Shown: in pieces, positions 1 to 64,000 of the stretch
Numbering within the stretch: the stretch's first letter is position 1
Layout of the letters: each line of letters opens with the position of its first letter
Origin: Methylophilales bacterium LSUCC0135
Lineage (GTDB): Bacteria > Pseudomonadota > Gammaproteobacteria > Burkholderiales > Methylophilaceae
Reading direction: 5' to 3'
DNA length: 64,000 nucleotides
Assembly: GCA_001704575.1 (NCBI GenBank)
Contig: MCAW01000001.1
Coordinates: forward strand, 16,008 to 80,007
The notes under the pieces: generated by a model
Databases searched by the model: none
What the model was told of the DNA's origin: nothing
The model's input: only the letters and a program-made list of their open reading frames with translations
Translations under genes and position numbers: made by a program

Positions 1-66
1 TTCAATATCTGCGTGCCGCTGATCGATGCCTACACTCAGCCGCGCGTATTCGGTCACGATAAATAA
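1..66 (+). CDS. rnfD: RnfD C-terminal end (partial)
   Basis: Only the last 21 codons are in the window, reading to a TAA at 64-66. The residues PLIDAYTQPRVFGH match the conserved tail of RnfD/RsxD, the membrane subunit of the Rnf (Rsx) electron-transport complex that carries a covalently bound FMN. The TAA overlaps the ATG of the next gene by one base (taATG), and the next two genes are RnfG and RnfE, which supports the call. The body of the gene lies before the window, so nothing more can be said about its integrity. Confidence 0.85.
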   Translation, partial: FNICVPLIDAYTQPRVFGHDK

Positions 67-728
67 TGCCCAGGGAAATCGTCAAACACGCAGCCAGTAC
101 CGCAGCGATCATGATGGCGTTTGCCATTGTCGGCACCGCGATGCTGGCCTATGTCTTCGATGTAACAAAAACGCCGATTGCCGAGAGCGAGGCGAAGGCA
201 CGGATGGCGCTGTTCCGTCAGATCGTGCCGGACGCATTGCATGACAACGGATTGCTGGAGGATGTCATCGAGATACCGGCCGACCCTCTGCTGGGCAACA
301 GAACGGTGTCGCATGCTTACCGGGCAAGCCTGCAAGGTAAGCGCACCGCCGTGATTCTGGAAGCCATCGCGCCGGACGGCTACAGCGGCGACATCAAGCT
401 GCTGGTCGCAATCAAGGCGGATGGCAGCCTTGGAGGCGTGCGCGTGCTGGCGCATAAGGAGACACCAGGCCTGGGCGACTATATCGAAATCACGCACAGC
501 CAGTGGATCAAACAGTTCGATGGGAAATCGTTGACGGATGCCGCACAGTGGAGAGTGAAAAAGGATGGCGGCCAGTTCGATTACATGGCCGGGGCGACCA
601 TCACCCCGCGTGCGGTGGTCAAGGCCGTGCGACAGGTACTGGAATACCATGCGATGCATCGCAAATCCCTGTTCGCAGATGTTGTCACAACAAAAGAAGC
701 GGATAGTGCAGCAGGAGCAGCCTCATGA
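66..728 (+). CDS. rnfG: Rnf electron transport complex subunit G
   Basis: RnfG/RsxG is the periplasm-facing FMN-binding subunit of the Rnf complex, which couples electron flow between NADH and ferredoxin to ion movement or, as Rsx, reduces SoxR. The 220-residue protein has one N-terminal membrane anchor (about residues 13-32) followed by an FMN-binding domain. The motif GATIT near residues 176-180 carries the threonine that receives covalent FMN in this family. The ATG at 66 overlaps the rnfD stop, and the stop overlaps the rnfE start (ATGA), so all three are translated as one operon. Length is normal. The earlier operon genes (rnfA, B, C) are outside the window. Confidence 0.93.
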   Translation: MPREIVKHAASTAAIMMAFAIVGTAMLAYVFDVTKTPIAESEAKARMALFRQIVPDALHDNGLLEDVIEIPADPLLGNRTVSHAYRASLQGKRTAVILEAIAPDGYSGDIKLLVAIKADGSLGGVRVLAHKETPGLGDYIEITHSQWIKQFDGKSLTDAAQWRVKKDGGQFDYMAGATITPRAVVKAVRQVLEYHAMHRKSLFADVVTTKEADSAAGAAS

Positions 729-1408
729 GTACAACCAAGGAAATCGTGGAAAATGGCTTGTGGAAGCAAAACCCCGGCGTGGTCCAGCTGCTCGGTCTTT
801 GCCCGACGCTGGCGGTGACGACGACGCTGGTCAACGGCCTCAGCCTCGGTCTCGCCACGGCGCTGGTGATGGCCGCGAGCAATGGCGCGGTATCGCCGGT
901 GCGCCGCTATATTCCCGACGAAATCCGTGTGCCGGTATTCATACTGGTGATTGCAGCACTGGTGACCGTGATCGATCTTCTCATCAATGCCTTCGCCCTG
1001 CCGTTGCATCAGGTGCTCGGCATTTTCATTCCGCTGATTGTGGTCAACTGTATCGTTCTGGCTCGCGTCGAGTCGTTTGCCGCCAAGAACGAACCGGTGC
1101 CGTCGGTGCTGGATGGGTTCATGATGGGCATCGGTCTGACGCTGGTGCTGAGCCTGCTTGGCGGTATGCGTGAGCTGATCGGCAAGGGCACCCTGTTTTC
1201 CGGTATTGATCTGGCATTCGGTCCTAACGCGGCACAGTTCATCGTGACGGTCATTCCCGATTATCACGGCTTTCTGCTGGCGATTCTGCCGCCAGGTGCC
1301 TTTATCGGTCTGGCTTTGCTGATCGCTGGCAGGAACTGGGTCGAACAACGCAAGCTCGCTGCTGCCCAGTCCGGCAATCTGCCGCTGGCGCCGGCAAGCA
1401 GTCACTGA
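725..1408 (+). CDS. rnfE: Rnf electron transport complex subunit E
   Basis: RnfE/RsxE is an integral membrane subunit of the Rnf complex, with about six transmembrane helices and homology to the NqrD/RnfA family. The sequence opens with the characteristic NGLWKQNPGVVQLLGLCP, which is strongly conserved in RsxE. Hydrophobic segments follow throughout, and the tail after about residue 205 is polar and variable. The ATG overlaps the rnfG stop by four bases. The gene is followed 16 bases later by nth, the same rnfE-nth order seen in many gamma- and betaproteobacteria. Confidence 0.95.
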   Translation: MSTTKEIVENGLWKQNPGVVQLLGLCPTLAVTTTLVNGLSLGLATALVMAASNGAVSPVRRYIPDEIRVPVFILVIAALVTVIDLLINAFALPLHQVLGIFIPLIVVNCIVLARVESFAAKNEPVPSVLDGFMMGIGLTLVLSLLGGMRELIGKGTLFSGIDLAFGPNAAQFIVTVIPDYHGFLLAILPPGAFIGLALLIAGRNWVEQRKLAAAQSGNLPLAPASSH

Positions 1409-1424
1409 TCGGACCCGCTCAGCA

Positions 1425-2078
1425 ATGAATGCGAAAAAACGGCTGGAGATTTTTCGCAGACTGAGTGCTGCCATTCCCGAGCCGACCACCGAGCTGGTGC
1501 ATCATTCGACATTCGAGCTGCTGATTGCCGTGATCCTCTCGGCGCAGGCCACGGACAAGGGCGTCAATCTGGCCACTGCCAGGCTCTTCCCCGTTGCCAA
1601 TACGCCGGCTGCCATACTGGCGTTGGGTGTGGAGGGACTGGAATCTTACATCAAGACCATCGGCCTCTACCGCAGCAAGGCCAAAAACGTGATCGCAACT
1701 TGCCAGCGTCTGCTCGACCTGCATGACGGTCAGGTGCCGGATACGCGCGAAGCGCTGGAGAAGCTGCCCGGTGTCGGCCGCAAAACAGCCAATGTCATAT
1801 TGAACACGGCGTTCGGCAAACCGACCATTGCCGTCGATACGCACCTCTTCAGGCTCGGCAACCGCACCGGACTTGCGTCGGGAAAAACGCCGCTGGAAGT
1901 CGAAAAGAAACTCATGAAAACCGTGCCTGCTGAATATTTGCGTGATGCGCACCATTTGCTCATTCTGCATGGGCGCTATGTGTGCATCGCACGCAAACCC
2001 AAATGCGAAATCTGCGTGATTGCCGATTTATGCGAATACAAGGCCAAGGGCCTGCCACTGCAGGAGGCGCGCGCATGA
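1425..2078 (+). CDS. nth: Endonuclease III
   Basis: Bifunctional DNA N-glycosylase/AP lyase of base-excision repair that removes oxidised pyrimidines. The 217-residue protein has the helix-hairpin-helix LPGVGRKTANV with the catalytic lysine, the catalytic aspartate in AVDTHLFRL, and a C-terminal [4Fe-4S] cluster ligand set C-x6-C-x2-C-x5-C in the segment starting YVCIARKPKCEIC. All catalytic and cluster residues are present and the length is typical. It follows the rnf operon and its stop overlaps the start of the FIST gene (ATGA at 2075-2078), so it is probably co-transcribed with both neighbours. Confidence 0.97.
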   Translation: MNAKKRLEIFRRLSAAIPEPTTELVHHSTFELLIAVILSAQATDKGVNLATARLFPVANTPAAILALGVEGLESYIKTIGLYRSKAKNVIATCQRLLDLHDGQVPDTREALEKLPGVGRKTANVILNTAFGKPTIAVDTHLFRLGNRTGLASGKTPLEVEKKLMKTVPAEYLRDAHHLLILHGRYVCIARKPKCEICVIADLCEYKAKGLPLQEARA

Positions 2079-3184
2079 CGCGTGTTGCTACCGGGCTTGC
2101 CACGGGCAGCGAGCCGAATCCGGCGCTGGCCGCCAGAGCCGTCGAGTCGGCCATGCAGCGCGCCGGTATTCAGGTCGCCAGCAGTGTCCTGCTGATCCTG
2201 ACTTCGGAATTTGCACGAGACCCGCAGCCCGCGCTGAAAGCAGCCGCCAAGACGGCCAATTGCACCCAGGTGGTCGGCTGCTCGGCCATGGGACTCTACA
2301 CCGAGGAAGACTGGGTGCTGGATGCCCCGGCCGTTGCCGCCATGGTGTTCCCCGATCAGATCGGGCTGGAACCGCCCTCGGCAACTGACAGCAAACAGTT
2401 GCTGCTGACCCTGGCGGCACCGAATGCGCTCAATACGACCTGGATGACAGCACCCGGCATACGTTTTGGCGGCGTTTCCGGCGATGCGATCGGGCAGGGG
2501 CCGTTTTCGGTCTGGCAGTTCGGCAAGGGCTCCGCGCTTGGTCACTGTGAAGCTGCATTGCGCGGCGTGCGCGGTGCTGTGGCTGCATCGCACGGCTTGC
2601 GGGTGCTCAACCTGCCGCGCGCGGTGAGTAAAGTCAACGGCCTCGACCTCGTCATGCTCGATGACAAACAGGCGCTGGCTTGCCTCAATACCGCACGCGC
2701 TGGCTATGACACACTGCCGATGCATTACGTCATGGCGATTTTTGCCGATACGCCTGAAGCCATCAGCGCAGGCAATTATCAGGTTGCCTCACTGATCAGC
2801 GGTAACGAAGATGACAACTCGGTTACATTGGCCAAGCCCTTGAACAAGGGGCAGTATCTCAGCTGGGCCATGCGGGATACCGAAATGGCCGTGGCCGACC
2901 TGCAGCAAACGGCATCCAATCTGCAAACGAGTCTGGGCGTAAAACCCGAGTTCGGACTTTTCTTTTCCTGCCTGGGGCGTGGCCCGTATTTTTACGGCGG
3001 CCTGGACCGCGATCTGCTCTCATTGCGTCAGCGTTTTCCCGGCATGCCCATCATCGGCTTTTATGGTAACGGTGAGATTGCGCCGGTCAACGGTGGACAG
3101 CAAACCGGCTGCGAGCTGCTCGAATATTCGGCCGTTCTCGGTCTCTTTTCGCGTAGTGAGCCGCCGGGACAAACGGGAGCATAG
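2075..3184 (+). CDS. FIST domain-containing protein
   Basis: A 369-residue cytoplasmic protein with the FIST N (about residues 20-215) and FIST C (about 225-350) architecture. The sequence has the family signature GCSAMGLYTEE near the N-terminus and the C-terminal PIIGFYGNGEIAPVNG. FIST domains are predicted small-ligand sensors, often found with signalling proteins; the ligand is not known for most members. I chose the ATG at 2075, which overlaps the nth stop, over an in-frame ATG at 1982 inside nth. No output domain (HAMP, GGDEF, kinase) is fused or adjacent, so its signalling partner is not visible. It sits directly before a DUF1841 gene. Confidence 0.85.
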   Translation: MTRVATGLATGSEPNPALAARAVESAMQRAGIQVASSVLLILTSEFARDPQPALKAAAKTANCTQVVGCSAMGLYTEEDWVLDAPAVAAMVFPDQIGLEPPSATDSKQLLLTLAAPNALNTTWMTAPGIRFGGVSGDAIGQGPFSVWQFGKGSALGHCEAALRGVRGAVAASHGLRVLNLPRAVSKVNGLDLVMLDDKQALACLNTARAGYDTLPMHYVMAIFADTPEAISAGNYQVASLISGNEDDNSVTLAKPLNKGQYLSWAMRDTEMAVADLQQTASNLQTSLGVKPEFGLFFSCLGRGPYFYGGLDRDLLSLRQRFPGMPIIGFYGNGEIAPVNGGQQTGCELLEYSAVLGLFSRSEPPGQTGA

Positions 3185-3186
3185 CG

Positions 3187-3627
3187 GTGGCATTATTCAA
3201 CCCGAGCCGCGATCAGGTGCGGCAATTCTTTTTTGATGCCTGGTCGAAGTTCAAGGCCGGGCAACCTTTGAGTGATCTGGAAGCGATTGCGCTGGAGGTG
3301 ATGCAGATGCACCCGGAGTATCATCAGGTGCTCGATACGCCGGACCGCTATTTGGAACAGGCCTATTTCCCCGAAATGGGCGAGACCAATCCCTTCCTGC
3401 ACATGAGTCTGCATCTTTCCATTCTGGAGCAGCTGAGCATAGACCAGCCGCCCGGCATCAAACCTGCATACCAAACGCTGTTGCAGAAATTGGATGATGC
3501 CCATCAGGCCCAGCACGTGCTGATCGAGTGTCTGGCCGAGACCATCTGGCAGGCGCAGCGATCGCAGCGTGCAATGGATGCCGATGCTTATATAGCCTTG
3601 ATCCGACAAAAATCCACTACCGTCTGA
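3187..3627 (+). CDS. DUF1841 family protein
   Basis: A 146-residue protein matching the DUF1841 family, found mainly in beta- and gammaproteobacteria and of unknown function. Visible hallmarks are the N-terminal NPSRDQVRQFFFDAW, the central NPFLHMSLHLSILEQ and a C-terminal segment rich in HVLIECLAETIWQAQR. It is predicted soluble with no signal peptide. The start is GTG at 3187, two bases after the FIST stop, so the two are likely one transcript. No function is assigned. Confidence 0.85.
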   Translation: MALFNPSRDQVRQFFFDAWSKFKAGQPLSDLEAIALEVMQMHPEYHQVLDTPDRYLEQAYFPEMGETNPFLHMSLHLSILEQLSIDQPPGIKPAYQTLLQKLDDAHQAQHVLIECLAETIWQAQRSQRAMDADAYIALIRQKSTTV

Positions 3628-3661
3628 CCGGCTTCAACGAAAACTGTGCTTGAATGACGCC

Positions 3662-4222
3662 ATGACCGCAAAAAATCCGCACGACTGGCTCAACGAACAC
3701 GGCGACTATCTCTATCGTTTTGCGCTGGCGCGTCTGAGAGATACGCACCTGGCCGAAGATGCGGTGCAGGAGACTTTGCTGGCGGCGATCAAAAGCCCGT
3801 CTTTCGAGGGCAAGTCCGCGCCGCGCACCTGGCTTACCGGCATACTCAAGCACAAGATTGTCGATATCATCCGCAAGCAGATTACTAAAACGCCGGTTGA
3901 TGACATGAGCCGGCATGGCGCTGACGAAGATGCAACCGATGAATTCTTCAATCAGCGCGGACACTGGGCCGATGCGCCACTTGCATGGCCGGCGGCGGAG
4001 AATGCGCTGCAACAGCAGCAGTTTCTGGCCGTGCTGCAGCGCTGTCTCGACCGCTTGCCGCCCAAGCTTGCCCGGCTTTTTCTGCTGCGGGAGGTCCATG
4101 AAGATGATAACGAAAGCATTTGTAAGGAACTGCAAATCAGCCCGACCAATGCATGGGTCATGTTGTACAGGGCGCGCATGAGCTTGAGGCAATGTCTCGA
4201 ACTGCACTGGCTGGCAAAATGA
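3662..4222 (+). CDS. ECF-type RNA polymerase sigma factor
   Basis: An ECF sigma factor of about 186 residues. Region 2 spans about residues 10-75 (DYLYRFALARLRDTHLAEDAVQETLLA and a W-containing promoter-melting segment RTWLTGILKHKIVDIIRKQ). Region 4 spans about 125-180 (CLDRLPPKLARLFLLREV, then a helix-turn-helix ending in MLYRARMSLRQCL). It is followed by a small zinc-binding anti-sigma and then by a bufferin-like peptide, an MNIO enzyme and its partner, so it probably controls that set, as ECF factors do in other bufferin loci. An in-frame TTG at 3650 could add four residues; neither start has a convincing ribosome site. It is distinct from RpoE at 9183. Confidence 0.9.
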   Translation: MTAKNPHDWLNEHGDYLYRFALARLRDTHLAEDAVQETLLAAIKSPSFEGKSAPRTWLTGILKHKIVDIIRKQITKTPVDDMSRHGADEDATDEFFNQRGHWADAPLAWPAAENALQQQQFLAVLQRCLDRLPPKLARLFLLREVHEDDNESICKELQISPTNAWVMLYRARMSLRQCLELHWLAK

Positions 4223-4250
4223 ACTTTCTCAACCGACAGGATTCATTCAG

Positions 4251-4499
4251 ATGCTGAGTTGCAAACAAGCCAGCCAACTGGTTTCACAGGCACTCGACCG
4301 GCCGCTGACGCGGCGCGAGCGCTGGGCCTTGCGCTTGCATTTGTGGATGTGTGCTGGCTGCCGGCGATTCAACCTTCAGCTGGTTTTTATCCGTCTCGCA
4401 GTCGGGAGAATTCTGAGCGAGACCGAGCAGAACGGGAATTTGCGTTTGTCACCCGAAGCAAGGTTACGCATGACCAAGGCGCTGGAGTCCGGGCAATAA
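4251..4499 (+). CDS. Zinc-finger anti-sigma factor (ZAS-like)
   Basis: An 82-residue protein with the zinc-binding anti-sigma motif H-x3-C-x2-C in HLWMCAGC (residues 30-37), preceded by an upstream conserved cysteine in LSCKQAS. This matches the putative zinc-finger (zf-HC2) family of ECF anti-sigma factors. I see no convincing transmembrane helix, so it may act as a soluble, possibly redox- or metal-responsive regulator; that is inference. It lies 28 bases after the ECF sigma gene and 55 bases before the Cys-repeat peptide. The pairing sigma then anti-sigma is the standard arrangement. Confidence 0.83.
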   Translation: MLSCKQASQLVSQALDRPLTRRERWALRLHLWMCAGCRRFNLQLVFIRLAVGRILSETEQNGNLRLSPEARLRMTKALESGQ

Positions 4500-4554
4500 G
4501 CCCCGGCATGCCGGCGTATTCCATTGTTTGATTGATATATTCAGGAGATTCATG

Positions 4555-4881
4555 ATGAAAGCTTCCAAATCCGCACTGACACTTGCTCTCGGCGGTGCAT
4601 TCGCCGCATCCATCGCTGCAGCGCCGCTGGCTGCAGCAGAAAATCCATTCGCATTGAAACCGCTGGCTTCCGGCTATATGGTGGTGGAACATCACGGTGA
4701 AAAAGATAAAGAAGGCAAATGCGGGGCTGGCAAGTGCGGCGCTGAAATGAAGTCGGAAAAGAAAACCGATGCCGAAGGCAAATGCGGCACCGGCAAGTGC
4801 GGCAGCGAAATGAAATCTGAAAAGAAGGCCGGCGCTGAGGGCAAATGCGGTACCGGCAAGTGCGGCGCCGAGAAGAAGTAA
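4555..4881 (+). CDS. Bufferin/HvfA-like secreted Cys-repeat RiPP precursor
   Basis: A 108-residue precursor with a signal peptide (about residues 1-28, ending APLAAA) and a low-complexity C-terminus made of a 21-residue unit repeated about 2.7 times. Each unit contains EGKCG followed by a second GKCG; cysteines are at 56, 61, 77, 82, 98 and 103. EGKCG repeats define HvfA of Haemophilus influenzae and the BufA2-type bufferins, whose cysteines are converted to copper-binding heterocycles by a DUF692/MNIO enzyme with a DUF2063 partner; both partners are encoded directly downstream. AGGAG at 4543-4547 sits seven bases before the ATG at 4555; an ATG at 4552 would be close for that site. Copper buffering in the periplasm is inferred from the family. 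Confidence 0.88.
4711..4881 (+). repeat. 63-bp in-gene tandem repeat encoding EGKCG units
   Basis: Units start at 4711, 4774 and 4837; the last is cut short by the stop codon. Each encodes EGKCG-x-GKCG-x-E followed, in the first two, by MKSEKK and a short spacer. The DNA units are similar but have synonymous and spacer differences, so they are not a recent perfect duplication. The repeat sets the number of modifiable cysteines in the peptide. Confidence 0.85.
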
Positions 4882-4882
4882 T

Positions 4883-5764
4883 TTGTCGCGACTGGCCGAT
4901 ATCAGAGGCGCCGGGCTGGGGCTCAAACGCGAGCTTGTGCCACAGATTCAGGCGGCCTGGGGCAGTCCGCTGATTGCCTCGATCGATTTTCTCGAAATCG
5001 CGCCGGAAAACTGGATAGGGGCGGGCGGCAAATCAGCCAGCCAGCTGGCCTGGTGTGCCGAACGCTACCCTCTGGTGTGTCACGGTCTTTCGCTGTCGCT
5101 GGGCGGGCCGCATCCGCTGGATGAAGTCTTTCTCCAACGCGTGCGGCAATTTCTCGATAAGCACCGGATTCCTTTGTATACCGAACATCTGAGCTACTGC
5201 TCGGATGGCGGCTATCTTTACGATTTGCTGCCGATACCGTTTACCGCAGAAGCCGTGCATTACGTAGCGGAACGCATCCGGCGCACGCAGGATATTCTGG
5301 GCCGCCGTATTGCGGTCGAGAATGCTTCATTCTATGTTGCGGCGCCTATCGCCGAGATGGACGAGTTGACCTTTCTGCGCGCCGTACTGGCAGAAGCCGA
5401 TTGCGATCTGCATCTCGATATCAATAATATCTACGTCAACAGCGTCAATTTTGGTTATGACCCTTACGCGTTCCTGCGCGGCATTCCCGGCGAACGTATT
5501 GTCTATGGGCATATAGCCGGTCATGACCGGCAGGCCGACGATCTCATCATCGACACGCATGCGCAGGATGTGATCGACCCGGTATGGGACATGCTGCGGC
5601 AGGCCTACACGGAGTTCGGCACTTTTCCGACCCTGCTGGAGCGCGACAGCAATATCCCCCCGCTGGACCTGCTCATGGCCGAAGTGGACAGGATCGCCGC
5701 CTTGCAGCAGGCTTGCAGAGTCAACACCAAAGCGGAGACTGCAACGGAGGTCATGGCATTGTGA
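4883..5764 (+). CDS. DUF692/MNIO family iron oxidative enzyme (BufB/HvfB-like)
   Basis: A 293-residue TIM-barrel enzyme of the DUF692 family, now called MNIO (multinuclear non-heme iron-dependent oxidative enzymes). Members oxidise cysteines in peptide substrates; HvfB and BufB act on EGKCG-type precursors. Candidate iron ligands are all present: H67 ([10 protein letters not shown]), E101/H102 (EHLSY), E146/N147 (ENASFY), D179/N182 (DINNIYVN), H210/H214 (GHIAGH), D224/H226 (DTHAQD) and E253 (LLERD). The start is TTG at 4883, two bases after the precursor stop with a weak AGAAG upstream; no closer ATG exists, so low translation relative to the precursor is likely. Its stop overlaps the next gene's start. 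Confidence 0.9.
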
Positions 5765-6546
5765 GTCAGGCCGGCAAGCTGCCCTTGTTCCAGCAATACC
5801 AGCTGCAGTTCAGCGCGCACATCCGCAACCCTGATGCGGTCGCCAAACCGGAACGGGTGTCTGCCAAACGCATGCGCGTCTACCGGGCATTGGTGTTCGA
5901 TAATCTCGACACCACCCTGGGCGCCTGTTTTCCCGTCTGCAAACAGATACTGGGCAAGCGCCGCTGGCGGCAGCTCATACGCAGCTTTCTTGTGCATCAC
6001 CGTGCTGCAAGCCCGCTGTTCAGGCAGATTCCGGAGGAGTTTCTGGGATTTCTGCAAACCTTGCCGGGTATTGCCGGCAGCCCCGAACTGCCGCCGTTTT
6101 TCAACAGCCTGGCACATTATGAATGGGTGGAGCTCGCCGTCTCGGCGGCAGAAGCGCCAAATGTTCCGGCAGGCATGGATACCGCAGGCGATCTGCTACA
6201 GGGATATCCAGTGCTCACCGGCGCGTTGATGCTGCTCCGCTATGATTATCCGGTGCAGCAGATTTCACTACGTTTTCAACCGCAGGCGCCGTTGCAAACA
6301 CCGGTTGATCTGCTGGTGTTCCGCGATGCTTCTGATCAGGTCCGGTTTGCTGAACTCAACGCCGTCACGGCCCGGCTTGTGGCCCTGTTGCAGACGCAAA
6401 AGCTGACCGGCTTGCAGGTGCTGGAGCAAATCGCGGGCGAACTGGCGCATCCGCAACCACAGATCATGATCGATTTCGGCAGCCGCGTGCTGGCGGACCT
6501 CCGCGTGCAAGGCGCGATTATCGGCGTGCAGCGGATGGCAGTCTGA
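5761..6546 (+). CDS. DUF2063 family MNIO partner protein (BufC/HvfC-like)
   Basis: A 261-residue protein with an N-terminal DUF2063 domain (about residues 5-95, including [28 protein letters not shown] and the HYEWVELAV segment near 120). In HvfABC and bufferin systems this partner binds the precursor and delivers it to the MNIO enzyme. The GTG at 5761 overlaps the DUF692 stop (GTGA) and has GGAGG at 5746-5750, so translational coupling is likely; this start excludes a longer upstream extension. The gene order precursor, DUF692, DUF2063 is diagnostic. No DoxX gene, sometimes found with such loci, is visible here. Confidence 0.88.
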
Positions 6547-6549
6547 ACG

Positions 6550-7323
6550 ATGCGAATGCTGCTGGACAGATTCAGGCGCTGGCGCCAGCAGCGTATCCTG
6601 CAACGCCACGCCTTGCCGGAAGTTGAGTGGCAGTCGGCTGTGGCGGAACTTCCGCTGTTGCACGGCCTTGATGCTGACGAGCACAAGCGTCTGCGCGAAC
6701 TGGCGACCCTGTTTCTTTACCGCAAGCAGGTGATGGCAGCCGAAGGTTATCGCCTGAGTGAAAAGGTGCGGATCAAGATTGCGGCCCAAGCCTGCCTGCC
6801 GGTGCTCAACCTCGGACTGGAATGTTACTCGGGCTGGGTGTCAGTGATCGTCTATCCGGATGAGTTCGTGCCCGGCCGCGAATACACCGACGAAGCCGGT
6901 GTGGTGCACATCGACCGCTTGCCGATGATAGGCGAGTCATGGCAGCGCGGGCCGGTGATTCTCTCTGCGGCTGACGTCGAGCATGCCGGCGCGGTTGATG
7001 GCGTCAATGTCGTCATCCACGAGTTCGTCCACAAGCTTGACATGTTGAACGGCGATGCCGACGGTTTTCCGCCGCTTCACCGCGGCATGTCTGCGGCTGC
7101 CTGGACACAGGCCTTCACGCAGGCGTATGAGGATTTTTGCCGCCAGGTGGATAGCGGCGCGGTGACTGCCATTGATCCTTACGCGGCGGAGAATCCTGCC
7201 GAATTCTTCGCCGTGATCAGTGAAGTGTTCTTCGAGAAGCCGCATGTCCTGCTGGCCGAATACCCGCAGGTTTACCGCCAGCTGGCGGATTTTTACCGGC
7301 AGGATCCGGCCGGCCGGTTTTGA
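6550..7323 (+). CDS. mtfA: MtfA-family zinc metallopeptidase
   Basis: Homologue of MtfA (DgsA/Mlc anti-repressor, YeeI), a zinc aminopeptidase-like protein with a fold related to anthrax lethal factor. The 257-residue protein has the metal-binding HEFVHKLD (about residues 157-164) and a downstream glutamate in NPAEFFAVISEVFFE, both expected of the family. In E. coli MtfA binds the glucose regulator Mlc; no Mlc gene is present here, so the partner is unknown. It starts three bases after the DUF2063 stop and may belong to the same transcript, although a functional link with peptide maturation is not established. Confidence 0.9.
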   Translation: MRMLLDRFRRWRQQRILQRHALPEVEWQSAVAELPLLHGLDADEHKRLRELATLFLYRKQVMAAEGYRLSEKVRIKIAAQACLPVLNLGLECYSGWVSVIVYPDEFVPGREYTDEAGVVHIDRLPMIGESWQRGPVILSAADVEHAGAVDGVNVVIHEFVHKLDMLNGDADGFPPLHRGMSAAAWTQAFTQAYEDFCRQVDSGAVTAIDPYAAENPAEFFAVISEVFFEKPHVLLAEYPQVYRQLADFYRQDPAGRF

Positions 7324-7329
7324 CCGCCG

Positions 7330-8946
7330 TCAATGATGGTGATGGCCGTGGTGGCTGTCCAGCAGGCTGTAGTAGTTCGACGGTTCAAGCACGGTAGGCA
7401 CGGCATCCGGCAACATTTCCGGGTAGTCCTTGCTGTAATGCAGGCCGCGGCTTTCGTGCCTTTCCATCGCGCTTTTGACGATCAGCTCCGCCACCTGCAG
7501 CAGGTTTCTCAACTCGATCAGATTGTTGCTGATGCGGAAATTGCTGTAGAACTCATGCACCTCGTCGCGCAGCATGTGAATACGGTGCAACGCCCGCGCC
7601 AGCCGCTTGTTGGTGCGCACGATGCCGACGTAATTCCACATGAAGCGACGCAGTTCGTTCCAGTTGTGCGTGATGATGATTTCCTCGTCTGCATCCGTCA
7701 CCCGGCTTTCATCCCAGTAAGGCAGTTCCGGCAGAACTTTTGCCGGCTGCGCAAGAATATCCTCTGCTGCGGCCTGACCAAACACCAGGCACTCCAGCAA
7801 TGAGTTGCTGGCCAGCCGGTTGGCGCCGTGCAGGCCGGTGCAGGCGGTTTCGCCGATCGCGTAGAGGCCGGGCAGATCGGCGCGCCCGGCATGATCGGTC
7901 ATGATGCCGCCGCAGCTGTAATGCGCTGCGGGTACGACCGGAATCGGCTGTTTGGTAATGTCGATGCCGAGCTCCATGCAGCGCCGGTAAATGGTGGGAA
8001 AGTGCGACAGCACGAAATCCGCCGGCTGATGCGAGATGTCGAGATAGACGCAATCGATGCCGCGCTTTTTCATTTCGAAGTCGATTGCTCGCGCGACGAT
8101 GTCACGCGGCGCCAGTTCGGCACGCGGGTCATGTTCAAGCATGAAGCGGGTGCCGTCCGGCAGCTTGAGAATGCCGCCTTCGCCGCGCACCGCTTCGGTT
8201 ATCAGAAAGGATTTGGCCTGCGGGTGGTAGAGGCAGGTTGGATGAAACTGGATGAATTCCATGTTTGCCACTCGGCAGCCTGCACGCCAGGCCATGGCAA
8301 TGCCGTCGCCGGTGGCGACATCCGGATTGGTGGTGTAGAGATAGACCTTGCCGGTGCCGCCGGTCGCTAGTACGGTTTGCTGCGCGCCTATGGTCAGCAC
8401 TTTGCCGCTGGTGTTGTCGAGCACGTATGCACCAAGGCACTCGCCGCCTTCGATTCCGACCTTGCGGGCCGTGATGAGATCGACGGCGATATGGTCCTCC
8501 AGCACGTCGATGTTCCTGTGCTGCTTGACTTTTAGCGCCAGCGTCTCCTGTACGGCGTGGCCGGTCGCGTCCGCCGCATGGATGATGCGCCTGTGGCTAT
8601 GCCCGCCCTCGCGGGTGAGATGAAAGCCGCTGTCGTCCTCTTCGCGCGTGAACGGCACACCTTCCGCCACCAGCCATTCCACCGTTTCGCGACCGCGTTC
8701 AACCACCAGGCGGGTGACTTCGGCATCGCACAACCCGGCGCCAGCGATCAGCGTGTCATGGATATGTGCCTCGATCGAATCGTCATCCGTCAGGACTGCG
8801 GCGATACCGCCTTGCGCCCAGTTGCTCGAGCTGTCGCTGATGCCGCGCTTGCTGACCAGACAGACTTTTTTATGCTCTGCGACCTTGAGCGCAAGGGTCA
8901 GTCCTGCAAGTCCGCTGCCTATGATGAGTACGTCGTATTGGCGCAT
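7330..8946 (-). CDS. nadB: L-aspartate oxidase
   Basis: Flavoenzyme that oxidises L-aspartate to iminoaspartate, the first step of de novo NAD synthesis. The 538-residue protein begins with the FAD dinucleotide fold [17 protein letters not shown], has the [14 protein letters not shown] segment, and the active-site region [11 protein letters not shown]. The C-terminal helical domain (about 420-520) is complete. An oddity is the natural C-terminus HHGHHHH, six histidines in the last seven residues. It is convergent with mtfA (six bases between stops) and divergent from rpoE. No nadA or nadC lies nearby. Confidence 0.96.
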
Positions 8947-8980
8947 TTGATTCGGTGTTTTTCCGGCTCTGCCGTTGGAT

Positions 8981-9008
8981 GAACTTATGCGAGTTTAGCG
9001 CTGTCTTT
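8981..9008 (+). promoter_or_regulatory. Candidate sigma-E-type promoter of rpoE operon
   Basis: GAACTT at 8981-8986 is followed after 17 bases by TCTTT at 9004-9008, resembling the sigma-E pattern GAACTT-N16/17-TCTnA. It lies about 175 bases before the conserved rpoE start and 63 bases before an upstream in-frame ATG. Autoregulation of rpoE operons by sigma-E is common, which supports the assignment, but the -10 match is imperfect. Confidence 0.45.
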
Positions 9009-9182
9009 AAGTACAAGCTAGCTATCGGTAATGTAATAAAGCCACAAGCATTAGAGCCTGGGAGACGACAAATGCTGAATACCAAGAATCTGGAAGAATT
9101 TTCACGGCTGGGCTTCGTTGATACAACGATGCAAGGTTATACTCCGTCAGTTGAAAAGGTGTTGATAAGGAGTAAGTCCTCT

Positions 9183-9800
9183 ATGGGTGTCAATCCCACA
9201 GCGGGCAACCGTGAAATTGATCAGGAGTTGGTCGAGCGCGCGCAGCGCGGCGACAAGCAGGCTTTCGGCATGCTGGTGGACAAGTACCAGCGCAAGCTCG
9301 GCAGACTGCTTTCGCGACTGATCCGCGATCAGGCAGAAGTTGAAGATGTGGTGCAGGAATCCTTTATCAAGGCTTACCGCGCGCTGCCCAACTTCCGTGG
9401 TGACAGTGCCTTTTACACCTGGCTGTACAGAATCGGCATCAACACCGCGAAGAATTATCTGGTTTCGATGGGCCGCAGGCCGCAGGTAAGCAACGACATC
9501 GAAATAGAGGATGCAGAAAACTTTGAGGATGCCAACGAGCTGCGCACCATGGAAACGCCGGAAACGGAGATGATGAACAAGGAAATCGCGCAGACCGTGA
9601 ACGATACCGTAGCGGCCCTGCCGGAGGAGTTGCGCACGGCAATCACGCTACGCGAAATCGAAGGCTTGAGCTACGAAGAAATTGCAACGTTGATGGATTG
9701 CCCGATCGGAACCGTGCGATCACGCATCTTCCGGGCACGCGAGACAATCGCACAGAAGCTCCGTCCGTTGCTTGATACCCCACAGGACAAACGCTGGTAA
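9183..9800 (+). CDS. rpoE: RNA polymerase sigma factor RpoE (AlgU)
   Basis: Envelope-stress ECF sigma factor, 205 residues from the ATG at 9183. Region 2 includes LVERAQRGDKQAFGMLVDKYQRK and the DQAEVEDVVQESFIKAYRAL / FYTWLYRIGINTAKNYL segments. Region 4 includes LPEELRTAITLREIEGLSYEEIA and GTVRSRIFRAR. The start at 9183 gives the N-terminus usual for the family and has AAGGAG at 9167-9172. An in-frame ATG at 9072 with its own GGGAG would add 37 residues. Downstream are rseA, mucB, rseC and mucD, the standard regulatory set, so control is by RseA sequestration and regulated proteolysis. Confidence 0.94.
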   Translation: MGVNPTAGNREIDQELVERAQRGDKQAFGMLVDKYQRKLGRLLSRLIRDQAEVEDVVQESFIKAYRALPNFRGDSAFYTWLYRIGINTAKNYLVSMGRRPQVSNDIEIEDAENFEDANELRTMETPETEMMNKEIAQTVNDTVAALPEELRTAITLREIEGLSYEEIATLMDCPIGTVRSRIFRARETIAQKLRPLLDTPQDKRW

Positions 9801-9828
9801 ACCGGCAAATGCAGAGCAGGAGAAACAC

Positions 9829-10299
9829 ATGAAAGATCAAATTTCGGCGCTGATGGATGACGAGATTTCGCTGAAGGATGCGGAATATCTTTATACGGCG
9901 CTCAAGGCCAACGGCGAGAGCCGCGAGTGCTGGCAGACTTATCACCTGATCGGTGATGCCATGCGGCAAAGCCCCGTGCTCAAGGCCGGCCTGCGTGACC
10001 GTATCATGCAGCAGATTGAGATGGAACCGGCCGTTCTCGCCCCGCGCAATGAAGACGTGGCGGTCGCAAACGCAACCAGAAAAACCTCGCTGGTTTGGTC
10101 GGTGGCAGCTTCCTTTGCCGCTGTCATGTTCGTCGGTCTGATCGTGCTGCAGCAGCAGCCGCAGCAAACCGAAGAAATCATGCCACTCGAAATTGCCCAG
10201 CACTTCCCGGCAGAATACCTGCAAGCGCATCAGTCGCTTGCGCCCAGTAGCGCCGCCTACTACATTCAATCCGCAGCGTTCTCGGAGAATTCCCGCTAA
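9829..10299 (+). CDS. rseA: Anti-sigma-E factor RseA (MucA-like)
   Basis: A 156-residue single-pass membrane anti-sigma factor. The N-terminal RseA domain (MKDQISALMDDEISLKDAEY and the CWQTYHLIGDAMRQ segment) binds sigma-E in the cytoplasm. A transmembrane helix spans about residues 88-107 (VWSVAASFAAVMFVGLIVL), and the periplasmic tail is about 50 residues. GCAGGAG at 9815-9821 precedes the ATG at 9829; the in-frame upstream ATG overlaps rpoE and is unlikely. The stop overlaps the mucB start by one base. In the family, site-1 and site-2 proteolysis releases the sigma factor. Confidence 0.92.
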   Translation: MKDQISALMDDEISLKDAEYLYTALKANGESRECWQTYHLIGDAMRQSPVLKAGLRDRIMQQIEMEPAVLAPRNEDVAVANATRKTSLVWSVAASFAAVMFVGLIVLQQQPQQTEEIMPLEIAQHFPAEYLQAHQSLAPSSAAYYIQSAAFSENSR

Positions 10300-11264
10300 T
10301 GAAAAAGTGGTTGTTGGCTTGCTTTCTGGCAAGCCATTTTTCTTTTGCGTGGGCCGAGCCGGTAACGCAGGCTGAGCCCTGGCGGATGCTGGAAAAAGCG
10401 GCGCATGCCGCCAGGGATTTGAGCTACAAAGGTATTTTTACCTACCAGTCGGGCGAAAACAGCCGTTCGATCGAGATCACCCACATGAATTCCGGCCAGG
10501 GTGAATATTCAAGAGTAGTCATGCTGGATGGTTTGCCGCGTGAGGTCTTGAGCCAGGGCAGCGATATTGTAATCTTCAGCCAGAGAAACGAAAAAATCGT
10601 CATCGAGAAGCGTCGCGGCAAAAATCTGTTCCCGGCTTTACTGCCGGTCAATCTGGATGCGGTGAAGCTGAGTTACCAGGCCCGCGTTTCCGGACAGGAA
10701 CGTATTGCCGGGAGAGAGGGAGTAGTGGTATTGCTGGAGGCGCGCGATGCCTACCGCTACAGCTACAAGTTGTTGACTGACAAGGAATACGGTCTGTTGT
10801 TGAAGGTGACAACCTTGAACGAGGGCAAGGAGGCGATAGAACATATTGCTTTCAATCAGTTGAATCTGCTGAACATCAATGACATGAACTGGTTCAAGCC
10901 CAAAGTTGACCCGATGAAGCCATACGTGATGGAAGATGAGATGCCTGCAAGCGTCGCGAGCGGTAACGGTGAATGGAAACTGGGCGACTTGCCCAGCGGT
11001 TACAAGCTGATTGATCACATCAAGCGCAAGGTTCCGGGTAAATCTGTTGCTGTCAATCAGCTGATTTTCTCGGACGGGTTGTCTTCTGTTTCGCTCTTCA
11101 TCGAGCCGTTGGCCAAGGGTGCCAGACCCAGAGTCGGTCATACCATGGCAGGCCCGACCAATTTTTACGCGCAAGTCAGCTCCGGCTACCAGATCGTTGC
11201 GGTTGGCGAGGTGCCACAGGCCGCCGTGCTGCATATCGCCAATTCCGTCAATTTCAAGAAATAA
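10299..11264 (+). CDS. rseB: Sigma-E regulatory protein MucB/RseB
   Basis: A 321-residue periplasmic protein with a signal peptide (about residues 1-20) and the MucB/RseB fold: a large N-terminal LolA-like domain containing SYKGIFTYQSG and a smaller C-terminal domain from about residue 225. RseB binds the periplasmic part of RseA and shields it from proteolysis until it senses mislocalised lipopolysaccharide or lipoproteins. The start ATG overlaps the rseA stop (taATG), implying translational coupling. Length and order match the conserved operon. Confidence 0.93.
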   Translation: MKKWLLACFLASHFSFAWAEPVTQAEPWRMLEKAAHAARDLSYKGIFTYQSGENSRSIEITHMNSGQGEYSRVVMLDGLPREVLSQGSDIVIFSQRNEKIVIEKRRGKNLFPALLPVNLDAVKLSYQARVSGQERIAGREGVVVLLEARDAYRYSYKLLTDKEYGLLLKVTTLNEGKEAIEHIAFNQLNLLNINDMNWFKPKVDPMKPYVMEDEMPASVASGNGEWKLGDLPSGYKLIDHIKRKVPGKSVAVNQLIFSDGLSSVSLFIEPLAKGARPRVGHTMAGPTNFYAQVSSGYQIVAVGEVPQAAVLHIANSVNFKK

Positions 11265-11276
11265 AAGCCGGATCTC

Positions 11277-11762
11277 ATGATCGAAGAACATGCAGTCGTT
11301 GTCGCCGTAAAGGATGACGTGGCGATGCTGGAAGTCATCCGCAAGAATCCGTGCGGACTGTGCGGCAAGACGCGCGGTTGCGGCATTTCACTCTGGGGTA
11401 AGCTGTTCAATCACAAGAGTACGTTCAAGGCGGGCAACCAGATCGGTGCCATGGTCGGCGACAACGTGATTGTCGGCATCGAGGAGCATGCCATGCTTAA
11501 AAATTCGATGCTGATCTACGGCATACCGCTGGCGGCCCTGTTGCTGGGTGCCTTGTTCGGTATGGCGCTGCTGCCTGCCGATGCGAGTGCCGTCAGCAAG
11601 GATATCTATGCGCTGGTCGGCGCTGCAGCCGGGCTCGCGCTTGGCCTTCTCTGGCTCAGGGGTCGTGCTGGCGGACAACGCTTCGACCCCGGTCATCAGC
11701 CTGTCATTCTGCGCAGGGATGATGTTCCTGCCACCCATTTCAAGTGTCAACGAGGTGAATAA
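11277..11762 (+). CDS. rseC: SoxR-reducing/sigma-E regulatory protein RseC
   Basis: A 161-residue inner-membrane protein of the RseC/MucC family. The N-terminus has the cysteine cluster CGLCGKTRGCG (about residues 24-34), typical of the family and thought to bind a cofactor or take part in redox chemistry. Two transmembrane helices follow (about 77-96 and 106-124). RseC is linked both to sigma-E control and to reduction of SoxR, a role it shares with the Rnf/Rsx complex whose genes open this window. Its TAA directly abuts the mucD ATG. Confidence 0.9.
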   Translation: MIEEHAVVVAVKDDVAMLEVIRKNPCGLCGKTRGCGISLWGKLFNHKSTFKAGNQIGAMVGDNVIVGIEEHAMLKNSMLIYGIPLAALLLGALFGMALLPADASAVSKDIYALVGAAAGLALGLLWLRGRAGGQRFDPGHQPVILRRDDVPATHFKCQRGE

Positions 11763-13193
11763 ATGATCATAAAAGTGTTTGCGATTTTTGCATTCTGTTT
11801 CGCTGTTGCCGGCTACCCGCTGCAGGCTGCGGCTGGCGCCAGTTACCAACTTCCCGACTTTACCGAACTGGCTGAAAAACAAGGTCCGGCCGTGGTCAAT
11901 ATCAGCATTACGCAGGTCATGCAAGCCAACGCTTCCCCGTTTGGCGGCATGCCGAATGACGAAGCCCTGAGTGAGTTCTTCCGCCGTTTCGGCATTCCGA
12001 TGCCTGGCGCCCCGGGGCAAGGTGCACCACAGCAGGAGTACAAGTCTCAATCACTGGGTTCAGGCTTTATCATCAGCAGCGATGGCTATATTCTGACCAA
12101 TGCTCACGTCATCAGAAATGCCGAAGAGGTGGTGGTCAAGCTCAATGACAAGCGTGAGTTCACCGCCAAAATCATCGGCGCAGATGCGCGTACCGATGTC
12201 GCGATGCTCAAGATCGAAGCCAGCGGACTGCCCAAAGTAACGCTGGGCAACCCTGACAAACTCAAGGTCGGCGAATGGGTGGTCGCTATCGGCTCGCCGT
12301 TCGGCCTCGAAAGCACATTGACCGCAGGCGTGGTCAGCGCCAAGGGGCGTGCCCTGCCGCAGGAGAATTTCGTGCCTTTCATTCAGACTGACGTAGCCAT
12401 CAATCCCGGTAACTCCGGCGGCCCGCTGTTCAACCTGAAGGGTGAGGTGGTCGGTGTCAACTCGCAGATCTACAGCCGCACCGGCGGTTATATGGGCCTG
12501 TCCTTCGCGATTCCGATTGACGTCGCGATGGATATTTCCGATCAGCTGCGCGCAAGCGGCAAGGTCACACGAGGCTGGCTTGGTATCGGCATCCAGGAAA
12601 TCAACAAGGAACTGGCGGAATCCTTCGGCATGAAGAATACCAACGGAGCGCTGGTCTCCAATGTGGAGAAAGGCAGCCCGGCAGAAAAGGGTGGTCTTGA
12701 AGCAGGGGACGTCATCCTAAAGTTTGACGGCAAGCCGATTTCAACCTCGTCAGACCTGCCACGGATTGTCGGCGCTACCAAGCCCGGCAAGCAGGTGCCG
12801 GTCGAGATTCTGCGCAAGGGCGGCTCGAAAACACTCAGCATCGCTCTGGGTGAGATGCCCACCGAAAAGGATGAAGTCGTGGCCAGCAGCAAGGCGCCGG
12901 GCAAGACCGAGGTTAACCGTCTTGGTCTGATCCTGCGTGATCTGACCCCGCAGCAGAAGAAAAAGATCAACGGCAAGAACGGCTTGCTGGTAGTTGATTC
13001 GGAACCGCCGGCAGCGCAGGCAGGTATCCGTCGCGGTGATATCATCCTCGGCCTGAACAATACCGAAGTGCAGGGGCTTGAGCAGTTCGACAAGCAACTG
13101 GCAACGGTTGCGGCGGGCAAGACCGTTGCACTTCTGGTACTGCGCGGTGAAAACACCTTGTATGTGCCGGTCAAGGTAGGCGCAGCAAAGTAG
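11763..13193 (+). CDS. mucD: Periplasmic serine endoprotease MucD (DegP-like)
   Basis: A 476-residue HtrA/Do-family protease and chaperone of the periplasm, with a signal peptide (about 1-26). The trypsin-like domain carries the catalytic triad: His in TNAHVIRN, Asp in ARTDVAMLK and Ser in NPGNSGGPLF. Two PDZ domains follow (about 265-360 and 380-470) that govern oligomerisation and substrate recognition. It completes the sigma-E operon, starting immediately after rseC. In related bacteria it degrades misfolded envelope proteins and restrains sigma-E activation. Confidence 0.95.
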   Translation: MIIKVFAIFAFCFAVAGYPLQAAAGASYQLPDFTELAEKQGPAVVNISITQVMQANASPFGGMPNDEALSEFFRRFGIPMPGAPGQGAPQQEYKSQSLGSGFIISSDGYILTNAHVIRNAEEVVVKLNDKREFTAKIIGADARTDVAMLKIEASGLPKVTLGNPDKLKVGEWVVAIGSPFGLESTLTAGVVSAKGRALPQENFVPFIQTDVAINPGNSGGPLFNLKGEVVGVNSQIYSRTGGYMGLSFAIPIDVAMDISDQLRASGKVTRGWLGIGIQEINKELAESFGMKNTNGALVSNVEKGSPAEKGGLEAGDVILKFDGKPISTSSDLPRIVGATKPGKQVPVEILRKGGSKTLSIALGEMPTEKDEVVASSKAPGKTEVNRLGLILRDLTPQQKKKINGKNGLLVVDSEPPAAQAGIRRGDIILGLNNTEVQGLEQFDKQLATVAAGKTVALLVLRGENTLYVPVKVGAAK

Positions 13194-13254
13194 TACCGAT
13201 GATGCGTTGAACCGGCTAATGCTGTAAAATCAAGGCATTCGAACAGCCAATTGA

Positions 13255-13282
13255 CAAGAAGGGCGCCTAGGCGCCCTTCTTG
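13255..13282. terminator. Perfect 28-bp palindrome after mucD
   Basis: Bases 13255-13282 form a perfect inverted repeat (caagaagggcgcc/ggcgcccttcttg sharing a central ctag), followed by TTGGTTTT. The GC-rich stem then T-rich run suggests a rho-independent terminator closing the sigma-E operon. It sits only 34 bases before the lepA ATG, so it could also act as an attenuator-like structure in a longer transcript. Confidence 0.7.
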
Positions 13283-13315
13283 TTGGTTTTACACCGGTTT
13301 CACAGACAGCACCCT

Positions 13316-15109
13316 ATGAAAAATATCCGCAATTTCTCCATCATCGCCCACATCGATCACGGCAAATCCACGCTCGCCGACCGCATCATCCAGCTTTGCG
13401 GCGGTCTTTCCGACCGCGAAATGGAGTCGCAGGTGCTCGATTCGATGGATCTGGAGCGCGAGCGCGGTATCACCATCAAGGCGCAGACGGCGGCGCTGCG
13501 TTACAAGGCGCTGAATGGTGAAATATATCAACTGAACCTGATCGACACTCCCGGTCACGTCGACTTTTCCTATGAAGTGAGCCGCTCGCTGTCGGCCTGC
13601 GAAGGTGCGTTGCTGGTGGTCGATGCCTCGCAGGGCGTCGAAGCGCAGAGCGTCGCCAACTGCTATACGGCCATCGATCTGGGCGTCGAAGTGACCGCGG
13701 TACTGAACAAGATCGACCTGCCGTCAGCCGATCCGGACCGTGTGATTCAGGAAATCGAGGATGTCATCGGTATCGAGGCGACCGATGCGGTGCGCTGTTC
13801 CGCCAAGACTGGCGAAGGCGTGCGCGACGTGCTGGAGGCAGTCGTGGCCAAGGTGCCGCCGCCCAAGGGCGACGTCAACGCGCCCCTGAAAGCGTTGATC
13901 ATCGACTCCTGGTTTGATAACTACGTCGGCGTCGTCATGCTGGTCCGTGTGGTCGACGGCGTGTTGCGGCCCAAGGACAAGATTCGCATGATGGCGACGC
14001 GGGCGGTCCATCTGTGCGAGCAGATCGGCGTATTCACGCCGAAATCCCAGGCACGCGAATCGCTTGCGGCCGGTGAGGTGGGTTTCATCATCGCCGGTAT
14101 CAAGGAGCTGACCAGTGCCAAGGTTGGCGATACGGTGACGCTGGATGCCAATCCGGCAGTCGAAGCGCTGCCCGGCTTCAAGGAAGTGCAGCCGCAGGTG
14201 TTCGCCGGACTTTATCCGGTCGAATCGAACCAGTTCGAAGCTTTGCGCACGGCGCTGGAAAAGCTGCGCCTGAATGATGCATCGCTGCAGTTCGAGCCGG
14301 AAAATTCGACCGCATTGGGTTTCGGCTTCCGCTGCGGCTTTCTCGGCCTGTTGCATATGGAAATCGTCCAGGAGCGGCTGGAACGTGAGTACGACATGGA
14401 CCTCATCACCACGGCGCCGACCGTGGTCTATGAGTTGTTGCTGAAGAACGGCGAAGTGCAGCAGATCGAGAACCCGTCGCGCCTGCCGGAACTCTCGCGC
14501 ATTCAGGAAATCCGCGAGCCGATGATCAAGGTCAATCTGCTGATGCCGCAGGATTATGTCGGTCCGGTGATGACGCTGTGCAACAACAAGCGGGGTATCC
14601 AGCGCAACATGCAGTACATGGGCCGCCAGGTCATGCTGACTTACGAGTTGCCGCTGAATGAGGTGGTGCTCGATTTTTTCGACAAACTGAAATCGGTATC
14701 GCGCGGTTACGCTTCGATGGATTACGAGTTTCTCGAATTCCGCGCCGCCGATCTGGTAAAACTCGATATCATGGTGAATGGCGAAAAAGTCGATGCGCTG
14801 TCGCTGATCGTGCATCGTTCCAACAGCATCTTCCGAGGCCGCCAGTTGTGCAGCAAAATGCGTGAGCTGATTCCGCGCCAGATGTTCGACGTTGCCGTGC
14901 AGGCCGCTATCGGTGCTAACATCATCGCCCGTGAAACGGTGAAAGCCATGCGCAAGAACGTGCTGGCCAAGTGTTACGGTGGCGATATCACGCGCAAGAA
15001 GAAGCTGCTTGAGAAGCAGAAAGAAGGCAAGAAACGCATGAAGCAGGTGGGCAATGTGGAAATTCCGCAGGAAGCATTCCTGGCGATTCTCAAGGTCGAA
15101 GACAAATAA
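13316..15109 (+). CDS. lepA: Elongation factor 4 (LepA)
   Basis: Translational GTPase EF4/LepA, 597 residues from the ATG at 13316. G1 is [10 protein letters not shown]2 includes [13 protein letters not shown]3 is DTPGHVDF and G4 is [10 protein letters not shown]. The C-terminal LepA-specific domain ends in the basic [21 protein letters not shown] chose [19 protein letters not shown] as the start because it matches the family; a start at 13280 would run through the palindrome. It is followed directly by lepB, the classic lepAB arrangement. Confidence 0.98.
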
Positions 15110-15124
15110 CTGAGGTAAGGGTCG

Positions 15125-15871
15125 ATGATGTTTGCACTGTTCATGTTGGTGATTCTCCTGATTACAGGCCTGATCTGGGCGCTGGACAGCATTTTCTGGC
15201 GCAAAAAGCGCGCGGCAGGCAGTGCCGACCCGGTGCTGGTGGAATATTCCAGAAGCTTTTTTCCGGTGATTCTGGCCGTTTTTCTGATCCGTTCCTTTGT
15301 GGTCGAGCCATTCAAGATTCCCTCCGGTTCGATGATGCCGACGCTTCTGGCTGGCGATTTCATTCTGGTCAACAAATTCACCTACGGTCTGCGTGTGCCT
15401 ATCCTCAATAATACTTTCATCGAGGTCGGCAAGCCGGAGCGCGGCGATGTGTTCGTCTTTCACTATCCACCTGATCCGTCGATCGATTACATCAAACGTG
15501 TGATCGGTGTGCCCGGCGACAGAATTGAATACCGCAACAAACAACTGTTCATCAACGGCGAACCGGCGCAACTGACGCTGATAGACGATTATCAGTACGT
15601 CGCGCCCGGGCTCAACATGGTGACGGCAAAACACTACCAGGAGCAGCTGGGCGGTGTCAGTCATGACGTGCTGATCGAAGACAGCAGCCTCGCGATCGAC
15701 GGTGAGGTTGTCGTGCCGGCTGGACATTATTTCGCCATGGGTGATAATCGTGACAACAGCAAGGACAGCCGTTTCTGGGGCTTTGTGCCGGAACAGAATC
15801 TGGTCGGCAAGGCGTTCCTGATCTGGTGGAATTTCGACAATTTCAACCGTATCGGCAACAGTATTGATTAG
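15125..15871 (+). CDS. lepB: Signal peptidase I
   Basis: Membrane serine protease that removes signal peptides from exported preproteins. The 248-residue protein has two N-terminal transmembrane helices (about 2-20 and 43-60) and the catalytic serine in IPSGSMMPTLLAGD. The general-base lysine is in YIKRVIGVPGD, and the conserved late box is FAMGDNRDNSKDSRFWG. It begins 15 bases after lepA with AAGGG upstream. Consecutive ATGs at 15125 and 15128 are both possible starts. Confidence 0.97.
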   Translation: MMFALFMLVILLITGLIWALDSIFWRKKRAAGSADPVLVEYSRSFFPVILAVFLIRSFVVEPFKIPSGSMMPTLLAGDFILVNKFTYGLRVPILNNTFIEVGKPERGDVFVFHYPPDPSIDYIKRVIGVPGDRIEYRNKQLFINGEPAQLTLIDDYQYVAPGLNMVTAKHYQEQLGGVSHDVLIEDSSLAIDGEVVVPAGHYFAMGDNRDNSKDSRFWGFVPEQNLVGKAFLIWWNFDNFNRIGNSID

Positions 15872-15880
15872 GGGCTTATC

Positions 15881-16237
15881 ATGCGCAAACAGCAGGGTAT
15901 GACATTTATCGGGTTGGTGTTGACGGTGGCGGGCATTATTTTCCTCGCGGTGATCGGCATCAAGCTGACACCGGCGTATCTCGAATACATGTCGATCAAA
16001 AAGGTGATTGCCAATATCGCCAGCCAGCCGGATTTCAAGGAAATGACCAGCAAGGACATTTTTCTGGCATTCCAGAAAAATGCTGATGTCGACAACGTGA
16101 CCAGCATCAACGCCGGCGATCTGGTGGTCTCGCAGGGCACGAACGGCACCGTGATCGAAGTCGAATACCAGGTCGTCGTGCCGCTGGTCGGCAATGTCAG
16201 CGCCTTGCTGGATTTTTACGCATCGAACGATGAATAA
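15881..16237 (+). CDS. DUF4845 domain-containing protein
   Basis: A 118-residue protein with one N-terminal transmembrane helix (about residues 7-28; MTFIGLVLTVAGIIFLAVIG), resembling the pilin-like N-terminus of DUF4845 proteins. The remaining soluble domain ends in QVVVPLVGNVSALLDF, typical of the family. DUF4845 genes are almost always found between lepB and rnc in betaproteobacteria, as here. Function is unknown. Confidence 0.88.
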   Translation: MRKQQGMTFIGLVLTVAGIIFLAVIGIKLTPAYLEYMSIKKVIANIASQPDFKEMTSKDIFLAFQKNADVDNVTSINAGDLVVSQGTNGTVIEVEYQVVVPLVGNVSALLDFYASNDE

Positions 16238-16261
16238 ACTGCGGCAAGGAAGCAAGACCTG

Positions 16262-16936
16262 ATGCAAGCACATGGTCTGGAAAGGCAGATTGGTTACCGT
16301 TTCACCAATCAGTCGCTGTTGCAGCAAGCCTTGACTCATCGCAGTCATGGCAGCCAGAACAACGAGCGTCTGGAATTTCTCGGCGACGGTGTGCTCAATT
16401 TCATCATCGCGCACCAGCTGTTCCAGCGCTTTCCGAAATTGAGTGAAGGCGATCTGAGCCGCATGCGCGCGCAACTGGTGAAGGAGCCGACCTTGTGCGA
16501 GATCGCCACCGGCCTTGCGCTGGGCGAGCATCTTCGCCTGGGCGAGGGCGAGTTGAAAAGCGGCGGCTGGCGCCGTCCTTCGGTACTGGCGGATGCGCTC
16601 GAAGCAATGGTCGGTGCGGCCTATCTGGATGGCGGTTTCGCGGCCGCAGAACAGATGGTGATCCGCCTGTTTACAGGCTTGCTGGACAAGCTTGATCCCA
16701 AATCCATCGGCAAGGATCCAAAATCGATGCTGCAGGAGCATCTGCAGAGCCGCAAGATCGATCTGCCCGAATACAAGGTGCTGGCAACCGAAGGCGAGGC
16801 CCATTGCCAGACTTTCCGTGTCGAGTGCCATATCGCCAGGCTGAACATTTCCACCCATGGCGAAGGCAGCAGCCGCCGCGCAGCCGAACAGCAAGCGGCC
16901 GAACTCGCATACAAAAAGGTCATGCATGTCCAATAA
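16262..16936 (+). CDS. rnc: Ribonuclease III
   Basis: Double-strand-specific endoribonuclease that processes rRNA precursors and some mRNAs. The 224-residue protein has the catalytic signature NERLEFLGDGVL (about residues 38-49), a second acidic site in DALEAMVGAAYLDGG, and a C-terminal double-stranded RNA-binding domain (about 155-222) ending in SRRAAEQQAAELAYKKV. Its end overlaps the era start by 11 bases, the common rnc-era coupling. Confidence 0.97.
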   Translation: MQAHGLERQIGYRFTNQSLLQQALTHRSHGSQNNERLEFLGDGVLNFIIAHQLFQRFPKLSEGDLSRMRAQLVKEPTLCEIATGLALGEHLRLGEGELKSGGWRRPSVLADALEAMVGAAYLDGGFAAAEQMVIRLFTGLLDKLDPKSIGKDPKSMLQEHLQSRKIDLPEYKVLATEGEAHCQTFRVECHIARLNISTHGEGSSRRAAEQQAAELAYKKVMHVQ

Positions 16937-17828
16937 CACCCCTCAGCCGGGCGATTTCCGCTGCGGTACGGTCGCCATCGTCGGCCGCCCCAACGTCGGC
17001 AAGTCGACACTGCTGAATCATATTCTCGGGCTCAAGCTCAGCATTACATCGCGCAAGGCACAGACCACGCGCCATCGCCTGCTCGGCATTCATACCACCG
17101 ATGACAGCCAATATCTGTTCGTCGATACGCCGGGCTTCCAGCAGAAACACCTGAATGCGCTCAACAAATCGCTGAACAAGACCGTCACCCAGGTGCTGAC
17201 CGAAGTCGATGTGGTGCTGTTTGTCATTGAGCCGATGCATTTGGGCGAAGCCGACCGCCTCGTGATGAAGTTGCTGCCAAAAGACAAGCCGGTGATTCTG
17301 GTCGTCAACAAGGCCGACCTGATGGGCGACAAGGGCAATCTGCTGCCGCTGATTCAGGACTTTGATACCGAATTTCCGTTTGCCGCCATTGTGCCGGTCA
17401 GCGCTAAAAAGAATCTCTATCTCGATGAGCTGATGGCGGCGATTCGCCAATATCTGCCGCAACAGCCCGCCATTTACGGCGAAGACGAACTGACCGACAA
17501 GAACGAGCGTTTTCTTGCAGCCGAGCTGTTGCGGGAAAAAGTCTTCCGTTTCCTTGGTGACGAAGTGCCTTATGCGGTTGCTGTCGAAATCGAAAAATTC
17601 GAACAGGAAGGCAAACTGCGCCGCATTCACGCCGCCATCATTGTCGACAAGGCCAGCCAGAAGCCGATGCTGATCGGCAAGGGCGGCGAGAAGCTGAAGC
17701 AGATCTCCACCGAAGCGAGGCAGGACATGGAAAAACTGTTCGACGGCAAGGTCTGGCTGGAAGTCTGGGTGAAGGTCAAAGGCGGCTGGGCGGACGACGA
17801 ACGCGCCCTGAAAAGCCTGGGATATTGA
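16926..17828 (+). CDS. era: GTPase Era
   Basis: Ras-like GTPase needed for 30S ribosomal subunit maturation, 300 residues from the ATG at 16926. G1 is GRPNVGKST, G3 is DTPGFQQ and G4 is NKADLMG. The C-terminal KH domain contains PMLIGKGGEKLKQIS and binds the 3' end of 16S rRNA. The start overlaps the rnc coding region; a longer reading back to 16857 would lie inside rnc and is not supported. Confidence 0.97.
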   Translation: MSNNTPQPGDFRCGTVAIVGRPNVGKSTLLNHILGLKLSITSRKAQTTRHRLLGIHTTDDSQYLFVDTPGFQQKHLNALNKSLNKTVTQVLTEVDVVLFVIEPMHLGEADRLVMKLLPKDKPVILVVNKADLMGDKGNLLPLIQDFDTEFPFAAIVPVSAKKNLYLDELMAAIRQYLPQQPAIYGEDELTDKNERFLAAELLREKVFRFLGDEVPYAVAVEIEKFEQEGKLRRIHAAIIVDKASQKPMLIGKGGEKLKQISTEARQDMEKLFDGKVWLEVWVKVKGGWADDERALKSLGY

Positions 17829-17914
17829 GGCTGCACGTCCCCGGCTAACATACTGAAGCTGCCGTTATTGACAGACACTGCCTTCTTTGTGAGCTCCGTG
17901 GTTAAATTTTCGTC

Positions 17915-18643
17915 ATGAGCATTTCAACCTCCCGCCGCGATCAGCAGCCTGTATTCGTGCTGCACACTTACCCCTTCAAGGAAACCAGTCTGGTGGTTGA
18001 GCTGTTTTCGCGCGACCACGGCCGCATTGCCGCCGTCGCCAAGGGTGCGCGCCGCCCGCGTTCGGTGATGCGCGGCATGCTGCAATCCTTTCAGCCCCTG
18101 CTCGGTACCTGGTCGGGCAAAAACGAGCTGCGCAACCTGCACAGTCTGGAATGGGGCGAAGGTCTGCTGCTGTTGCAGGGGCAGGCGCTCATGTGCGGTT
18201 TCTACATGAACGAGCTGTTGTTGCGGCTGCTGCCGCGCGAGGATGCGCACGAAACCCTGTTTGATTACTATGCGCAGACACTGCGCCAGCTCGGGCAAAT
18301 CGAACATAACCCGATTACCCTGCGCCGTTTCGAGCTCGCCATGCTGCAGGAAATGGGCTATGCCGTGCCGCTGACGCATGATGAGGACGGCCGTGCGGTT
18401 GAAGCGGAACGCGCCTATTTTTATATTCCCGAGCGCGGTGCCTGTGTGGTGCAGGCAAAAACAGCGCAGCAAAGCGGCGTACAATTGGCAGGAAAAACCC
18501 TGCTGGATATGGCGCGCGACGATTATGCCGACGTGCAGACCCAGCAGCAGAGCAAGCAGTTGATGCGCGTGTTGCTGGGCCACTATCTGGGCGAGAAGCC
18601 CTTGCATACAAGACAGTTACTGATGGATTTACAACAGCTATGA
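17915..18643 (+). CDS. recO: DNA repair protein RecO
   Basis: Mediator protein of the RecF pathway that helps load RecA onto SSB-coated DNA. The 242-residue protein has the N-terminal OB fold ([33 protein letters not shown]) and a helical C-terminal domain. The zinc-finger cysteines found in some RecO proteins are not evident. It lies 86 bases after era and overlaps pdxJ by four bases, the canonical era-recO-pdxJ-acpS order. Confidence 0.94.
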
Positions 18644-19362
18644 TCAAACTTGGTGTCAATATCGACCACGTCGCCACGCTCAGGCAGGCACGCGGCACAC
18701 AATATCCCAGCGTGGTGCAGGCGGCATTACGCGCCGAAGAAGCCGGGGCGGACAGCATTACCATCCATTTGCGCGAAGACCGGCGCCACATTCAGGATGC
18801 AGACGTCTACGCGCTTCGTCCGCTGTTGCAGACCAAGATGAACCTGGAGATGGCAGCGACCGATGAAATGGTCGATATCGCCCTCAAGGTGCGGCCGCAG
18901 GATGTCTGCCTGGTTCCGGAAAAGCGCGAAGAACGCACGACCGAGGGCGGGCTCGATGTGGTGAGTAATCAGGACAGGATTGCTGAAATCTGCGACCGTC
19001 TGGCCGATGCCGGCATCCGCGTTTCACTGTTCATTGCGCCGGATATCGCGCAGATCGACGCAGCACGTGCGCTGGGTGCACCGGTGATTGAAATCCATAC
19101 CGGACATTTTGCCGATACTGCCGGCAGCGTGCAGCTGCACGAGCTGGAGCGCATACGCCATGCGGCAAGATATGCCCGCGAGATCGGCCTGGCCGTCAAT
19201 GCGGGTCATGGACTCAACATTCATAATGTGCACGAGATTGCAGCGATTCCTGGTATGGAGGAGCTCAACATCGGCCACGCCATCGTTGCGCATGCGCTGT
19301 TTGTCGGCTGGGAATATGCCATCCGCGAAATGAAATCCCTCATGGTGGCGGCAGCCGGATGA
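18640..19362 (+). CDS. pdxJ: Pyridoxine 5'-phosphate synthase
   Basis: Final enzyme of DXP-dependent vitamin B6 synthesis, condensing 3-amino-2-oxopropyl phosphate with 1-deoxyxylulose 5-phosphate. The 240-residue TIM barrel begins [17 protein letters not shown] and contains [28 protein letters not shown] and the phosphate-binding [10 protein letters not shown], all family signatures. It overlaps both recO and acpS by four bases (ATGA), so translation is coupled. Confidence 0.97.
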
Positions 19363-19736
19363 TTTTCGGTATCGGCACGGATATCGTCGAAGTTTCGCGC
19401 ATCGAGGATTCCCTCGCGCGTTTTGGCAACAGTTTTGCCGAACGCATCCTGAACGAGGCTGAATGGCAGTCCTACATGCAGTCGAACACGCCGGCACGTT
19501 TTCTCGCCAAGCGTTTCGCCGCCAAGGAGGCGTTTGCCAAGGCACTCGGTACCGGCCTGCGCGGCCCGGCGAGTTTTCAGAATATCGGCGTCACGCATGA
19601 TGACCTCGGCAAGCCGGTGCTCGATATTGCGGCGGACCTGCATGCCTTGCTCGACAGCAAGGGAGTCCGTTACATGCATTTGTCCATCAGCGACGAGAAG
19701 GCGCTGGCTGCTGCATTTGTCGTGCTGGAAACATGA
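19359..19736 (+). CDS. acpS: Holo-[acyl-carrier-protein] synthase
   Basis: Transfers 4'-phosphopantetheine from coenzyme A to apo-ACP in fatty-acid synthesis. The 125-residue protein has the magnesium-binding [13 protein letters not shown] at the N-terminus and the second signature [15 protein letters not shown]. Length is normal for the trimeric AcpS type. Overlaps with pdxJ upstream and tcdA downstream (ATGA each) indicate one transcript. Confidence 0.96.
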
Positions 19737-20515
19737 GCGCGGATGAAATGGATTTCGTGCGCCGTTTCGGCGGCGTTGCCCGACTTTATGGCGATGCCGG
19801 ACTGCAGGCCTTTGGCGTTGCGCACGTCATCGTTATCGGCATTGGCGGTGTTGGTTCGTGGGCGGCCGAGGCGCTGGCGCGCAATGCAGTCGGCCGTATC
19901 ACGCTGATCGATCTCGACCATATTGCCGAGTCCAACGTCAATCGCCAGTTACATGCGCTTGATGGCGAATTGGGCAAGGCCAAGGTGGCGGCGATGGCCG
20001 CGCGCATACGGGCGATCAACCCGCTCTGCGTGGTCGATCAGGTCGAGGATTTCGTCACGCCGGAGAATGTTGAAACCTTGCTGGACCGGGGGGCGGACGT
20101 CGTGCTCGATGCGATTGATGACGCCAGGGCGAAGATTGCCCTAGCGGCATGGTGCCGTGCGCACAAGCAGCCGCTGGTGATGACTGGCGGCGCCGGCGGC
20201 AGACTGGATCCGACCAGAATTTCGGTGGCGGATCTTGCCAATACCAGTGGCGATCGCTTGCTGGCCAAGGTGCGTAATCAGTTGCGGCGCGATCACGGTT
20301 TCCCCAAAAGCGAAAAAGGCAGGTTCGGCATTCCTTGTGTTTATTCCGACGAGCCTGTGCATCGGCCGAAAAGCCGCCATTGCGATGTCGAGGATACCGC
20401 CATCACCGGGCTCAACTGCGCCGGCTACGGTTCATCTGTCTGTGTCACTGCGCCTTTCGGCATGGCAGCTGCGGCTTTGGTACTGAACCACCTGCAGAAA
20501 CACCGGTCTGCCTGA
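19733..20515 (+). CDS. tcdA: tRNA threonylcarbamoyladenosine dehydratase TcdA
   Basis: E1-like ATP-dependent enzyme (CsdL/YgdL) that cyclises t6A37 in tRNA to ct6A. The 260-residue protein has the nucleotide-binding IVIGIGGVGSWAAEALAR and the acidic segment TLIDLDHIAESNVNRQ. A later cysteine pair is at NCAGYGSSVCV. ThiF/HesA-family relatives exist, but the RFGGVARLYG N-terminus and the length favour TcdA. It is the last of a chain of four overlapping genes starting at recO. Confidence 0.92.
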   Translation: MSADEMDFVRRFGGVARLYGDAGLQAFGVAHVIVIGIGGVGSWAAEALARNAVGRITLIDLDHIAESNVNRQLHALDGELGKAKVAAMAARIRAINPLCVVDQVEDFVTPENVETLLDRGADVVLDAIDDARAKIALAAWCRAHKQPLVMTGGAGGRLDPTRISVADLANTSGDRLLAKVRNQLRRDHGFPKSEKGRFGIPCVYSDEPVHRPKSRHCDVEDTAITGLNCAGYGSSVCVTAPFGMAAAALVLNHLQKHRSA

Positions 20516-20538
20516 CGTGTTCCATCGAGTTAGCCGGC

Positions 20539-20751
20539 ATGACCAACAACAAGCAATTCAAGGGCAACAAAGCCAGCCTGCCAAGTAAAATCTGCGTCCA
20601 ATGCGGCAGGGAAATGAGCTGGCGCAAATCCTGGGCGAAAAACTGGCAGGCCGTGAAATACTGTTCTGACGGATGCCGCAGGCAGGCCAGACAACAAGGC
20701 GGGCAACCGTCCGAAGATGCCGCCGGCACCGGGTCTGGAGTTTCCTCATGA
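20539..20751 (+). CDS. DUF2256 zinc-ribbon protein
   Basis: A 70-residue protein with the DUF2256 pattern C-x2-C ... W-x2-W ... C-x3-C: CVQCGREMSWRKSW followed by KYCSDGCRRQ. These four cysteines should bind zinc. Members are usually encoded next to photolyase/cryptochrome genes, and here the stop overlaps the photolyase start (ATGA). The first ribosome-site candidate is weak. Function is unknown; a role linked to the photolyase is suggested only by context. Confidence 0.87.
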   Translation: MTNNKQFKGNKASLPSKICVQCGREMSWRKSWAKNWQAVKYCSDGCRRQARQQGGQPSEDAAGTGSGVSS

Positions 20752-22289
20752 GCTGCCGTCATCTGGTCATCATTCTGGGCGATCAGCTGAATCCGGATAA
20801 TCCCGCGCTCGAGGATTTCGACCCCGCCTGTGATCGCTTGCTGATGGTGGAAGCTGCAGGTGAGGCAAGCCATGTCTGGAGCCACAAGGCGCGTATCGCG
20901 CTGTTCCTGTCGGCCATGCGCCACCATGCGGAATGGCTGCGCGCTCATGGCATGGCGCCGATCTACCTCAAACTCGGTGAGCACGCTTACCCCACGCTCA
21001 AAGCCGCCTGGGCTGCACAGATTGCCGGGCTCAAACCACAACGCATCATCGTTTGCGAACCGGGCGAATATCGACTGGAGCAGTCCTTGAAAACCTGCGC
21101 CGCTGAAGCCGGAGTGCCGCTGGTGATAAGGGACGACAGCCATTTTCTCTGCAGCAGGGCGGAATTCAAACGCTGGGCCGGCAGCAGCCGTTCATTGCGC
21201 ATGGAGTTTTTCTACCGTCACATGCGCAGGCAGCATGATGTGCTGATGGACGGCGCATCACCTGCCGGTGGTGCCTGGAATTACGATGCCGACAACCGGC
21301 AATCCTTCGGCAAGCAAGGCCCGCAGGCAGTGCCGTCATTGCCGCAGCAGACTGTCGATGACATCACGCAGCAGGTTTTTGCCGATGTCGAACAGCATTT
21401 CCCTCAGCATCCCGGCTCGCTGCAATATTTTTGCTGGCCGGTGACGCGCGCGCAGGCGCTGGCATTTCTCGACGATTTCATCGCAAACAAGCTGGCCGGC
21501 TTCGGCCCGTATCAGGATGCGATGTGGCAGGGAGAAGCACCGTTTTTGTGGCATTCGCTGCTGGCTTCATCGCTCAATCTCAAGCTGTTGAATCCGCGCG
21601 AGGTGATTTTGGCGGCAGAGCAGGCCTGGCATCAGCGCCGGCTGCCGCTGGCCAGCGTGGAAGGGTTTATCCGACAGATACTGGGCTGGCGCGAATTCAT
21701 ACGCGGCGTCTATTGGCTGGATATGCCTGGCCTGGGTGAAGCCAACCATTACCAGCACCAGCGTGCCTTGCCGGGATGGTTCTGGACCGGCGACACGCAG
21801 ATGAACTGCCTGCGCCAGACCATCAGGCAGACGCTGGAATACGGTTACGCTCACCATATCCAGCGACTGATGGTGACAGGCTTGTTCGGCCTGCTGGCGG
21901 AAATTGCACCGCGCGAGGTCGAGGCCTGGTACCTCGCGGTTTATGTCGATGCTGTGGAATGGGTGGAGCTGCCGAATACGGCCGGCATGGCCTTGTACGC
22001 CAACGGCGGCCGCTTCACCAGCAAGCCCTATGTGGCGAGTGGTGCCTATATCAAGCGTATGAGCAATTACTGCTCAGGCTGTCGCTACAAGCCTGAGATC
22101 AAGAGTGGGGCAGAGGCCTGCCCCTATACAGTGCTTTACTGGAATTTTCTGATGCGGCATTATGACAGTTTCGCCCGCAATCCGAGAACCGCACTGATGG
22201 CGAAGAACGTCGACCGCATGAGCGAACAGGAGCGCATTGCCATCAGCGATCACGCGTCCGCATTGCTGCAGCGGCTGGAGCAGTTGTAG
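20748..22289 (+). CDS. Fe-S bacterial cryptochrome/(6-4) photolyase (PhrB-like)
   Basis: A 513-residue member of the FeS-BCP branch of the photolyase/cryptochrome family, whose studied member, Agrobacterium PhrB, repairs (6-4) photoproducts using light. The N-terminal alpha/beta domain (HLVIILGDQLNPDNPAL) is the antenna-type region and the C-terminal helical domain binds FAD. Cysteines at 354, 442, 445 and 458 have the same spacing as the four PhrB [4Fe-4S] ligands (350, 438, 441, 454), so the cluster is intact. It starts at 20748, overlapping the DUF2256 stop; an earlier in-frame ATG lies inside DUF2256. Confidence 0.92.
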   Translation: MSCRHLVIILGDQLNPDNPALEDFDPACDRLLMVEAAGEASHVWSHKARIALFLSAMRHHAEWLRAHGMAPIYLKLGEHAYPTLKAAWAAQIAGLKPQRIIVCEPGEYRLEQSLKTCAAEAGVPLVIRDDSHFLCSRAEFKRWAGSSRSLRMEFFYRHMRRQHDVLMDGASPAGGAWNYDADNRQSFGKQGPQAVPSLPQQTVDDITQQVFADVEQHFPQHPGSLQYFCWPVTRAQALAFLDDFIANKLAGFGPYQDAMWQGEAPFLWHSLLASSLNLKLLNPREVILAAEQAWHQRRLPLASVEGFIRQILGWREFIRGVYWLDMPGLGEANHYQHQRALPGWFWTGDTQMNCLRQTIRQTLEYGYAHHIQRLMVTGLFGLLAEIAPREVEAWYLAVYVDAVEWVELPNTAGMALYANGGRFTSKPYVASGAYIKRMSNYCSGCRYKPEIKSGAEACPYTVLYWNFLMRHYDSFARNPRTALMAKNVDRMSEQERIAISDHASALLQRLEQL

Positions 22290-22318
22290 CAGACGCAGAA
22301 CTCGTCGGCTGTAAGGTT

Positions 22319-22810
22319 TCAGTACTGCGTGCGCCAGGAAAACACCACGCGCTGATGTTTGTCGTTGATGCGCAGGTGGTGCGTCTTGACAATGCCATTG
22401 TATGCGGCCGTGATGACATATCTGCCGGCCGGCATTTTTGCCAGCAGCAACGGGCCTTTGGTAACGGTGTCGACGACCAGGCTGCCTTTGCTGTCGGTGA
22501 TCTGAACCGGCACGCTGGCGAGAAAGCTTTCGCGTTTGGCGGTTTTTTCCAGGAACAGCAGTTCAAGCTGATATTCATGCGAAATCCGGCGCATCTCCTG
22601 TGATTCGCAGAAGCCGATGCCGCCGCTGACAAAAGTCACTTCATTTTCGACGTGAATTTCCAGATCAACTTCTTCCGGAGTGCAGGGCTCGTCGAGCTCC
22701 TCAAACATCAGCGACTCTTCGGTTCCTTCCAAATGCGCAGCTGCCTGCTGCGGCAGTGCATAGGTGGCAAGCAAGAATAAGGCAGCGACAATGTAAGCTG
22801 GGGTTTTCAC
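22319..22810 (-). CDS. Exported hypothetical protein, carboxypeptidase-regulatory-like
   Basis: A 163-residue protein with a signal peptide (about residues 1-25, ending QQAAA). The mature part is acidic at first (HLEGTEESLMFEELDEP) and its C-terminal half reads like a small beta-sandwich: PVQITDSKGSLVVDTVTKGPLLLAKMP, then GRYVITAAYNGIVKTHHLRI. This resembles carboxypeptidase regulatory-like or transthyretin-like domains that bind or present surfaces in the periplasm. Two cysteines (in PCTPEE and GFCESQ) could form a disulfide. No specific function can be given. It is convergent with the photolyase gene. Confidence 0.7.
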   Translation of the reverse strand: MKTPAYIVAALFLLATYALPQQAAAHLEGTEESLMFEELDEPCTPEEVDLEIHVENEVTFVSGGIGFCESQEMRRISHEYQLELLFLEKTAKRESFLASVPVQITDSKGSLVVDTVTKGPLLLAKMPAGRYVITAAYNGIVKTHHLRINDKHQRVVFSWRTQY

Positions 22811-22901
22811 TCTGGTTCCTCTGAATTTAAAAAGATTGCAAGCTTTATCATCTGCCTATTGAAGGTTTAATTCAATAGCTTTTGCAAGTCTTTGTTTTAT
22901 T

Positions 22902-24614
22902 TCAGGCAAAGTAGTAGAGCGGAATGATCATGAGTTCCGTCATTTCTACGTAAATCAGCGCGAACCAGGCGGCCGCCATGGTTTTGGCCGCCGATACCTT
23001 CTCCCGCAGCGGTTTCACGTCGAATGCCACGCAGATGCGTTCTTCATCGGCGCTGAACGGTATGGTGCGGTGGAACACGGACGAAGGGAAAAAACAGACA
23101 TCGCCGACGGCCGGCGCGACGACCTTGCGCGGAAAGTCATGATGCTTTTGCGGGTAGTTGTCGCCATGCACGCTGAGTTCGATGCAGCCTTCTTCATCGT
23201 TCAGCACTTTTTGCGGTATCGCCAGATACACAGCGCCACTGATCCAGCCTTCCTCATGGATGTGGGAGCCAAGATGGCCACCCTGGCGCATCCGCACATA
23301 CCAGGAACTGCTGAAATCGATCTCCTTGGGAAATTCGCGTATGAACGCGCAATCTTCATGTTTATAGGTCTGGTAATAGCGGCGCACGGTATCCGCGATC
23401 AGGTCTGCCAGTTTTCTGAACGATGCTTCCGGTCGCTTGAACAGGTTGCCGGAGGATTGAACGCCATTGTGCAGCCTGCTCTGCATGCGGTTTTGCACCC
23501 GTCCGGTCGACTCCACTTCGTTGATGTCATGCAGCAGCTGTTTGAGCAACAGGCTGTCTGGTTGCGCGAGTTCGTCGATTTTGCCGTGATAGACAAAATC
23601 GAGCGGATTCTTGCAGAAGTTGTAAGTGTCGGCCTCGCCGAAGTTGAGTGCGTAATGGGTAGACAAAGTCGCCAGCAACGGTGAGCTGCTATTGGCCTCG
23701 ATGGCGACTTGCAATTTTGCACGGAATTCCTCGTAGCGCTTGGTCTTGTACAGGCAGTAAAGCGTGCGCTCGCGCCAGTCGTCGAACTGCGATTTTTCGA
23801 AATGCGGTATGGCGCGTTCCAGTTCGCCGTTGTCATAGAGGAAGACAGCGAGATTGTAATTCGCGCTGGCATTGTCCGGGTCGATGGCGAGCGCCTGATG
23901 GAAGTGCGCGACGGCATCGTTCAATTGACCCTGATGCCAGAGCGATTCGCCCAGGTTGCTGTGCGCTTCGGCATAATTGGGGTTGATGGCCAGCGCATTA
24001 CGGAAACTCTGGATGGCATCCTGCAGCAGCCCGTGGTTGCGCAACGCCGTGCCTAGATTGAAGTGGCCGCGTGCATCGGGGTGAATGGCAAGCGCCTTGC
24101 GGTAGCTCTGAATGGCGTCTTCGAGTTTGCCCTGCACTTGCAATACCGCGCCCAGATTGCCGTATGCTTCGTAAAAACCCGGCTCGATGGAGATGGCCTT
24201 GCGGTAAGCGGCGATGGCTTCTTCATGGCGGTTGAGCGATTGCAGCGCGATGCCGAGATTGAAATAAGCTACCGCGAGGCCGGGCTTAAGGCTGACTGCC
24301 CTGCGATAACTCTGTATGGCCTCTTCGGTTCTGCCGAGATTGCCGAGCACGACACCGAGATTGAAGTGGATTTCGGCGATCTTGTTATCCAGCCCGATGG
24401 CCTGGCGGTAGACTTCTGCCGCTTCCGCATATTTGCGCTGGCCTTCGAGGGCGACGCCAAGCACGTTGTACAGCACGAACATTTGCGGGTATTGCGCGAT
24501 CATGCGCCTGGCGTTGCTTTCCGTTTGCGCCAGCTGGCCGCTGTTGAGCTGGTTGATCAGGGATTGCACCTCATGCTGAGGCGCGATTCTGGGTTGTTGC
24601 ATCTGCATTTTCAT
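22902..24614 (-). CDS. TPR protein with C-terminal 2OG-Fe(II) oxygenase domain
   Basis: About 570 residues. The N-terminal 330 residues are tandem tetratricopeptide repeats of the 34-residue type (for example AIQSYRRAVSLKPGLAVAYF). The C-terminal region matches the putative 2OG-Fe(II) oxygenase family found after TPRs. Candidate iron ligands are the HIHEEG motif (H451 or H453 with E454) and H515 in VFHRTIPF, with R526 placed to bind 2-oxoglutarate. A hydrophobic tail follows (about 546-570). The substrate is unknown, probably a protein or peptide held by the repeats. I start at the methionine at 24614; the longer reading to 24743 would overlap the htpG heat-shock promoter. Start choice is uncertain by a few codons. 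Confidence 0.82.
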   Translation of the reverse strand: MKMQMQQPRIAPQHEVQSLINQLNSGQLAQTESNARRMIAQYPQMFVLYNVLGVALEGQRKYAEAAEVYRQAIGLDNKIAEIHFNLGVVLGNLGRTEEAIQSYRRAVSLKPGLAVAYFNLGIALQSLNRHEEAIAAYRKAISIEPGFYEAYGNLGAVLQVQGKLEDAIQSYRKALAIHPDARGHFNLGTALRNHGLLQDAIQSFRNALAINPNYAEAHSNLGESLWHQGQLNDAVAHFHQALAIDPDNASANYNLAVFLYDNGELERAIPHFEKSQFDDWRERTLYCLYKTKRYEEFRAKLQVAIEANSSSPLLATLSTHYALNFGEADTYNFCKNPLDFVYHGKIDELAQPDSLLLKQLLHDINEVESTGRVQNRMQSRLHNGVQSSGNLFKRPEASFRKLADLIADTVRRYYQTYKHEDCAFIREFPKEIDFSSSWYVRMRQGGHLGSHIHEEGWISGAVYLAIPQKVLNDEEGCIELSVHGDNYPQKHHDFPRKVVAPAVGDVCFFPSSVFHRTIPFSADEERICVAFDVKPLREKVSAAKTMAAAWFALIYVEMTELMIIPLYYFA

Positions 24615-24728
24615 GAGCGGCACCAAATCGGGATTGAAGAAGCAGCGGAAAGCCTGCTGCGCACATGTATGGTGCCAGATTATACCGGGGCAAGAAAAAG
24701 TGTAAATGAATTGTAACCGGCTTCTGCT

Positions 24729-24756
24729 CTTGAAAAATTTCATCCGGCCCGCATAT
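24729..24756 (+). promoter_or_regulatory. Sigma-32 (heat-shock) type promoter of htpG
   Basis: CTTGAAA at 24729-24735 and CCGCATAT at 24749-24756 are separated by 13 bases, close to the sigma-32 consensus CTTGAAA-N13/14-CCCCATnT. The element lies 39 bases before the htpG ATG on the same strand. htpG is a classical sigma-32 regulon member, so sequence and context agree. Confidence 0.75.
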
Positions 24757-24794
24757 GCAGATCATTCCATCGTATTTATCCGGGAGATCACGCA

Positions 24795-26681
24795 ATGACC
24801 GCAACAACCACGCAAAAAGAAACGCTGGGCTTTCAGGCCGAGGTGAAGCAACTGCTGCATTTGATGATTCATTCGCTCTACAGCAATAAGGAAATCGTGC
24901 TGCGTGAACTGATCTCGAATGCCTCCGACGCCGCAGACAAGCTGCGTTTCGAGGCGCTGGCCGATAACAGCCTCTACGGTAATGATAGTGAGCTGAAGAT
25001 ACGCATCAGTTTCGACAAGGCTGCACGCACCGTCACTATTTCCGACAACGGCATCGGCATGAGCCGTCAGGAAGTCATCGACAACATCGGCACCATCGCC
25101 AAATCCGGCACGCGTGAATTCATCAATGCACTGAGCGGCGACCAGAAGAAAGATGCCGCGCTGATCGGCCAGTTCGGCGTGGGCTTTTATTCATCCTTTA
25201 TCATCGCCGACAAGGTGACGCTGGTGACCCGCCGCGCCGGCAGCGAAGAGGCGGTGCAGTGGGAGTCGAGCGGCGCGGGTGATTACACCATTTCTGCAGC
25301 GGACAAGGTGACACGCGGTACCGATATCGTCCTGCATCTGCGCGAAGGCGAGGATGAGTTTCTCAATGACTGGAAACTGAAATCCATCATCCGCAAGTAT
25401 TCCGACCATATCACGCTACCGATTGTCATGAAGAAATCTGAATGGAAGGACGGCGAGCAGGTGCCTACCGACGAGGACGAAGTGGTTAACAAGGCCTCCG
25501 CCTTGTGGGCGCGCAGCAAGCAGGACATCAGCGAAGATGACTACAAGGAATTCTACAAGCACGTCTCCCATGATTTCGAAGACCCGCTGGCGTGGAGCCA
25601 CAACCGCGTCGAGGGCAAGCAGGAATACATCTCGCTGCTTTATATCCCGGCCAAGGCGCCGTTCGATCTTTACGACCGTGAGCGCCGTCACGGCATCAAG
25701 CTCTATGTCAAGCGCGTGTTCATCATGGAAGACGCCGAAAAGCTGATGCCGCAATACCTGCGTTTCGTGCGCGGCGTCATCGACAGCGCCGATCTGCCCT
25801 TGAACGTATCACGCGAGATACTGCAGCACAGCAAGGATATCGACACCATCAAGGCCGGCTCGGTGAAGAAGGTGCTGGGCCTGCTGGAAGACCTGGCAGA
25901 GAACCGGACCGAGGATTATCAGAAGTTCTGGAAAGAGTTCGGCCGCGTACTGAAGGAAGGGCCGGGTGAGGACTTTGCCAACAAGGAAAAGATCGCCGGT
26001 CTCCTGCGTTTTGCTTCCACGCATCTCAATAACGAAGAGCAGGTGGTTTCCCTCAAGGCTTACATCGAGCGCATGAAGGAAGGCCAGGACAAGATTTACT
26101 ACATCACAGCCGACAGTTTTGCTGCTGCCAAACACAGCCCGCATCTGGAAATCTTCCGCAAGAAGGGTATCGAGGTGCTGCTGCTCTCCGACCGTGTCGA
26201 CGAATGGCTGCTGGGCAGCCTGACCGAGTTCGACGGCAAGCCGCTGCAATCGGTGGCCAAGGGCGATCTGGATTTGGGCAAGCTGGAAGACGAAGCGGAA
26301 AAGGAAGCGCAGAAAAAGGTCGAGGACGAATACAAATCCCTCATTGAGAAAATTCAGGCCACACTGGGAGAAAAAGTGAAGGAAGTGCGCGTCACCCACC
26401 GGCTGACCGAATCACCGGCCTGTCTGGTGGCGGGTGAGCACGATCTTTCCGGTAACCTGGAACGCATGCTGAAAGCCGCCGGCCAGAAGACGCCGGACAG
26501 CAAGCCGGTGCTGGAAATCAACCCGGCCCATCGGCTCTTGCAATTGTTGAAAGCCGAGAATGACACCACGCGCTTCGACGATCTCACACATGTGTTGTTT
26601 GACCAGGCGCTGCTGGCCGAGGGCGGCCAGCTGGATGACCCGGCAAGCTTTGTCAAGCGCATGAACAGCTTGTTGGCCTGA
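24795..26681 (+). CDS. htpG: Molecular chaperone HtpG (Hsp90)
   Basis: Bacterial Hsp90, 628 residues. The N-terminal GHKL ATPase domain has the family signatures [24 protein letters not shown] and GTIAKSGT, and the glycine-rich lid [10 protein letters not shown] middle domain follows (about 235-500, including the SRE segment LNVSREILQ) and a C-terminal dimerisation domain. GGGAG at 24781-24785 precedes the ATG. It assists folding and remodelling of client proteins under stress. It is divergent from the TPR-oxygenase gene and ends before a clear terminator. Confidence 0.98.
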
Positions 26682-26713
26682 GCTGATTCTGCATTCTGAT
26701 GCAGTAATGAAAA

Positions 26714-26746
26714 CCCCGCCTTGCCTTTACCGACAGGCGGGTTTTT
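26714..26746 (+). terminator. Rho-independent terminator after htpG
   Basis: CCCGCCT at 26715-26721 pairs with AGGCGGG at 26735-26741, with a 13-base loop, followed by five T residues at 26742-26746. Position 33 bases after the htpG stop fits termination of that gene. Confidence 0.82.
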
Positions 26747-26781
26747 CATAAATTTCATATTTAGTACGCTTCTTGCTAGTC

Positions 26782-26787
26782 TATAAT
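26782..26787 (+). promoter_or_regulatory. Candidate -10 element upstream of glgP
   Basis: A perfect TATAAT at 26782-26787 lies 92 bases before the glgP start, but no good -35 hexamer is seen 16-18 bases upstream (ATTTAG or TTTAGT), so an activator may be needed. The call rests on the -10 hexamer and its position between the htpG terminator and glgP. Confidence 0.45.
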
Positions 26788-26800
26788 TGAACCGAAGTAA

Positions 26801-26816
26801 TTGAACAGAAGTTCAA
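26801..26816. repeat. Inverted repeat in the glgP leader
   Basis: TTGAAC-agaa-GTTCAA is a perfect 6-bp inverted repeat with a 4-base spacer. A further TTGAAC copy lies at 26787-26792, overlapping the candidate -10 by one base. The arrangement just downstream of the -10 would suit an operator, though chance is possible for a repeat this short. Confidence 0.45.
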
Positions 26817-26879
26817 GCAAACATCGGTGCATGTGACGCCCATCGCGAACCTAAAGTCAGATTTTCAAAGAAGCCCATC

Positions 26880-29381
26880 ATGACCACAGCAAAATCCAAG
26901 CCCCAAAGCCCGGCGAAGAAATACAAGGTGCCAGCCGTTTCTACAGAAAATACACCGATTATTCAGGCACTTGAAAATCACCTGCGCTATTCCTCATTCA
27001 AAACCAAGGCGGTTGCCACGCAACGCGACTGGTACAACACGGCGGCAAATACAGTGCGTGACCACGTCGTCGAGCGCTGGGTGCAGACCTCGGAAGCGTA
27101 TTTCGAAAAAGACCCGAAGCGGGTCTATTACCTTTCTCTGGAGTTTCTGATCGGGCGCATGCTGTCGAACGCTGCACTGAATCTGGGCATGGAGTCTGAC
27201 ATCCGCGATGGCCTCAAGGCACTCGGTCAGGATCTGGAAAATGTCGTCGAGGTTGAATCGGATGCCGCGCTCGGCAACGGCGGCCTCGGCCGTCTCGCCG
27301 CCTGTTTTCTCGATTCGATGGCAACCATGGACATTCCGGGCACCGGTTATGGCATTCGCTATGAATATGGCATGTTCCGCCAATCCATCGTCAACGGCCA
27401 GCAGGCAGAAACTCCCGATAACTGGTTGCGCAATGGCAACATCTGGGAGTTCCAGCGGCCCGAAAGCACCTATATCGTCAAGTTCTATGGCCGCGTCGTC
27501 GAGTTTCCGGAATACAAGGGCATGGAAGCCAGCCAGGAGTATCACTGGGTTGATCATGAAGCTGTTGTGGCGATGGCCTACGATGTGCCGATTCCGGGTT
27601 ACGGCACCGAGACTGTCAACAACTTGCGCTTGTGGAGTGCCAAGGCAGCGCGCGAGTTCGATCTCAAGCATTTCAACGATGGCAATTACGAAAAAGCGGT
27701 TGAAGAACGCAATTCTTCCGAAAATATCTCGAAAGTGCTGTACCCCAATGATGCTTCCATGCTGGGCAAGGAGCTGCGCCTCAAACAGCAGTATTTCTTC
27801 GTGTCGGCATCCATACAGGACATCCTGCGCCGTTATCTCGCTACCCATCAGGGCTGGGATCAGTTGGCGGACAAGGTGGCCATCCAGCTCAATGACACTC
27901 ACCCGGCGATTGCCGTGGCAGAAATGATGCACCAGCTGGTCGATTTTCATCATCTGCCATGGAAACAGGCCTGGGATCTGGTGGTGAGGATTTTTGCCTA
28001 TACCAACCACACGCTGATGCCGGAAGCGCTGGAAACCTGGTCGGTCGAGCTGATGACGCGTTTATTGCCGCGGCACATGCAGATCATTTACCAGATCAAC
28101 CATGATTTCCTGCATATGGTGAATCACAAGTTCCCCGGCGATACCGATCTGCTGGCGCGCGTGTCCATCATCGACGAGTCGCACGGGCGCCGTGTGCGCA
28201 TGGCGCACCTTGCTGTTGTCGGCAGCCATACCGTCAACGGTGTTGCGGCGCTGCACAGCCAATTGTTGAAAACGACACTATTCGCCGATTTCGACCGCAT
28301 CTACCCGGGCAAGATCGTCAACGTCACCAATGGCATCACGCCCAGGCGCTGGCTCAATCAATGCAACCCCGGCCTCACGCAGCTGATCGAAAGCCGCATT
28401 GGCGCAGGATTCCAGAAAGATCTCGGCTTGTTGAAAGGGCTGGAGTCACTGGCGGATGATGCGGCTTTCCGCAAGGAATTCCGCCGCGTCAAACACGAGA
28501 ACAAACTGCGACTGGCGCAGAAAATCGGGAAGCTGACCGGGGTGCAGGTTGATCCCGACAGTCTGTTCGACGTGCAGATCAAACGCATACACGAATACAA
28601 GCGCCAACTGCTCAACCTGTTGCATGTGATTACCTTGTATAACCGCATCCGCAGCGGTCGGGCAGCCGATGTGGCGCCCCGTACGGTGATTTTTGGCGGT
28701 AAGGCGGCGCCGGGTTACTGGATGGCGAAAACCATTATTCATTTGATCAATGACGTGGCCGCAGTGGTGAATGAAGATCCGGCAGTGCATGGCAAGCTGA
28801 AGGTGGTGTTTTATCCGAACTACGAAGTGTCGGCGGCGGAAATCCTCTTTCCTGGCAGCGATCTGTCCGAGCAGATTTCGACGGCAGGTACCGAAGCCTC
28901 CGGTACCGGTAACATGAAAATGGCGCTTAACGGTGCGCTGACCATAGGCACGCTGGATGGCGCCAACGTTGAAATCAAGGAAGAAGTCGGCGATGACAAT
29001 ATCTTCATCTTCGGGCTGACGACGCCTGAAGTTGCTGCGACTAAAGCGGCCGGCTACAACCCGTGGGATTACTATCACGGTAACGCCGAGCTGAAAGAAG
29101 TGCTCGACATGATAGACAGCGGCTTCTTCTCGGTCGACCAGCCGGACCGCTACCGCCAGGTGTTCGACAACCTGCTGCACAACGGCGATCACTACATGTT
29201 GCTGGCCGATTATGCGAGCTATGTGGCGACCCAGGATGCCGTCGGCGAGCTTTACAAGAACCAGGAAGAGTGGAGCCGTCGCGCGATTCTCAACGTTGCT
29301 CGTGTCGCCAAATTCTCCAGTGATCGTACCATCGGTGAATATGCAGAAAACATCTGGAAAGTAAAACCGCTGGTGCGTTGA
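26880..29381 (+). CDS. glgP: Glycogen/maltodextrin phosphorylase
   Basis: An 833-residue alpha-glucan phosphorylase that releases glucose 1-phosphate from glycogen-type polymers. Conserved blocks include LGNGGLGRLAACFLDSMAT near residues 135-153 and the pyridoxal phosphate site with lysine in GTEASGTGNMKMALNGALT (about 670-690). KRIHEYKRQLLN is also present. The N-terminal 20 residues are Lys/Pro-rich and variable. No other glycogen gene (glgA, B, C, X) is adjacent, so it stands alone with its own candidate promoter. Substrate chain preference cannot be read from sequence. Confidence 0.97.
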   Translation: MTTAKSKPQSPAKKYKVPAVSTENTPIIQALENHLRYSSFKTKAVATQRDWYNTAANTVRDHVVERWVQTSEAYFEKDPKRVYYLSLEFLIGRMLSNAALNLGMESDIRDGLKALGQDLENVVEVESDAALGNGGLGRLAACFLDSMATMDIPGTGYGIRYEYGMFRQSIVNGQQAETPDNWLRNGNIWEFQRPESTYIVKFYGRVVEFPEYKGMEASQEYHWVDHEAVVAMAYDVPIPGYGTETVNNLRLWSAKAAREFDLKHFNDGNYEKAVEERNSSENISKVLYPNDASMLGKELRLKQQYFFVSASIQDILRRYLATHQGWDQLADKVAIQLNDTHPAIAVAEMMHQLVDFHHLPWKQAWDLVVRIFAYTNHTLMPEALETWSVELMTRLLPRHMQIIYQINHDFLHMVNHKFPGDTDLLARVSIIDESHGRRVRMAHLAVVGSHTVNGVAALHSQLLKTTLFADFDRIYPGKIVNVTNGITPRRWLNQCNPGLTQLIESRIGAGFQKDLGLLKGLESLADDAAFRKEFRRVKHENKLRLAQKIGKLTGVQVDPDSLFDVQIKRIHEYKRQLLNLLHVITLYNRIRSGRAADVAPRTVIFGGKAAPGYWMAKTIIHLINDVAAVVNEDPAVHGKLKVVFYPNYEVSAAEILFPGSDLSEQISTAGTEASGTGNMKMALNGALTIGTLDGANVEIKEEVGDDNIFIFGLTTPEVAATKAAGYNPWDYYHGNAELKEVLDMIDSGFFSVDQPDRYRQVFDNLLHNGDHYMLLADYASYVATQDAVGELYKNQEEWSRRAILNVARVAKFSSDRTIGEYAENIWKVKPLVR

Positions 29382-29462
29382 GTGTTTTTCTGACAGCCGG
29401 GGATTGCATTACCCAAGCCATTCGGTAGACTGGTTTATGTAATCCCGCTACCGGAGGCTCTC

Positions 29463-30152
29463 ATGCGCCATGATCTTGCTGTTCTGACCGCTGTCCTTTT
29501 ACTTGTTTCCATCAGTTCTGCTGCCGCAGGTCTTAGTGCCATTTCCAATACCGAGGCTACCGGGGGTCTTAAAGAGGCGCTGATTCAGGGGGCGGGCAAG
29601 GCGGTCAGCAAACTGGGTGCGGTGGATGGCTTCATGGGCAATCCGCAGGTGAAAATTCCCTTGCCGGATGCCCTGAAAAAAGCGGAAAAAACCATGCGCG
29701 TATTGGGCATGGGCAAACAGGCCGATGAACTGGTGCTGAGAATGAACCGCGCGGCCGAGGCGGCAGTGCCGGAAGCGAAAACGTTGCTGGTCGATGCCGT
29801 GAAGCAGATGAGCGTTACCGATGCCAAGAACATTCTGACCGGTGGCGACGATGCGGCGACTCAATATTTCAAGAAAACCACCTCTGCTCCGATGGCGGCC
29901 AAATTCCTGCCCATCGTGAAAAAAGCCACCGAGGATGTGCAACTCGCGCAGCAATACAACAAGTTCGCGCAGACCGGCATGAAATACGGACTGGTGAAAA
30001 AAGAGCAGGCCAATCTCGAGGAATATGTGACGCAGAAAGCGCTGGATGGTGTTTATCTGATGATGGCGGCGGAAGAAAAAGCCATACGCGAAAACCCCAT
30101 GGGGCAAGCCAGCAGTCTGTTGAAAAAGGTTTTCGGCGCCCTCGGCAGCTGA
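29463..30152 (+). CDS. DUF4197 family exported protein
   Basis: A 229-residue protein with a signal peptide (about residues 1-22). It matches DUF4197, with the typical segments GLKEALIQGAGKAVSKLG, GNPQVKIPLPDALKKAEK and FLPIVKKATEDVQLAQQYN. It is mostly helical and predicted periplasmic. Function is unknown. GGAG at 29454-29457 serves the ATG. It is probably monocistronic. Confidence 0.87.
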   Translation: MRHDLAVLTAVLLLVSISSAAAGLSAISNTEATGGLKEALIQGAGKAVSKLGAVDGFMGNPQVKIPLPDALKKAEKTMRVLGMGKQADELVLRMNRAAEAAVPEAKTLLVDAVKQMSVTDAKNILTGGDDAATQYFKKTTSAPMAAKFLPIVKKATEDVQLAQQYNKFAQTGMKYGLVKKEQANLEEYVTQKALDGVYLMMAAEEKAIRENPMGQASSLLKKVFGALGS

Positions 30153-30268
30153 GTGCTGCAATGCCTGACCGGCATTGGGCGTATCGTGCGAAATTCATGT
30201 AAACCGCTCGTCCGTGGCCGGCGTTGCTCCTGTGTCGGAAGTCAATCTTCCAGATCAGGAGAGCTATC

Positions 30269-30568
30269 ATGAAATCCATACGTTTTGCTTTACTGGCCGC
30301 ACTGATTGCCTTTGCGCCAAGTTCTTTTGCCGGAGATTCCTACGGCTTCAGTTTCAGCATTGCTTCACCCGGCTATTACGCCAGCCCGCCGACGGTCTAT
30401 CACTATGCGCCGCCACCGGCTTATTTCTACTACCGCCCGCCGATGCACCATCATTATTACGCCCCGCCCAAGGCCTACTACAAGCACAAGTCCTATCACC
30501 ATCATGACCGCCGCAATTACCACCAGCACCGCGGCCATGGTCACCATCGTGGGCACGGCCACAGATAA
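30269..30568 (+). CDS. Small His/Tyr/Pro-rich exported protein
   Basis: A 99-residue protein with a clear signal peptide (MKSIRFALLAALIAFAPSSFA). The mature 78 residues are dominated by Tyr, Pro, His, Gly and Arg. The middle carries YHYAPPPAYFYYRPP, and the end has repeated HG/HHRGHG runs. Twenty or so histidines point to metal binding (Ni, Zn, Cu), but no family with known function is recognised. AGGAG at 30257-30261 fits the ATG at 30269; an in-frame ATG at 30224 has no such site and would bury the signal peptide. A strong terminator follows at 30603. Confidence 0.78.
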   Translation: MKSIRFALLAALIAFAPSSFAGDSYGFSFSIASPGYYASPPTVYHYAPPPAYFYYRPPMHHHYYAPPKAYYKHKSYHHHDRRNYHQHRGHGHHRGHGHR

Positions 30569-30602
30569 TCCCCCTGACTTCATCAACCTCTGGTTGGCCT
30601 GG

Positions 30603-30624
30603 GACCCCTTCGGGGGTCTTTTTT
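30603..30624 (+). terminator. UUCG-tetraloop rho-independent terminator
   Basis: GACCCC (30603-30608), loop TTCG (30609-30612), GGGGTC (30613-30618), then six T residues. The C(UUCG)G tetraloop is unusually stable. It closes the His-rich protein gene. Confidence 0.92.
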
Positions 30625-30687
30625 GTCTCCCTGTATCAGCCAAACTCCTGGCACATTTGTCGGTGCCATGCTGGCAGGCTATTAAGC

Positions 30688-30752
30688 AGGCCAAGTGGGC
30701 AGGCCAAGTGGGCAGGCCAAGTGGGCAGGCCAAGTGGGCAGGCCAAGTGGGC
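30688..30752. repeat. Five perfect copies of a 13-bp tandem repeat
   Basis: The unit aggccaagtgggc is repeated five times without a mismatch. It lies between the terminator at 30603-30624 and purL (start 30820). The unit length is not a multiple of three and no gene crosses it, so it is intergenic. Perfect identity suggests slippage and a copy number that may vary between strains. Confidence 0.95.
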
Positions 30753-30819
30753 AGATAGCATGGCGGGTTTCTGGTAAAATCACGCTTTAATCATTCGCCT
30801 ATCCACATCCCGCCAGCCC

Positions 30820-33800
30820 ATGTCCAATATTCATATGTCCAGCCTGCGTGGCAGTGCAGCACTCTCCCAATTCCGTCTGGAAAAAATACTCGCAGGCCTC
30901 AAAGCCGGGGCGCCCAGGGTCACGCACCTCTATGCCGAGTTCTGGCATTTCTGCTGGTCTGAGCAGGTGCTGAGCGAGCAGGACGGCAAGGTCCTGCAGC
31001 AGATTCTCACTTACGGCCCCAAACTGCAGGAAGAAGCCCCCGCCGGGCAGTTCTTTCTGGTAGTGCCGCGTCCGGGCACGATTTCGCCGTGGTCTTCGCG
31101 TGCCACCGATATTGCCCGTCATTGCGGGCTGGCGTCGATCAGCAGGCTGGAACGCGGGGTGGCATACTACGTGACCACTGCCGACGGTGCGCCGCTGACA
31201 GACGCCGAAGTGCAGGTGCTGAAACCATTGATACACGACCGCATGACGGAGGCGGTATTCAATGACCTGCAGGATGCCGGCCGTCTCTATCATCAGGGCG
31301 AGCCTGCGCCATTGAGCACTGTCGATATTCTTGAAGGCGGACGTGCTGCGCTGGAGGCCGCCAACGCCGCGATGGGGCTGGCGCTTTCAACGGACGAGAT
31401 CGATTATCTGCTGGAAAACTTCACCCGCATGGGCCGCAACCCGACCGATGTCGAGCTGATGATGTTCGCCCAGGCCAATTCGGAGCACTGCCGCCACAAG
31501 ATTTTCAATGCGGACTGGGTGATCGACGGCGTCAAGCAGGACATGTCACTGTTCGCGATGATACGCAACACGCACAAACTCAATCCCGGCAAGACGGTGG
31601 TCGCCTACTCGGACAATGCTTCCATTGTTGCCGGCGGTCCCACGCGCCGTTTCCATCCCGATGCGGAAGGCCGCTACGGTTTTAACGAAGAAGACATGCA
31701 CTTTCTCATGAAGGTGGAAACGCATAATCACCCCACCGCCATTTCTCCGTTTGCCGGTGCCGCGACCGGCGCCGGCGGCGAGATTCGCGATGAGGGGGCT
31801 ACCGGCTCCGGCTCCAAGCCGAAGGCGGGCTTGACCGGGTTTTCCGTATCCAATCTCAATATTCCCGGGTTCAGGCAGCCATGGGAACGTGATTACGGCA
31901 AACCTGCGCGGGTTGCTTCGGCCTTGCAGATCATGGTCGATGGCCCGCTGGGCGGCGCAGCCTACAACAACGAATTTGGCCGGCCCAATATCGCCGGTTA
32001 TTTCCGCACGCTGGAAATCGAAGCAGCCGGTGAGGTGCGCGGTTATCACAAGCCCATCATGCTGGCTGGTGGCGTCGGCAATATTTCTGCCAAACATGCC
32101 AGAAAGCATCCGATTCCGCCGGGCGCAGCGCTGGTGCAGCTGGGCGGGCCGGCGATGCTGATCGGTCTTGGCGGCGGCGCGGCGTCCAGCATGGATACCG
32201 GCGCCAATACCGAAAATCTGGATTTCGATTCCGTGCAGCGCGGCAATCCGGAGCTTGAACGGCGCGCGCAGGAAGTGATCGACCGTTGCTGGCAGCTCGG
32301 CGATCAGAATCCGATTCTGAGCATTCATGATGTCGGCGCCGGTGGCATTTCCAACGCCTTCCCCGAACTGGTCAACGATGCCGGCGTCGGCGCCCGCTTC
32401 CAACTGCGCAACGTGCATAACGAAGAACTGGGCATGTCGCCGCGTGAACTCTGGAGCAACGAGGCGCAGGAGCGCTACGTGATGGCGATCGCGCAGGAAG
32501 ACATGGCACGCTTTGCCGCAATCTGCGAGCGCGAGCGTTGTCCGTTCGCCGTGGTCGGCTACGCTACGGAAGAGAAGCATCTGACGGTCGAAGACAGCCA
32601 TTTCGGTAACAAGCCGGTGGATATGGATCTTTCCGTCCTGCTCGGCAAACCGCCGAAGATGACGCGCGAGGTGAAACACGAGGCGCGCGCGCTGCCTGCG
32701 TTCGATACCAGCAGCCTCGACCTGCAGGAGGCTGCGCATCGCGTGCTGCGCTTGCCTGGCGTTGCTGACAAGACTTTTCTCATCACCATCGGTGATCGCA
32801 CCGTGACCGGTCTCATTGCGCGCGATCAGATGGTCGGCCCCTGGCAGGTGCCGGTGGCAGATGTCGCCGTCACCCTGGCGGGTTTCGAGACCTGTCGCGG
32901 TGAGGCCTTTGCGATTGGTGAGAAAGCGCCGCTGGCAGTGATCGATGCTCCGGCCTCCGGTCGCATGGCGATCGGCGAAGCCATCACCAACATTGCCGCA
33001 GCATCGATTGCAGATCTGGGTGAACTCAAATTGTCGGCCAACTGGATGGCGCCGGCCGGGCATCCCGGCGAGGACGCCGCCTTGTTCGACACCGTGCGCG
33101 CGGTGGGCATGGAATTGTGTCCGCAGCTCGGTATCAGCATTCCGGTCGGCAAGGATTCGATGTCGATGAAATCGGTGTGGGATGAAAACGGCAGCAAGAA
33201 GGCAGTGACTGCGCCGATCTCGCTGGTGGTGTCGGCGTTCGCGCCGGTGCAGGATGCGCGGTTGACCATGACGCCACAGCTGCGCACCGATCTCGGCGAT
33301 AGCCAGCTGATCGCGATTGATCTGGGCCGTGGCCGCAACCGCATGGGCGGCTCCGCACTGGCGCAGGTCTATGGCGCCACCGGCAATGTTGCGCCGGATG
33401 TGGATGATGCGGCGTTGCTCAAACGGTTCTTCCAGGTTATTCAGCAGCTCAACGCCGCTGGCCGATTGCTGGCCTATCACGACCGTTCCGACGGCGGCCT
33501 GTTCGTCACGCTGGCGGAAATGGCCTTTGCCGGCCGTTGCGGCTTTCATGTCGATCTGGGCGCGATGCCCGGCCATGTGACCGATATTCTCTTCAACGAA
33601 GAACTCGGCGCCGTGATTCAGGTGCAGACGAGCGATACCGCTGCGATTGTGCAAACGCTTGAGGCAGCCTTGCCGCAATGCGTCCATCTGCTCGGCCGCG
33701 TCACCGAGGGTGCGACGCTGAACTTCACCTGTAACGGCATGCCCTTGCTGGAGCAGTCTCGCGTGGAATTGCATCGGATATGGTCCAGCACTACGTACCA

Positions 33801-34716
33801 CATGCAGGCGCTACGCGATAATCCCGTATGTGCCCAGCAGGAGCATGACCGCATACTCGATCTCAAGGATCCCGGCCTGCACGCACACCTGACCTTTGAG
33901 CCCTCTGAAGATATTGCAGCGCCGTATATTGCCAGCGGCAAGCGTCCGAAGATGGCAGTGCTGCGCGAGCAGGGAGTCAACGGCCAGGTCGAAATGGCAG
34001 CGGCATTCGACCGTGCCGGATTCGAGGCGCACGATGTGCACATGAGCGATATCATCAGCGGCCGCGTCAGTCTCGGCGATTTTGCCGGTGTCGTCGCCTG
34101 CGGCGGTTTTTCTTATGGTGACGTGCTGGGTGCCGGCGAGGGCTGGGCAAAATCGATTCTGTTCAACGCACGTGCGCGTGATGAGTTTTCTGCCTTCTTC
34201 GCGCGCAAGGATTCGTTCGCGCTGGGTGTTTGCAACGGATGCCAGATGATGAGCAATCTGCACAGCATCATTCCCGGCGCGGAGCTCTGGCCGCATTTCG
34301 TGCGTAACAGGTCCGAGCAGTTCGAGGCGCGTTTCGCCATGGTCGAGGTGCTGGAATCGCCTTCACTGTTCTTCTCCGGTATGGCCGGCAGCCGCATGCC
34401 CATTGCTGTGGCCCATGGCGAAGGTTATGCGGAATTTTCCGATACAGGTGCTGTCCATGCTTTGGTCAGGGAAAAACTGGTCAGCATGCGCTTTGTCGAT
34501 AACGCCGGACAAGCAACGGAAACCTATCCTTACAATCCGAACGGTTCGCCCCAGGGCATTACCGGTTTAACCACGACAGACGGCCGGTTTACCATTATGA
34601 TGCCGCATCCGGAGCGCGTTTTCCGTAGCGTGCAGCATTCATGGCATCCGCCAGGCTGGGGAGAAGATGGTCCCTGGATCCGTATGTTCCGCAATGCAAG
34701 AAAATTTGTTGGATAA
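30820..34716 (+). CDS. purL: Phosphoribosylformylglycinamidine synthase
   Basis: Large-type FGAM synthase of purine synthesis, 1298 residues, converting FGAR, glutamine and ATP to FGAM. It has an N-terminal substrate-channel domain, two AIR-synthase-like halves (signatures [53 protein letters not shown]) and a C-terminal class I glutaminase. The glutaminase nucleophile is Cys in [10 protein letters not shown], with His/Glu in MPHPERVFR. Length is normal. ATGs at 30820 and 30835 are both possible; the second gives the more usual N-terminus. The 13-bp repeats lie in its leader region. Confidence 0.97.
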
Positions 34717-34748
34717 TCTTTTAAAGTATAAAAATCAGGAGAAGTTGA

Positions 34749-35237
34749 ATGAACATGATCAAGACCTTACTGCTTGCAGCAGCCCTGCTGCTTCCTGTTT
34801 CTGCCAGCGCTGCGATGACCGATGATCAATACATGGAATACACCCAGGCGCTCAATGACAACAACATCAAGCTGGTTAAAAAATTCCTTGATGAGAAAAT
34901 CGCCTCGCCCAACGACTTTTTCTTCGGCTGGACAGCGCTGCATATTGCGGCAGACAAGGGTCATTTGAAACTGGCGGAACTACTGATTGAACGTGGTGTG
35001 GACATGAACTGGCGGCATGAAATCAGTCGTTTGACCGCCTTCCACATGGCAGCACTCGGCGGCCACAAGGAAATCGTCAAGCTGCTGGCAGCCAAGGGTG
35101 CCGATATCAATATCAAGATGCGTGCGGACGTTTCCATCCTCCGCCCGCTCCGCGACGACGGCAAGGCTGACATGATCAAGCTGCTGACCGAGCTTGGCGT
35201 CAAGGACGACGGCTGCCAGGACGAAAAGTGCTTCTGA
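34749..35237 (+). CDS. Exported ankyrin-repeat protein
   Basis: A 162-residue protein with a signal peptide (about 1-22, ending SASAA) and three to four ankyrin repeats (GWTALHIAADKGHLKLAELLIERG, then LTAFHMAALGGHKEIVKLLAAKG). AGGAG precedes the start by seven bases. Two late cysteines (CQDEKC) may form a metal or disulfide site. It precedes the cytochrome c/FccB pair by nine bases and could be a periplasmic scaffold for that set, which is inference from position only. Confidence 0.85.
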   Translation: MNMIKTLLLAAALLLPVSASAAMTDDQYMEYTQALNDNNIKLVKKFLDEKIASPNDFFFGWTALHIAADKGHLKLAELLIERGVDMNWRHEISRLTAFHMAALGGHKEIVKLLAAKGADINIKMRADVSILRPLRDDGKADMIKLLTELGVKDDGCQDEKCF

Positions 35238-35245
35238 TCGATTAA

Positions 35246-35677
35246 ATGACTGCCGCCGGTATCATCATGCGTCTGGCTCATATCCTCCTCTCAGCTGCGA
35301 GTTTTGCTGTGCTGGCATCAGGAGCGGTGTGGGCTGGCAATGATGGCGGCGATTCCTCTGGTCAGGCTCAAGTTTCGGCCGAGCCTTCGACCCAGCGTCA
35401 GCATATCCGTGTACTGGCGGCATCCTGTGCCGCCTGTCACGGTACCAACGGCAACAGTGTCGGCGGTACGCCAGTACTTTCCGGGCTCCATCCGGAGCAT
35501 TTTTCCAGCCAAATGCAGGCTTTCAAATCCGGCCAGCGTGCTTCTACCGTGATGCACCGTCATGCCAGGGGATTGACCGACAGCGAGATTGTTCAACTGG
35601 CCGAATATTTCTACAAACAGCCGCGCCATCAGTCTGCCTTGCCGCCCACTGCAAAACCGGGAAGCGACATGCCATGA
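35246..35677 (+). CDS. Monoheme cytochrome c, FccA/SoxE-like subunit
   Basis: A 143-residue class I c-type cytochrome with a signal peptide and one heme site CAACH (residues 61-65 from the first ATG); M103 in STVMHRHA is the likely sixth ligand. The stop overlaps the start of the FccB-like flavoprotein (ATGA), so it is the probable electron-accepting cytochrome subunit of flavocytochrome c sulfide dehydrogenase. The monoheme form is smaller than the diheme subunit of Allochromatium. A second ATG at 35267 would give a more typical signal peptide and may be the true start. Confidence 0.85.
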   Translation: MTAAGIIMRLAHILLSAASFAVLASGAVWAGNDGGDSSGQAQVSAEPSTQRQHIRVLAASCAACHGTNGNSVGGTPVLSGLHPEHFSSQMQAFKSGQRASTVMHRHARGLTDSEIVQLAEYFYKQPRHQSALPPTAKPGSDMP

Positions 35678-36948
35678 GATTGAACCGGCGCGATTTCATG
35701 AAATTGACGGCTTCTGCCTCCGCGCTGGCATCGCTATCCGGCTGCGCCGGAACAGCAATCAAATCTGCCGCGGCAAAGCCTCGCGTCGTTGTGGTCGGCG
35801 GCGGTTATGCCGGCGCTACGGTAGCCAAATATTTGCGTATCTGGAGTGACGGCGGCATCGAGGTCGTCGTCGTCGAACCGAATCCCTATTTCATTTCCTG
35901 CCCGCTCAGCAATCTGGTGCTGGGCGGCAGCAAGCAGCTTGATGAGCTCAGCTTCAGCTACGATGCGCTGAAGCAGCATCACGGTATCCGCTGGTTGCAG
36001 GATACGGTGACGGCAGTAGACCCGGTGAAGAAAAAAGTCACGCTCAAGCGTGGCGATATCACTTTTGACAAACTGGTTATCGCGCCCGGCATTGATTTCA
36101 TCTACGACCAGTTGCCGCAGTTACAGACTGATGCGGGGCAACAACAGATTCTGCATGCCTGGAAGGCCGGTCCGCAAACCGTCGGTCTCTACCGGCAGTT
36201 GCATGACATGCGCCCGGGTGGGGTGTTCGTCATGAGCATACCGAAAGCGCCGTATCGTTGTCCGCCGGGGCCTTATGAGCGCGTCTGTCAGGTGGCTTTT
36301 TATCTCAGGCGCCACAACCCCACTGCCAAAATCATCGTGCTCGATGCCAATCCGGATATCGTTTCCAAGAAAGACCTGTTTCTCAAGGTCTGGTCCGGGA
36401 TGTATCCCGGCATGGTGGACTACCGTCCCAACAGCAGCGTGGTCGAACTGGACGTTGCGCAAAAACGCGTCACTACCGAGTTCGAGCAGGTCGGTGCCGA
36501 TGTGCTGAATGTCATCCCGCCGCAACGCGCGGGCAAGGTTGCGCAAATGCTCGGCGTTGCCAACGTCGATCAGCGCTGGTGCGAGGTGGATTTCATCAGT
36601 TATCAGTCCGCCGTACTGGCGGATGTGCACATCGTCGGTGACGCGGTTTCCGCCGGTTTGCCGAAATCCGCGCACATGGCGACATCGCATGCGCGTGTGT
36701 GCGCAGCGGCGATGGTTGCCAGCTTTGAGCAGACCGATCCGGATCCGGCGCCGGTGTTTGCCAATACCTGTTACAGTTTTGTCAGCGATCGCATGGCCAT
36801 GCATGTTGCTCATGTCTATCGCTATGATGCGGCAAAGAAAATCATGTTGCCGGCCGATGGTGGCGGTGTCTCCGCTGCGCCGTCCGAGCTGGAAGGCAGT
36901 TATGCCCATGACTGGGCAAGAAATATCTGGTCCGATGTATTGACTTGA
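35674..36948 (+). CDS. fccB: Flavocytochrome c sulfide dehydrogenase flavoprotein (FccB/SoxF-like)
   Basis: A 424-residue FAD protein that oxidises sulfide in the periplasm. The N-terminus is a twin-arginine signal (NRRDFMKLTASASALASLSG) with a possible lipobox ending at C24. The FAD fold is VVVVGGGYAGATVAKYL (about 37-53). The redox-active disulfide cysteines expected of the family are C76 (ISCPLSN) and C196 (YRCPPGPYE). The C-terminal flavocytochrome-c domain is present. SQR and NADH dehydrogenase II relatives exist, but the Tat signal and adjacent cytochrome favour FccB. It implies use of sulfide as electron donor or for detoxification. Confidence 0.9.
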   Translation: MRLNRRDFMKLTASASALASLSGCAGTAIKSAAAKPRVVVVGGGYAGATVAKYLRIWSDGGIEVVVVEPNPYFISCPLSNLVLGGSKQLDELSFSYDALKQHHGIRWLQDTVTAVDPVKKKVTLKRGDITFDKLVIAPGIDFIYDQLPQLQTDAGQQQILHAWKAGPQTVGLYRQLHDMRPGGVFVMSIPKAPYRCPPGPYERVCQVAFYLRRHNPTAKIIVLDANPDIVSKKDLFLKVWSGMYPGMVDYRPNSSVVELDVAQKRVTTEFEQVGADVLNVIPPQRAGKVAQMLGVANVDQRWCEVDFISYQSAVLADVHIVGDAVSAGLPKSAHMATSHARVCAAAMVASFEQTDPDPAPVFANTCYSFVSDRMAMHVAHVYRYDAAKKIMLPADGGGVSAAPSELEGSYAHDWARNIWSDVLT

Positions 36949-36968
36949 AATATCGACGAGGAAGCAAA

Positions 36969-37571
36969 GTGAAACTACGTAGCAGACTGGCCGCGCTTGG
37001 CATCTATCTGTTGTCCGTCATCATGCCTGCCGGCGCCCAGGCGGCGCCTGCCAACATGCTGGTGTACATACATCCGCAGGAATACACCCATTCCATCAAG
37101 CTATGGCATTACTATTTCGATTACTGGTTCGAACAAGGTCCGGTAGTTGAGCCGATGGCGTTGTCGATGTTGTCCGGACTATACGGCGATGTGAAGATGT
37201 GCAGTCCGGGTAGCGAGGGCAGGGCGCTGCTCTGGATCAAGCCGCGCATGTATTACAACCCGCAGATGCGTGTTTTTTACGGAGAGATTACTGCGACCGT
37301 CTACAACAGCAAGGGCGAAGAGCAGGCAAGCTATCTCGGTGAAGCCAGCAAGGCAGGGTTTCTTGATATCTTGCCGGGAAAACAGGTGCAGACAGTGTAT
37401 GAAATGGCGATGCAGGACCTGCTGGCAAAAATGGGCCAAGACCAGCCATTGAAAGCGCTGGCTGAAAGCGGTGAAAGCAATGCCGATGCCGCAACGGTCT
37501 GCGCCGGCTTTGCCAGCCATGCGCGACCGTCAACCATGGACCTCAATTATTTCTTCAAGCGGGTCAAATAA
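36969..37571 (+). CDS. Exported protein of unknown function
   Basis: About 200 residues from a GTG at 36969, with GAGGAAG at 36958-36964 as ribosome site. The TTG at 36945 inside the fccB end is less likely. A signal peptide (about 1-25, ending GAQA) is followed by a mature domain with aromatic-rich segments (HSIKLWHYYFDYWFEQG; PRMYYNPQMRVFYGEI) and two cysteines, one in VKMCSPGSEG and one in TVCAGFASHA. I recognise no domain. The alternation of beta-like segments suggests a compact periplasmic fold. It follows fccB closely and may be co-expressed. Confidence 0.72.
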   Translation: MKLRSRLAALGIYLLSVIMPAGAQAAPANMLVYIHPQEYTHSIKLWHYYFDYWFEQGPVVEPMALSMLSGLYGDVKMCSPGSEGRALLWIKPRMYYNPQMRVFYGEITATVYNSKGEEQASYLGEASKAGFLDILPGKQVQTVYEMAMQDLLAKMGQDQPLKALAESGESNADAATVCAGFASHARPSTMDLNYFFKRVK

Positions 37572-37604
37572 GGAAAAATCAGTATGCAGGCAGGGAGATG
37601 TATC

Positions 37605-38441
37605 ATGATCCGGTTTTTTACCCTTGGTATCGTGCTCGCAGGTCTTGTGGGCTGTTCGCAGCCACAACAGAAAGTCAGTGGCCTGAAAATGCCGGAGTCG
37701 GTCATACAGGCCCAGGATGGCCGCATATTTGTTTCCGAAATCAATGAATTCGGCAAGGATGGCGACGGCCAGATCAGTGTCATCGATAAGAGCGGCAAGC
37801 TGTCGATATTCGCCACCGGTATGGATGATCCGAAAGGCATGGCCATCATCGGCGACAATCTCTATGTGGCCGACAAGAACCGCATATTGAAAGTCAACGC
37901 AGACGGCAACTGGCAGGTATTTGTTGCCGCCGAGGCTTTTCCATCAATCCCGCAATTTCACAACGATCTCGAACGAGATCTGCAGGGCAATTATTTGTAC
38001 GTGAGTGACAGCGGCGATCTGGAAAAAGGCGGCGCAATTTATCGCATCAGCCTCGACGGCCAGGTCGAAACGGTCATCGACCATACGCGTGACGCAAGAA
38101 TACTGGCGCCCAACGGCCTCTTGATGGACGATTCGGGCGATGTCTTGCTGTTTGTCGACTTCAGCTCCGGCGTGCTTTACAGCTATAACATGAAAACTGA
38201 CGTGCTGACCGATCTTGCCGAGGGCCTGGGTGGTGCCGATGGTCTCGTGCATCACCCCAATAATCTGATGTTCGTCAGTGACTGGAAAAACGGCAAGGTC
38301 TACAGCGTGCTGCACGATGAAGTCAAACTGGTGAAAGATGGCTTTCAGGCTGCCGCGGATATTGCGCTGACGACCGATGGCAAATACATTCTGGTGCCGG
38401 ATATGAAGGCCGGCGAACTGCACTGGGTCCCCGTCAACTAG
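37605..38441 (+). CDS. SMP-30/NHL-like beta-propeller lipoprotein
   Basis: About 278 residues. An N-terminal lipoprotein signal ends in LAGLVGC; the rest is a six-bladed beta-propeller of the SMP-30/gluconolactonase/LRE-like type. Repeated phrases include DGRIFVSEINEFG, GDNLYVADKNRILKVN, LYVSDSGDLEKGGAIYRI and NNLMFVSDWKNGKVYSV. Such proteins may be lactonases or non-catalytic scaffolds; metal ligands are not certain, so no reaction is assigned. GGGAG at 37592-37596 supports the ATG at 37605; an ATG at 37584 with AGGA upstream is possible. Confidence 0.8.
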   Translation: MIRFFTLGIVLAGLVGCSQPQQKVSGLKMPESVIQAQDGRIFVSEINEFGKDGDGQISVIDKSGKLSIFATGMDDPKGMAIIGDNLYVADKNRILKVNADGNWQVFVAAEAFPSIPQFHNDLERDLQGNYLYVSDSGDLEKGGAIYRISLDGQVETVIDHTRDARILAPNGLLMDDSGDVLLFVDFSSGVLYSYNMKTDVLTDLAEGLGGADGLVHHPNNLMFVSDWKNGKVYSVLHDEVKLVKDGFQAAADIALTTDGKYILVPDMKAGELHWVPVN

Positions 38442-38456
38442 AACCTGATCCGCCTG

Positions 38457-38999
38457 TTATTGCGGCAGCAAGGTAATGCGCAAATCGCGCCCGATGATTT
38501 TGAAATCACCGGGAACGTAGCGTTTGTAACCGTTTTTCAAATCATCCGGCTTCAGCCGATAGAGCGGAATGTCCTGGAGCCAGTCCTCAGCGAGTGTATT
38601 GAACAGCCCGGTATATTGCTTGTTGAGTTGCATGCCGTTGAAATTGAAGCCCTCGATTCTCGATTCGCTCAGCATGATGCTGCTGGTTTGTGCATCGAAA
38701 CGGAGTTTGCCGGATATATCGAGTTTGCCAACCAGCGTTTCAGTGCTGAGCGGGCTGCTGATGTGGGTATCCAGTGTCGCGTGCAAACGTTCGCTGCCGT
38801 CATCCAGCTGGATCACAGGATTGCTTAGGCTGATGTCAAAGACGTGCAGCAGTTTGACCGGCGCCGACAGTTCGCGAGCCAGGCGGCTTTGCAGCTCGCT
38901 TTCGCTGATGCTGAAGGTGCGCGGGCCGCTGGCACAGGCGCTCAGTGTCAGCAGTACCAACATGAAACTGGCTTTGATGCCGGATGAGATAATCCGCAT
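38457..38999 (-). CDS. DUF1439 family lipoprotein
   Basis: A 180-residue lipoprotein (lipobox LTLSAC) of the DUF1439/YceB type, related by fold to lipid-binding TULIP-like proteins. Segments such as FSISESELQSRLARELSAP and GLFNTLAEDWLQDIPLYRL are typical. The ATG at 38999 is chosen because AAGGAAA precedes it on the minus strand; a longer reading to 39068 lacks support. Function is unknown; outer-membrane attachment is predicted. It is convergent with the beta-propeller gene. Confidence 0.82.
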   Translation of the reverse strand: MRIISSGIKASFMLVLLTLSACASGPRTFSISESELQSRLARELSAPVKLLHVFDISLSNPVIQLDDGSERLHATLDTHISSPLSTETLVGKLDISGKLRFDAQTSSIMLSESRIEGFNFNGMQLNKQYTGLFNTLAEDWLQDIPLYRLKPDDLKNGYKRYVPGDFKIIGRDLRITLLPQ

Positions 39000-39044
39000 G
39001 ATATTTCCTTGATCGAGCCACCAAGTCTGACAGAAATCCACACC

Positions 39045-39869
39045 ATGAATTCCGCTACCGCACATCATGCATTGCGCGAAAGCGCGCTACAAGCTTTTCT
39101 ACAGCCCGAGCCCCGGCTCAAGGTTGATGCTGTGTCGCGCTTGCAGCAAGCCTGGCAGCAGCACCTTGTCAGGCTCGATGCGGACACTGATTTCGCGACA
39201 AGACAGGTGTTGCCGGGACGACCACTGAAACCTGACCTGGTGTCACCAAAGGCGGTCGGCAAGCGCGCGATGAACACGCCAGAGGGCAGGGCCGTACTGA
39301 TACACGCGTTGGCGCATATTGAGTTCAATGCCATCAATCTGGCGCTGGATGCGGTTTGGCGCTTTGCTGCCATGCCGCGCGATTATTATGCCGATTGGCT
39401 GCAGGTTGCGGCTGAAGAGGCCTACCATTTCACTTTACTGAACGATCACCTGCGCACGCTGGGGCATGATTATGGCGATTTCCCTGCGCATAACAGCCTG
39501 TGGGAAATGGCGGAAAAGACCAGCGGCAATATTCTGGCGCGCATGGCGCTGGTGCCGAGAACGATCGAAGCACGAGGGCTGGATGCGACCCCGGCATTGC
39601 GTGCGAAACTTGCGCAAGCCGGCGACAGTGAGGCAGCGGCGATTCTGGATATCATTTTGCGCGACGAGATCGGCCATGTCGCCATCGGTAACCGCTGGTT
39701 TCATCATCTGTGCGAACAGCGCGGCATGGAACCGCAAGCCGCCTATGAAACACTGGCCAAACTTTACCGGGCTCCGGCGTTACGCGGCCCTTTCAATATC
39801 GAAGCGCGTCGCGCAGCCGGATTCAGCGAACCCGAGCTTGCGCGGCTGACCGGCATTTCGGCGGCCTAG
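39045..39869 (+). CDS. DUF455 family ferritin-like protein
   Basis: A 274-residue protein of the DUF455 family, predicted to adopt a ferritin-like four-helix bundle with a di-iron or di-metal site. Candidate ligands are in HALAHIEFNAINLALDAVW, AAEEAYHFTLLNDHL and LRDEIGHVAIGNRWF (E/H pairs on three helices). No signal peptide. The family has no established reaction; by fold it could be an oxidase or hydroxylase. I start at the ATG at 39045 rather than a TTG at 39009. It is divergent from the DUF1439 gene. Confidence 0.83.
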   Translation: MNSATAHHALRESALQAFLQPEPRLKVDAVSRLQQAWQQHLVRLDADTDFATRQVLPGRPLKPDLVSPKAVGKRAMNTPEGRAVLIHALAHIEFNAINLALDAVWRFAAMPRDYYADWLQVAAEEAYHFTLLNDHLRTLGHDYGDFPAHNSLWEMAEKTSGNILARMALVPRTIEARGLDATPALRAKLAQAGDSEAAAILDIILRDEIGHVAIGNRWFHHLCEQRGMEPQAAYETLAKLYRAPALRGPFNIEARRAAGFSEPELARLTGISAA

Positions 39870-39874
39870 CGGCT

Positions 39875-40426
39875 TTACTGTTTGATGGTCGCCGATTCAA
39901 TGGTGACGGTCTGCAATGGCACGTCGCCGCCATCGGTCGGCAGCGTCGAAATGCGCTGGACAACGTCCATACCCTTGACGACGCGGCCGAAGACGGCGTA
40001 GCCCCAGCCGCGTTCGGTCTTGCTGGTGTGGTTGAGGAAGGTGTTGTTGGCAACGTTGATGAAGAATTGCGCGCTGGCCGAGTGCGGGTTGCTGGTGCGG
40101 GCCATCGCAATTGAGCCGATGACATTGGTCAGGCCGTTGTCCGCTTCGTTCTTGATCGGTTCGCGCGTGGCTTTTTCATTTAGATTCCTGTCCATACCGC
40201 CACCCTGAATCATGAAGCCTGCAATCACCCGGTGAAATATGGTGCCGTTGTAATGGCCGTCCTTCACGTATTGGAGAAAATTGGCGACCGTGTTGGGCGC
40301 TTTTTCACTGTTCAGCTCCAGCACGATGAGCCCGTGGCTGGTCTTCAGTTCGACAATGGGATTCTGTGCATATGCGTTGAAGGAAGCCAGCAGCAGTGCC
40401 AGAGGGATGAGGAAATGCTTGAACAA
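39875..40426 (-). CDS. ppiA: Cyclophilin-type peptidyl-prolyl isomerase
   Basis: A 183-residue exported cyclophilin. The start is a TTG at 40426 with AAGGAG seven bases upstream on the minus strand; it yields a clean signal peptide ([19 protein letters not shown]). A longer reading to 40489 has no such site. The core has the cyclophilin motifs [13 protein letters not shown] and [20 protein letters not shown], plus [18 protein letters not shown]. It catalyses cis-trans isomerisation of proline bonds in the periplasm. It is convergent with the DUF455 gene. Confidence 0.92.
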
Positions 40427-40460
40427 TTTGTCACTCCTTGAGTTATTCGGGTTAAGTAGT

Positions 40461-41306
40461 TCAGATCGTGAATAAGTGAATGAGGCCATCCAGGCCGGAA
40501 TAGTTCAGTGCATAACTGGCCTGTTGCTGCACAACCGGTTTGGCATGGTAGGCAACGCCTGCGCCGGCTGCCGCCATCATTTTCAGGTCATTGGCACCAT
40601 CGCCGATGGCGACTACCTGCTCATGATTTAGCCCAAGCTCCGCCGCCATTGAGGTAAGAAAATCCGCTTTGGCCTGGGCGTCGACAATATGGCCGAGGAT
40701 GTTGCCGGTGAGTTTGCCGTTGATGATTTCCAGCGAGTTGGAACGGGTGTAGTCGAGTCCGGTCATGGCTTGCACGCGTTCGGCAAAGAAATCGAAGCCG
40801 CCTGAAACCAGCAGGGTTTTGATGCCATGCTGCTTGCATGCGGCAATCCACTCCAGCGCGCCGGGATTCAGCTGCAACCGTTCATCGATGACCCGGTGCA
40901 GTGCGCTTTCATCAAGACCGCTCAGCAGTTTTACCCGGCGCCGCAGGCTTTCTGCGAATTCGATTTCGCCGCGCATCGCGCTTTCCGTGATTTTTGCCAC
41001 TTGCGGCTTGAGACCGCACATGTCGGCGATTTCGTCGATGCACTCGATACTGATCAGGGTGGAATCCATATCCATCACGGCGAGGCCGAAGTTTTTCAGC
41101 GTGTGACGGTCATGTACCAGCGCGCAGTCGATTTTCTCCGCCTCGCAGAAACGGGCAAGTTCGTCCCCGGGCGCTTGCTGGTTGGGCAGGTAGTAGGCGT
41201 GTTCGCCCGTCTGCTGGAACTGTTCGCCCCGATAGGCGGGCAACATGTGAGTGATGGCAACAAGATGCTGGCTGCGGATGGCGGGGCCCTGAATGACGAG
41301 ACGCAT
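40461..41306 (-). CDS. serB: Phosphoserine phosphatase
   Basis: A 281-residue HAD-family phosphatase completing serine synthesis. Nucleophile and general acid are the aspartates of VMDMDSTLI, the second motif is [13 protein letters not shown], and the metal-binding motif is [15 protein letters not shown]. The N-terminal 80 residues form the ACT-like extension common in proteobacterial SerB. It lies 34 bases upstream (on the minus strand) of the cyclophilin gene, with which it may be co-transcribed. Confidence 0.96.
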
Positions 41307-41433
41307 GTGAAATTTCTTGGTTGAACGATGCGTGATTATAGCGGCTTTTCAGTGTCTGCCTGCAACGTGCTTGCTGGCGTAACCTGCCGTTTTCGGCCAG
41401 AATAGAGCCTTTACGATTTCTTTAGTCACGCCA

Positions 41434-42603
41434 ATGAATCTCCACGAATTTCAGGCCAAACAGTTGTTGCAACGCTATGGCTTGCCCGTTCCCCGCAGCA
41501 TTCTTGCTGAAACCACACAACAGGCCAAGGACGCGGCTCAGGCCCTCGGTGGCGATGCCTGGGTAGTAAAAGCGCAGGTGCATGCAGGCGGTCGCGGCAA
41601 GGCCGGCGGCGTCAAGGTGGTCAGGTCCGAGGATGAACTGCAGGCGCTGGCAACCGATCTGCTCGGCCGCCGTCTGGTCACATATCAGAACACGCCCGAC
41701 GGCCAGCCGGTGAACACCGTGCTGGTGGAGGAAACGCTGCCGATCGCACGCGAGCTTTATCTCTCCATGCTGGTCGACCGCAGTCTGGAGCGCATCGTCG
41801 TTGTCGCTTCTGCCGCCGGCGGCATGGATATCGAGGAAATCGCCCAGACCAGCCCCGAACAGATACTGCAGGAAGTGTGCGATCCGCTCAACGGTCTGGT
41901 GGATTTTCAGGCACGCAATCTGGCGTTCAAGCTTGGCCTGGCCGGCGAACAGATCGGTGCTTTCACACGATTGCTGAAGGGCTTGTACCGCCTGTTCAAG
42001 GAAAACGACCTGGCCCTGCTTGAAATCAATCCGCTGGTAGTGACAGGCGAAGGCGCGCTGGTGGCGCTGGACTGCAAAATGAGTGTGGACGACAACGCGC
42101 TCTACCGCCAGAAGGCATTGGCTGAGCAGCGCGACTGGAGCCAGGAGGACCCGAAAGAGGCGGAAGCGCATCATGCCGGCCTTAATTACATCGCCCTCAA
42201 CGGCAATATCGGCTGCATGGTCAACGGTGCCGGACTGGCGATGGCGACCATGGACCTGATCAAGCTGCACGGCGGCGCGCCAGCCAACTTTCTTGATGTC
42301 GGCGGCGGCGCGACGGCGGAAACGGTGGCCAAGGCATTCAAGATCATTCTTGCCGACAGCAACGTCAAGGCGATTCTGGTCAACATTTTTGGCGGCATCA
42401 TGCGTTGCGACATTATTGCCGAGGGCATCATGACCGCAGTCAGAGAGGTCGGCATCGAGATTCCGGTGGTGGTGCGGTTGGAAGGCACCAATGTCGAGCT
42501 GGGCCGCAAGATGTTGTCCGAAAGCGGACTCTCGATCATTTCTGCCAGTGGTCTGACCGATGCCGCACAGCAGGCTGTGAATTCTGTGAAGGTTGCATCA
42601 TGA
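41434..42603 (+). CDS. sucC: Succinyl-CoA ligase [ADP-forming] subunit beta
   Basis: TCA-cycle enzyme subunit, 389 residues, ATP-grasp N-terminal domain ([38 protein letters not shown]) and C-terminal CoA-ligase domain ([33 protein letters not shown]). The stop overlaps the sucD start by four bases. The sucA and sucB genes are not adjacent, so the pair forms its own unit. It is divergent from serB across 127 bases in which no promoter stands out. Confidence 0.97.
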
Positions 42604-43481
42604 GTGTGCTGGTCAATAAAAATACCAAAGTCCTGTGCCAGGGTTTTACCGGCAAGCAGGGCAGTTTCCACTCCGAACAGGCGCTGGCTTATGGCACGCA
42701 AATGGTCGGTGGCGTCACGCCGGGCAAGGGTGGGCAGCGTCACCTCGGCTTGCCGGTATTCAATACCATGCGTGATGCCGTGGCGGAGACTGCCGCCAAT
42801 GCTTCGGTGATATACGTGCCGCCGGCTTTTGCCGCAGACTCCATTCTCGAAGCTGCCGACGCTGGTATTGAATTGATTGTCTGCATCACCGAGGGTATCC
42901 CTGTGCTGGACATGCTCAATGTCAAGGCGGCGCTGAAAGCCAACAACGTCAGGCTGATCGGCCCCAATTGCCCGGGCGTCATCACCCCGGACGAGTGCAA
43001 GATCGGCATCATGCCGGGCAGCATTCATCTGCGCGGCAAGGTCGGCATCGTTTCCCGCTCCGGAACCCTGACCTATGAAGCCGTGCACCAGACCACGGCG
43101 CTGGGCCTCGGTCAGTCCACCTGCATCGGGATCGGCGGCGATCCGATACGTGGACTTAACTTCATCGAGTGTCTGCAGCTGTTCGAGAGCGATCCGGAAA
43201 CCGAGGCTATCATTATGGTCGGTGAAATCGGCGGCAGCGATGAAGAAGCCGCTGCCGAATACATCAAATCGCACGTGAAAAAACCGGTGGCCGGCTATAT
43301 CGCGGGCCAGACTGCACCCAAGGGCAAGCGCATGGGGCATGCCGGCGCCATCATTTCCGGCGGTAGCGGTAAAGCCGAAGACAAGATACGCGCACTGGAA
43401 AATGCCGGTGTCGTCGTCGCCAGCTCGCCTGCCGGACTCGGTGCTGCAGTGCAGGCAGCCATCAAGGCAAAAACAGCGTAG
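42600..43481 (+). CDS. sucD: Succinyl-CoA ligase [ADP-forming] subunit alpha
   Basis: Alpha subunit, 293 residues, carrying the CoA-binding Rossmann domain and the phosphohistidine of [10 protein letters not shown]. The N-terminus [20 protein letters not shown] is typical. The ATG at 42600 overlaps the sucC stop; the longer in-frame reading from 42405 lies inside sucC and is not real. An exported ankyrin protein gene follows 17 bases later. Confidence 0.97.
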
Positions 43482-43498
43482 CTTTCCGACAGGACAAT

Positions 43499-44437
43499 AT
43501 GATGCGCAACCGATTATCTCTGTTCTTGCTCCTCAGTCTGCTGGCGACCCCGGCAGCTGCAGAAGAGCTGCCTTATCTGCTGACAGTGGCTGCGCAGGGC
43601 GATGTTGCCATGGTGGATGCGATGCTGGAATCCGGCGTCAATCCCGATACACAGGATGCCGATGGTATTACCGCGCTCATGTATGCCGCGCGCAAGGATC
43701 AGGCCGATACTGCTTTGGCCTTGTTGAAACGGGGCGCCAATGTCAACGCCCGGGACAAGGGCGGCTGGACACCGCTGATGTTCGCAGCCAAGAAGAACCA
43801 TGTCGCCACGGCAAAAGTGCTGCTGGCACATGGGGCTGATGTGAGGGCGCGCGACAGCTCGGGCTGGAGCGCTTTGGGCATGGCCGCGACTGCGGGTTTC
43901 CATGAAATGATCGATCTTCTGCTCAAGCATGGGGTGGACCCGAATTCCAAAAGCGATGACGGCAAATCGGTATTGATTTACGCCGCCAAGAACGGCGATG
44001 TGCAGACCATCAGGATTCTGATGGATAACGGTGCCGATACTTTTCTGCGCGACCGGCATGGCGCCACCGCCTTGATGTACGCTGCCCGCGAGGGGAACCG
44101 TGAGGCCATCGCTGCCCTGCTTGAGCGCGGTGCGCTGGTCGATGCCAGCGATTTCCAGAAATGGACGGCCTTGACCTGGGCGGTGAAGAAATCGCAGGTT
44201 GAAGCTGCTGCTGAACTGATCAAGGCCGGTGCCAACGTCAATCACAAGGATTCGCAGTCGACGCCCTTGTTGCATCTGGCAGTGTCGAACGGCGACGACC
44301 AGATGGTGAAACTGCTGCTGGACAGCGGTGCCAAGGTCAAGGTGCGCGATCAGTACGGGCTGACCGCCTATGTCTATGCGCTGAAAAGCAGAAATGCAGA
44401 CATCGTCAAACTGATCAAGGATGCCGGCGGCAATTGA
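43499..44437 (+). CDS. Exported ankyrin-repeat protein
   Basis: A 312-residue protein with a signal peptide (about 1-22, ending TPAAA) and about eight ankyrin repeats of the consensus type (DADGITALMYAARKDQADTALALLKRGANVN and similar). The AGGA at 43491 precedes adjacent ATGs at 43499 and 43502. No catalytic domain is visible, so it is probably a protein-binding scaffold in the periplasm. It follows sucCD by 17 bases, but no functional tie to succinyl-CoA ligase is known. Confidence 0.88.
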   Translation: MMRNRLSLFLLLSLLATPAAAEELPYLLTVAAQGDVAMVDAMLESGVNPDTQDADGITALMYAARKDQADTALALLKRGANVNARDKGGWTPLMFAAKKNHVATAKVLLAHGADVRARDSSGWSALGMAATAGFHEMIDLLLKHGVDPNSKSDDGKSVLIYAAKNGDVQTIRILMDNGADTFLRDRHGATALMYAAREGNREAIAALLERGALVDASDFQKWTALTWAVKKSQVEAAAELIKAGANVNHKDSQSTPLLHLAVSNGDDQMVKLLLDSGAKVKVRDQYGLTAYVYALKSRNADIVKLIKDAGGN

Positions 44438-44501
44438 GCCTGCATGATCGCAGCGACAACCTTTACACAACACAATTCAACAGCGGACCGGCAGTGAGCA
44501 T

Positions 44502-46106
44502 ATGAAAATCGCGATCGCGCAGATCAACTGTACCGTCGGCGACATCAGCGGCAACGCCGCAAAAATCCGGCAGTATGCGACAGAGGCGCGGCACGCGGGC
44601 GCGAGCCTGTTGATCACGCCTGAGCTGGCACTCAGTGGTTATCCGCCTGAAGACCTGCTGTTGCGCGAGGATTTCAATCAGGTATGCGCGGGTGCGCTAA
44701 AGCAACTCGCAGCCGACATCGAAGGCATTGCCCTTCTTGTCGGTCATCCGGTCATAGAGAACGGCGTTTGCTACAACGCCGCCTCGCTGGTCGACAGGGG
44801 TGCAGTGCAGGCGACTTACCACAAGCATGTGCTGCCCAATTACAGTGTGTTCGACGAAGTGCGCTATTTTGCGCCGGGCAGCGAGCCGCTGGTATTCGAG
44901 CATGGCGGTATCCGTTTTGGCGTTCTCATCTGCGCCGATGTCTGGGAACCGGGCCCGGCCGCCAAGGCAAGGCAGGCCGGCGCCGAAGTGCTGCTGGTCT
45001 TGAATGCCTCTCCGTTTCACATTGAAAAACAGAGCGAGCGCTACGAAGTCGCACGTGCACGCGTGTGCGAAACCGGCCTGGCGCTGATCTATGCCAACCT
45101 GGTCGGTGGTCAGGATGAACTGGTGTTCGATGGCGCCTCGTTCGTGCTGAACTCGGTTGGCAGCCTGACGCAGCAACTGGTGGAGTACGAAGAGGCGCTT
45201 GGTCTGATTGAACTCAGCGAGAGAGAGCCGCTGTCGGCAGACAAGATACCGAATCTGGCGCTGGAGCCTTCGGTGTACAAGGCCTTGTGCCTGGGATTGA
45301 AGGATTACGTCGGCAAGAACGGTTTCCCCGGCGTGGTGCTGGGTCTTTCCGGCGGGGTTGATTCGGCGCTGACGCTGGCGATTGCTGTAGATGCACTCGG
45401 TGCCAATGCGGTGCGCGTGGTCATGATGCCTTCCGAATTCACCTCGGATATGAGTGTGCAGGATGCCGAAGCCATGGCGCGAATGGTCGGCGTGAAATAT
45501 TCGGAGCTGGCAATCAAGCCGTTGTACGATCTTTTTTGCCAGACGCTGGCGCCTGATTTCAAGGGCTTGCCGTTCGATGCGACAGAGGAAAATCTGCAGG
45601 CGCGCATACGCGGCATGCTGCTGATGGCGCTGTCGAACAAGTTCGGCAGCATTGTCCTGACCACCGGCAACAAGAGCGAAATGGCAGTCGGTTATTCCAC
45701 TCTCTATGGCGATATGGCGGGCGGTTTTTCGTTGCTGAAGGATGTGCCGAAAACGCTGGTGTACAAGCTCGCGCAATACCGCAACCGGATTTCGCCGGTG
45801 ATTCCGCAACGCATCATCAGCAGGCCGCCCTCGGCCGAGTTGCGGCCGGGGCAGACCGATCAGGACAGCCTGCCGCCTTATGACGTGCTGGATGCTATCA
45901 TGGAAGCCTACGTGGAGCATGACTGCAGTCATCAGGAAATCATCGGCATGGGCTATCGCGAGGAAGATGTGACGCGCGTGCTCAACCTGATCGACCGCAA
46001 CGAGTACAAGCGGCGTCAGGCCCCGGTCGGTGTGCGGATCACGCATCGCGGGTTTGGCAAAGACCGCCGATATCCGATAACATCGAAATTCAAATTTTCG
46101 TCCTGA
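44502..46106 (+). CDS. nadE: Glutamine-dependent NAD+ synthetase
   Basis: A 534-residue two-domain enzyme making NAD+ from nicotinic acid adenine dinucleotide. The N-terminal nitrilase-type glutaminase has Glu in TPELALSGYPPEDLL, Lys in YHKHVLPNYSVFDE and the nucleophile Cys in VLICADVWEP. The C-terminal ATP pyrophosphatase has the P-loop LGLSGGVDSALTLAIA and TTGNKSEMAVGYSTLYGD. Both halves are complete. With nadB it covers two steps of NAD synthesis in this window, though they are 36 kb apart. Confidence 0.97.
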   Translation: MKIAIAQINCTVGDISGNAAKIRQYATEARHAGASLLITPELALSGYPPEDLLLREDFNQVCAGALKQLAADIEGIALLVGHPVIENGVCYNAASLVDRGAVQATYHKHVLPNYSVFDEVRYFAPGSEPLVFEHGGIRFGVLICADVWEPGPAAKARQAGAEVLLVLNASPFHIEKQSERYEVARARVCETGLALIYANLVGGQDELVFDGASFVLNSVGSLTQQLVEYEEALGLIELSEREPLSADKIPNLALEPSVYKALCLGLKDYVGKNGFPGVVLGLSGGVDSALTLAIAVDALGANAVRVVMMPSEFTSDMSVQDAEAMARMVGVKYSELAIKPLYDLFCQTLAPDFKGLPFDATEENLQARIRGMLLMALSNKFGSIVLTTGNKSEMAVGYSTLYGDMAGGFSLLKDVPKTLVYKLAQYRNRISPVIPQRIISRPPSAELRPGQTDQDSLPPYDVLDAIMEAYVEHDCSHQEIIGMGYREEDVTRVLNLIDRNEYKRRQAPVGVRITHRGFGKDRRYPITSKFKFSS

Positions 46107-46157
46107 GCCTGCGCTTTTGCGCTGAATGGTGAACGGGATGATGAACCGGTTGGTTAA

Positions 46158-46511
<354 letters not shown>

Positions 46512-46529
46512 TCCCCTGACCGAGCAGAG

Positions 46530-46871
46530 ATGCCTGCATGGGCGCAAGCAGCCGGCCTGCTGATTCTGTCGAACGTGTTCATGACGTTAGCCTGGTACGC
46601 TCATCTGAAGAATCTCAACGACAAGCCCTGGATGGTCGCCGCGCTGGTCAGCTGGGGCATTGCCCTGCTCGAATACATGTTTCAGGTACCGGCGAACCGC
46701 ATCGGCTTTACCGTGCTTTCGCTCGCACAGTTGAAGATCATGCAGGAGGTGATTACGCTGGCGGTGTTCGTTCCGTTCGCGATCCTCTACATGCAGCAAC
46801 CGGTCAAACTGGATTTTCTCTGGGCCGCGCTCTGTCTTCTCGGCGCAGTCTATTTCATGTTCAGGTCATAA
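46530..46871 (+). CDS. DUF486 (DMT superfamily) membrane protein
   Basis: A 113-residue protein with four predicted transmembrane helices of the DUF486 family within the drug/metabolite transporter superfamily. The segments FMTLAWYAHLKNLNDKPW, ISWGIALLEYMFQVPANR (approximately) and FTVLSLAQLKIMQEVITL are characteristic. Substrate is unknown. It follows glnB by 18 bases and precedes the VOC gene by 18. Confidence 0.87.
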   Translation: MPAWAQAAGLLILSNVFMTLAWYAHLKNLNDKPWMVAALVSWGIALLEYMFQVPANRIGFTVLSLAQLKIMQEVITLAVFVPFAILYMQQPVKLDFLWAALCLLGAVYFMFRS

Positions 46872-46889
46872 TCCACATGCAGGTGCATC

Positions 46890-47264
46890 ATGATTGAAAT
46901 TACACATTATTTGCATACCGGCTTGATCATTTCCGATCTTGCCAGATCTAGGGCTTTTTATGAGGGGCTGCTCGGTCTCAAGCCAGATCCCAAGCGTCCG
47001 GAACGCGAGTTCGCCGGCGTCTGGTATGACATCGGCCCCAACCAGATTCATCTGATGGAAGTCGATAACCCTTATGCAGGGGTGCAGCGGCCGGCGCATG
47101 GCGGCCGTGATATTCACCTGGCCATGCACGTCAGGAGTCTGGATGCCGTCGTCGAGGCGCTCGAAGCCGCCGGTATCCCATACAGCAAGAGCAAGTCCGG
47201 CCGCGCTGCGCTGTTCTGCCGCGATCCGGACGGCAATGCGCTGGAATTTTCGCAAATCGAATAA
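46890..47264 (+). CDS. VOC family protein (glyoxalase/bleomycin-resistance fold)
   Basis: A 124-residue vicinal-oxygen-chelate protein. Candidate metal ligands occur at His in THYLHTGLII, Glu/His in IHLMEV, His in DIHLAMHV and Glu in GNALEFSQIE. The C-terminal CRDPDGNALEF is the common family signature. Members include glyoxalase I, dioxygenases and epimerases; the sequence does not decide which. It is 15 bases before the SbtA-type transporter. Confidence 0.85.
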   Translation: MIEITHYLHTGLIISDLARSRAFYEGLLGLKPDPKRPEREFAGVWYDIGPNQIHLMEVDNPYAGVQRPAHGGRDIHLAMHVRSLDAVVEALEAAGIPYSKSKSGRAALFCRDPDGNALEFSQIE

Positions 47265-47279
47265 GGGAGTATCGCTGGA

Positions 47280-48233
47280 TTGATTTTCGATGTTATCATT
47301 CTGTTTTTTCTGCTCGGCGTTTTTGCCCGGCTGGTCAAGTCCGACCTGCGCCTGCCGGAAGCCCTCTACGAGACGCTGTCCATTTACCTGTTGCTAGCAA
47401 TCGGGCTCAAAGGTGGTCTTGAGCTATCAAAGCAACCGGTGCTGCAGCTGGTGCCGGAGGTGCTGGCTGCGATTACGCTGAGTTTCCTCATCCCGTTTCT
47501 GCTGTTTCCGCTGTTGCGCCTGCTCAAGCTGTCGGTCGCCGACAGCGCTTCGATCGGCGCCCATTTCGGCTCGGTCAGCGTGGTGACTTTTGCGGTCGTC
47601 ACTGCCGCGTTGATGCGCGCAGGCATTCCCTACGAAGAGCATGCTGCGCTCTGGGTGGCGGTGATGGAGGTGCCGGGGATCGTCGCAGGTGTGCTGATCG
47701 CCAAGCTGTTCGCGGAGAAACAGCAGGGCAACGAGAGCAAACCGCAGTGGGGTGGTCTCGTGCATGACGTGTTCTTCGGCAAAAGCGTTCTGTTGCTGAT
47801 CGGCGGCCTAGTCATCGGTTATATCGGCGGCGTTGAAGGCACGCAACCGATTAAAGCCTTGTTCGTCGATCCGTTCAAGGGCGTGCTGGCACTCTTTCTG
47901 CTTGAACTCGGTCTTGTTGCCGGCGGGCATCTCGCGCTACTGCGGCAATACGGCCTGCGCGTGATCCTGATCGGTGTCAGCATACCGCCGGTGCTGGCGC
48001 TGGCCGGTATGGCTACCGGCATGCTGCTTGAACTGTCGGCCGGCGGTGTTGCCGTGCTGGCGACGCTGGCGGCCAGCGCCAGCTATATCGCGGCACCGAC
48101 TGCCATGCGTATCGCGGTGCCGGAGGCCAATGCGGGCCTCTCGATCACTGTTGCACTGGGTGTTGTGTTTCCGTTCAATATTGTGTTTGGCATCCCCATT
48201 TATATCGGCATGGCCAGGTATGTTGCCGGTTGA
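47280..48233 (+). CDS. sbtA: SbtA-type sodium-dependent bicarbonate transporter
   Basis: A 317-residue membrane protein with about ten transmembrane helices, matching the SbtA/DUF897 family of Na+-dependent bicarbonate symporters first known from cyanobacteria. Recognisable parts are DLRLPEALYETLSIYLLLAIGLKGG, GSVSVVTFAVVTAALMRAGI and YIAAPTAMRIAVPEANAGLS. The start is TTG at 47280 with GGGAG shortly upstream. A PII-like gene follows 25 bases later, the SbtA-SbtB pairing. It should raise cytoplasmic bicarbonate, fitting an autotroph or a carboxylating metabolism; substrate is inferred from family. Confidence 0.87.
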   Translation: MIFDVIILFFLLGVFARLVKSDLRLPEALYETLSIYLLLAIGLKGGLELSKQPVLQLVPEVLAAITLSFLIPFLLFPLLRLLKLSVADSASIGAHFGSVSVVTFAVVTAALMRAGIPYEEHAALWVAVMEVPGIVAGVLIAKLFAEKQQGNESKPQWGGLVHDVFFGKSVLLLIGGLVIGYIGGVEGTQPIKALFVDPFKGVLALFLLELGLVAGGHLALLRQYGLRVILIGVSIPPVLALAGMATGMLLELSAGGVAVLATLAASASYIAAPTAMRIAVPEANAGLSITVALGVVFPFNIVFGIPIYIGMARYVAG

Positions 48234-48258
48234 TGCGATTGACCCCTGAGGAGAAACC

Positions 48259-48567
48259 ATGTCATTGAAAAAATTCCGTCGCGAACTGCTGGTGATCATT
48301 GCCGAGGCGACACTGGAAAAAATGCTGGCTGAAGATGTCAAAAGGCTGGGCGCACATGGCTACACTGTCACCGATGTGCGCGGCAGCGGTTCGCACGGGG
48401 TGCGCGAAGGCATCTGGGAGGCCGACCGCACCATACGCATGGAGATTCTCTGCGAATCGGCTGTAGCGAATGAAATCGCGACCCAGGTGATGACCAGATA
48501 TTCCAGTAACTACGGGCTCAGCCTTTATTTTTCTGAAGTCGATGTATTGCGGCCGGAAAAGTATTGA
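48259..48567 (+). CDS. PII-like regulator of the bicarbonate transporter (SbtB-like)
   Basis: A 102-residue PII-fold protein. The family signature GYTVTDVRGSGSHGVREG corresponds to the nucleotide-binding and T-loop base region of SbtB, and RMEILCESAVANEIATQVM to the second half. Cyanobacterial SbtB binds cAMP and adenine nucleotides and inhibits SbtA. The C-terminal redox extension with a CGPxGC motif seen in some SbtB proteins is absent here, so redox control is unlikely. GAGG upstream of the ATG. It ends the operon at a strong palindromic terminator. Confidence 0.85.
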   Translation: MSLKKFRRELLVIIAEATLEKMLAEDVKRLGAHGYTVTDVRGSGSHGVREGIWEADRTIRMEILCESAVANEIATQVMTRYSSNYGLSLYFSEVDVLRPEKY

Positions 48568-48591
48568 AGCCGGATGACTCACGGCATAAAT

Positions 48592-48621
48592 AAAAAGGCC
48601 CGGAATATTCCGGGCCTTTTT
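48592..48621. terminator. Bidirectional palindromic terminator
   Basis: A perfect 30-bp palindrome (aaaaaggcccggaat/attccgggccttttt) lies between the convergent SbtB-like gene and the parvulin gene. A GC-rich stem flanked by A and T runs allows termination from both sides. Confidence 0.93.
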
Positions 48622-48649
48622 CTATCGTGGTGACGAGAGCGAGAAAAGA

Positions 48650-49438
48650 TCAGTTGACGACGATCTTGGCTTTTGCGCGCAGGTCACTCAACACTTTTTC
48701 CAGCTGTTGCTGCTGAATCTGTTTCTGCAGGCCATCCTTGACCTTGTCATAGGCTGGCGGCTGTGCAGTGCGGATATCCTCGAGACGGATCACATGCCAG
48801 CCGAACTGGGTTTGTATCGGTGCTGCGGTCACACCACCGTTTTTGAGGCCGACAACGGCATCGCTGAAAGGCTTGACCATGCCGCCGGGTGAGAACCAGC
48901 CGAGATCACCGCCCTTGTCCTTGCTGCCCGGGTCGGTGGATTTTTCTTTCGCCAGTTTGTCGAAATTACCGCCTTTACCCAGTTGGGCAATGATGTCCTT
49001 GGCTTCCGTCTCGGTGCCGACCAGAATATGGCGCGCCTTATACTCCTTGTCACCCATATCAGCCTTGAGCTTTTCGTAGGCAGCCTTGGTGCTGGCTTCG
49101 CTCACTGGATTTTTCTTCATGTAATCCTGCAGATAGGTGTTGACCAGCAGTTCGCGGCGGCTGAGTTCTTCGCGCGCGAGAAAGTCAGGCTGCTTGTCGA
49201 GTTTAAGTCGTTGCGCTTCCTGGTAGATCAGCTCGCTGCTGATCAGTTTGTTAACGATCATTTCCTTGACATTGGCATCGACAGACTGGCCGCGTGCAGT
49301 GACATCCTTGCTGATATGGTCATAGAGCGATTGCTTGATGGGTTTGCCGTTGACGGTGGCGACATTGTCGGCAGCGATTGCGGGCAATGACAGGCTTAGT
49401 GCCGTCAGCGCGACCAGCGTACTTTTAATCAATTGCAT
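48650..49438 (-). CDS. Parvulin-type peptidyl-prolyl isomerase (exported)
   Basis: A 262-residue periplasmic foldase with a signal peptide (about 1-22) and an N-terminal SurA-like helical region (about 25-125). A single parvulin domain (about 130-225) contains KARHILVGTETEAKDIIAQL, GGDLGWFSPGGMVKPFSDA and FGWHVIRLEDI. It probably helps fold exported or outer-membrane proteins, alongside the cyclophilin at 39875. It leads to a C-terminal helical segment. Relatives include PrsA, SurA and PpiD; domain count favours a PpiC/PrsA-like protein. Confidence 0.92.
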   Translation of the reverse strand: MQLIKSTLVALTALSLSLPAIAADNVATVNGKPIKQSLYDHISKDVTARGQSVDANVKEMIVNKLISSELIYQEAQRLKLDKQPDFLAREELSRRELLVNTYLQDYMKKNPVSEASTKAAYEKLKADMGDKEYKARHILVGTETEAKDIIAQLGKGGNFDKLAKEKSTDPGSKDKGGDLGWFSPGGMVKPFSDAVVGLKNGGVTAAPIQTQFGWHVIRLEDIRTAQPPAYDKVKDGLQKQIQQQQLEKVLSDLRAKAKIVVN

Positions 49439-49463
49439 GGCGTATTCCTTGAGGGTTGGGTGG

Positions 49464-49727
49464 TTATGCTGCTTCGTCGCTGGCGAGCGCCCGGATACTG
49501 ATGGCGTGAATCTTCTGCGGCATCATGTCGGCAAGTGCTTGATAGACCAAGCGATGGCGCATTATCTGTGATTTGCCGCAAAATTGCGAGCTGACGATCA
49601 GCAGCTTGAAATGGCCGCCGCCGGTATTGCCGCTGTGACCAGCGTGAAACGCACTTTCATCTTCGAGTTCCAGCAGGCTGGGCGCCAGCGCCGCCAGTCG
49701 CTGACGGATTTCATCGGCGAGCGTCAT
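49464..49727 (-). CDS. bolA: BolA family protein
   Basis: An 87-residue BolA-fold protein. The conserved segments are ELEDESAFHAGHSG (with the His used for [2Fe-2S] sharing with monothiol glutaredoxins), GGHFKLLIVSSQFCGKS and RHRLVYQALADMM. BolA proteins act in iron-sulfur trafficking and stress response. The stop of yciI is three bases before its start, and the parvulin gene follows 25 bases later. Confidence 0.93.
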   Translation of the reverse strand: MTLADEIRQRLAALAPSLLELEDESAFHAGHSGNTGGGHFKLLIVSSQFCGKSQIMRHRLVYQALADMMPQKIHAISIRALASDEAA

Positions 49728-49730
49728 CGG

Positions 49731-50063
49731 TCAATCCAGCTCGATATCAGGCAGCACGGGCAATGCGGGCAGCGTTTTACGGAAAGGTTTGACCGTCACG
49801 CTGGCATAGACGCCGGCCTTGACGTAAGGATCAGTCTCGGCCCAGGTTTTAGCTGCATCCAGATTGGCGAAAGCAGCGATGATGAGGCTGCCGCTATAAC
49901 CTGCTGTACCGGGGTCTGTGCTGTCGATGGCGGGGAAGGGGCCGGCCAGCAGCAATCTGGCTTCGTCCTGCAGTTGTTGCAGCCGTGCCAGATGTTCAGG
50001 CCGTGCAGCCAGACGTTTTTCCAGGCTGTCAGGGGTGTCTTCGGCAATAATCGCGTACCACAT
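49731..50063 (-). CDS. yciI: YciI family protein
   Basis: A 110-residue ferredoxin-like fold protein of the YciI family: N-terminal [25 protein letters not shown], then [36 protein letters not shown]. The conserved His/Asp pair (PEHL and ETDPY) may form a catalytic or heme-related site in some members, but no reaction is established for this type. It lies in the usual yciB-yciI-bolA-parvulin set of betaproteobacteria. Confidence 0.92.
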
Positions 50064-50087
50064 GGCGTTTTCTCGATTGCGTTGGGG

Positions 50088-50627
50088 TTATTCTTCGTCC
50101 TTGACGATGATGTATTTGCTGATCATCAGGCTTTGGCCGACGATGAAGGCGAACATCAGAATCATGGTGCCGAACAGCTTGAAATTGACCCAGACTTCGG
50201 TGGTGAAATTGTAGGCGACAAACAGGTTGAGGCAACCGAGGAAGAGAAAAAAGGCCGCCCATGCGCCGTTCAGTTTGTTCCATACCTGATCCGGCATGCT
50301 GATCTGTTTTTCCATCATGGTGCGGATCAGATTCTTCTTGAAAATCATGCTGGCGACAGCCAGGCCCAGGCCGAACAGCCAGTAGAGCACGGTCGGTTTC
50401 CATTTGATGAAGGTTTCGTCATGCAGCAACAGGGTGGCGCCGCCGAACACGACGATGATGATGCCGCTGGCGATCAGCATGTTATCGACCTTGCCATGTC
50501 TGAACTTGACCCAGCCGATCTGTACGATGGTGGCTGCGATGGCGACTGCGGTGGCGACGTAGATGTCGTAGAACTTGAATGCTGCAAAAAACAGAATGAC
50601 GGGAAAGAGGTCGAACAGAAACTTCAT
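50088..50627 (-). CDS. yciB: Septation protein A / inner membrane protein YciB
   Basis: A 179-residue protein with about five transmembrane helices ([49 protein letters not shown]). It matches YciB/IspZ, which interacts with cell-division and elongation machinery and affects envelope integrity. The start at 50627 ([14 protein letters not shown]) is typical; a longer reading to 50693 is not. It is divergent from the PHP phosphoesterase. Confidence 0.93.
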
Positions 50628-50704
50628 ATGATTATCCAGATTTGATGCTGTTGATTGGCCTGACGGCGGAACATCTTGCGATGTTGGATGCATGGTATTT
50701 TGCT

Positions 50705-51604
50705 ATGATTCCGGCTCTGTCACAAGATTCCACTGCCTTGACGAATTATTCCCACATCGATCTGCACAGCCATTCAAATGTTTCTGACGGCCTTTTGACG
50801 CCGGCAGAACTGGTGCAGCACGCCGCTGCGCACGGGCTCAAGGTGTTGGCGCTGACCGATCACGACGATGTCGCCGGGCTCGACGAGGCGCGGCAGGCTG
50901 CCGATGCGTGCGGGCTGCAATTGATCAACGGTGTCGAGATATCCGTCACCTGGCGCCGCCGCACGCTGCATATCGTCGGTCTTGGCATCGATCCGGAATA
51001 TCCGCCGTTGGTGGAGGGTCTGCGGCAGATTCGCGCCGGACGGCGGACCAGAGCCGAGGGAATGGCGGCCAGTTTGCAGAAAGCCGGCATAGAGGGCAGT
51101 CTCGAAGGCGCTTATCGTTATGCCAGAAAAGGCATCATCAGCCGCACGCATTTTGCCCGCTTTCTGATCGAGCAGGGCTATGCCAGCGAGATGCGCAAGG
51201 TGTTCAAACGTTATCTGGTCAAAGGCAAGCCCGGCTATTTCGAGCACCACTGGGCCAGTCTTGAAGACGCGTTGAGCTGGATCATCAATAGCGGCGGCAC
51301 GGCAGTCATCGCGCATCCCGGCCGTTATGATATGGGCCGGCCCAGCATGCTGGAGCTGATGGAAGAATTCCGCGCACTGGGCGGCAAGGCCATCGAGGTA
51401 GTGACCGGCAGCCACACGGAGGCGCAATATCAGGAGTTTGCCCGCCTCGCAAAAATGTTCGGTCTGCAAGCCTCGCAGGGTTCGGATTATCACGGACAGG
51501 GGCTAAGCTATATGGAAATGGGGCGCCTGCCGTCATTGCCCGCCGGCTGTGTGCCGGTCTGGCAGAATTGGCCGGCGCTTGCTGCCGCGCAGGAGCAGAA
51601 CTGA
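50705..51604 (+). CDS. rnm: PHP-domain phosphoesterase (RNase AM/YciV-like)
   Basis: A polymerase-and-histidinol-phosphatase (PHP) domain protein of about 299 residues. Metal-binding motifs are DLHSHSNVSDG, LALTDHDDVAGLDEA, a later HIVGLGID, AVIAHPGRYD and SQGSDYHG. The E. coli counterpart YciV/RNase AM matures 5' ends of rRNAs and degrades short nucleotides. The start is uncertain: ATG at 50705, TTG at 50738 (giving a compact N-terminus), or 50642 are possible, and none has a clear ribosome site. Its stop overlaps the yciO start, the same yciV-yciO pairing as in E. coli. Confidence 0.88.
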   Translation: MIPALSQDSTALTNYSHIDLHSHSNVSDGLLTPAELVQHAAAHGLKVLALTDHDDVAGLDEARQAADACGLQLINGVEISVTWRRRTLHIVGLGIDPEYPPLVEGLRQIRAGRRTRAEGMAASLQKAGIEGSLEGAYRYARKGIISRTHFARFLIEQGYASEMRKVFKRYLVKGKPGYFEHHWASLEDALSWIINSGGTAVIAHPGRYDMGRPSMLELMEEFRALGGKAIEVVTGSHTEAQYQEFARLAKMFGLQASQGSDYHGQGLSYMEMGRLPSLPAGCVPVWQNWPALAAAQEQN

Positions 51605-52233
51605 TGTCGCAATATTTCGTCATTCATCCGCAGGACCCTCAGCCCAGGCTGATTCATCAAGCGGTAGCCATACTCAACAACGGCGGCGTCATCGCTTATC
51701 CGACCGATTCTACCTATGCGCTGGGCTGTGTTCTGGGCGACACGGATGCGCAAAAGCGCATCCGCGACATTCGCGGCGTCGACGACAGGCACCATTTCAC
51801 CCTCGTTTGCCGCAACCTGACCGAGATCGGCAACTATGCCCAGCTCAACAATAGCCAGTTTCGCCTGCTGAAGGCCAATACCCCGGGCCAATATACCTTT
51901 CTGCTCAAGGCCACGCGCGAAGTGCCGCGCCGCCTGCAACACCCGAAACGCAGCACCATTGGTCTGCGCATTCCGCAGCATGCGGTGACGCAGGCCATGC
52001 TGGAGGCCTTGAATCAGCCTTTGCTCAGTATGACCCTGATGCTGCCCGGAGATGACGAGCCGCTCAATGAGGCCTGGCAGATTCGCGACCGGCTCGAACA
52101 TCAAATCGATCTGGTCATCGATGCCGGTGCCTGCGTGGCAGAGCCGACCACCGTGATCGATCTCACTGCCGATATGCCGCAGCTGATCCGGCGCGGTGCC
52201 GGCGACCCCGCGCCGTTCGGGATCGAAGACTGA
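51604..52233 (+). CDS. yciO: YciO/Sua5/YrdC family protein
   Basis: A 209-residue protein of the YrdC/Sua5 fold, which in TsaC/Sua5 makes threonylcarbamoyl-AMP for the t6A37 tRNA modification. The nucleotide-binding core reads GGVIAYPTDSTYALGCVLGD and RHHFTLVCRNLTEIGNYA, with the late KRSTIGLRIPQHA. YciO subfamily members are less active and their role is debated. The tcdA gene at 19733 acts on the same tRNA position. It overlaps the PHP gene stop by one base. Confidence 0.92.
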   Translation: MSQYFVIHPQDPQPRLIHQAVAILNNGGVIAYPTDSTYALGCVLGDTDAQKRIRDIRGVDDRHHFTLVCRNLTEIGNYAQLNNSQFRLLKANTPGQYTFLLKATREVPRRLQHPKRSTIGLRIPQHAVTQAMLEALNQPLLSMTLMLPGDDEPLNEAWQIRDRLEHQIDLVIDAGACVAEPTTVIDLTADMPQLIRRGAGDPAPFGIED

Positions 52234-52254
52234 ACACAGCAGATTGGAAAATTT

Positions 52255-52893
52255 ATGGAATTGACCCTGATACAGAAAATCGCCATCTATGCCTTGCCGG
52301 TGATTTTTGCCATTACCGTACACGAGGCCGCCCACGGGTATGTGGCGCGCTATTTCGGCGACATGACGGCCGAGCGGGAAGGCCGCATTACGCTCAATCC
52401 GCTCAATCACATCGACCCTATCGGCACCATCCTGGTCCCGGCGCTGACCATGATGCTGGGCGGTATCCTGTTCGGCTGGGCGAAACCGGTGCCGGTCGAT
52501 TTCGGTAAATTGCGCAACCCCAAGCGCAACATGCTGTGGGTGGCAGCTGCCGGCCCGGCTTCTAACCTGGTGATGGCGATTCTCTGGGGTCTGGTTTACA
52601 GTTTTTCCGCGCTGGCGCCTGCCGCCTTCGTAACGCCGCTGGGCTTCATGGCGCAGGCCGGCGTCATGATCAATGTCGTGTTGCTGGTGCTGAACCTGCT
52701 GCCCTTGCCGCCGCTGGATGGCGGTCGCATTGCGGTGAGCCTGCTGCCCAATCACCTCGCTTATCAGTTTTCCAGACTTGAACGCTTCGGCTTCATCATT
52801 CTGATCGTGCTGCTTTTTACCGGCGTGCTGGCGCAGATCATGATGCCGCTGATCCGCGGCATGCTCTGGCTGATCGGTCTGATCACCGCTTGA
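52255..52893 (+). CDS. M50-family site-2-type metalloprotease
   Basis: A 212-residue membrane zinc protease (YwhC/Rip-like, no PDZ domain). The metal motif is VHEAAHGYVARYFGD (HExxH, about residues 22-26) and the third ligand lies in LLPLPPLDGGRIAVSLLP. Six hydrophobic segments are visible. Such enzymes cleave transmembrane segments of substrates. No partner regulator is adjacent; the gene sits between yciO and trpS, a conserved position in betaproteobacteria. Confidence 0.92.
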   Translation: MELTLIQKIAIYALPVIFAITVHEAAHGYVARYFGDMTAEREGRITLNPLNHIDPIGTILVPALTMMLGGILFGWAKPVPVDFGKLRNPKRNMLWVAAAGPASNLVMAILWGLVYSFSALAPAAFVTPLGFMAQAGVMINVVLLVLNLLPLPPLDGGRIAVSLLPNHLAYQFSRLERFGFIILIVLLFTGVLAQIMMPLIRGMLWLIGLITA

Positions 52894-52897
52894 AGTT

Positions 52898-52926
52898 TTC
52901 TTGATCGGCTCGATTCTTCGTATAAT
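52898..52926 (+). promoter_or_regulatory. Candidate promoter of trpS
   Basis: A perfect TATAAT (52921-52926) sits 31 bases before the trpS ATG; at 17-base spacing the -35 would be TTCTTG (52898-52903), a weak match. TTGATC at 52901-52906 is better in sequence but only 14 bases away. Confidence 0.5.
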
Positions 52927-52957
52927 CACACTATCTTAATCATGGATTTTCATCACT

Positions 52958-54160
52958 ATGGCGGTTGAGCGCGTTTTATCCGGCATGCGTCCTACGGGCA
53001 GCCTGCATCTTGGACATTATCACGGGGTTCTGAAAAACTGGGTCAGGTTGCAACATGAGCACGAATGCCTGTTTTTTGTGGCCGACTGGCATGCGCTGAC
53101 CACCCATTACGACACCCCCGAGGTGATCGAGGAGAGCGTTTGGGAGATGGTGATCGACTGGCTCGCTGCCGGGGTCGATCCGGCCAATGCCACCATCTTC
53201 ATCCAGTCGCGCGTACCGGAACATGCCGAACTGCACACGCTCTTGTCGATGATTACCCCGTTGAGCTGGCTGGAGCGGGTGCCGACCTACAAGGATCAGC
53301 AGGAAAAACTTTCCAGCAAGGATCTCTCCACTTACGGGTTCCTCGGTTATCCGCTGCTGCAGAGCGCCGACATCCTGATTTATCGCGCCACCCAGGTGCC
53401 GGTCGGCGAGGACCAGATTCCGCACATTGAATTCACGCGTGAAATCGCGCGCCGGTTCAATCATATATACGGCAAGGACCCCGGCTTTGAGGAAAAGGCC
53501 GAAGCTGCCATCAAAAAACTGGGCAGCAAACGCGGCGCGCTGTATGAGGAAATGCGCACTGCTTTCCAGGAAAGCGGCGATGAAGAGGCGCTGGAAGCCG
53601 CCCGCGCCATGATCGAAGAGCAGCAGGGCTTGTCCATCGGCGACAAGGAACGCCTGCTTGGTTATCTCGAAGGCGGCGGCAAGATCATCCTGATCGAGCC
53701 GGAATACAAGTTGACGCCTGCTTCCAAAATGCCGGGGCTGGACGGTCAGAAGATGTCCAAATCCTACAACAACACTATTTCGATGCGCGAATCACCTGAT
53801 GCCGTGGCGAAGAAGATCAAGACCATGCCGACCGACCCGGCGCGTATCCGCCGCACCGACCCGGGCGACCCGGAAAAATGCCCGGTCTGGCAGTTGCATG
53901 AGGTTTATTCCGACGATGCGCGCAAGGAATGGGTACAGAGCGGCTGCAAATCAGCTGGTATCGGCTGTATCGAGTGCAAGCAGCCGGTCATCGATGCCGT
54001 GCTGGAAGAGCTGAAGCCGATCCAGGAGCGAGCCGCACAATACGCCGAAGACCCCACCCTGGTGAAGAATGTTGTCGCCGAAGGCTGCGAGCGGGCACGC
54101 AAGCTGGCGCGTGAAACCATGCGCGAAGTGCGTGAAGCGATGGGGCTCAACTACTCGTGA
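52958..54160 (+). CDS. trpS: Tryptophanyl-tRNA synthetase
   Basis: Class I aminoacyl-tRNA synthetase charging tRNA-Trp, 400 residues. The HIGH-type motif is HLGH (17-20) and the KMSKS motif is at 265-269. Compared with the common 334-residue type there is an insertion of about 65 residues (roughly 178-245), rich in Glu, Lys and Ala and probably helical. The cysteines in GIGCIECKQPV near the C-terminus could bind metal. Such long forms occur in betaproteobacteria, so it is not a fusion artefact. The stop overlaps the scpA start. Confidence 0.96.
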   Translation: MAVERVLSGMRPTGSLHLGHYHGVLKNWVRLQHEHECLFFVADWHALTTHYDTPEVIEESVWEMVIDWLAAGVDPANATIFIQSRVPEHAELHTLLSMITPLSWLERVPTYKDQQEKLSSKDLSTYGFLGYPLLQSADILIYRATQVPVGEDQIPHIEFTREIARRFNHIYGKDPGFEEKAEAAIKKLGSKRGALYEEMRTAFQESGDEEALEAARAMIEEQQGLSIGDKERLLGYLEGGGKIILIEPEYKLTPASKMPGLDGQKMSKSYNNTISMRESPDAVAKKIKTMPTDPARIRRTDPGDPEKCPVWQLHEVYSDDARKEWVQSGCKSAGIGCIECKQPVIDAVLEELKPIQERAAQYAEDPTLVKNVVAEGCERARKLARETMREVREAMGLNYS

Positions 54161-54939
54161 TCGTCCCGGCCTCTAGCGCGCGGATACACGGCGAGACGCT
54201 TGCGGAGCTGCCGCAGGACCTCTACATACCGCCGGACGCGCTGGAAGTCTATCTCGAAGCCTTCGAAGGCCCGCTTGACCTGCTGCTCTATCTTATCCGC
54301 AGGAACAATCTGAATATTCTCGATATCCCCATGGCTGAACTGACCCAGCAATACATGGCGTATGTGGAGAACATGCGTGCACAGAAGCTGGAACTGGCGG
54401 CCGATTATCTGCTGATGTCGGCCATGCTGATTGAAATCAAGTCGCGCATGTTGCTGCCCAAGCCGGCTGACATCGAGCAGGAAGAAGATCCCCGCGCCGA
54501 GCTGGTCAGACGCCTGATGGAATACGAAGCGATCAAGCTGGCGGCGCAGCGGCTGGATGAAATGCCGCAGGTCGGCCAGGAGATTATGGTGGCGCGCGTC
54601 TGGTATGAACAGATTGCCGAAACGCAGCCGCCGCAGATTTCGCTGGAAGACCTGATGGCGGCCTGGCAGGCGGTGCTGAAACGCGCCAGCCACTTCACGC
54701 ACCACAAGATCAGTCGTGAAGAGCTCTCGGTGCGCGAGCACATGAGTCAGATTCTGCGCACATTGAAACAGCACGGCATGCTGGAGTTTTCGGCGCTGTT
54801 CGATGTGGCTAACGACGGCTTGTCCAAGCTGGTCGTATGTTTTCTGGCAATTCTCGAACTGGCGCGTGAAGGTTTGCTGCTGATGACCCAGCAGGCCGCC
54901 TGTTCGCCGATTTATTTGCAGATCAATCAGTCAGAATGA
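54157..54939 (+). CDS. scpA: Segregation and condensation protein A
   Basis: Kleisin subunit of the SMC-ScpAB condensin, which compacts and segregates the chromosome. The 260-residue protein has the N-terminal family signature FEGPLDLLLYLIRRNNLNILDIPMAEL (about 35-61), LAADYLLMSAMLIEIKSRMLLP, and a C-terminal winged-helix that binds SMC heads. The start is GTG at 54157 overlapping the trpS stop. scpB follows after 46 bases. Confidence 0.95.
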   Translation: MIVPASSARIHGETLAELPQDLYIPPDALEVYLEAFEGPLDLLLYLIRRNNLNILDIPMAELTQQYMAYVENMRAQKLELAADYLLMSAMLIEIKSRMLLPKPADIEQEEDPRAELVRRLMEYEAIKLAAQRLDEMPQVGQEIMVARVWYEQIAETQPPQISLEDLMAAWQAVLKRASHFTHHKISREELSVREHMSQILRTLKQHGMLEFSALFDVANDGLSKLVVCFLAILELAREGLLLMTQQAACSPIYLQINQSE

Positions 54940-54985
54940 TCATTCTTGATAATCACGCGGAAAAATTACGCGGAAAAGTTTAAGC

Positions 54986-55576
54986 ATGGACGCATCCGAT
55001 CAACCATCAGAAAAGCAGCAGCCGGAAAATACCCAGGTCATGAAGCACATTCTGGAAGCTGCCCTGTTGACGGCTGCCGAGCCGCTTTCGCTCGATGACA
55101 TGCTGAAACTGTTCGATGGGCGCATGGAACCCGCCACGCTGCGCATGCTGCTGGATGAATTGAAGCAGGAATGGCAGCCGCAGGCCGCAAAAACCACCAT
55201 GGAACTGGTGCAGGTGGCGAGCGGCTGGCGCTTTCAGGCACGGGCCGAATATGTACCGTATCTGGCCAGGCTCAACCCGGAAAGACCGCAGCGTTACTCA
55301 CGCGCGGCGATGGAGACGTTGGCCATTATCGTCTACCGGCAACCGGTGACGCGCGGCGATATCGAGCAGATTCGCGGTGTCGCGGTCAATCCCAATATCA
55401 TGCGGGCATTGCAGGAACGCAACTGGATCGATATCGTCGGTCAGCGCGATGTGCCGGGGAGGCCGGCATTGTATGCGACCACCAAAACCTTTCTCGATGA
55501 TCTCAATCTGAAGTCGCTGGGCGATTTGCCGCCGATGGAAACCTTTACCCAGCAGGACATTCAACTCGAACTGTAA
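54986..55576 (+). CDS. scpB: Segregation and condensation protein B
   Basis: A 196-residue winged-helix protein that dimerises and binds ScpA in the SMC complex. The sequence has KHILEAALLTAAEPLSLDDML near the start, then RYSRAAMETLAIIVYRQPVTRGDIEQIRGV and LQERNWIDIVGQRDVPGRPALYATT. The N-terminus is slightly extended and polar. It is typical in position between scpA and rluB. Confidence 0.95.
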   Translation: MDASDQPSEKQQPENTQVMKHILEAALLTAAEPLSLDDMLKLFDGRMEPATLRMLLDELKQEWQPQAAKTTMELVQVASGWRFQARAEYVPYLARLNPERPQRYSRAAMETLAIIVYRQPVTRGDIEQIRGVAVNPNIMRALQERNWIDIVGQRDVPGRPALYATTKTFLDDLNLKSLGDLPPMETFTQQDIQLEL

Positions 55577-55582
55577 AACAAT

Positions 55583-55598
55583 ACCGGGTCAGCCCGGT
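55583..55598. other. Hairpin between scpB and rluB
   Basis: ACCGGG-tcag-CCCGGT can form a 6-bp stem with a tetraloop seven bases after the scpB stop. There is no T run, so it is a weak terminator or an RNA-processing/stability element. TATAAT at 55608-55613 follows and could start an rluB transcript, but no -35 is seen. Confidence 0.45.
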
Positions 55599-55640
55599 CT
55601 GCTGCTTTATAATGTGGCCTTATTCTTCAAGGCATTTTTC

Positions 55641-56702
55641 ATGGCACGTCCCTTCAAACAGCAGCGCGATCCTGGCGCCAACAAACCCAGAGCTGTCGCT
55701 GTCGATCCCGATGCAGTACCGCAACGTCTGCACAAACTGCTGGCGCTGGCGGGGCTTGGTTCCAGGCGCGATATGGAATCGCTGATTGCCAGCGGCCGCG
55801 TCACCATCAACGGCAAGCCGGCCACAGTCGGTGCCGGTGTCGTGCCGTCCGATGTGGTGCGGGTCGACAGCCGCCCGGTGCGACTGCCGTTCGAACCGGA
55901 GCTGCCGCAGGTATTGCTCTATCACAAGCCGGAAGGCGAGATCGTCAGTCAGGATGACCCTGAAAAGCGTGCGACGGTTTTCGACAAACTGCCCCGCGTC
56001 AAAGGCGCCAAATGGATTGCCATCGGCCGGCTCGATATCAACACCTCGGGTCTGCTGATTTTTACCACCTCGGGCGAACTGGCCAACCGCTTCATGCATC
56101 CGCGTTATGAGGTTGAACGCGAATATGCCGTGCGCATTTTCGGCGAGCTGAGCGAAGGCCAGATGCTGCAGCTGACGCAAGGGATCGAGCTGGAAGACGG
56201 TCCGGCCGCGTTCGATGTCATCCACCCGCAGGGCGGCGAAGGCTCCAATCACTGGTATCAGGTCACCCTGCGTGAAGGCCGCAACCGTGAGGTGCGACGC
56301 TTGTTCGAGGCGTTTCAGCTGCCGGTGAGCCGCCTCATGCGCGTGCGTTTCGGCCCGATTACGCTGCCGCCGCGACTTAAACGCGGCATGATGATGGCCC
56401 TGCAACCAAAGGAAGTCCTCGACCTGCTGGAGTGGGCCGGCCTGGAAACACCCAAGGGACCGCTCAAACAGCGCAGCAATCGCGAGATCGAAAAAGCGGC
56501 AACCGCGTTTACGCCGAAGGTACGCAAGACGGCTGTTACCGGCAGGGAAGGCAGCACTGCGCGTCCTGCGGTTGCAGGCGGACGTGCGGGCAAGCCGGTT
56601 GCGACGAAGAAGCCGGCCGCCAACCGTCGTGTGAGGCAGACCAGCGATCTGACTGCACCGAGGCAGCAGAAACGCAGCGACCGCAATCGGGGGCGCGGCT
56701 GA
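55641..56702 (+). CDS. rluB: 23S rRNA pseudouridine synthase RluB
   Basis: Makes pseudouridine at position 2605 (E. coli numbering) of 23S rRNA in the family. An S4 RNA-binding domain (QRLHKLLALAGLGSRRDMESLIASGRV) is followed by the catalytic domain with the aspartate in IGRLDINTSGLLIF and the later GRNREVRRLFEAF. The last 80 residues form a Lys/Arg/Ala-rich, probably disordered tail. The protein is 353 residues from the ATG at 55641; a start at 55614 has no better support. It is convergent with acs. Confidence 0.93.
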   Translation: MARPFKQQRDPGANKPRAVAVDPDAVPQRLHKLLALAGLGSRRDMESLIASGRVTINGKPATVGAGVVPSDVVRVDSRPVRLPFEPELPQVLLYHKPEGEIVSQDDPEKRATVFDKLPRVKGAKWIAIGRLDINTSGLLIFTTSGELANRFMHPRYEVEREYAVRIFGELSEGQMLQLTQGIELEDGPAAFDVIHPQGGEGSNHWYQVTLREGRNREVRRLFEAFQLPVSRLMRVRFGPITLPPRLKRGMMMALQPKEVLDLLEWAGLETPKGPLKQRSNREIEKAATAFTPKVRKTAVTGREGSTARPAVAGGRAGKPVATKKPAANRRVRQTSDLTAPRQQKRSDRNRGRG

Positions 56703-56721
56703 GTGTATCCTTGTAAATGCA

Positions 56722-56738
56722 CCGGGCGCGAAGCCCGG
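56722..56738. terminator. Hairpin between convergent rluB and acs
   Basis: CCGGGC-gcgaa-GCCCGG forms a 6-bp GC-rich stem with a 5-base loop in the 72-base gap between convergent stops. No clear T run follows on either strand, so termination strength is uncertain. Confidence 0.5.
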
Positions 56739-56774
56739 CGCTGTGATGCAGCGACAGGCTTCAGCCGGCGTTGA

Positions 56775-58733
56775 TCAGGATTTGAGTTGTTGTAGTATGG
56801 CGGGATTTTCCAGCGTCGAAATATCTGCAGTGATGTCGTCGCCTCTGGCCAATGCGCGTAACAGCCGACGCATGATTTTCCCCGATCGGGTTTTGGGGAG
56901 ATTATCGCCAAAGCGGATTTCATCGGGCTTGGCGATCGGGCCGATTTCCTTGCCGACCCAGGCGCGCAGCGACTCAACCAGATTTTTTGCCGCATCGCCC
57001 GTTGGTCTTTCACCTTTCAGTACAACGTAAGCGACGATGGATTCACCTTTGATGTCGTGAGGCTTGCCGACCACAGCTGCTTCTGCCACCAGCGGATTCG
57101 CCACCAGTGCGGATTCGATTTCCATCGTGCCCATGCGGTGGCCCGAAACATTCAGTACGTCATCAATACGTCCCATGATCGTAAAGTAGCCTGTTTCGGG
57201 ATCGCGAATTGCACCATCACCGGCGAGGTACAGTTTTCCGCCCAGATCCTCGGGGAAATAGGATTGCTTGTAGCGTTCCGGGTCGTTCCAGATATTGCGT
57301 ATCATCGATGGCCAGGGTTTCCTGATGACAAGAAAGCCACCGATGCCGCGTTCTACCTCATTTCCGCTTTCATCGACCACCGCAACGTCGAGCCCGGGAA
57401 AAGGTAACGTGCAGGAGCCCGGTACGAGCGGTGTAACGCCCGGCAACGGGGTGATGACATGGCCGCCGGTTTCCGTTTGCCAAAAGGTATCCATGATCGG
57501 ACACCTGCCGCCGCCGACTTCATGGTAGAACCACTTCCAGGCTTCCGGATTGATGGGTTCACCGACCGAACCCAGCAAACGCAGGGATGACAGATCATGT
57601 TGTGCCGGAAGATCGCCGCCCAGCTTGATCAGCGTTCGAATCGCAGTAGGGGCTGTATAAAAAATGCTGACCTTGTGTTTTTCGATCACTTTCCAGAAAC
57701 GCGAGGCATCCGGGTAAGTTGGTATGCCCTCGAAAACGACTTGCGTAGCACCTGCAGCCAGTGGGCCGTAGGCGACATAGCTATGGCCCGTAATCCAGCC
57801 GACATCGGCCGTGCACCAGAAAACATCGCTATCCTTGATGTCAAAAGTCCAGCGCATGGTGTTAAGCGCGTGCAACAGATAACCGGCCGAAGCATGCTGC
57901 ACGCCCTTGGGTTTACCGGTAGAGCCGGACGTGTAGAGCAAAAACAGCGGATGCTCTGCGCTCACCCATGCCGGTTCACAGCTGTCCGGCTGATTGGCGA
58001 CCAGGTCATCCCAACGGATGTCACGGCTATCATCCCAGCTTATCGCTTCGCCGGTACGTTTAAAGACGATGACCTTTTCCACACAGCGGGATTGCTCTTC
58101 CTGCAGCGCTTCATCGACGGCGGATTTGATCGGCATCTGCTTGCCGCCACGGAACTGACCGTCACTTGTAATGATGATGCGGGGTTGCGCGTCTTCAATT
58201 CGCTCCACCAGGCTCTTGGATGAAAAGCCGCCAAACACGACCGAGTGAATCAAGCCCAGGCGCGCACAGGCCTGCATGGCGACGATGACTTCAACCCCCA
58301 TGGGCATGTAGATCACGACGCGGTCGCCTGTTTTCAGGCCCAGGCTTTTAAGGCCATTGGCAAATTTGCAAACGCTTTGATAAAGGTCGCGGTAGCTGAC
58401 CGCAGTGGAACTGCCATCGTCTGCTTCAAACAGAATGGCGGTCTTGTTACCACGTTTTTCCAGATGGCGATCCAGGCAATTGTAGGAAACATTCAGCTCG
58501 CCATCAGGAAACCACTGATAAAACGGTGCATCGCTTTCATCAAGCACGGTTTTGAACGGCTTGTGCCAGCTCAGCAATTCGCGTGCGAGTTTTGCCCAGA
58601 AACCTTCATAGTCAGCCTCAGCTTCCGCACAAAGCGCATCGTAGGCCTGCATGCCCTGTATGGCTGCCTGGCTGACGGTCTGTTGATCGGGGTAAAACAC
58701 GCGCACTTCTTCTTTATTGAGCTGATTCATCAT
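56775..58733 (-). CDS. acs: Acetyl-CoA synthetase (AMP-forming)
   Basis: A 652-residue acyl-adenylate-forming enzyme that activates acetate (and often propionate) to the CoA ester. The P-loop is [13 protein letters not shown], the acyl-pocket motif is [16 protein letters not shown] with the tryptophan that limits the pocket to short acids, and the C-terminal lysine subject to acetylation is in [15 protein letters not shown]. Because prpD, prpC and prpB lie next to it on the same strand, it could supply propionyl-CoA as well as acetyl-CoA. It is separated from prpD by 97 bases, so may have its own promoter. Confidence 0.95.
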
Positions 58734-58830
58734 GATTCCTCAAGAACGAATACCACACGCGCGACGGCTTTTGATTCATGCCCGCCACGCCTGCCGAAAA
58801 TTTCGATGACCATCCGGTGATCAACGGGGC

Positions 58831-60300
58831 TTAACAAAAGGACAGCATGTCGACAAACTGATTGACCGGCGTTGTCTCCAGTGTTTTCTGGTCAAGGCAC
58901 AGAGCCAGAATGCCGGCCTGTTTTTTGTCATCAAAGCGACGCGCCAGATTGATGTTGAATTTTTTCACCAATTCAGGGATGCCTTCACCACGGCGGCGTC
59001 TGTGGCCGATCGGGTATTCCACGGCAATATTTTGCGATTGTGTGCCGTCCTTGAAAAACACCTGTACCGCATTGGCAATGGAACGCTTTTCCGGATCAAG
59101 GTAGTCGCGCGTATATTCAGCTTTTTCCACACACACCATTTTGTCCCGCAGCGCATCAATGCGCGGATCAGCAGCCGCTTCGTCTTCATAATCCTGCGCT
59201 GTCAGATTGCCCTTGAGCAGGCCGACGGCAGTCATGTACTGAATGCAGTGGTCACGGTCTGCCGGGTTATCGAGCGGGCCGGTCTTGTCGATGATGCGGA
59301 TGGCCGATTCATGGGTGGTGATTACAATCCTGTCAATCGCCGCAATCTGGTCCATGGTCTGCAGACGGTTGCCGATTTCCTTGTTCAATTGCAAGGCGCA
59401 TTCCACTGCGGTTTGCGCGTGGAACTCAGCCGGGAATGAAATCTTGAACAGTACGTGTTCCATGACGTAGGAACCATAAGGTCGCTGGAACTTGAATGCG
59501 TTGCCCTTGAACAGCACATCGTAGAAGCCCCAGGTTTTTGCGGTGAGCGCGGATGGATAACCCATTTCACCTTGCATGGTCATCCATGCGAGGCGCACGG
59601 CGCGTGAAGTCGCGTCGCCTGCTGCCCAGGATTTGCGTGAGCCGGTATTCGGGCTGTGCCGATAGGTACGCAGGCTTTGACCATCGACAAACGCATTGGA
59701 AACGGCATTGATGATGTCTTCCTTGTTGCCGCCCAGCAATTTGGTGACGACTGCGGTGGACGCGATCTTGACCAGAATGACATGATCCAGACCAACGCGG
59801 TTGAAACTGTTTTCCAGTGCCAGCACACCCTGAATTTCGTGTGCCTTGATCATGGCAGTGAGTACATCCTTGATGGTCAGCGGCGCTTTGCCTTCGGCAA
59901 TGTTCTTGCGCGACATGTAGTCTGCTACGGCCAGAATGCCGCCCAGATTGTCGGACGGATGGCCCCATTCAGCGGCCAGCCAGGTGTCATTGAAGTCCAG
60001 CCAGCGGATCATGGCGCCGATGTTGAAAGCTGCCAGAATCGGATCAAGTTGATAGGAAGTGCCTGGCACCTTGGCACCGTTCGGCACCACGGTGCCGGCA
60101 ATCACCGGCCCCAGCAGTTTGGTACAGGCAGGATAATCCAGCGCTTCAAAACCGCAGCCCAAAGTATCCATCAGGCAGTTTCTGGCAGTGTCATAAGCCT
60201 CGTTGCTGGTGATTTCATAATCGGCGACATAGTTGGCGATATCCACAATCACTTGATCGGGAGCGGGGCGGACGTTTGAGATATGGCTGGACATTTTCAT
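58831..60300 (-). CDS. prpD: 2-methylcitrate dehydratase PrpD
   Basis: A 489-residue MmgE/PrpD-family enzyme that dehydrates 2-methylcitrate to cis-2-methylaconitate in propionate breakdown. Typical parts are [20 protein letters not shown], the substrate-binding [20 protein letters not shown] and [21 protein letters not shown]. Length matches the Salmonella-type PrpD. The acnD/prpF pair that replaces PrpD in some bacteria is not present nearby. A palindromic element separates it from prpC upstream. Confidence 0.94.
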
Positions 60301-60323
60301 TCTTTCAATAAAGTTTAAAATCA

Positions 60324-60421
60324 GCCGCAGATACAGACAGATGCACGCAGATCAAAGCACAACCTTAAAACAAGTTGGGTTTGGATTTTAAAATCTGCGT
60401 TTATCCGCGTTTATCTGCGGC
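60324..60421. repeat. Large imperfect palindrome between prpC and prpD
   Basis: A 29-base arm at 60324-60352 (gccgcagata...cgcagat) is the inverted match of an arm at 60393-60421 (atctgcg...tatctgcggc), with 23 of 29 positions pairing and about 40 A/T-rich bases between. The arms themselves contain the short repeated word (c)gcagat/gcggat, typical of REP/BIME-like intergenic elements. It could fold as a stem-loop in the prpC-prpD mRNA and set relative expression. Confidence 0.75.
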
Positions 60422-60433
60422 CATTCGATTTTT

Positions 60434-61597
60434 TTAACGCTGGTTCAACGGCACATAGGGGCGATTTTCCGGGCCGGTGTAATCGGCATTCGGGCGAATG
60501 ATCTTGTTGTCGATGCGTTGCTCGATGACGTGGGCGACCCAGCCGGTGGTGCGCGAAATGACAAAAATCGGCGTGAACATGCCGGTGGGGATGCCCATCA
60601 TGTGATAGCTCGAAGCGCTGTACCAATCGAGATTCGGGAACATCTTCTTTTCGCGCCACATGACAGACTCGATGCGGTCCGAGATGTCGAACAATGTCAT
60701 GTCACCTTTGTCTTCACAAAGACGGCGGCTGACGGCCTTGATAGATTCATTCCTGGGGTCGGCGATGGTGTACACGGGATGGCCGAAGCCGATGATGATT
60801 TCCTTGCGTGCCATGCGTTGCATGATGTCGGCTTCGGCTTCATCGGCATTTTTGTAGCGCTCGATGATCTCCATTGCCGCTTCGTTGGCACCGCCATGTT
60901 TGGGGCCGCGCAGGGCACCGATGGCGCCGGTGATACAGGAGTACAGGTCGGAAAGCGTGCCTGCGACCACGCGCGCGGTGAAAGTGGAGGCGTTGAACTC
61001 ATGTTCCGCATACAGCACCAGAGAAGTGTTCATGGCTTGTATATGCAGCGCAGAGGGTTTTTTGCCATGCAGCAAATAAAGAAAATGTGCGGCGATCGAA
61101 TCTTCGTCGCTCTCGACATCAATACGTTTGCCGTTGTGGCTGTAGTGATACCAGTACAGCAGGATGGCGCTGAAACAGGCAATCAGCCTGTCGCCGAGAT
61201 CTTTGGTGGCCTCGATATTGCGGTCGGTCGCTTCCGGCTCCAGCGTGCCCAGCATGGAGCAGCCGGTACGCATCACATCCATCGGGTGCGCATTGGCCGG
61301 AATCTGCTCCAGTACTTTTTTCAGCGCCTCCGGAATGCCGCGCAGCTTTTTAAGTTTTTGATGATAGGCAGCCAGTTCTGTCTGGTTCGGCAGTTCGCCG
61401 TGAATCAGAAGATAAGCCACTTCTTCGAAGGTGGCATGTTTAGCCAGCTCGATGATGTCATAGCCGCGGTAGTGCAGGTCGTTACCGGTATGGCCGACGG
61501 TACAAATGGCACTGGTTCCGGCAGCGATCCCTGCAAGTGCTACGCCTTTTTTACGTTTAGGCGCTTCAGCTTGAGATGATGTCGTGGTTGCAGACAT
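60434..61597 (-). CDS. prpC: 2-methylcitrate synthase
   Basis: A 387-residue citrate-synthase-family enzyme condensing propionyl-CoA with oxaloacetate. Catalytic residues are in [14 protein letters not shown] and [14 protein letters not shown], with the aspartate in the later region. The N-terminus [18 protein letters not shown] resembles the PrpC/2-methylcitrate synthase branch rather than GltA. The ATG at 61597 has GGGAG upstream on the minus strand; a start at 61639 would overlap prpB. It follows the prpB stop after one base. Confidence 0.95.
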
Positions 61598-61598
61598 A

Positions 61599-62483
61599 CT
61601 ATTTTTCTCCCTTGAAAAGTGCATCCAGTTTCTGTTCATAAGCGTGATAATTCAGGTGTTCGTAGAGCTCGGCGCGCGTTTGCATGAGATCAACCACATG
61701 CGCTTGTGTGCCATCCCGGCGCACCGCTTCATAGACCTTGAGCGCAGCCTGATTCATGGCGCGGAAGGCTGACAACGGGTACAACACCATGCTGACATCG
61801 GCATCAGCCAGCTCATTGACGGTGAAGAGTGGGGTGGCACCGAATTCGGTAATGTTGGCCAGAATCGGCACTTTGACCGCTGCGGCAAATTGTTTGTACA
61901 TGCCGAGTTCCGTGATTGCTTCCGGAAAAATCATGTCGGCACCGGCCTCTACGCAGGCGCAGGCCCGGTCGATGGCGGATTGCAGGCCTTCCACCGCCAG
62001 CGCGTCGGTACGCGCCATGATGACGAAGTCCGGATCCGTTTTTGCATCCACCGCAGCCTTGATGCGATCGACCATCTCCGCCTGACTGACGATCGCCTTG
62101 TTCGGGCGGTGGCCGCAGCGTTTGGCTTGCACCTGATCTTCGATATGCACGGCCGCTGCGCCGGCTTTGATTACGCTTCTGATGCTGCGCGCGATATTGA
62201 AAGCGCCGCCGAAGCCGGTATCGATATCGACCAGCAATGGGACCTCAGTCACGTCGGTAATTCTGCGCACATCCACCAGCACGTCTTCCAGTGTCGAGAT
62301 GCCCAGATCCGGCATGCCCAGAGAACCTGCCGCCACACCGCCGCCGGACAGATAGAGGGCTTTGTAGCCGGTCTGTGTGGCGAGCAGGGCATGGTAGGCA
62401 TTGATGGCGCCGATGATTTGCAGCGGTTTTTCAGCCGCGATAGCGGCACGGAAACGCGCGCCGGCAGAGTCAAGTTTGGTCAT
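61599..62483 (-). CDS. prpB: 2-methylisocitrate lyase
   Basis: A 294-residue isocitrate-lyase-superfamily enzyme splitting 2-methylisocitrate to pyruvate and succinate. The catalytic cysteine lies in the KRCGHRPNK motif, and [19 protein letters not shown] and [14 protein letters not shown] are characteristic. It lies between the malyl-CoA-lyase-like gene (five bases upstream) and prpC (one base downstream), an operon on the minus strand. The succinate formed can enter the sucCD step of the TCA cycle. Confidence 0.96.
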
Positions 62484-62488
62484 GATGG

Positions 62489-63475
62489 TCAGCTAAAGAA
62501 AGATGAAATGGCTTGTTCGGGAATGGCAACACCGGTCAGCCTGGCTTTTTGCAGCACTTCCCAGAAGTAACGATAGGTGGCCCGGTCGTGCAGTTCACCG
62601 GCATACTGGATCGGCCCCCAGTCTGCAGCTTGCGCCGCAAGCAGAATGTTGGCCGCGTCCGTCACCTCGTCATAGTTCGGTTTCATGGCGTCGACAATGG
62701 CCTGGATCTGGGTCGGGTAGATGCTCCACATGCGCAAAAAGCCGAATTCGTTTCTGGCACGGCTGGCATCGCTCATCGTGGTTTCAACATTTTTCAGATC
62801 CAGAGTGACGTTGTGTGCCGGAATCACGCCATTGGCGAGCGCCGCCGCCACGACTTCGGTCTTGGCGCGCGCCAGCAGCCTGTGCTCAAACTGGCCCGGG
62901 CTGCGCATGGCGCTGGCGGGAATCGCGCCATGGTGCGCGCTGACAAAGTCCATCAGGCCGAAATCCAGTACCTGCAGCCAGGGCAGGGCGGCAATCTCGT
63001 GCACCTGTCTCAGTGCACCATGCGTTTCGATCAGGATGTGCACCGGAATTTCTCGTTTGATCCCATGAAAGGCCGCCATTTTTTGAATATAGGCAATCAT
63101 CTCACCGGCCTGACTGATGTCGGTGCACTTGGGGATGGTGATGTAGCTCAGCAGTTGGCCGGCGCCGCCAACCAGAATGTCGATATCCTGCTTCCAGGCG
63201 GGATGCGTGTAGTCATGAATGCGGGCGCCGGCCATGCGGTGTTTGTTCGCTTCCGAGTTGAGCACGCGCACGATCATTTCAGCGTGTTCGCGTTCCTGGC
63301 CCGAGGCAGCGCCGTCCTCGCAATCGCAGGTGATGTCAAAGACCGGGCCGATCGTGTCCTGTAGCGACAGCGCCTTGAGGATCAGCTTTTCACTGCCGGC
63401 AAAGTGTTCGCAGGCGGGTATCAGCGGAAAAGGTTTTTCGCCTTCAAAAAGGGCTTGATTGGGATGAACAGCCAT
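62489..63475 (-). CDS. HpcH/HpaI aldolase family, malyl-CoA/citramalyl-CoA lyase-like protein
   Basis: A 328-residue TIM-barrel protein of the citrate-lyase-beta (CitE-like) family. Metal- and acid-binding segments are [32 protein letters not shown] and [18 protein letters not shown]. CitE-type proteins cleave (3S)-malyl-, beta-methylmalyl- or citramalyl-CoA. No citrate lyase alpha or gamma gene is nearby, and the upstream gene is a mesaconyl-CoA-hydratase-like MaoC protein whose product beta-methylmalyl-CoA is a substrate of such lyases, giving glyoxylate and propionyl-CoA. Propionyl-CoA would feed prpC next door. The exact substrate is inferred. Confidence 0.82.
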
Positions 63476-64000
63476 TTACTGGTTTCCTTTGCGTGGCATT
63501 AATACGGTGTAATCAAGATCCAGCACCACATTGGGGTGGTAGTTGCCGGCAGGCCGGATCTCGGTAATTTCAGCGGGCGTGGCATTTTTGATGCCGACCA
63601 TGCGCAGCCTCAGTGCACCGGCATCATTTCGCTTTGGCAGCTCCCAGCGATCAAGCACTTCGGTGAAGCTGTAAATGGTGTCACCGGCAAAACAGGGGTT
63701 TGCGTGCGTACCGGCATTGATCGCCAGAATGGCCAATGCATTTTCCAGCCCTTCGTAACTCAGGCTGCGGCAGGCGGAAATGACAATGCCGCCATAAACC
63801 AGACGTGTGCCGAAAGCGGATGATTTCATCATGTGCTGATCGAAATGCAGGCGCGCATTGTTCTGGTAAAGCCGCGTGGCAAGGCTGTGATCGCTGTCGT
63901 TGATGGTCATGCCGGAAGGGTGGTTGATGCGCTCACCCGCCTGATAGTCTTCCCAGTAGTATTGGCCTCCAGTGGACTGTGCCTCAAAGCCCTGCGCCGA
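63476..64000 (-). CDS. MaoC-family mesaconyl-CoA hydratase-like protein (C-terminal part)
   Basis: The reading frame is open to the window edge and its N-terminus lies beyond base 64000; about 174 residues are visible. The segment YYWEDYQAGERINHPSGMT followed by RLYQNNARLHFD, FGTRLVYGGIVISACRSLSYEGLENAL, NPCFAGDTIYSFTEVL and VLDLDYTVLMPRKG matches the C-terminal hot-dog domain of mesaconyl-CoA hydratases (Mcd/Mch) of the ethylmalonyl-CoA and 3-hydroxypropionate pathways. Its TAA abuts the ATG of the lyase-like gene. An internal methionine at 63910 is not the true start because the frame continues with conserved residues. Confidence 0.85.
   Translation of the reverse strand, partial: SAQGFEAQSTGGQYYWEDYQAGERINHPSGMTINDSDHSLATRLYQNNARLHFDQHMMKSSAFGTRLVYGGIVISACRSLSYEGLENALAILAINAGTHANPCFAGDTIYSFTEVLDRWELPKRNDAGALRLRMVGIKNATPAEITEIRPAGNYHPNVVLDLDYTVLMPRKGNQ

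What the first reader, a model, noticed from the sequence alone, without database searches (positions are those of the whole stretch)
3662..6546. Bufferin/HvfABC-like RiPP locus with its own ECF sigma and anti-sigma
Five consecutive same-strand genes encode an ECF sigma factor, a zinc-finger anti-sigma, a secreted precursor with EGKCG repeats, a DUF692/MNIO enzyme with all candidate iron ligands and a DUF2063 partner. The last three match the HvfABC and bufferin systems, where cysteines become copper-binding heterocycles. This copy has six cysteines in paired motifs and joins the maturation genes to a dedicated sigma switch, suggesting copper- or stress-induced peptide production.
Basis: partly seen in the sequence, partly recalled or inferred. 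Interest (0 to 1): 0.85.

Follow-up and report, generated by a model that had tools for sequence, protein, structure and literature searches.

The report
Copper-peptide operon with stress sigma switch
A bacterium related to methylotrophs carries a five-gene unit that very likely makes a copper-binding modified peptide next to a zinc-finger-controlled stress switch; the same kit is already known from gonococcus and Haemophilus, and relatives show that the switch and the peptide genes can live without each other.

Summary
In detail: window 3662-6546 holds an ECF sigma, a zinc anti-sigma (ZAS), a six-Cys EGKCG precursor, an HvfB-type MNIO and an HvfC partner on one strand, all five above curated family cut-offs. 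It is an oxazolin/captophorin (EGKCG) operon, not a bufferin: the BufB cut-off is missed, and neither DUF2282 nor DoxX is present. The coupling to ECF/ZAS is not new: a gonococcal record read here has DoxX-precursor-MNIO-HvfC-ECF-ZAS in a row, and published work puts the Neisseria operon under sigmaE/MseR and the Haemophilus cluster under RpoE2. "Its own" sigma is only partly right. In 100 sampled genomes of the window's family, 49 of 57 HvfB genes have this ECF 0.65-0.85 kb upstream, but 5 genomes lack ECF and ZAS there and 3 carry a broken ECF, while 3 keep ECF-ZAS at the same site without hvfABC. So the pair probably has other targets, and the peptide genes can be expressed without it. Best reading: a redox-released sigma raises a periplasmic copper-binding thiooxazole peptide. 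Expression and chemistry were not testable here. New member of a known kind; modest interest.

The parts
3662..4222 (+). ECF sigma factor, TIGR02943 family, 186 aa; ATG at 3662, no evident Shine-Dalgarno
   Evidence: 200.5 bits, cut-off 162.2
3647..3655 (+). TGCTTGAAT element ending 6 nt before the ECF ATG; TGnTTnAAT is found 4-9 nt before the ECF start in 20 of 52 loci; promoter-like (possible leaderless message), function inferred
4251..4499 (+). zinc anti-sigma (ZAS), 82 aa, Cys4, His30, Cys34, Cys37
   Evidence: (NF052368 77.6 bits, cut-off 50)
4555..4881 (+). HvfA-type precursor: signal-peptide-like N-terminus, then AENPF, then six KCG cysteines in three pairs (an ATG also at 4552)
   Evidence: (NF050137 50.6 bits, cut-off 19.5); signal peptide read by eye, no predictor run
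4883..5764 (+). HvfB-type MNIO (DUF692) maturase, TTG start
   Evidence: (NF003818 405.2 bits, cut-off 360)
5761..6546 (+). HvfC partner (DUF2063 + NGO1945_C domain), GTG start overlapping the hvfB stop
   Evidence: (NF050145 265.8 bits, cut-off 142)
6550..7323 (+). M90 metallopeptidase (MtfA-like), 4 nt after hvfC; beside hvfC only in the window and 2 of 80 related loci (L001, L076), so not a conserved part
3187..3627 (+). DUF1841 gene just upstream; conserved neighbour, used as the landmark for recognising lost genes

Best explanation
This is an EGKCG-type captophorin (oxazolin-like) operon behind a TIGR02943 ECF / zinc anti-sigma pair, a counterpart, in the window's family, of the Neisseria sigmaE-MseR operon. 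Proposed working: the soluble ZAS protein holds the sigma through its Zn site (C4, H30, C34, C37); thiol oxidation or zinc loss frees the sigma; the sigma raises transcription of the peptide genes and of further, unlinked genes; HvfBC converts the six KCG cysteines to 5-thiooxazoles in the cytoplasm; the peptide is exported by Sec and binds copper in the periplasm. Shown here: gene content, family membership, motif positions, conserved synteny, separation of the two halves in both directions. Inferred from relatives: sigma control, redox trigger, thiooxazole chemistry, export, copper binding. The pair is a neighbour with a wider job rather than a switch dedicated to this peptide.
For: All five proteins above curated cut-offs; MNIO nearest solved relative 3bww (2.1e-72), HvfC matches gonococcal NGO1945 3dee (1.6e-12). 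Gonococcal record: DoxX, EGKCG precursor, MNIO (51% identity over 272), HvfC (25% over 205), ECF (37% over 181), ZAS (30% over 53) in one run, ZAS with the same C-H-C-C spacing. Published: sigmaE lies in the co-transcribed operon NMB2140-2145 and is inhibited by MseR, Cys34 essential, Cys4 and Cys37 contributing (PMC2893595, passages); all four genes of the Haemophilus DoxX cluster are HOCl-induced and strongly RpoE2-dependent (PMC7907618, section 29); gonophorin and oxazolin carry 5-thiooxazole, gonophorin and fontiphorin were seen to bind Cu (PMC13097082, passages and section 11). Synteny 49 of 57. ZAS pattern C-25-H-3-C-2-C in 54 of 59 ZAS sequences; the 5 misses are 2 cut by contig ends and 3 at loci with a broken sigma. 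Separation.
Against: No target promoter of the sigma was found: the dyad search before hvfA gave nothing clear, and the leading dyads before the ECF gene look like conserved DUF1841 coding sequence. The genome's one MsrB gene was located, but its upstream DNA was not examined. The precursor misses the strict HvfA equivalog cut-off (43.8 against 95). DoxX, part of the hvf and ngo clusters, does not adjoin (and the ORF list). N. meningitidis sigmaE did not respond to the oxidants tried (PMC2893595), so the trigger may differ. Outside the window's family the linkage is rare (3 of 80 HvfB genomes).
Confidence: 0.78

Rival explanations
1. The sigma/anti-sigma pair is truly dedicated: it regulates only its own operon, and the separations seen elsewhere are secondary decay.
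For: Tight synteny in 49 of 57 genomes. In several loci with a broken sigma the ZAS is degraded too (L044, L048, L057), as expected of a unit.
Against: ECF-ZAS with complete reading frames and no hvfABC at the same site in G001, G070, G099; hvfABC with no TIGR02943 match over cut-off anywhere in the genome in G089, G057, G064, G098, G022; class-wide 3 of 80 HvfB genomes have the pair beside it.
Confidence: 0.2
2. The genes are only neighbours: the ECF/ZAS pair regulates other genes, and the hvf genes are read from the same or another housekeeping promoter without sigma control.
For: Separation in both directions; the TGnTTnAAT element before the ECF gene in 20 of 52 loci could be a housekeeping promoter serving the whole run; one sigma-less locus (L050) keeps a TGCTTCAAT upstream of hvfA.
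Against: In Neisseria and Haemophilus the homologous clusters are sigma-dependent (PMC2893595, PMC7907618); hvf-linked sigmas fall in several parts of the ECF tree; 8 of 33 other fetched ECF/ZAS loci have an MNIO, HvfC, EGKCG precursor or DoxX gene in the stretch, one of them (L109) 7.4 kb away.
Confidence: 0.2
3. The peptide is a bufferin or another MNIO product with a different modification or another metal.
For: MNIO enzymes catalyse many modifications (PMC12452194, abstract); metal specificity of EGKCG products is still open (PMC13097082, section 11).
Against: BufB cut-off missed, HvfB cut-off passed; KCG pairs as in oxazolin (PMC13419390).
Confidence: 0.08

Closest known systems
Neisseria sigmaE/MseR operon (NMB2140-NMB2145, NGO1948-NGO1943) with the ngo / gonophorin genes
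   Same: Same protein kinds: EGKCG precursor, HvfB-type MNIO, HvfC, TIGR02943 ECF, ZAS with the same C-H-C-C spacing
   Different: Order permuted: ECF-ZAS first here, last there; DoxX gene there, none beside the locus here; the two ECFs fall in distant parts of the ECF tree, the gonococcal one on a long branch
Haemophilus influenzae hvf operon / oxazolin with RpoE2-HrsE
   Same: HvfA/B/C kinds; three paired motifs with six Cys; small ZAS-type anti-sigma; published sigma dependence of the cluster
   Different: There the sigma genes lie in the msrAB region, not in the peptide cluster (PMC7907618); HvfX (DoxX) present there. No Haemophilus sequence was compared in a call
Bufferins (Buf1/Buf2, GIG operons)
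   Same: MNIO plus DUF2063 partner; Buf1 clusters may carry sigma and NrsF genes (PMC12452194, passages)
   Different: DUF2282 or Buf_6/12Cys precursors; NrsF named as anti-sigma there; BufB cut-off not reached here
Plasmid-borne cluster of Acinetobacter ursingii pAURM-2
   Same: DoxX, KCG precursor, MNIO (51%), HvfC (28%), ECF (38%), ZAS (48% over 44) together
   Different: On a 34 kb plasmid; ECF-ZAS at the 3' end, DoxX on the other strand

Membership tests
HvfABC / oxazolin (EGKCG captophorin) | HvfB-type MNIO | tested here: met
   NF003818 405.2 bits, cut-off 360
HvfABC / oxazolin (EGKCG captophorin) | HvfC partner with DUF2063 and RRE-type domain | tested here: met
   NF050145 265.8 bits, cut-off 142; PF09836 and PF22106; RRE fold itself not modelled
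HvfABC / oxazolin (EGKCG captophorin) | Precursor with repeated EGKCG motifs | tested here: met
   NF050137 50.6 bits, cut-off 19.5; six KCG
HvfABC / oxazolin (EGKCG captophorin) | Sec signal peptide on the precursor | tested here: inconclusive
   read by eye from the translation; no predictor available
HvfABC / oxazolin (EGKCG captophorin) | Strict HvfA equivalog NF050188 | tested here: not met
   43.8 bits, cut-off 95; so of the HvfA family, not HvfA itself
HvfABC / oxazolin (EGKCG captophorin) | HvfX (DoxX) gene in the cluster | tested here: not met
   Neighbours are DUF1841, M90, FIST, NadB; two DoxX genes elsewhere in the genome; DoxX-like ORF in the fetched stretch of 5 of 80 loci with one query. 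A minimal cluster without it is known (fon BGC, PMC13097082)
HvfABC / oxazolin (EGKCG captophorin) | 5-thiooxazole on Cys and copper binding | not testable with these tools
   chemistry
Bufferin | BufB MNIO and DUF2282 or Buf_6/12Cys precursor | tested here: not met
   NF050167 265.6 bits, cut-off 310; no Pfam family on the precursor; no Buf_6/12Cys model was available
Neisseria-type sigmaE/MseR pair | TIGR02943 ECF beside a small ZAS anti-sigma with Cys4, His30, Cys34, Cys37 | tested here: met
   positions as in PMC2893595
Neisseria-type sigmaE/MseR pair | Sigma controls the peptide genes and msrAB | tested here: inconclusive
   no sigma-target promoter found; upstream of the msrB gene not examined

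The most novel reading that the evidence does not exclude
The ECF/ZAS pair is a general thiol- or envelope-stress regulator that has come to sit beside captophorin genes more than once with different sigma lineages, and in the window's family the two halves are repeatedly uncoupled, so that some lineages make the copper peptide free of stress control and others keep the regulon without the peptide.
Probability: 0.4. Interest if true: 0.42.

Novelty: new member of a known kind. Interest (0 to 1): 0.3.

Why it matters
[quoted passage not shown] This family offers environmental strains with the switch present, absent, broken, or kept without the peptide: a natural set for asking whether these peptides serve copper or oxidant stress, and what else the sigma controls.

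Tried and rejected
Sigma-70 and terminator scan: only consensus matches (4 promoter-like against 1.5 expected, 8 terminator-like against 4.5), none used. Dyad search for an ECF promoter before hvfA and before the ECF gene: no usable motif. TGnTTnAAT element: 20 of 52 ECF starts, 32 without it; on both strands of the same 80 loci 50 of 36214 ATGs have it, and these 50 include the 19 locus ECF sites; the ECF test also tried several in-frame ATGs per gene, and related loci are not independent. It is absent in the two nearest loci L001 and L076. In the own genome the 6-nt-gap form occurs 6 times (reversed-pattern control 0) and only the ECF copy starts a long ORF, the others 18-52 aa, so no regulon came of it. 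A CCGG stem-loop before hvfA looked conserved by eye; over 57 spacers the mean z was 0.16, 1 was below -2 (L001), the window's was 0.41, so dropped. MsrB gene: only the ORFs around it were listed. PHROGs: a sigma family for the ECF, nothing for the MNIO. Plasmid search with the sigma alone: 107 records, all under 60% identity, rows shown mostly Burkholderia glumae, not followed. M90 peptidase as a part: rejected. Broken sigma genes come largely from metagenome assemblies; sequencing error cannot be excluded, above all for G037. Structure prediction was not run.
Full report
What is there. Window 3662-6546 encodes five same-strand genes in the order ECF sigma, zinc anti-sigma, EGKCG precursor, MNIO, DUF2063/HvfC. 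Each protein passes a curated cut-off: TIGR02943 200.5 bits (162.2), NF052368 77.6 (50), NF050137 50.6 (19.5), NF003818 405.2 (360), NF050145 265.8 (142), with Pfam agreeing for all but the precursor, which has no Pfam match. The MNIO is nearest to solved 3bww (2.1e-72) and HvfC to 3dee (1.6e-12), which is gonococcal NGO1945 (PMC12452194). This is far from chance. The MNIO misses the BufB cut-off (265.6 against 310), so it is an EGKCG-type, oxazolin-like system and not a bufferin in the strict sense; the precursor misses the strict HvfA equivalog (43.8 against 95). A peptidase M90 gene follows hvfC by 4 bases, but only in the window and 2 of 80 related loci.

Whose genome. The nearest MNIO loci are Methylophilaceae or unclassified betaproteobacterial assemblies, and several contigs of the sampled family have the same lengths as named Methylophilaceae contigs (for example 257,942 bases, Methylophilus rhizosphaerae), so I take the window's family to be Methylophilaceae; this is inference.

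What is already known. Meningococcal sigmaE (NMB2144) and its ZAS anti-sigma MseR (NMB2145) lie in the co-transcribed operon NMB2140-2145; Cys34 is essential, Cys4 and Cys37 contribute (PMC2893595, passages; regulon paper PMC3240639, passages). I read the homologous stretch of a gonococcal record of 2.17 Mb filed among plasmids: DoxX, EGKCG precursor, MNIO, HvfC, ECF, ZAS follow one another. The window's proteins match at 51% (MNIO), 25% (HvfC), 37% (ECF) and 30% over 53 residues (ZAS), and both ZAS proteins show the C-25-H-3-C-2-C spacing. The gonococcal and an Acinetobacter plasmid ECF pass TIGR02943 too (283.8 and 238.3 bits). In H. influenzae the DoxX, COG3767, COG3220/UPF0276 and DUF2063 genes are induced by HOCl and strongly depend on RpoE2, held by the small anti-sigma HrsE (PMC7907618, passages and section 29). 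Oxazolin's precursor has three AEGKCGEGKCG motifs, its six Cys becoming 5-thiooxazoles (PMC13419390, passages); gonophorin, the ngo product, has 5-thiooxazoles and bound 1-2 Cu, and the class is named captophorins; that paper already cites the RpoE2 study (PMC13097082, passages and section 11). About 2,000 Buf_EGKCG precursors were collected earlier; the section on them names DoxX but no sigma genes, its figure not being held (PMC12452194, abstract, passages and section 15). The Legionella GIG paper was seen in passages (PMC5413113). Searches (their listed rows; most subscription journals are not held) showed no paper on captophorin genes of Methylophilaceae: the five MNIO papers listed contain neither 'Methylotenera' nor 'Methylophilaceae'. 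The two PNAS papers on oxazolin and bufferins are not held.

How general. One scan for the MNIO brought 80 loci, the best of a larger number. By script, 52 of 80 have an ECF match at E < 1e-40 within 1.5 kb upstream, 4 only weaker pieces, 6 have too little upstream sequence, and 18 have none; of these 18, four (L021, L036, L050, L056) are loci with the DUF1841 landmark and 14 lie in other groups such as Nitrosospira. Two of the 52 (L044, L012) have a shortened sigma. In 100 sampled genomes of the window's family 56 have a TIGR02943 sigma over cut-off and 57 an HvfB over cut-off; 49 of the 57 HvfB genes have that sigma 656-843 bases upstream on the same strand. The frames of all 49 were not read one by one; stops flagged in some rows are terminal in the two read (L105, L107), and Methylophilus sigmas end complete at 180 residues. 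In 232 genomes sampled over the class, 27 have the sigma and 80 HvfB over cut-off; by their coordinates 3 (the window's genome, G171, G209) have both together. So the linkage belongs to one family, with scattered cases elsewhere.

Both halves can be lost. All 8 family genomes with HvfB but no over-cut-off sigma upstream were looked at. Five have DUF1841 followed by the precursor with no sigma or anti-sigma found between (G089, G057, G064, G098; G022), and none of the five has a TIGR02943 match over cut-off elsewhere. Three have the sigma in pieces (G007, G065; G037, where it lies on another contig that ends inside a precursor gene). In L021 a 13-residue stretch like the sigma remains in place (tblastn E 0.15, weak). 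Conversely G001, G070 and G099 keep ECF and ZAS with complete frames and the C-H-C-C pattern behind DUF1841, while a search for precursor, MNIO and HvfC in the fetched stretch finds nothing at E up to 1. G070 and G099 have another MNIO elsewhere, below the HvfB cut-off; G001 has no match to that model. A fourth, G024, has ECF-ZAS without hvf, but no DUF1841 landmark was found. These are genome counts, not independent events, though they fall in several genera (tables).

Different sigma lineages. In a tree of 52 ECF proteins, 13 hvf-linked sigmas including the window's lie in a 17-row set (98/97) with four that have no hvf; one of the 13 (L097) comes from another family. Three further hvf-linked ones (L053, L065, L080) lie just outside it; the gonococcal, Acinetobacter and G209 sigmas lie elsewhere. 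The hvf label takes 5 changes, at least 4 forced by starred branches, counting only the two labelled groups; 22 of 500 shuffles do as well. The gonococcal branch is long. This fits repeated coupling, or one old coupling often lost; the tree does not decide. Of 36 listed sigmas with no HvfB over cut-off beside them 33 were fetched: all 33 have a ZAS next to them, and 8 have an MNIO, HvfC, EGKCG precursor or DoxX gene in the stretch (8-9 kb, 16 kb for L109), 30 bases to 7.4 kb away. Of four such MNIOs tested, three pass the BufB cut-off (L114, L118, L109) and L115 does not (295.2 against 310).

Regulation. In 20 of 52 loci TGnTTnAAT ends 4-9 bases before the ECF ATG, against 50 of 36214 ATGs in the same loci, the ECF sites included; the window has it at 3647-3655. 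The place fits a -10 element for a leaderless message, but TTGAAT is a poor sigma-70 -10 (recalled) and the nearest relatives lack it, so it is a lead only. No credible target site of the sigma was found.

Reading. The sequence shows the parts and their comings and goings. From studied relatives I infer that thiol oxidation or zinc loss at the anti-sigma frees the sigma, that the sigma raises the peptide genes among others, and that the peptide becomes a copper-binding thiooxazole peptide in the periplasm. The finding is a permuted member of a known kind without DoxX beside it; its worth lies in the comparative series.

Noticed in passing
L100 (Acinetobacter ursingii pAURM-2, NZ_AP018826.1) 1780-5410: DoxX, KCG precursor, MNIO, HvfC, ECF and ZAS together on a 34 kb plasmid, so the module with its switch can be plasmid-borne.
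   Followed up: partly
L101 (Moraxella sp. DOX410 plasmid, NZ_CP135142.1) 2975-4147: An annotated IS4 family transposase gene sits between the MNIO and DUF2063 genes of a similar plasmid cluster.
   Followed up: no
L110 (genome G013, same genus as the window) 3964-5362: A second, separate ECF-ZAS pair followed directly by a DoxX gene, away from that genome's hvf locus.
   Followed up: no
L114 and L118: ECF-ZAS facing a convergent run of BufB-type MNIO, HvfC-like and DoxX genes: this sigma family beside bufferin-type maturases with ZAS as the anti-sigma.
   Followed up: partly
window 8955-11264 and 11763-13193: A second ECF sigma, then genes that look like RseA/MucA and RseB/MucB, then a DegP-like protease, about 2.4 kb after hvfC's end; names from reading the translations, no family search run.
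   Followed up: no
NZ_CP119142.1 and NZ_CP119140.1 in the plasmid collection: Records of about 2.17 Mb labelled gonococcal plasmids look like chromosomes.
   Followed up: no
L082 and L083 (window's genome): Two DoxX genes far from the hvf locus could supply the missing HvfX role; their neighbourhoods were not studied.
   Followed up: no
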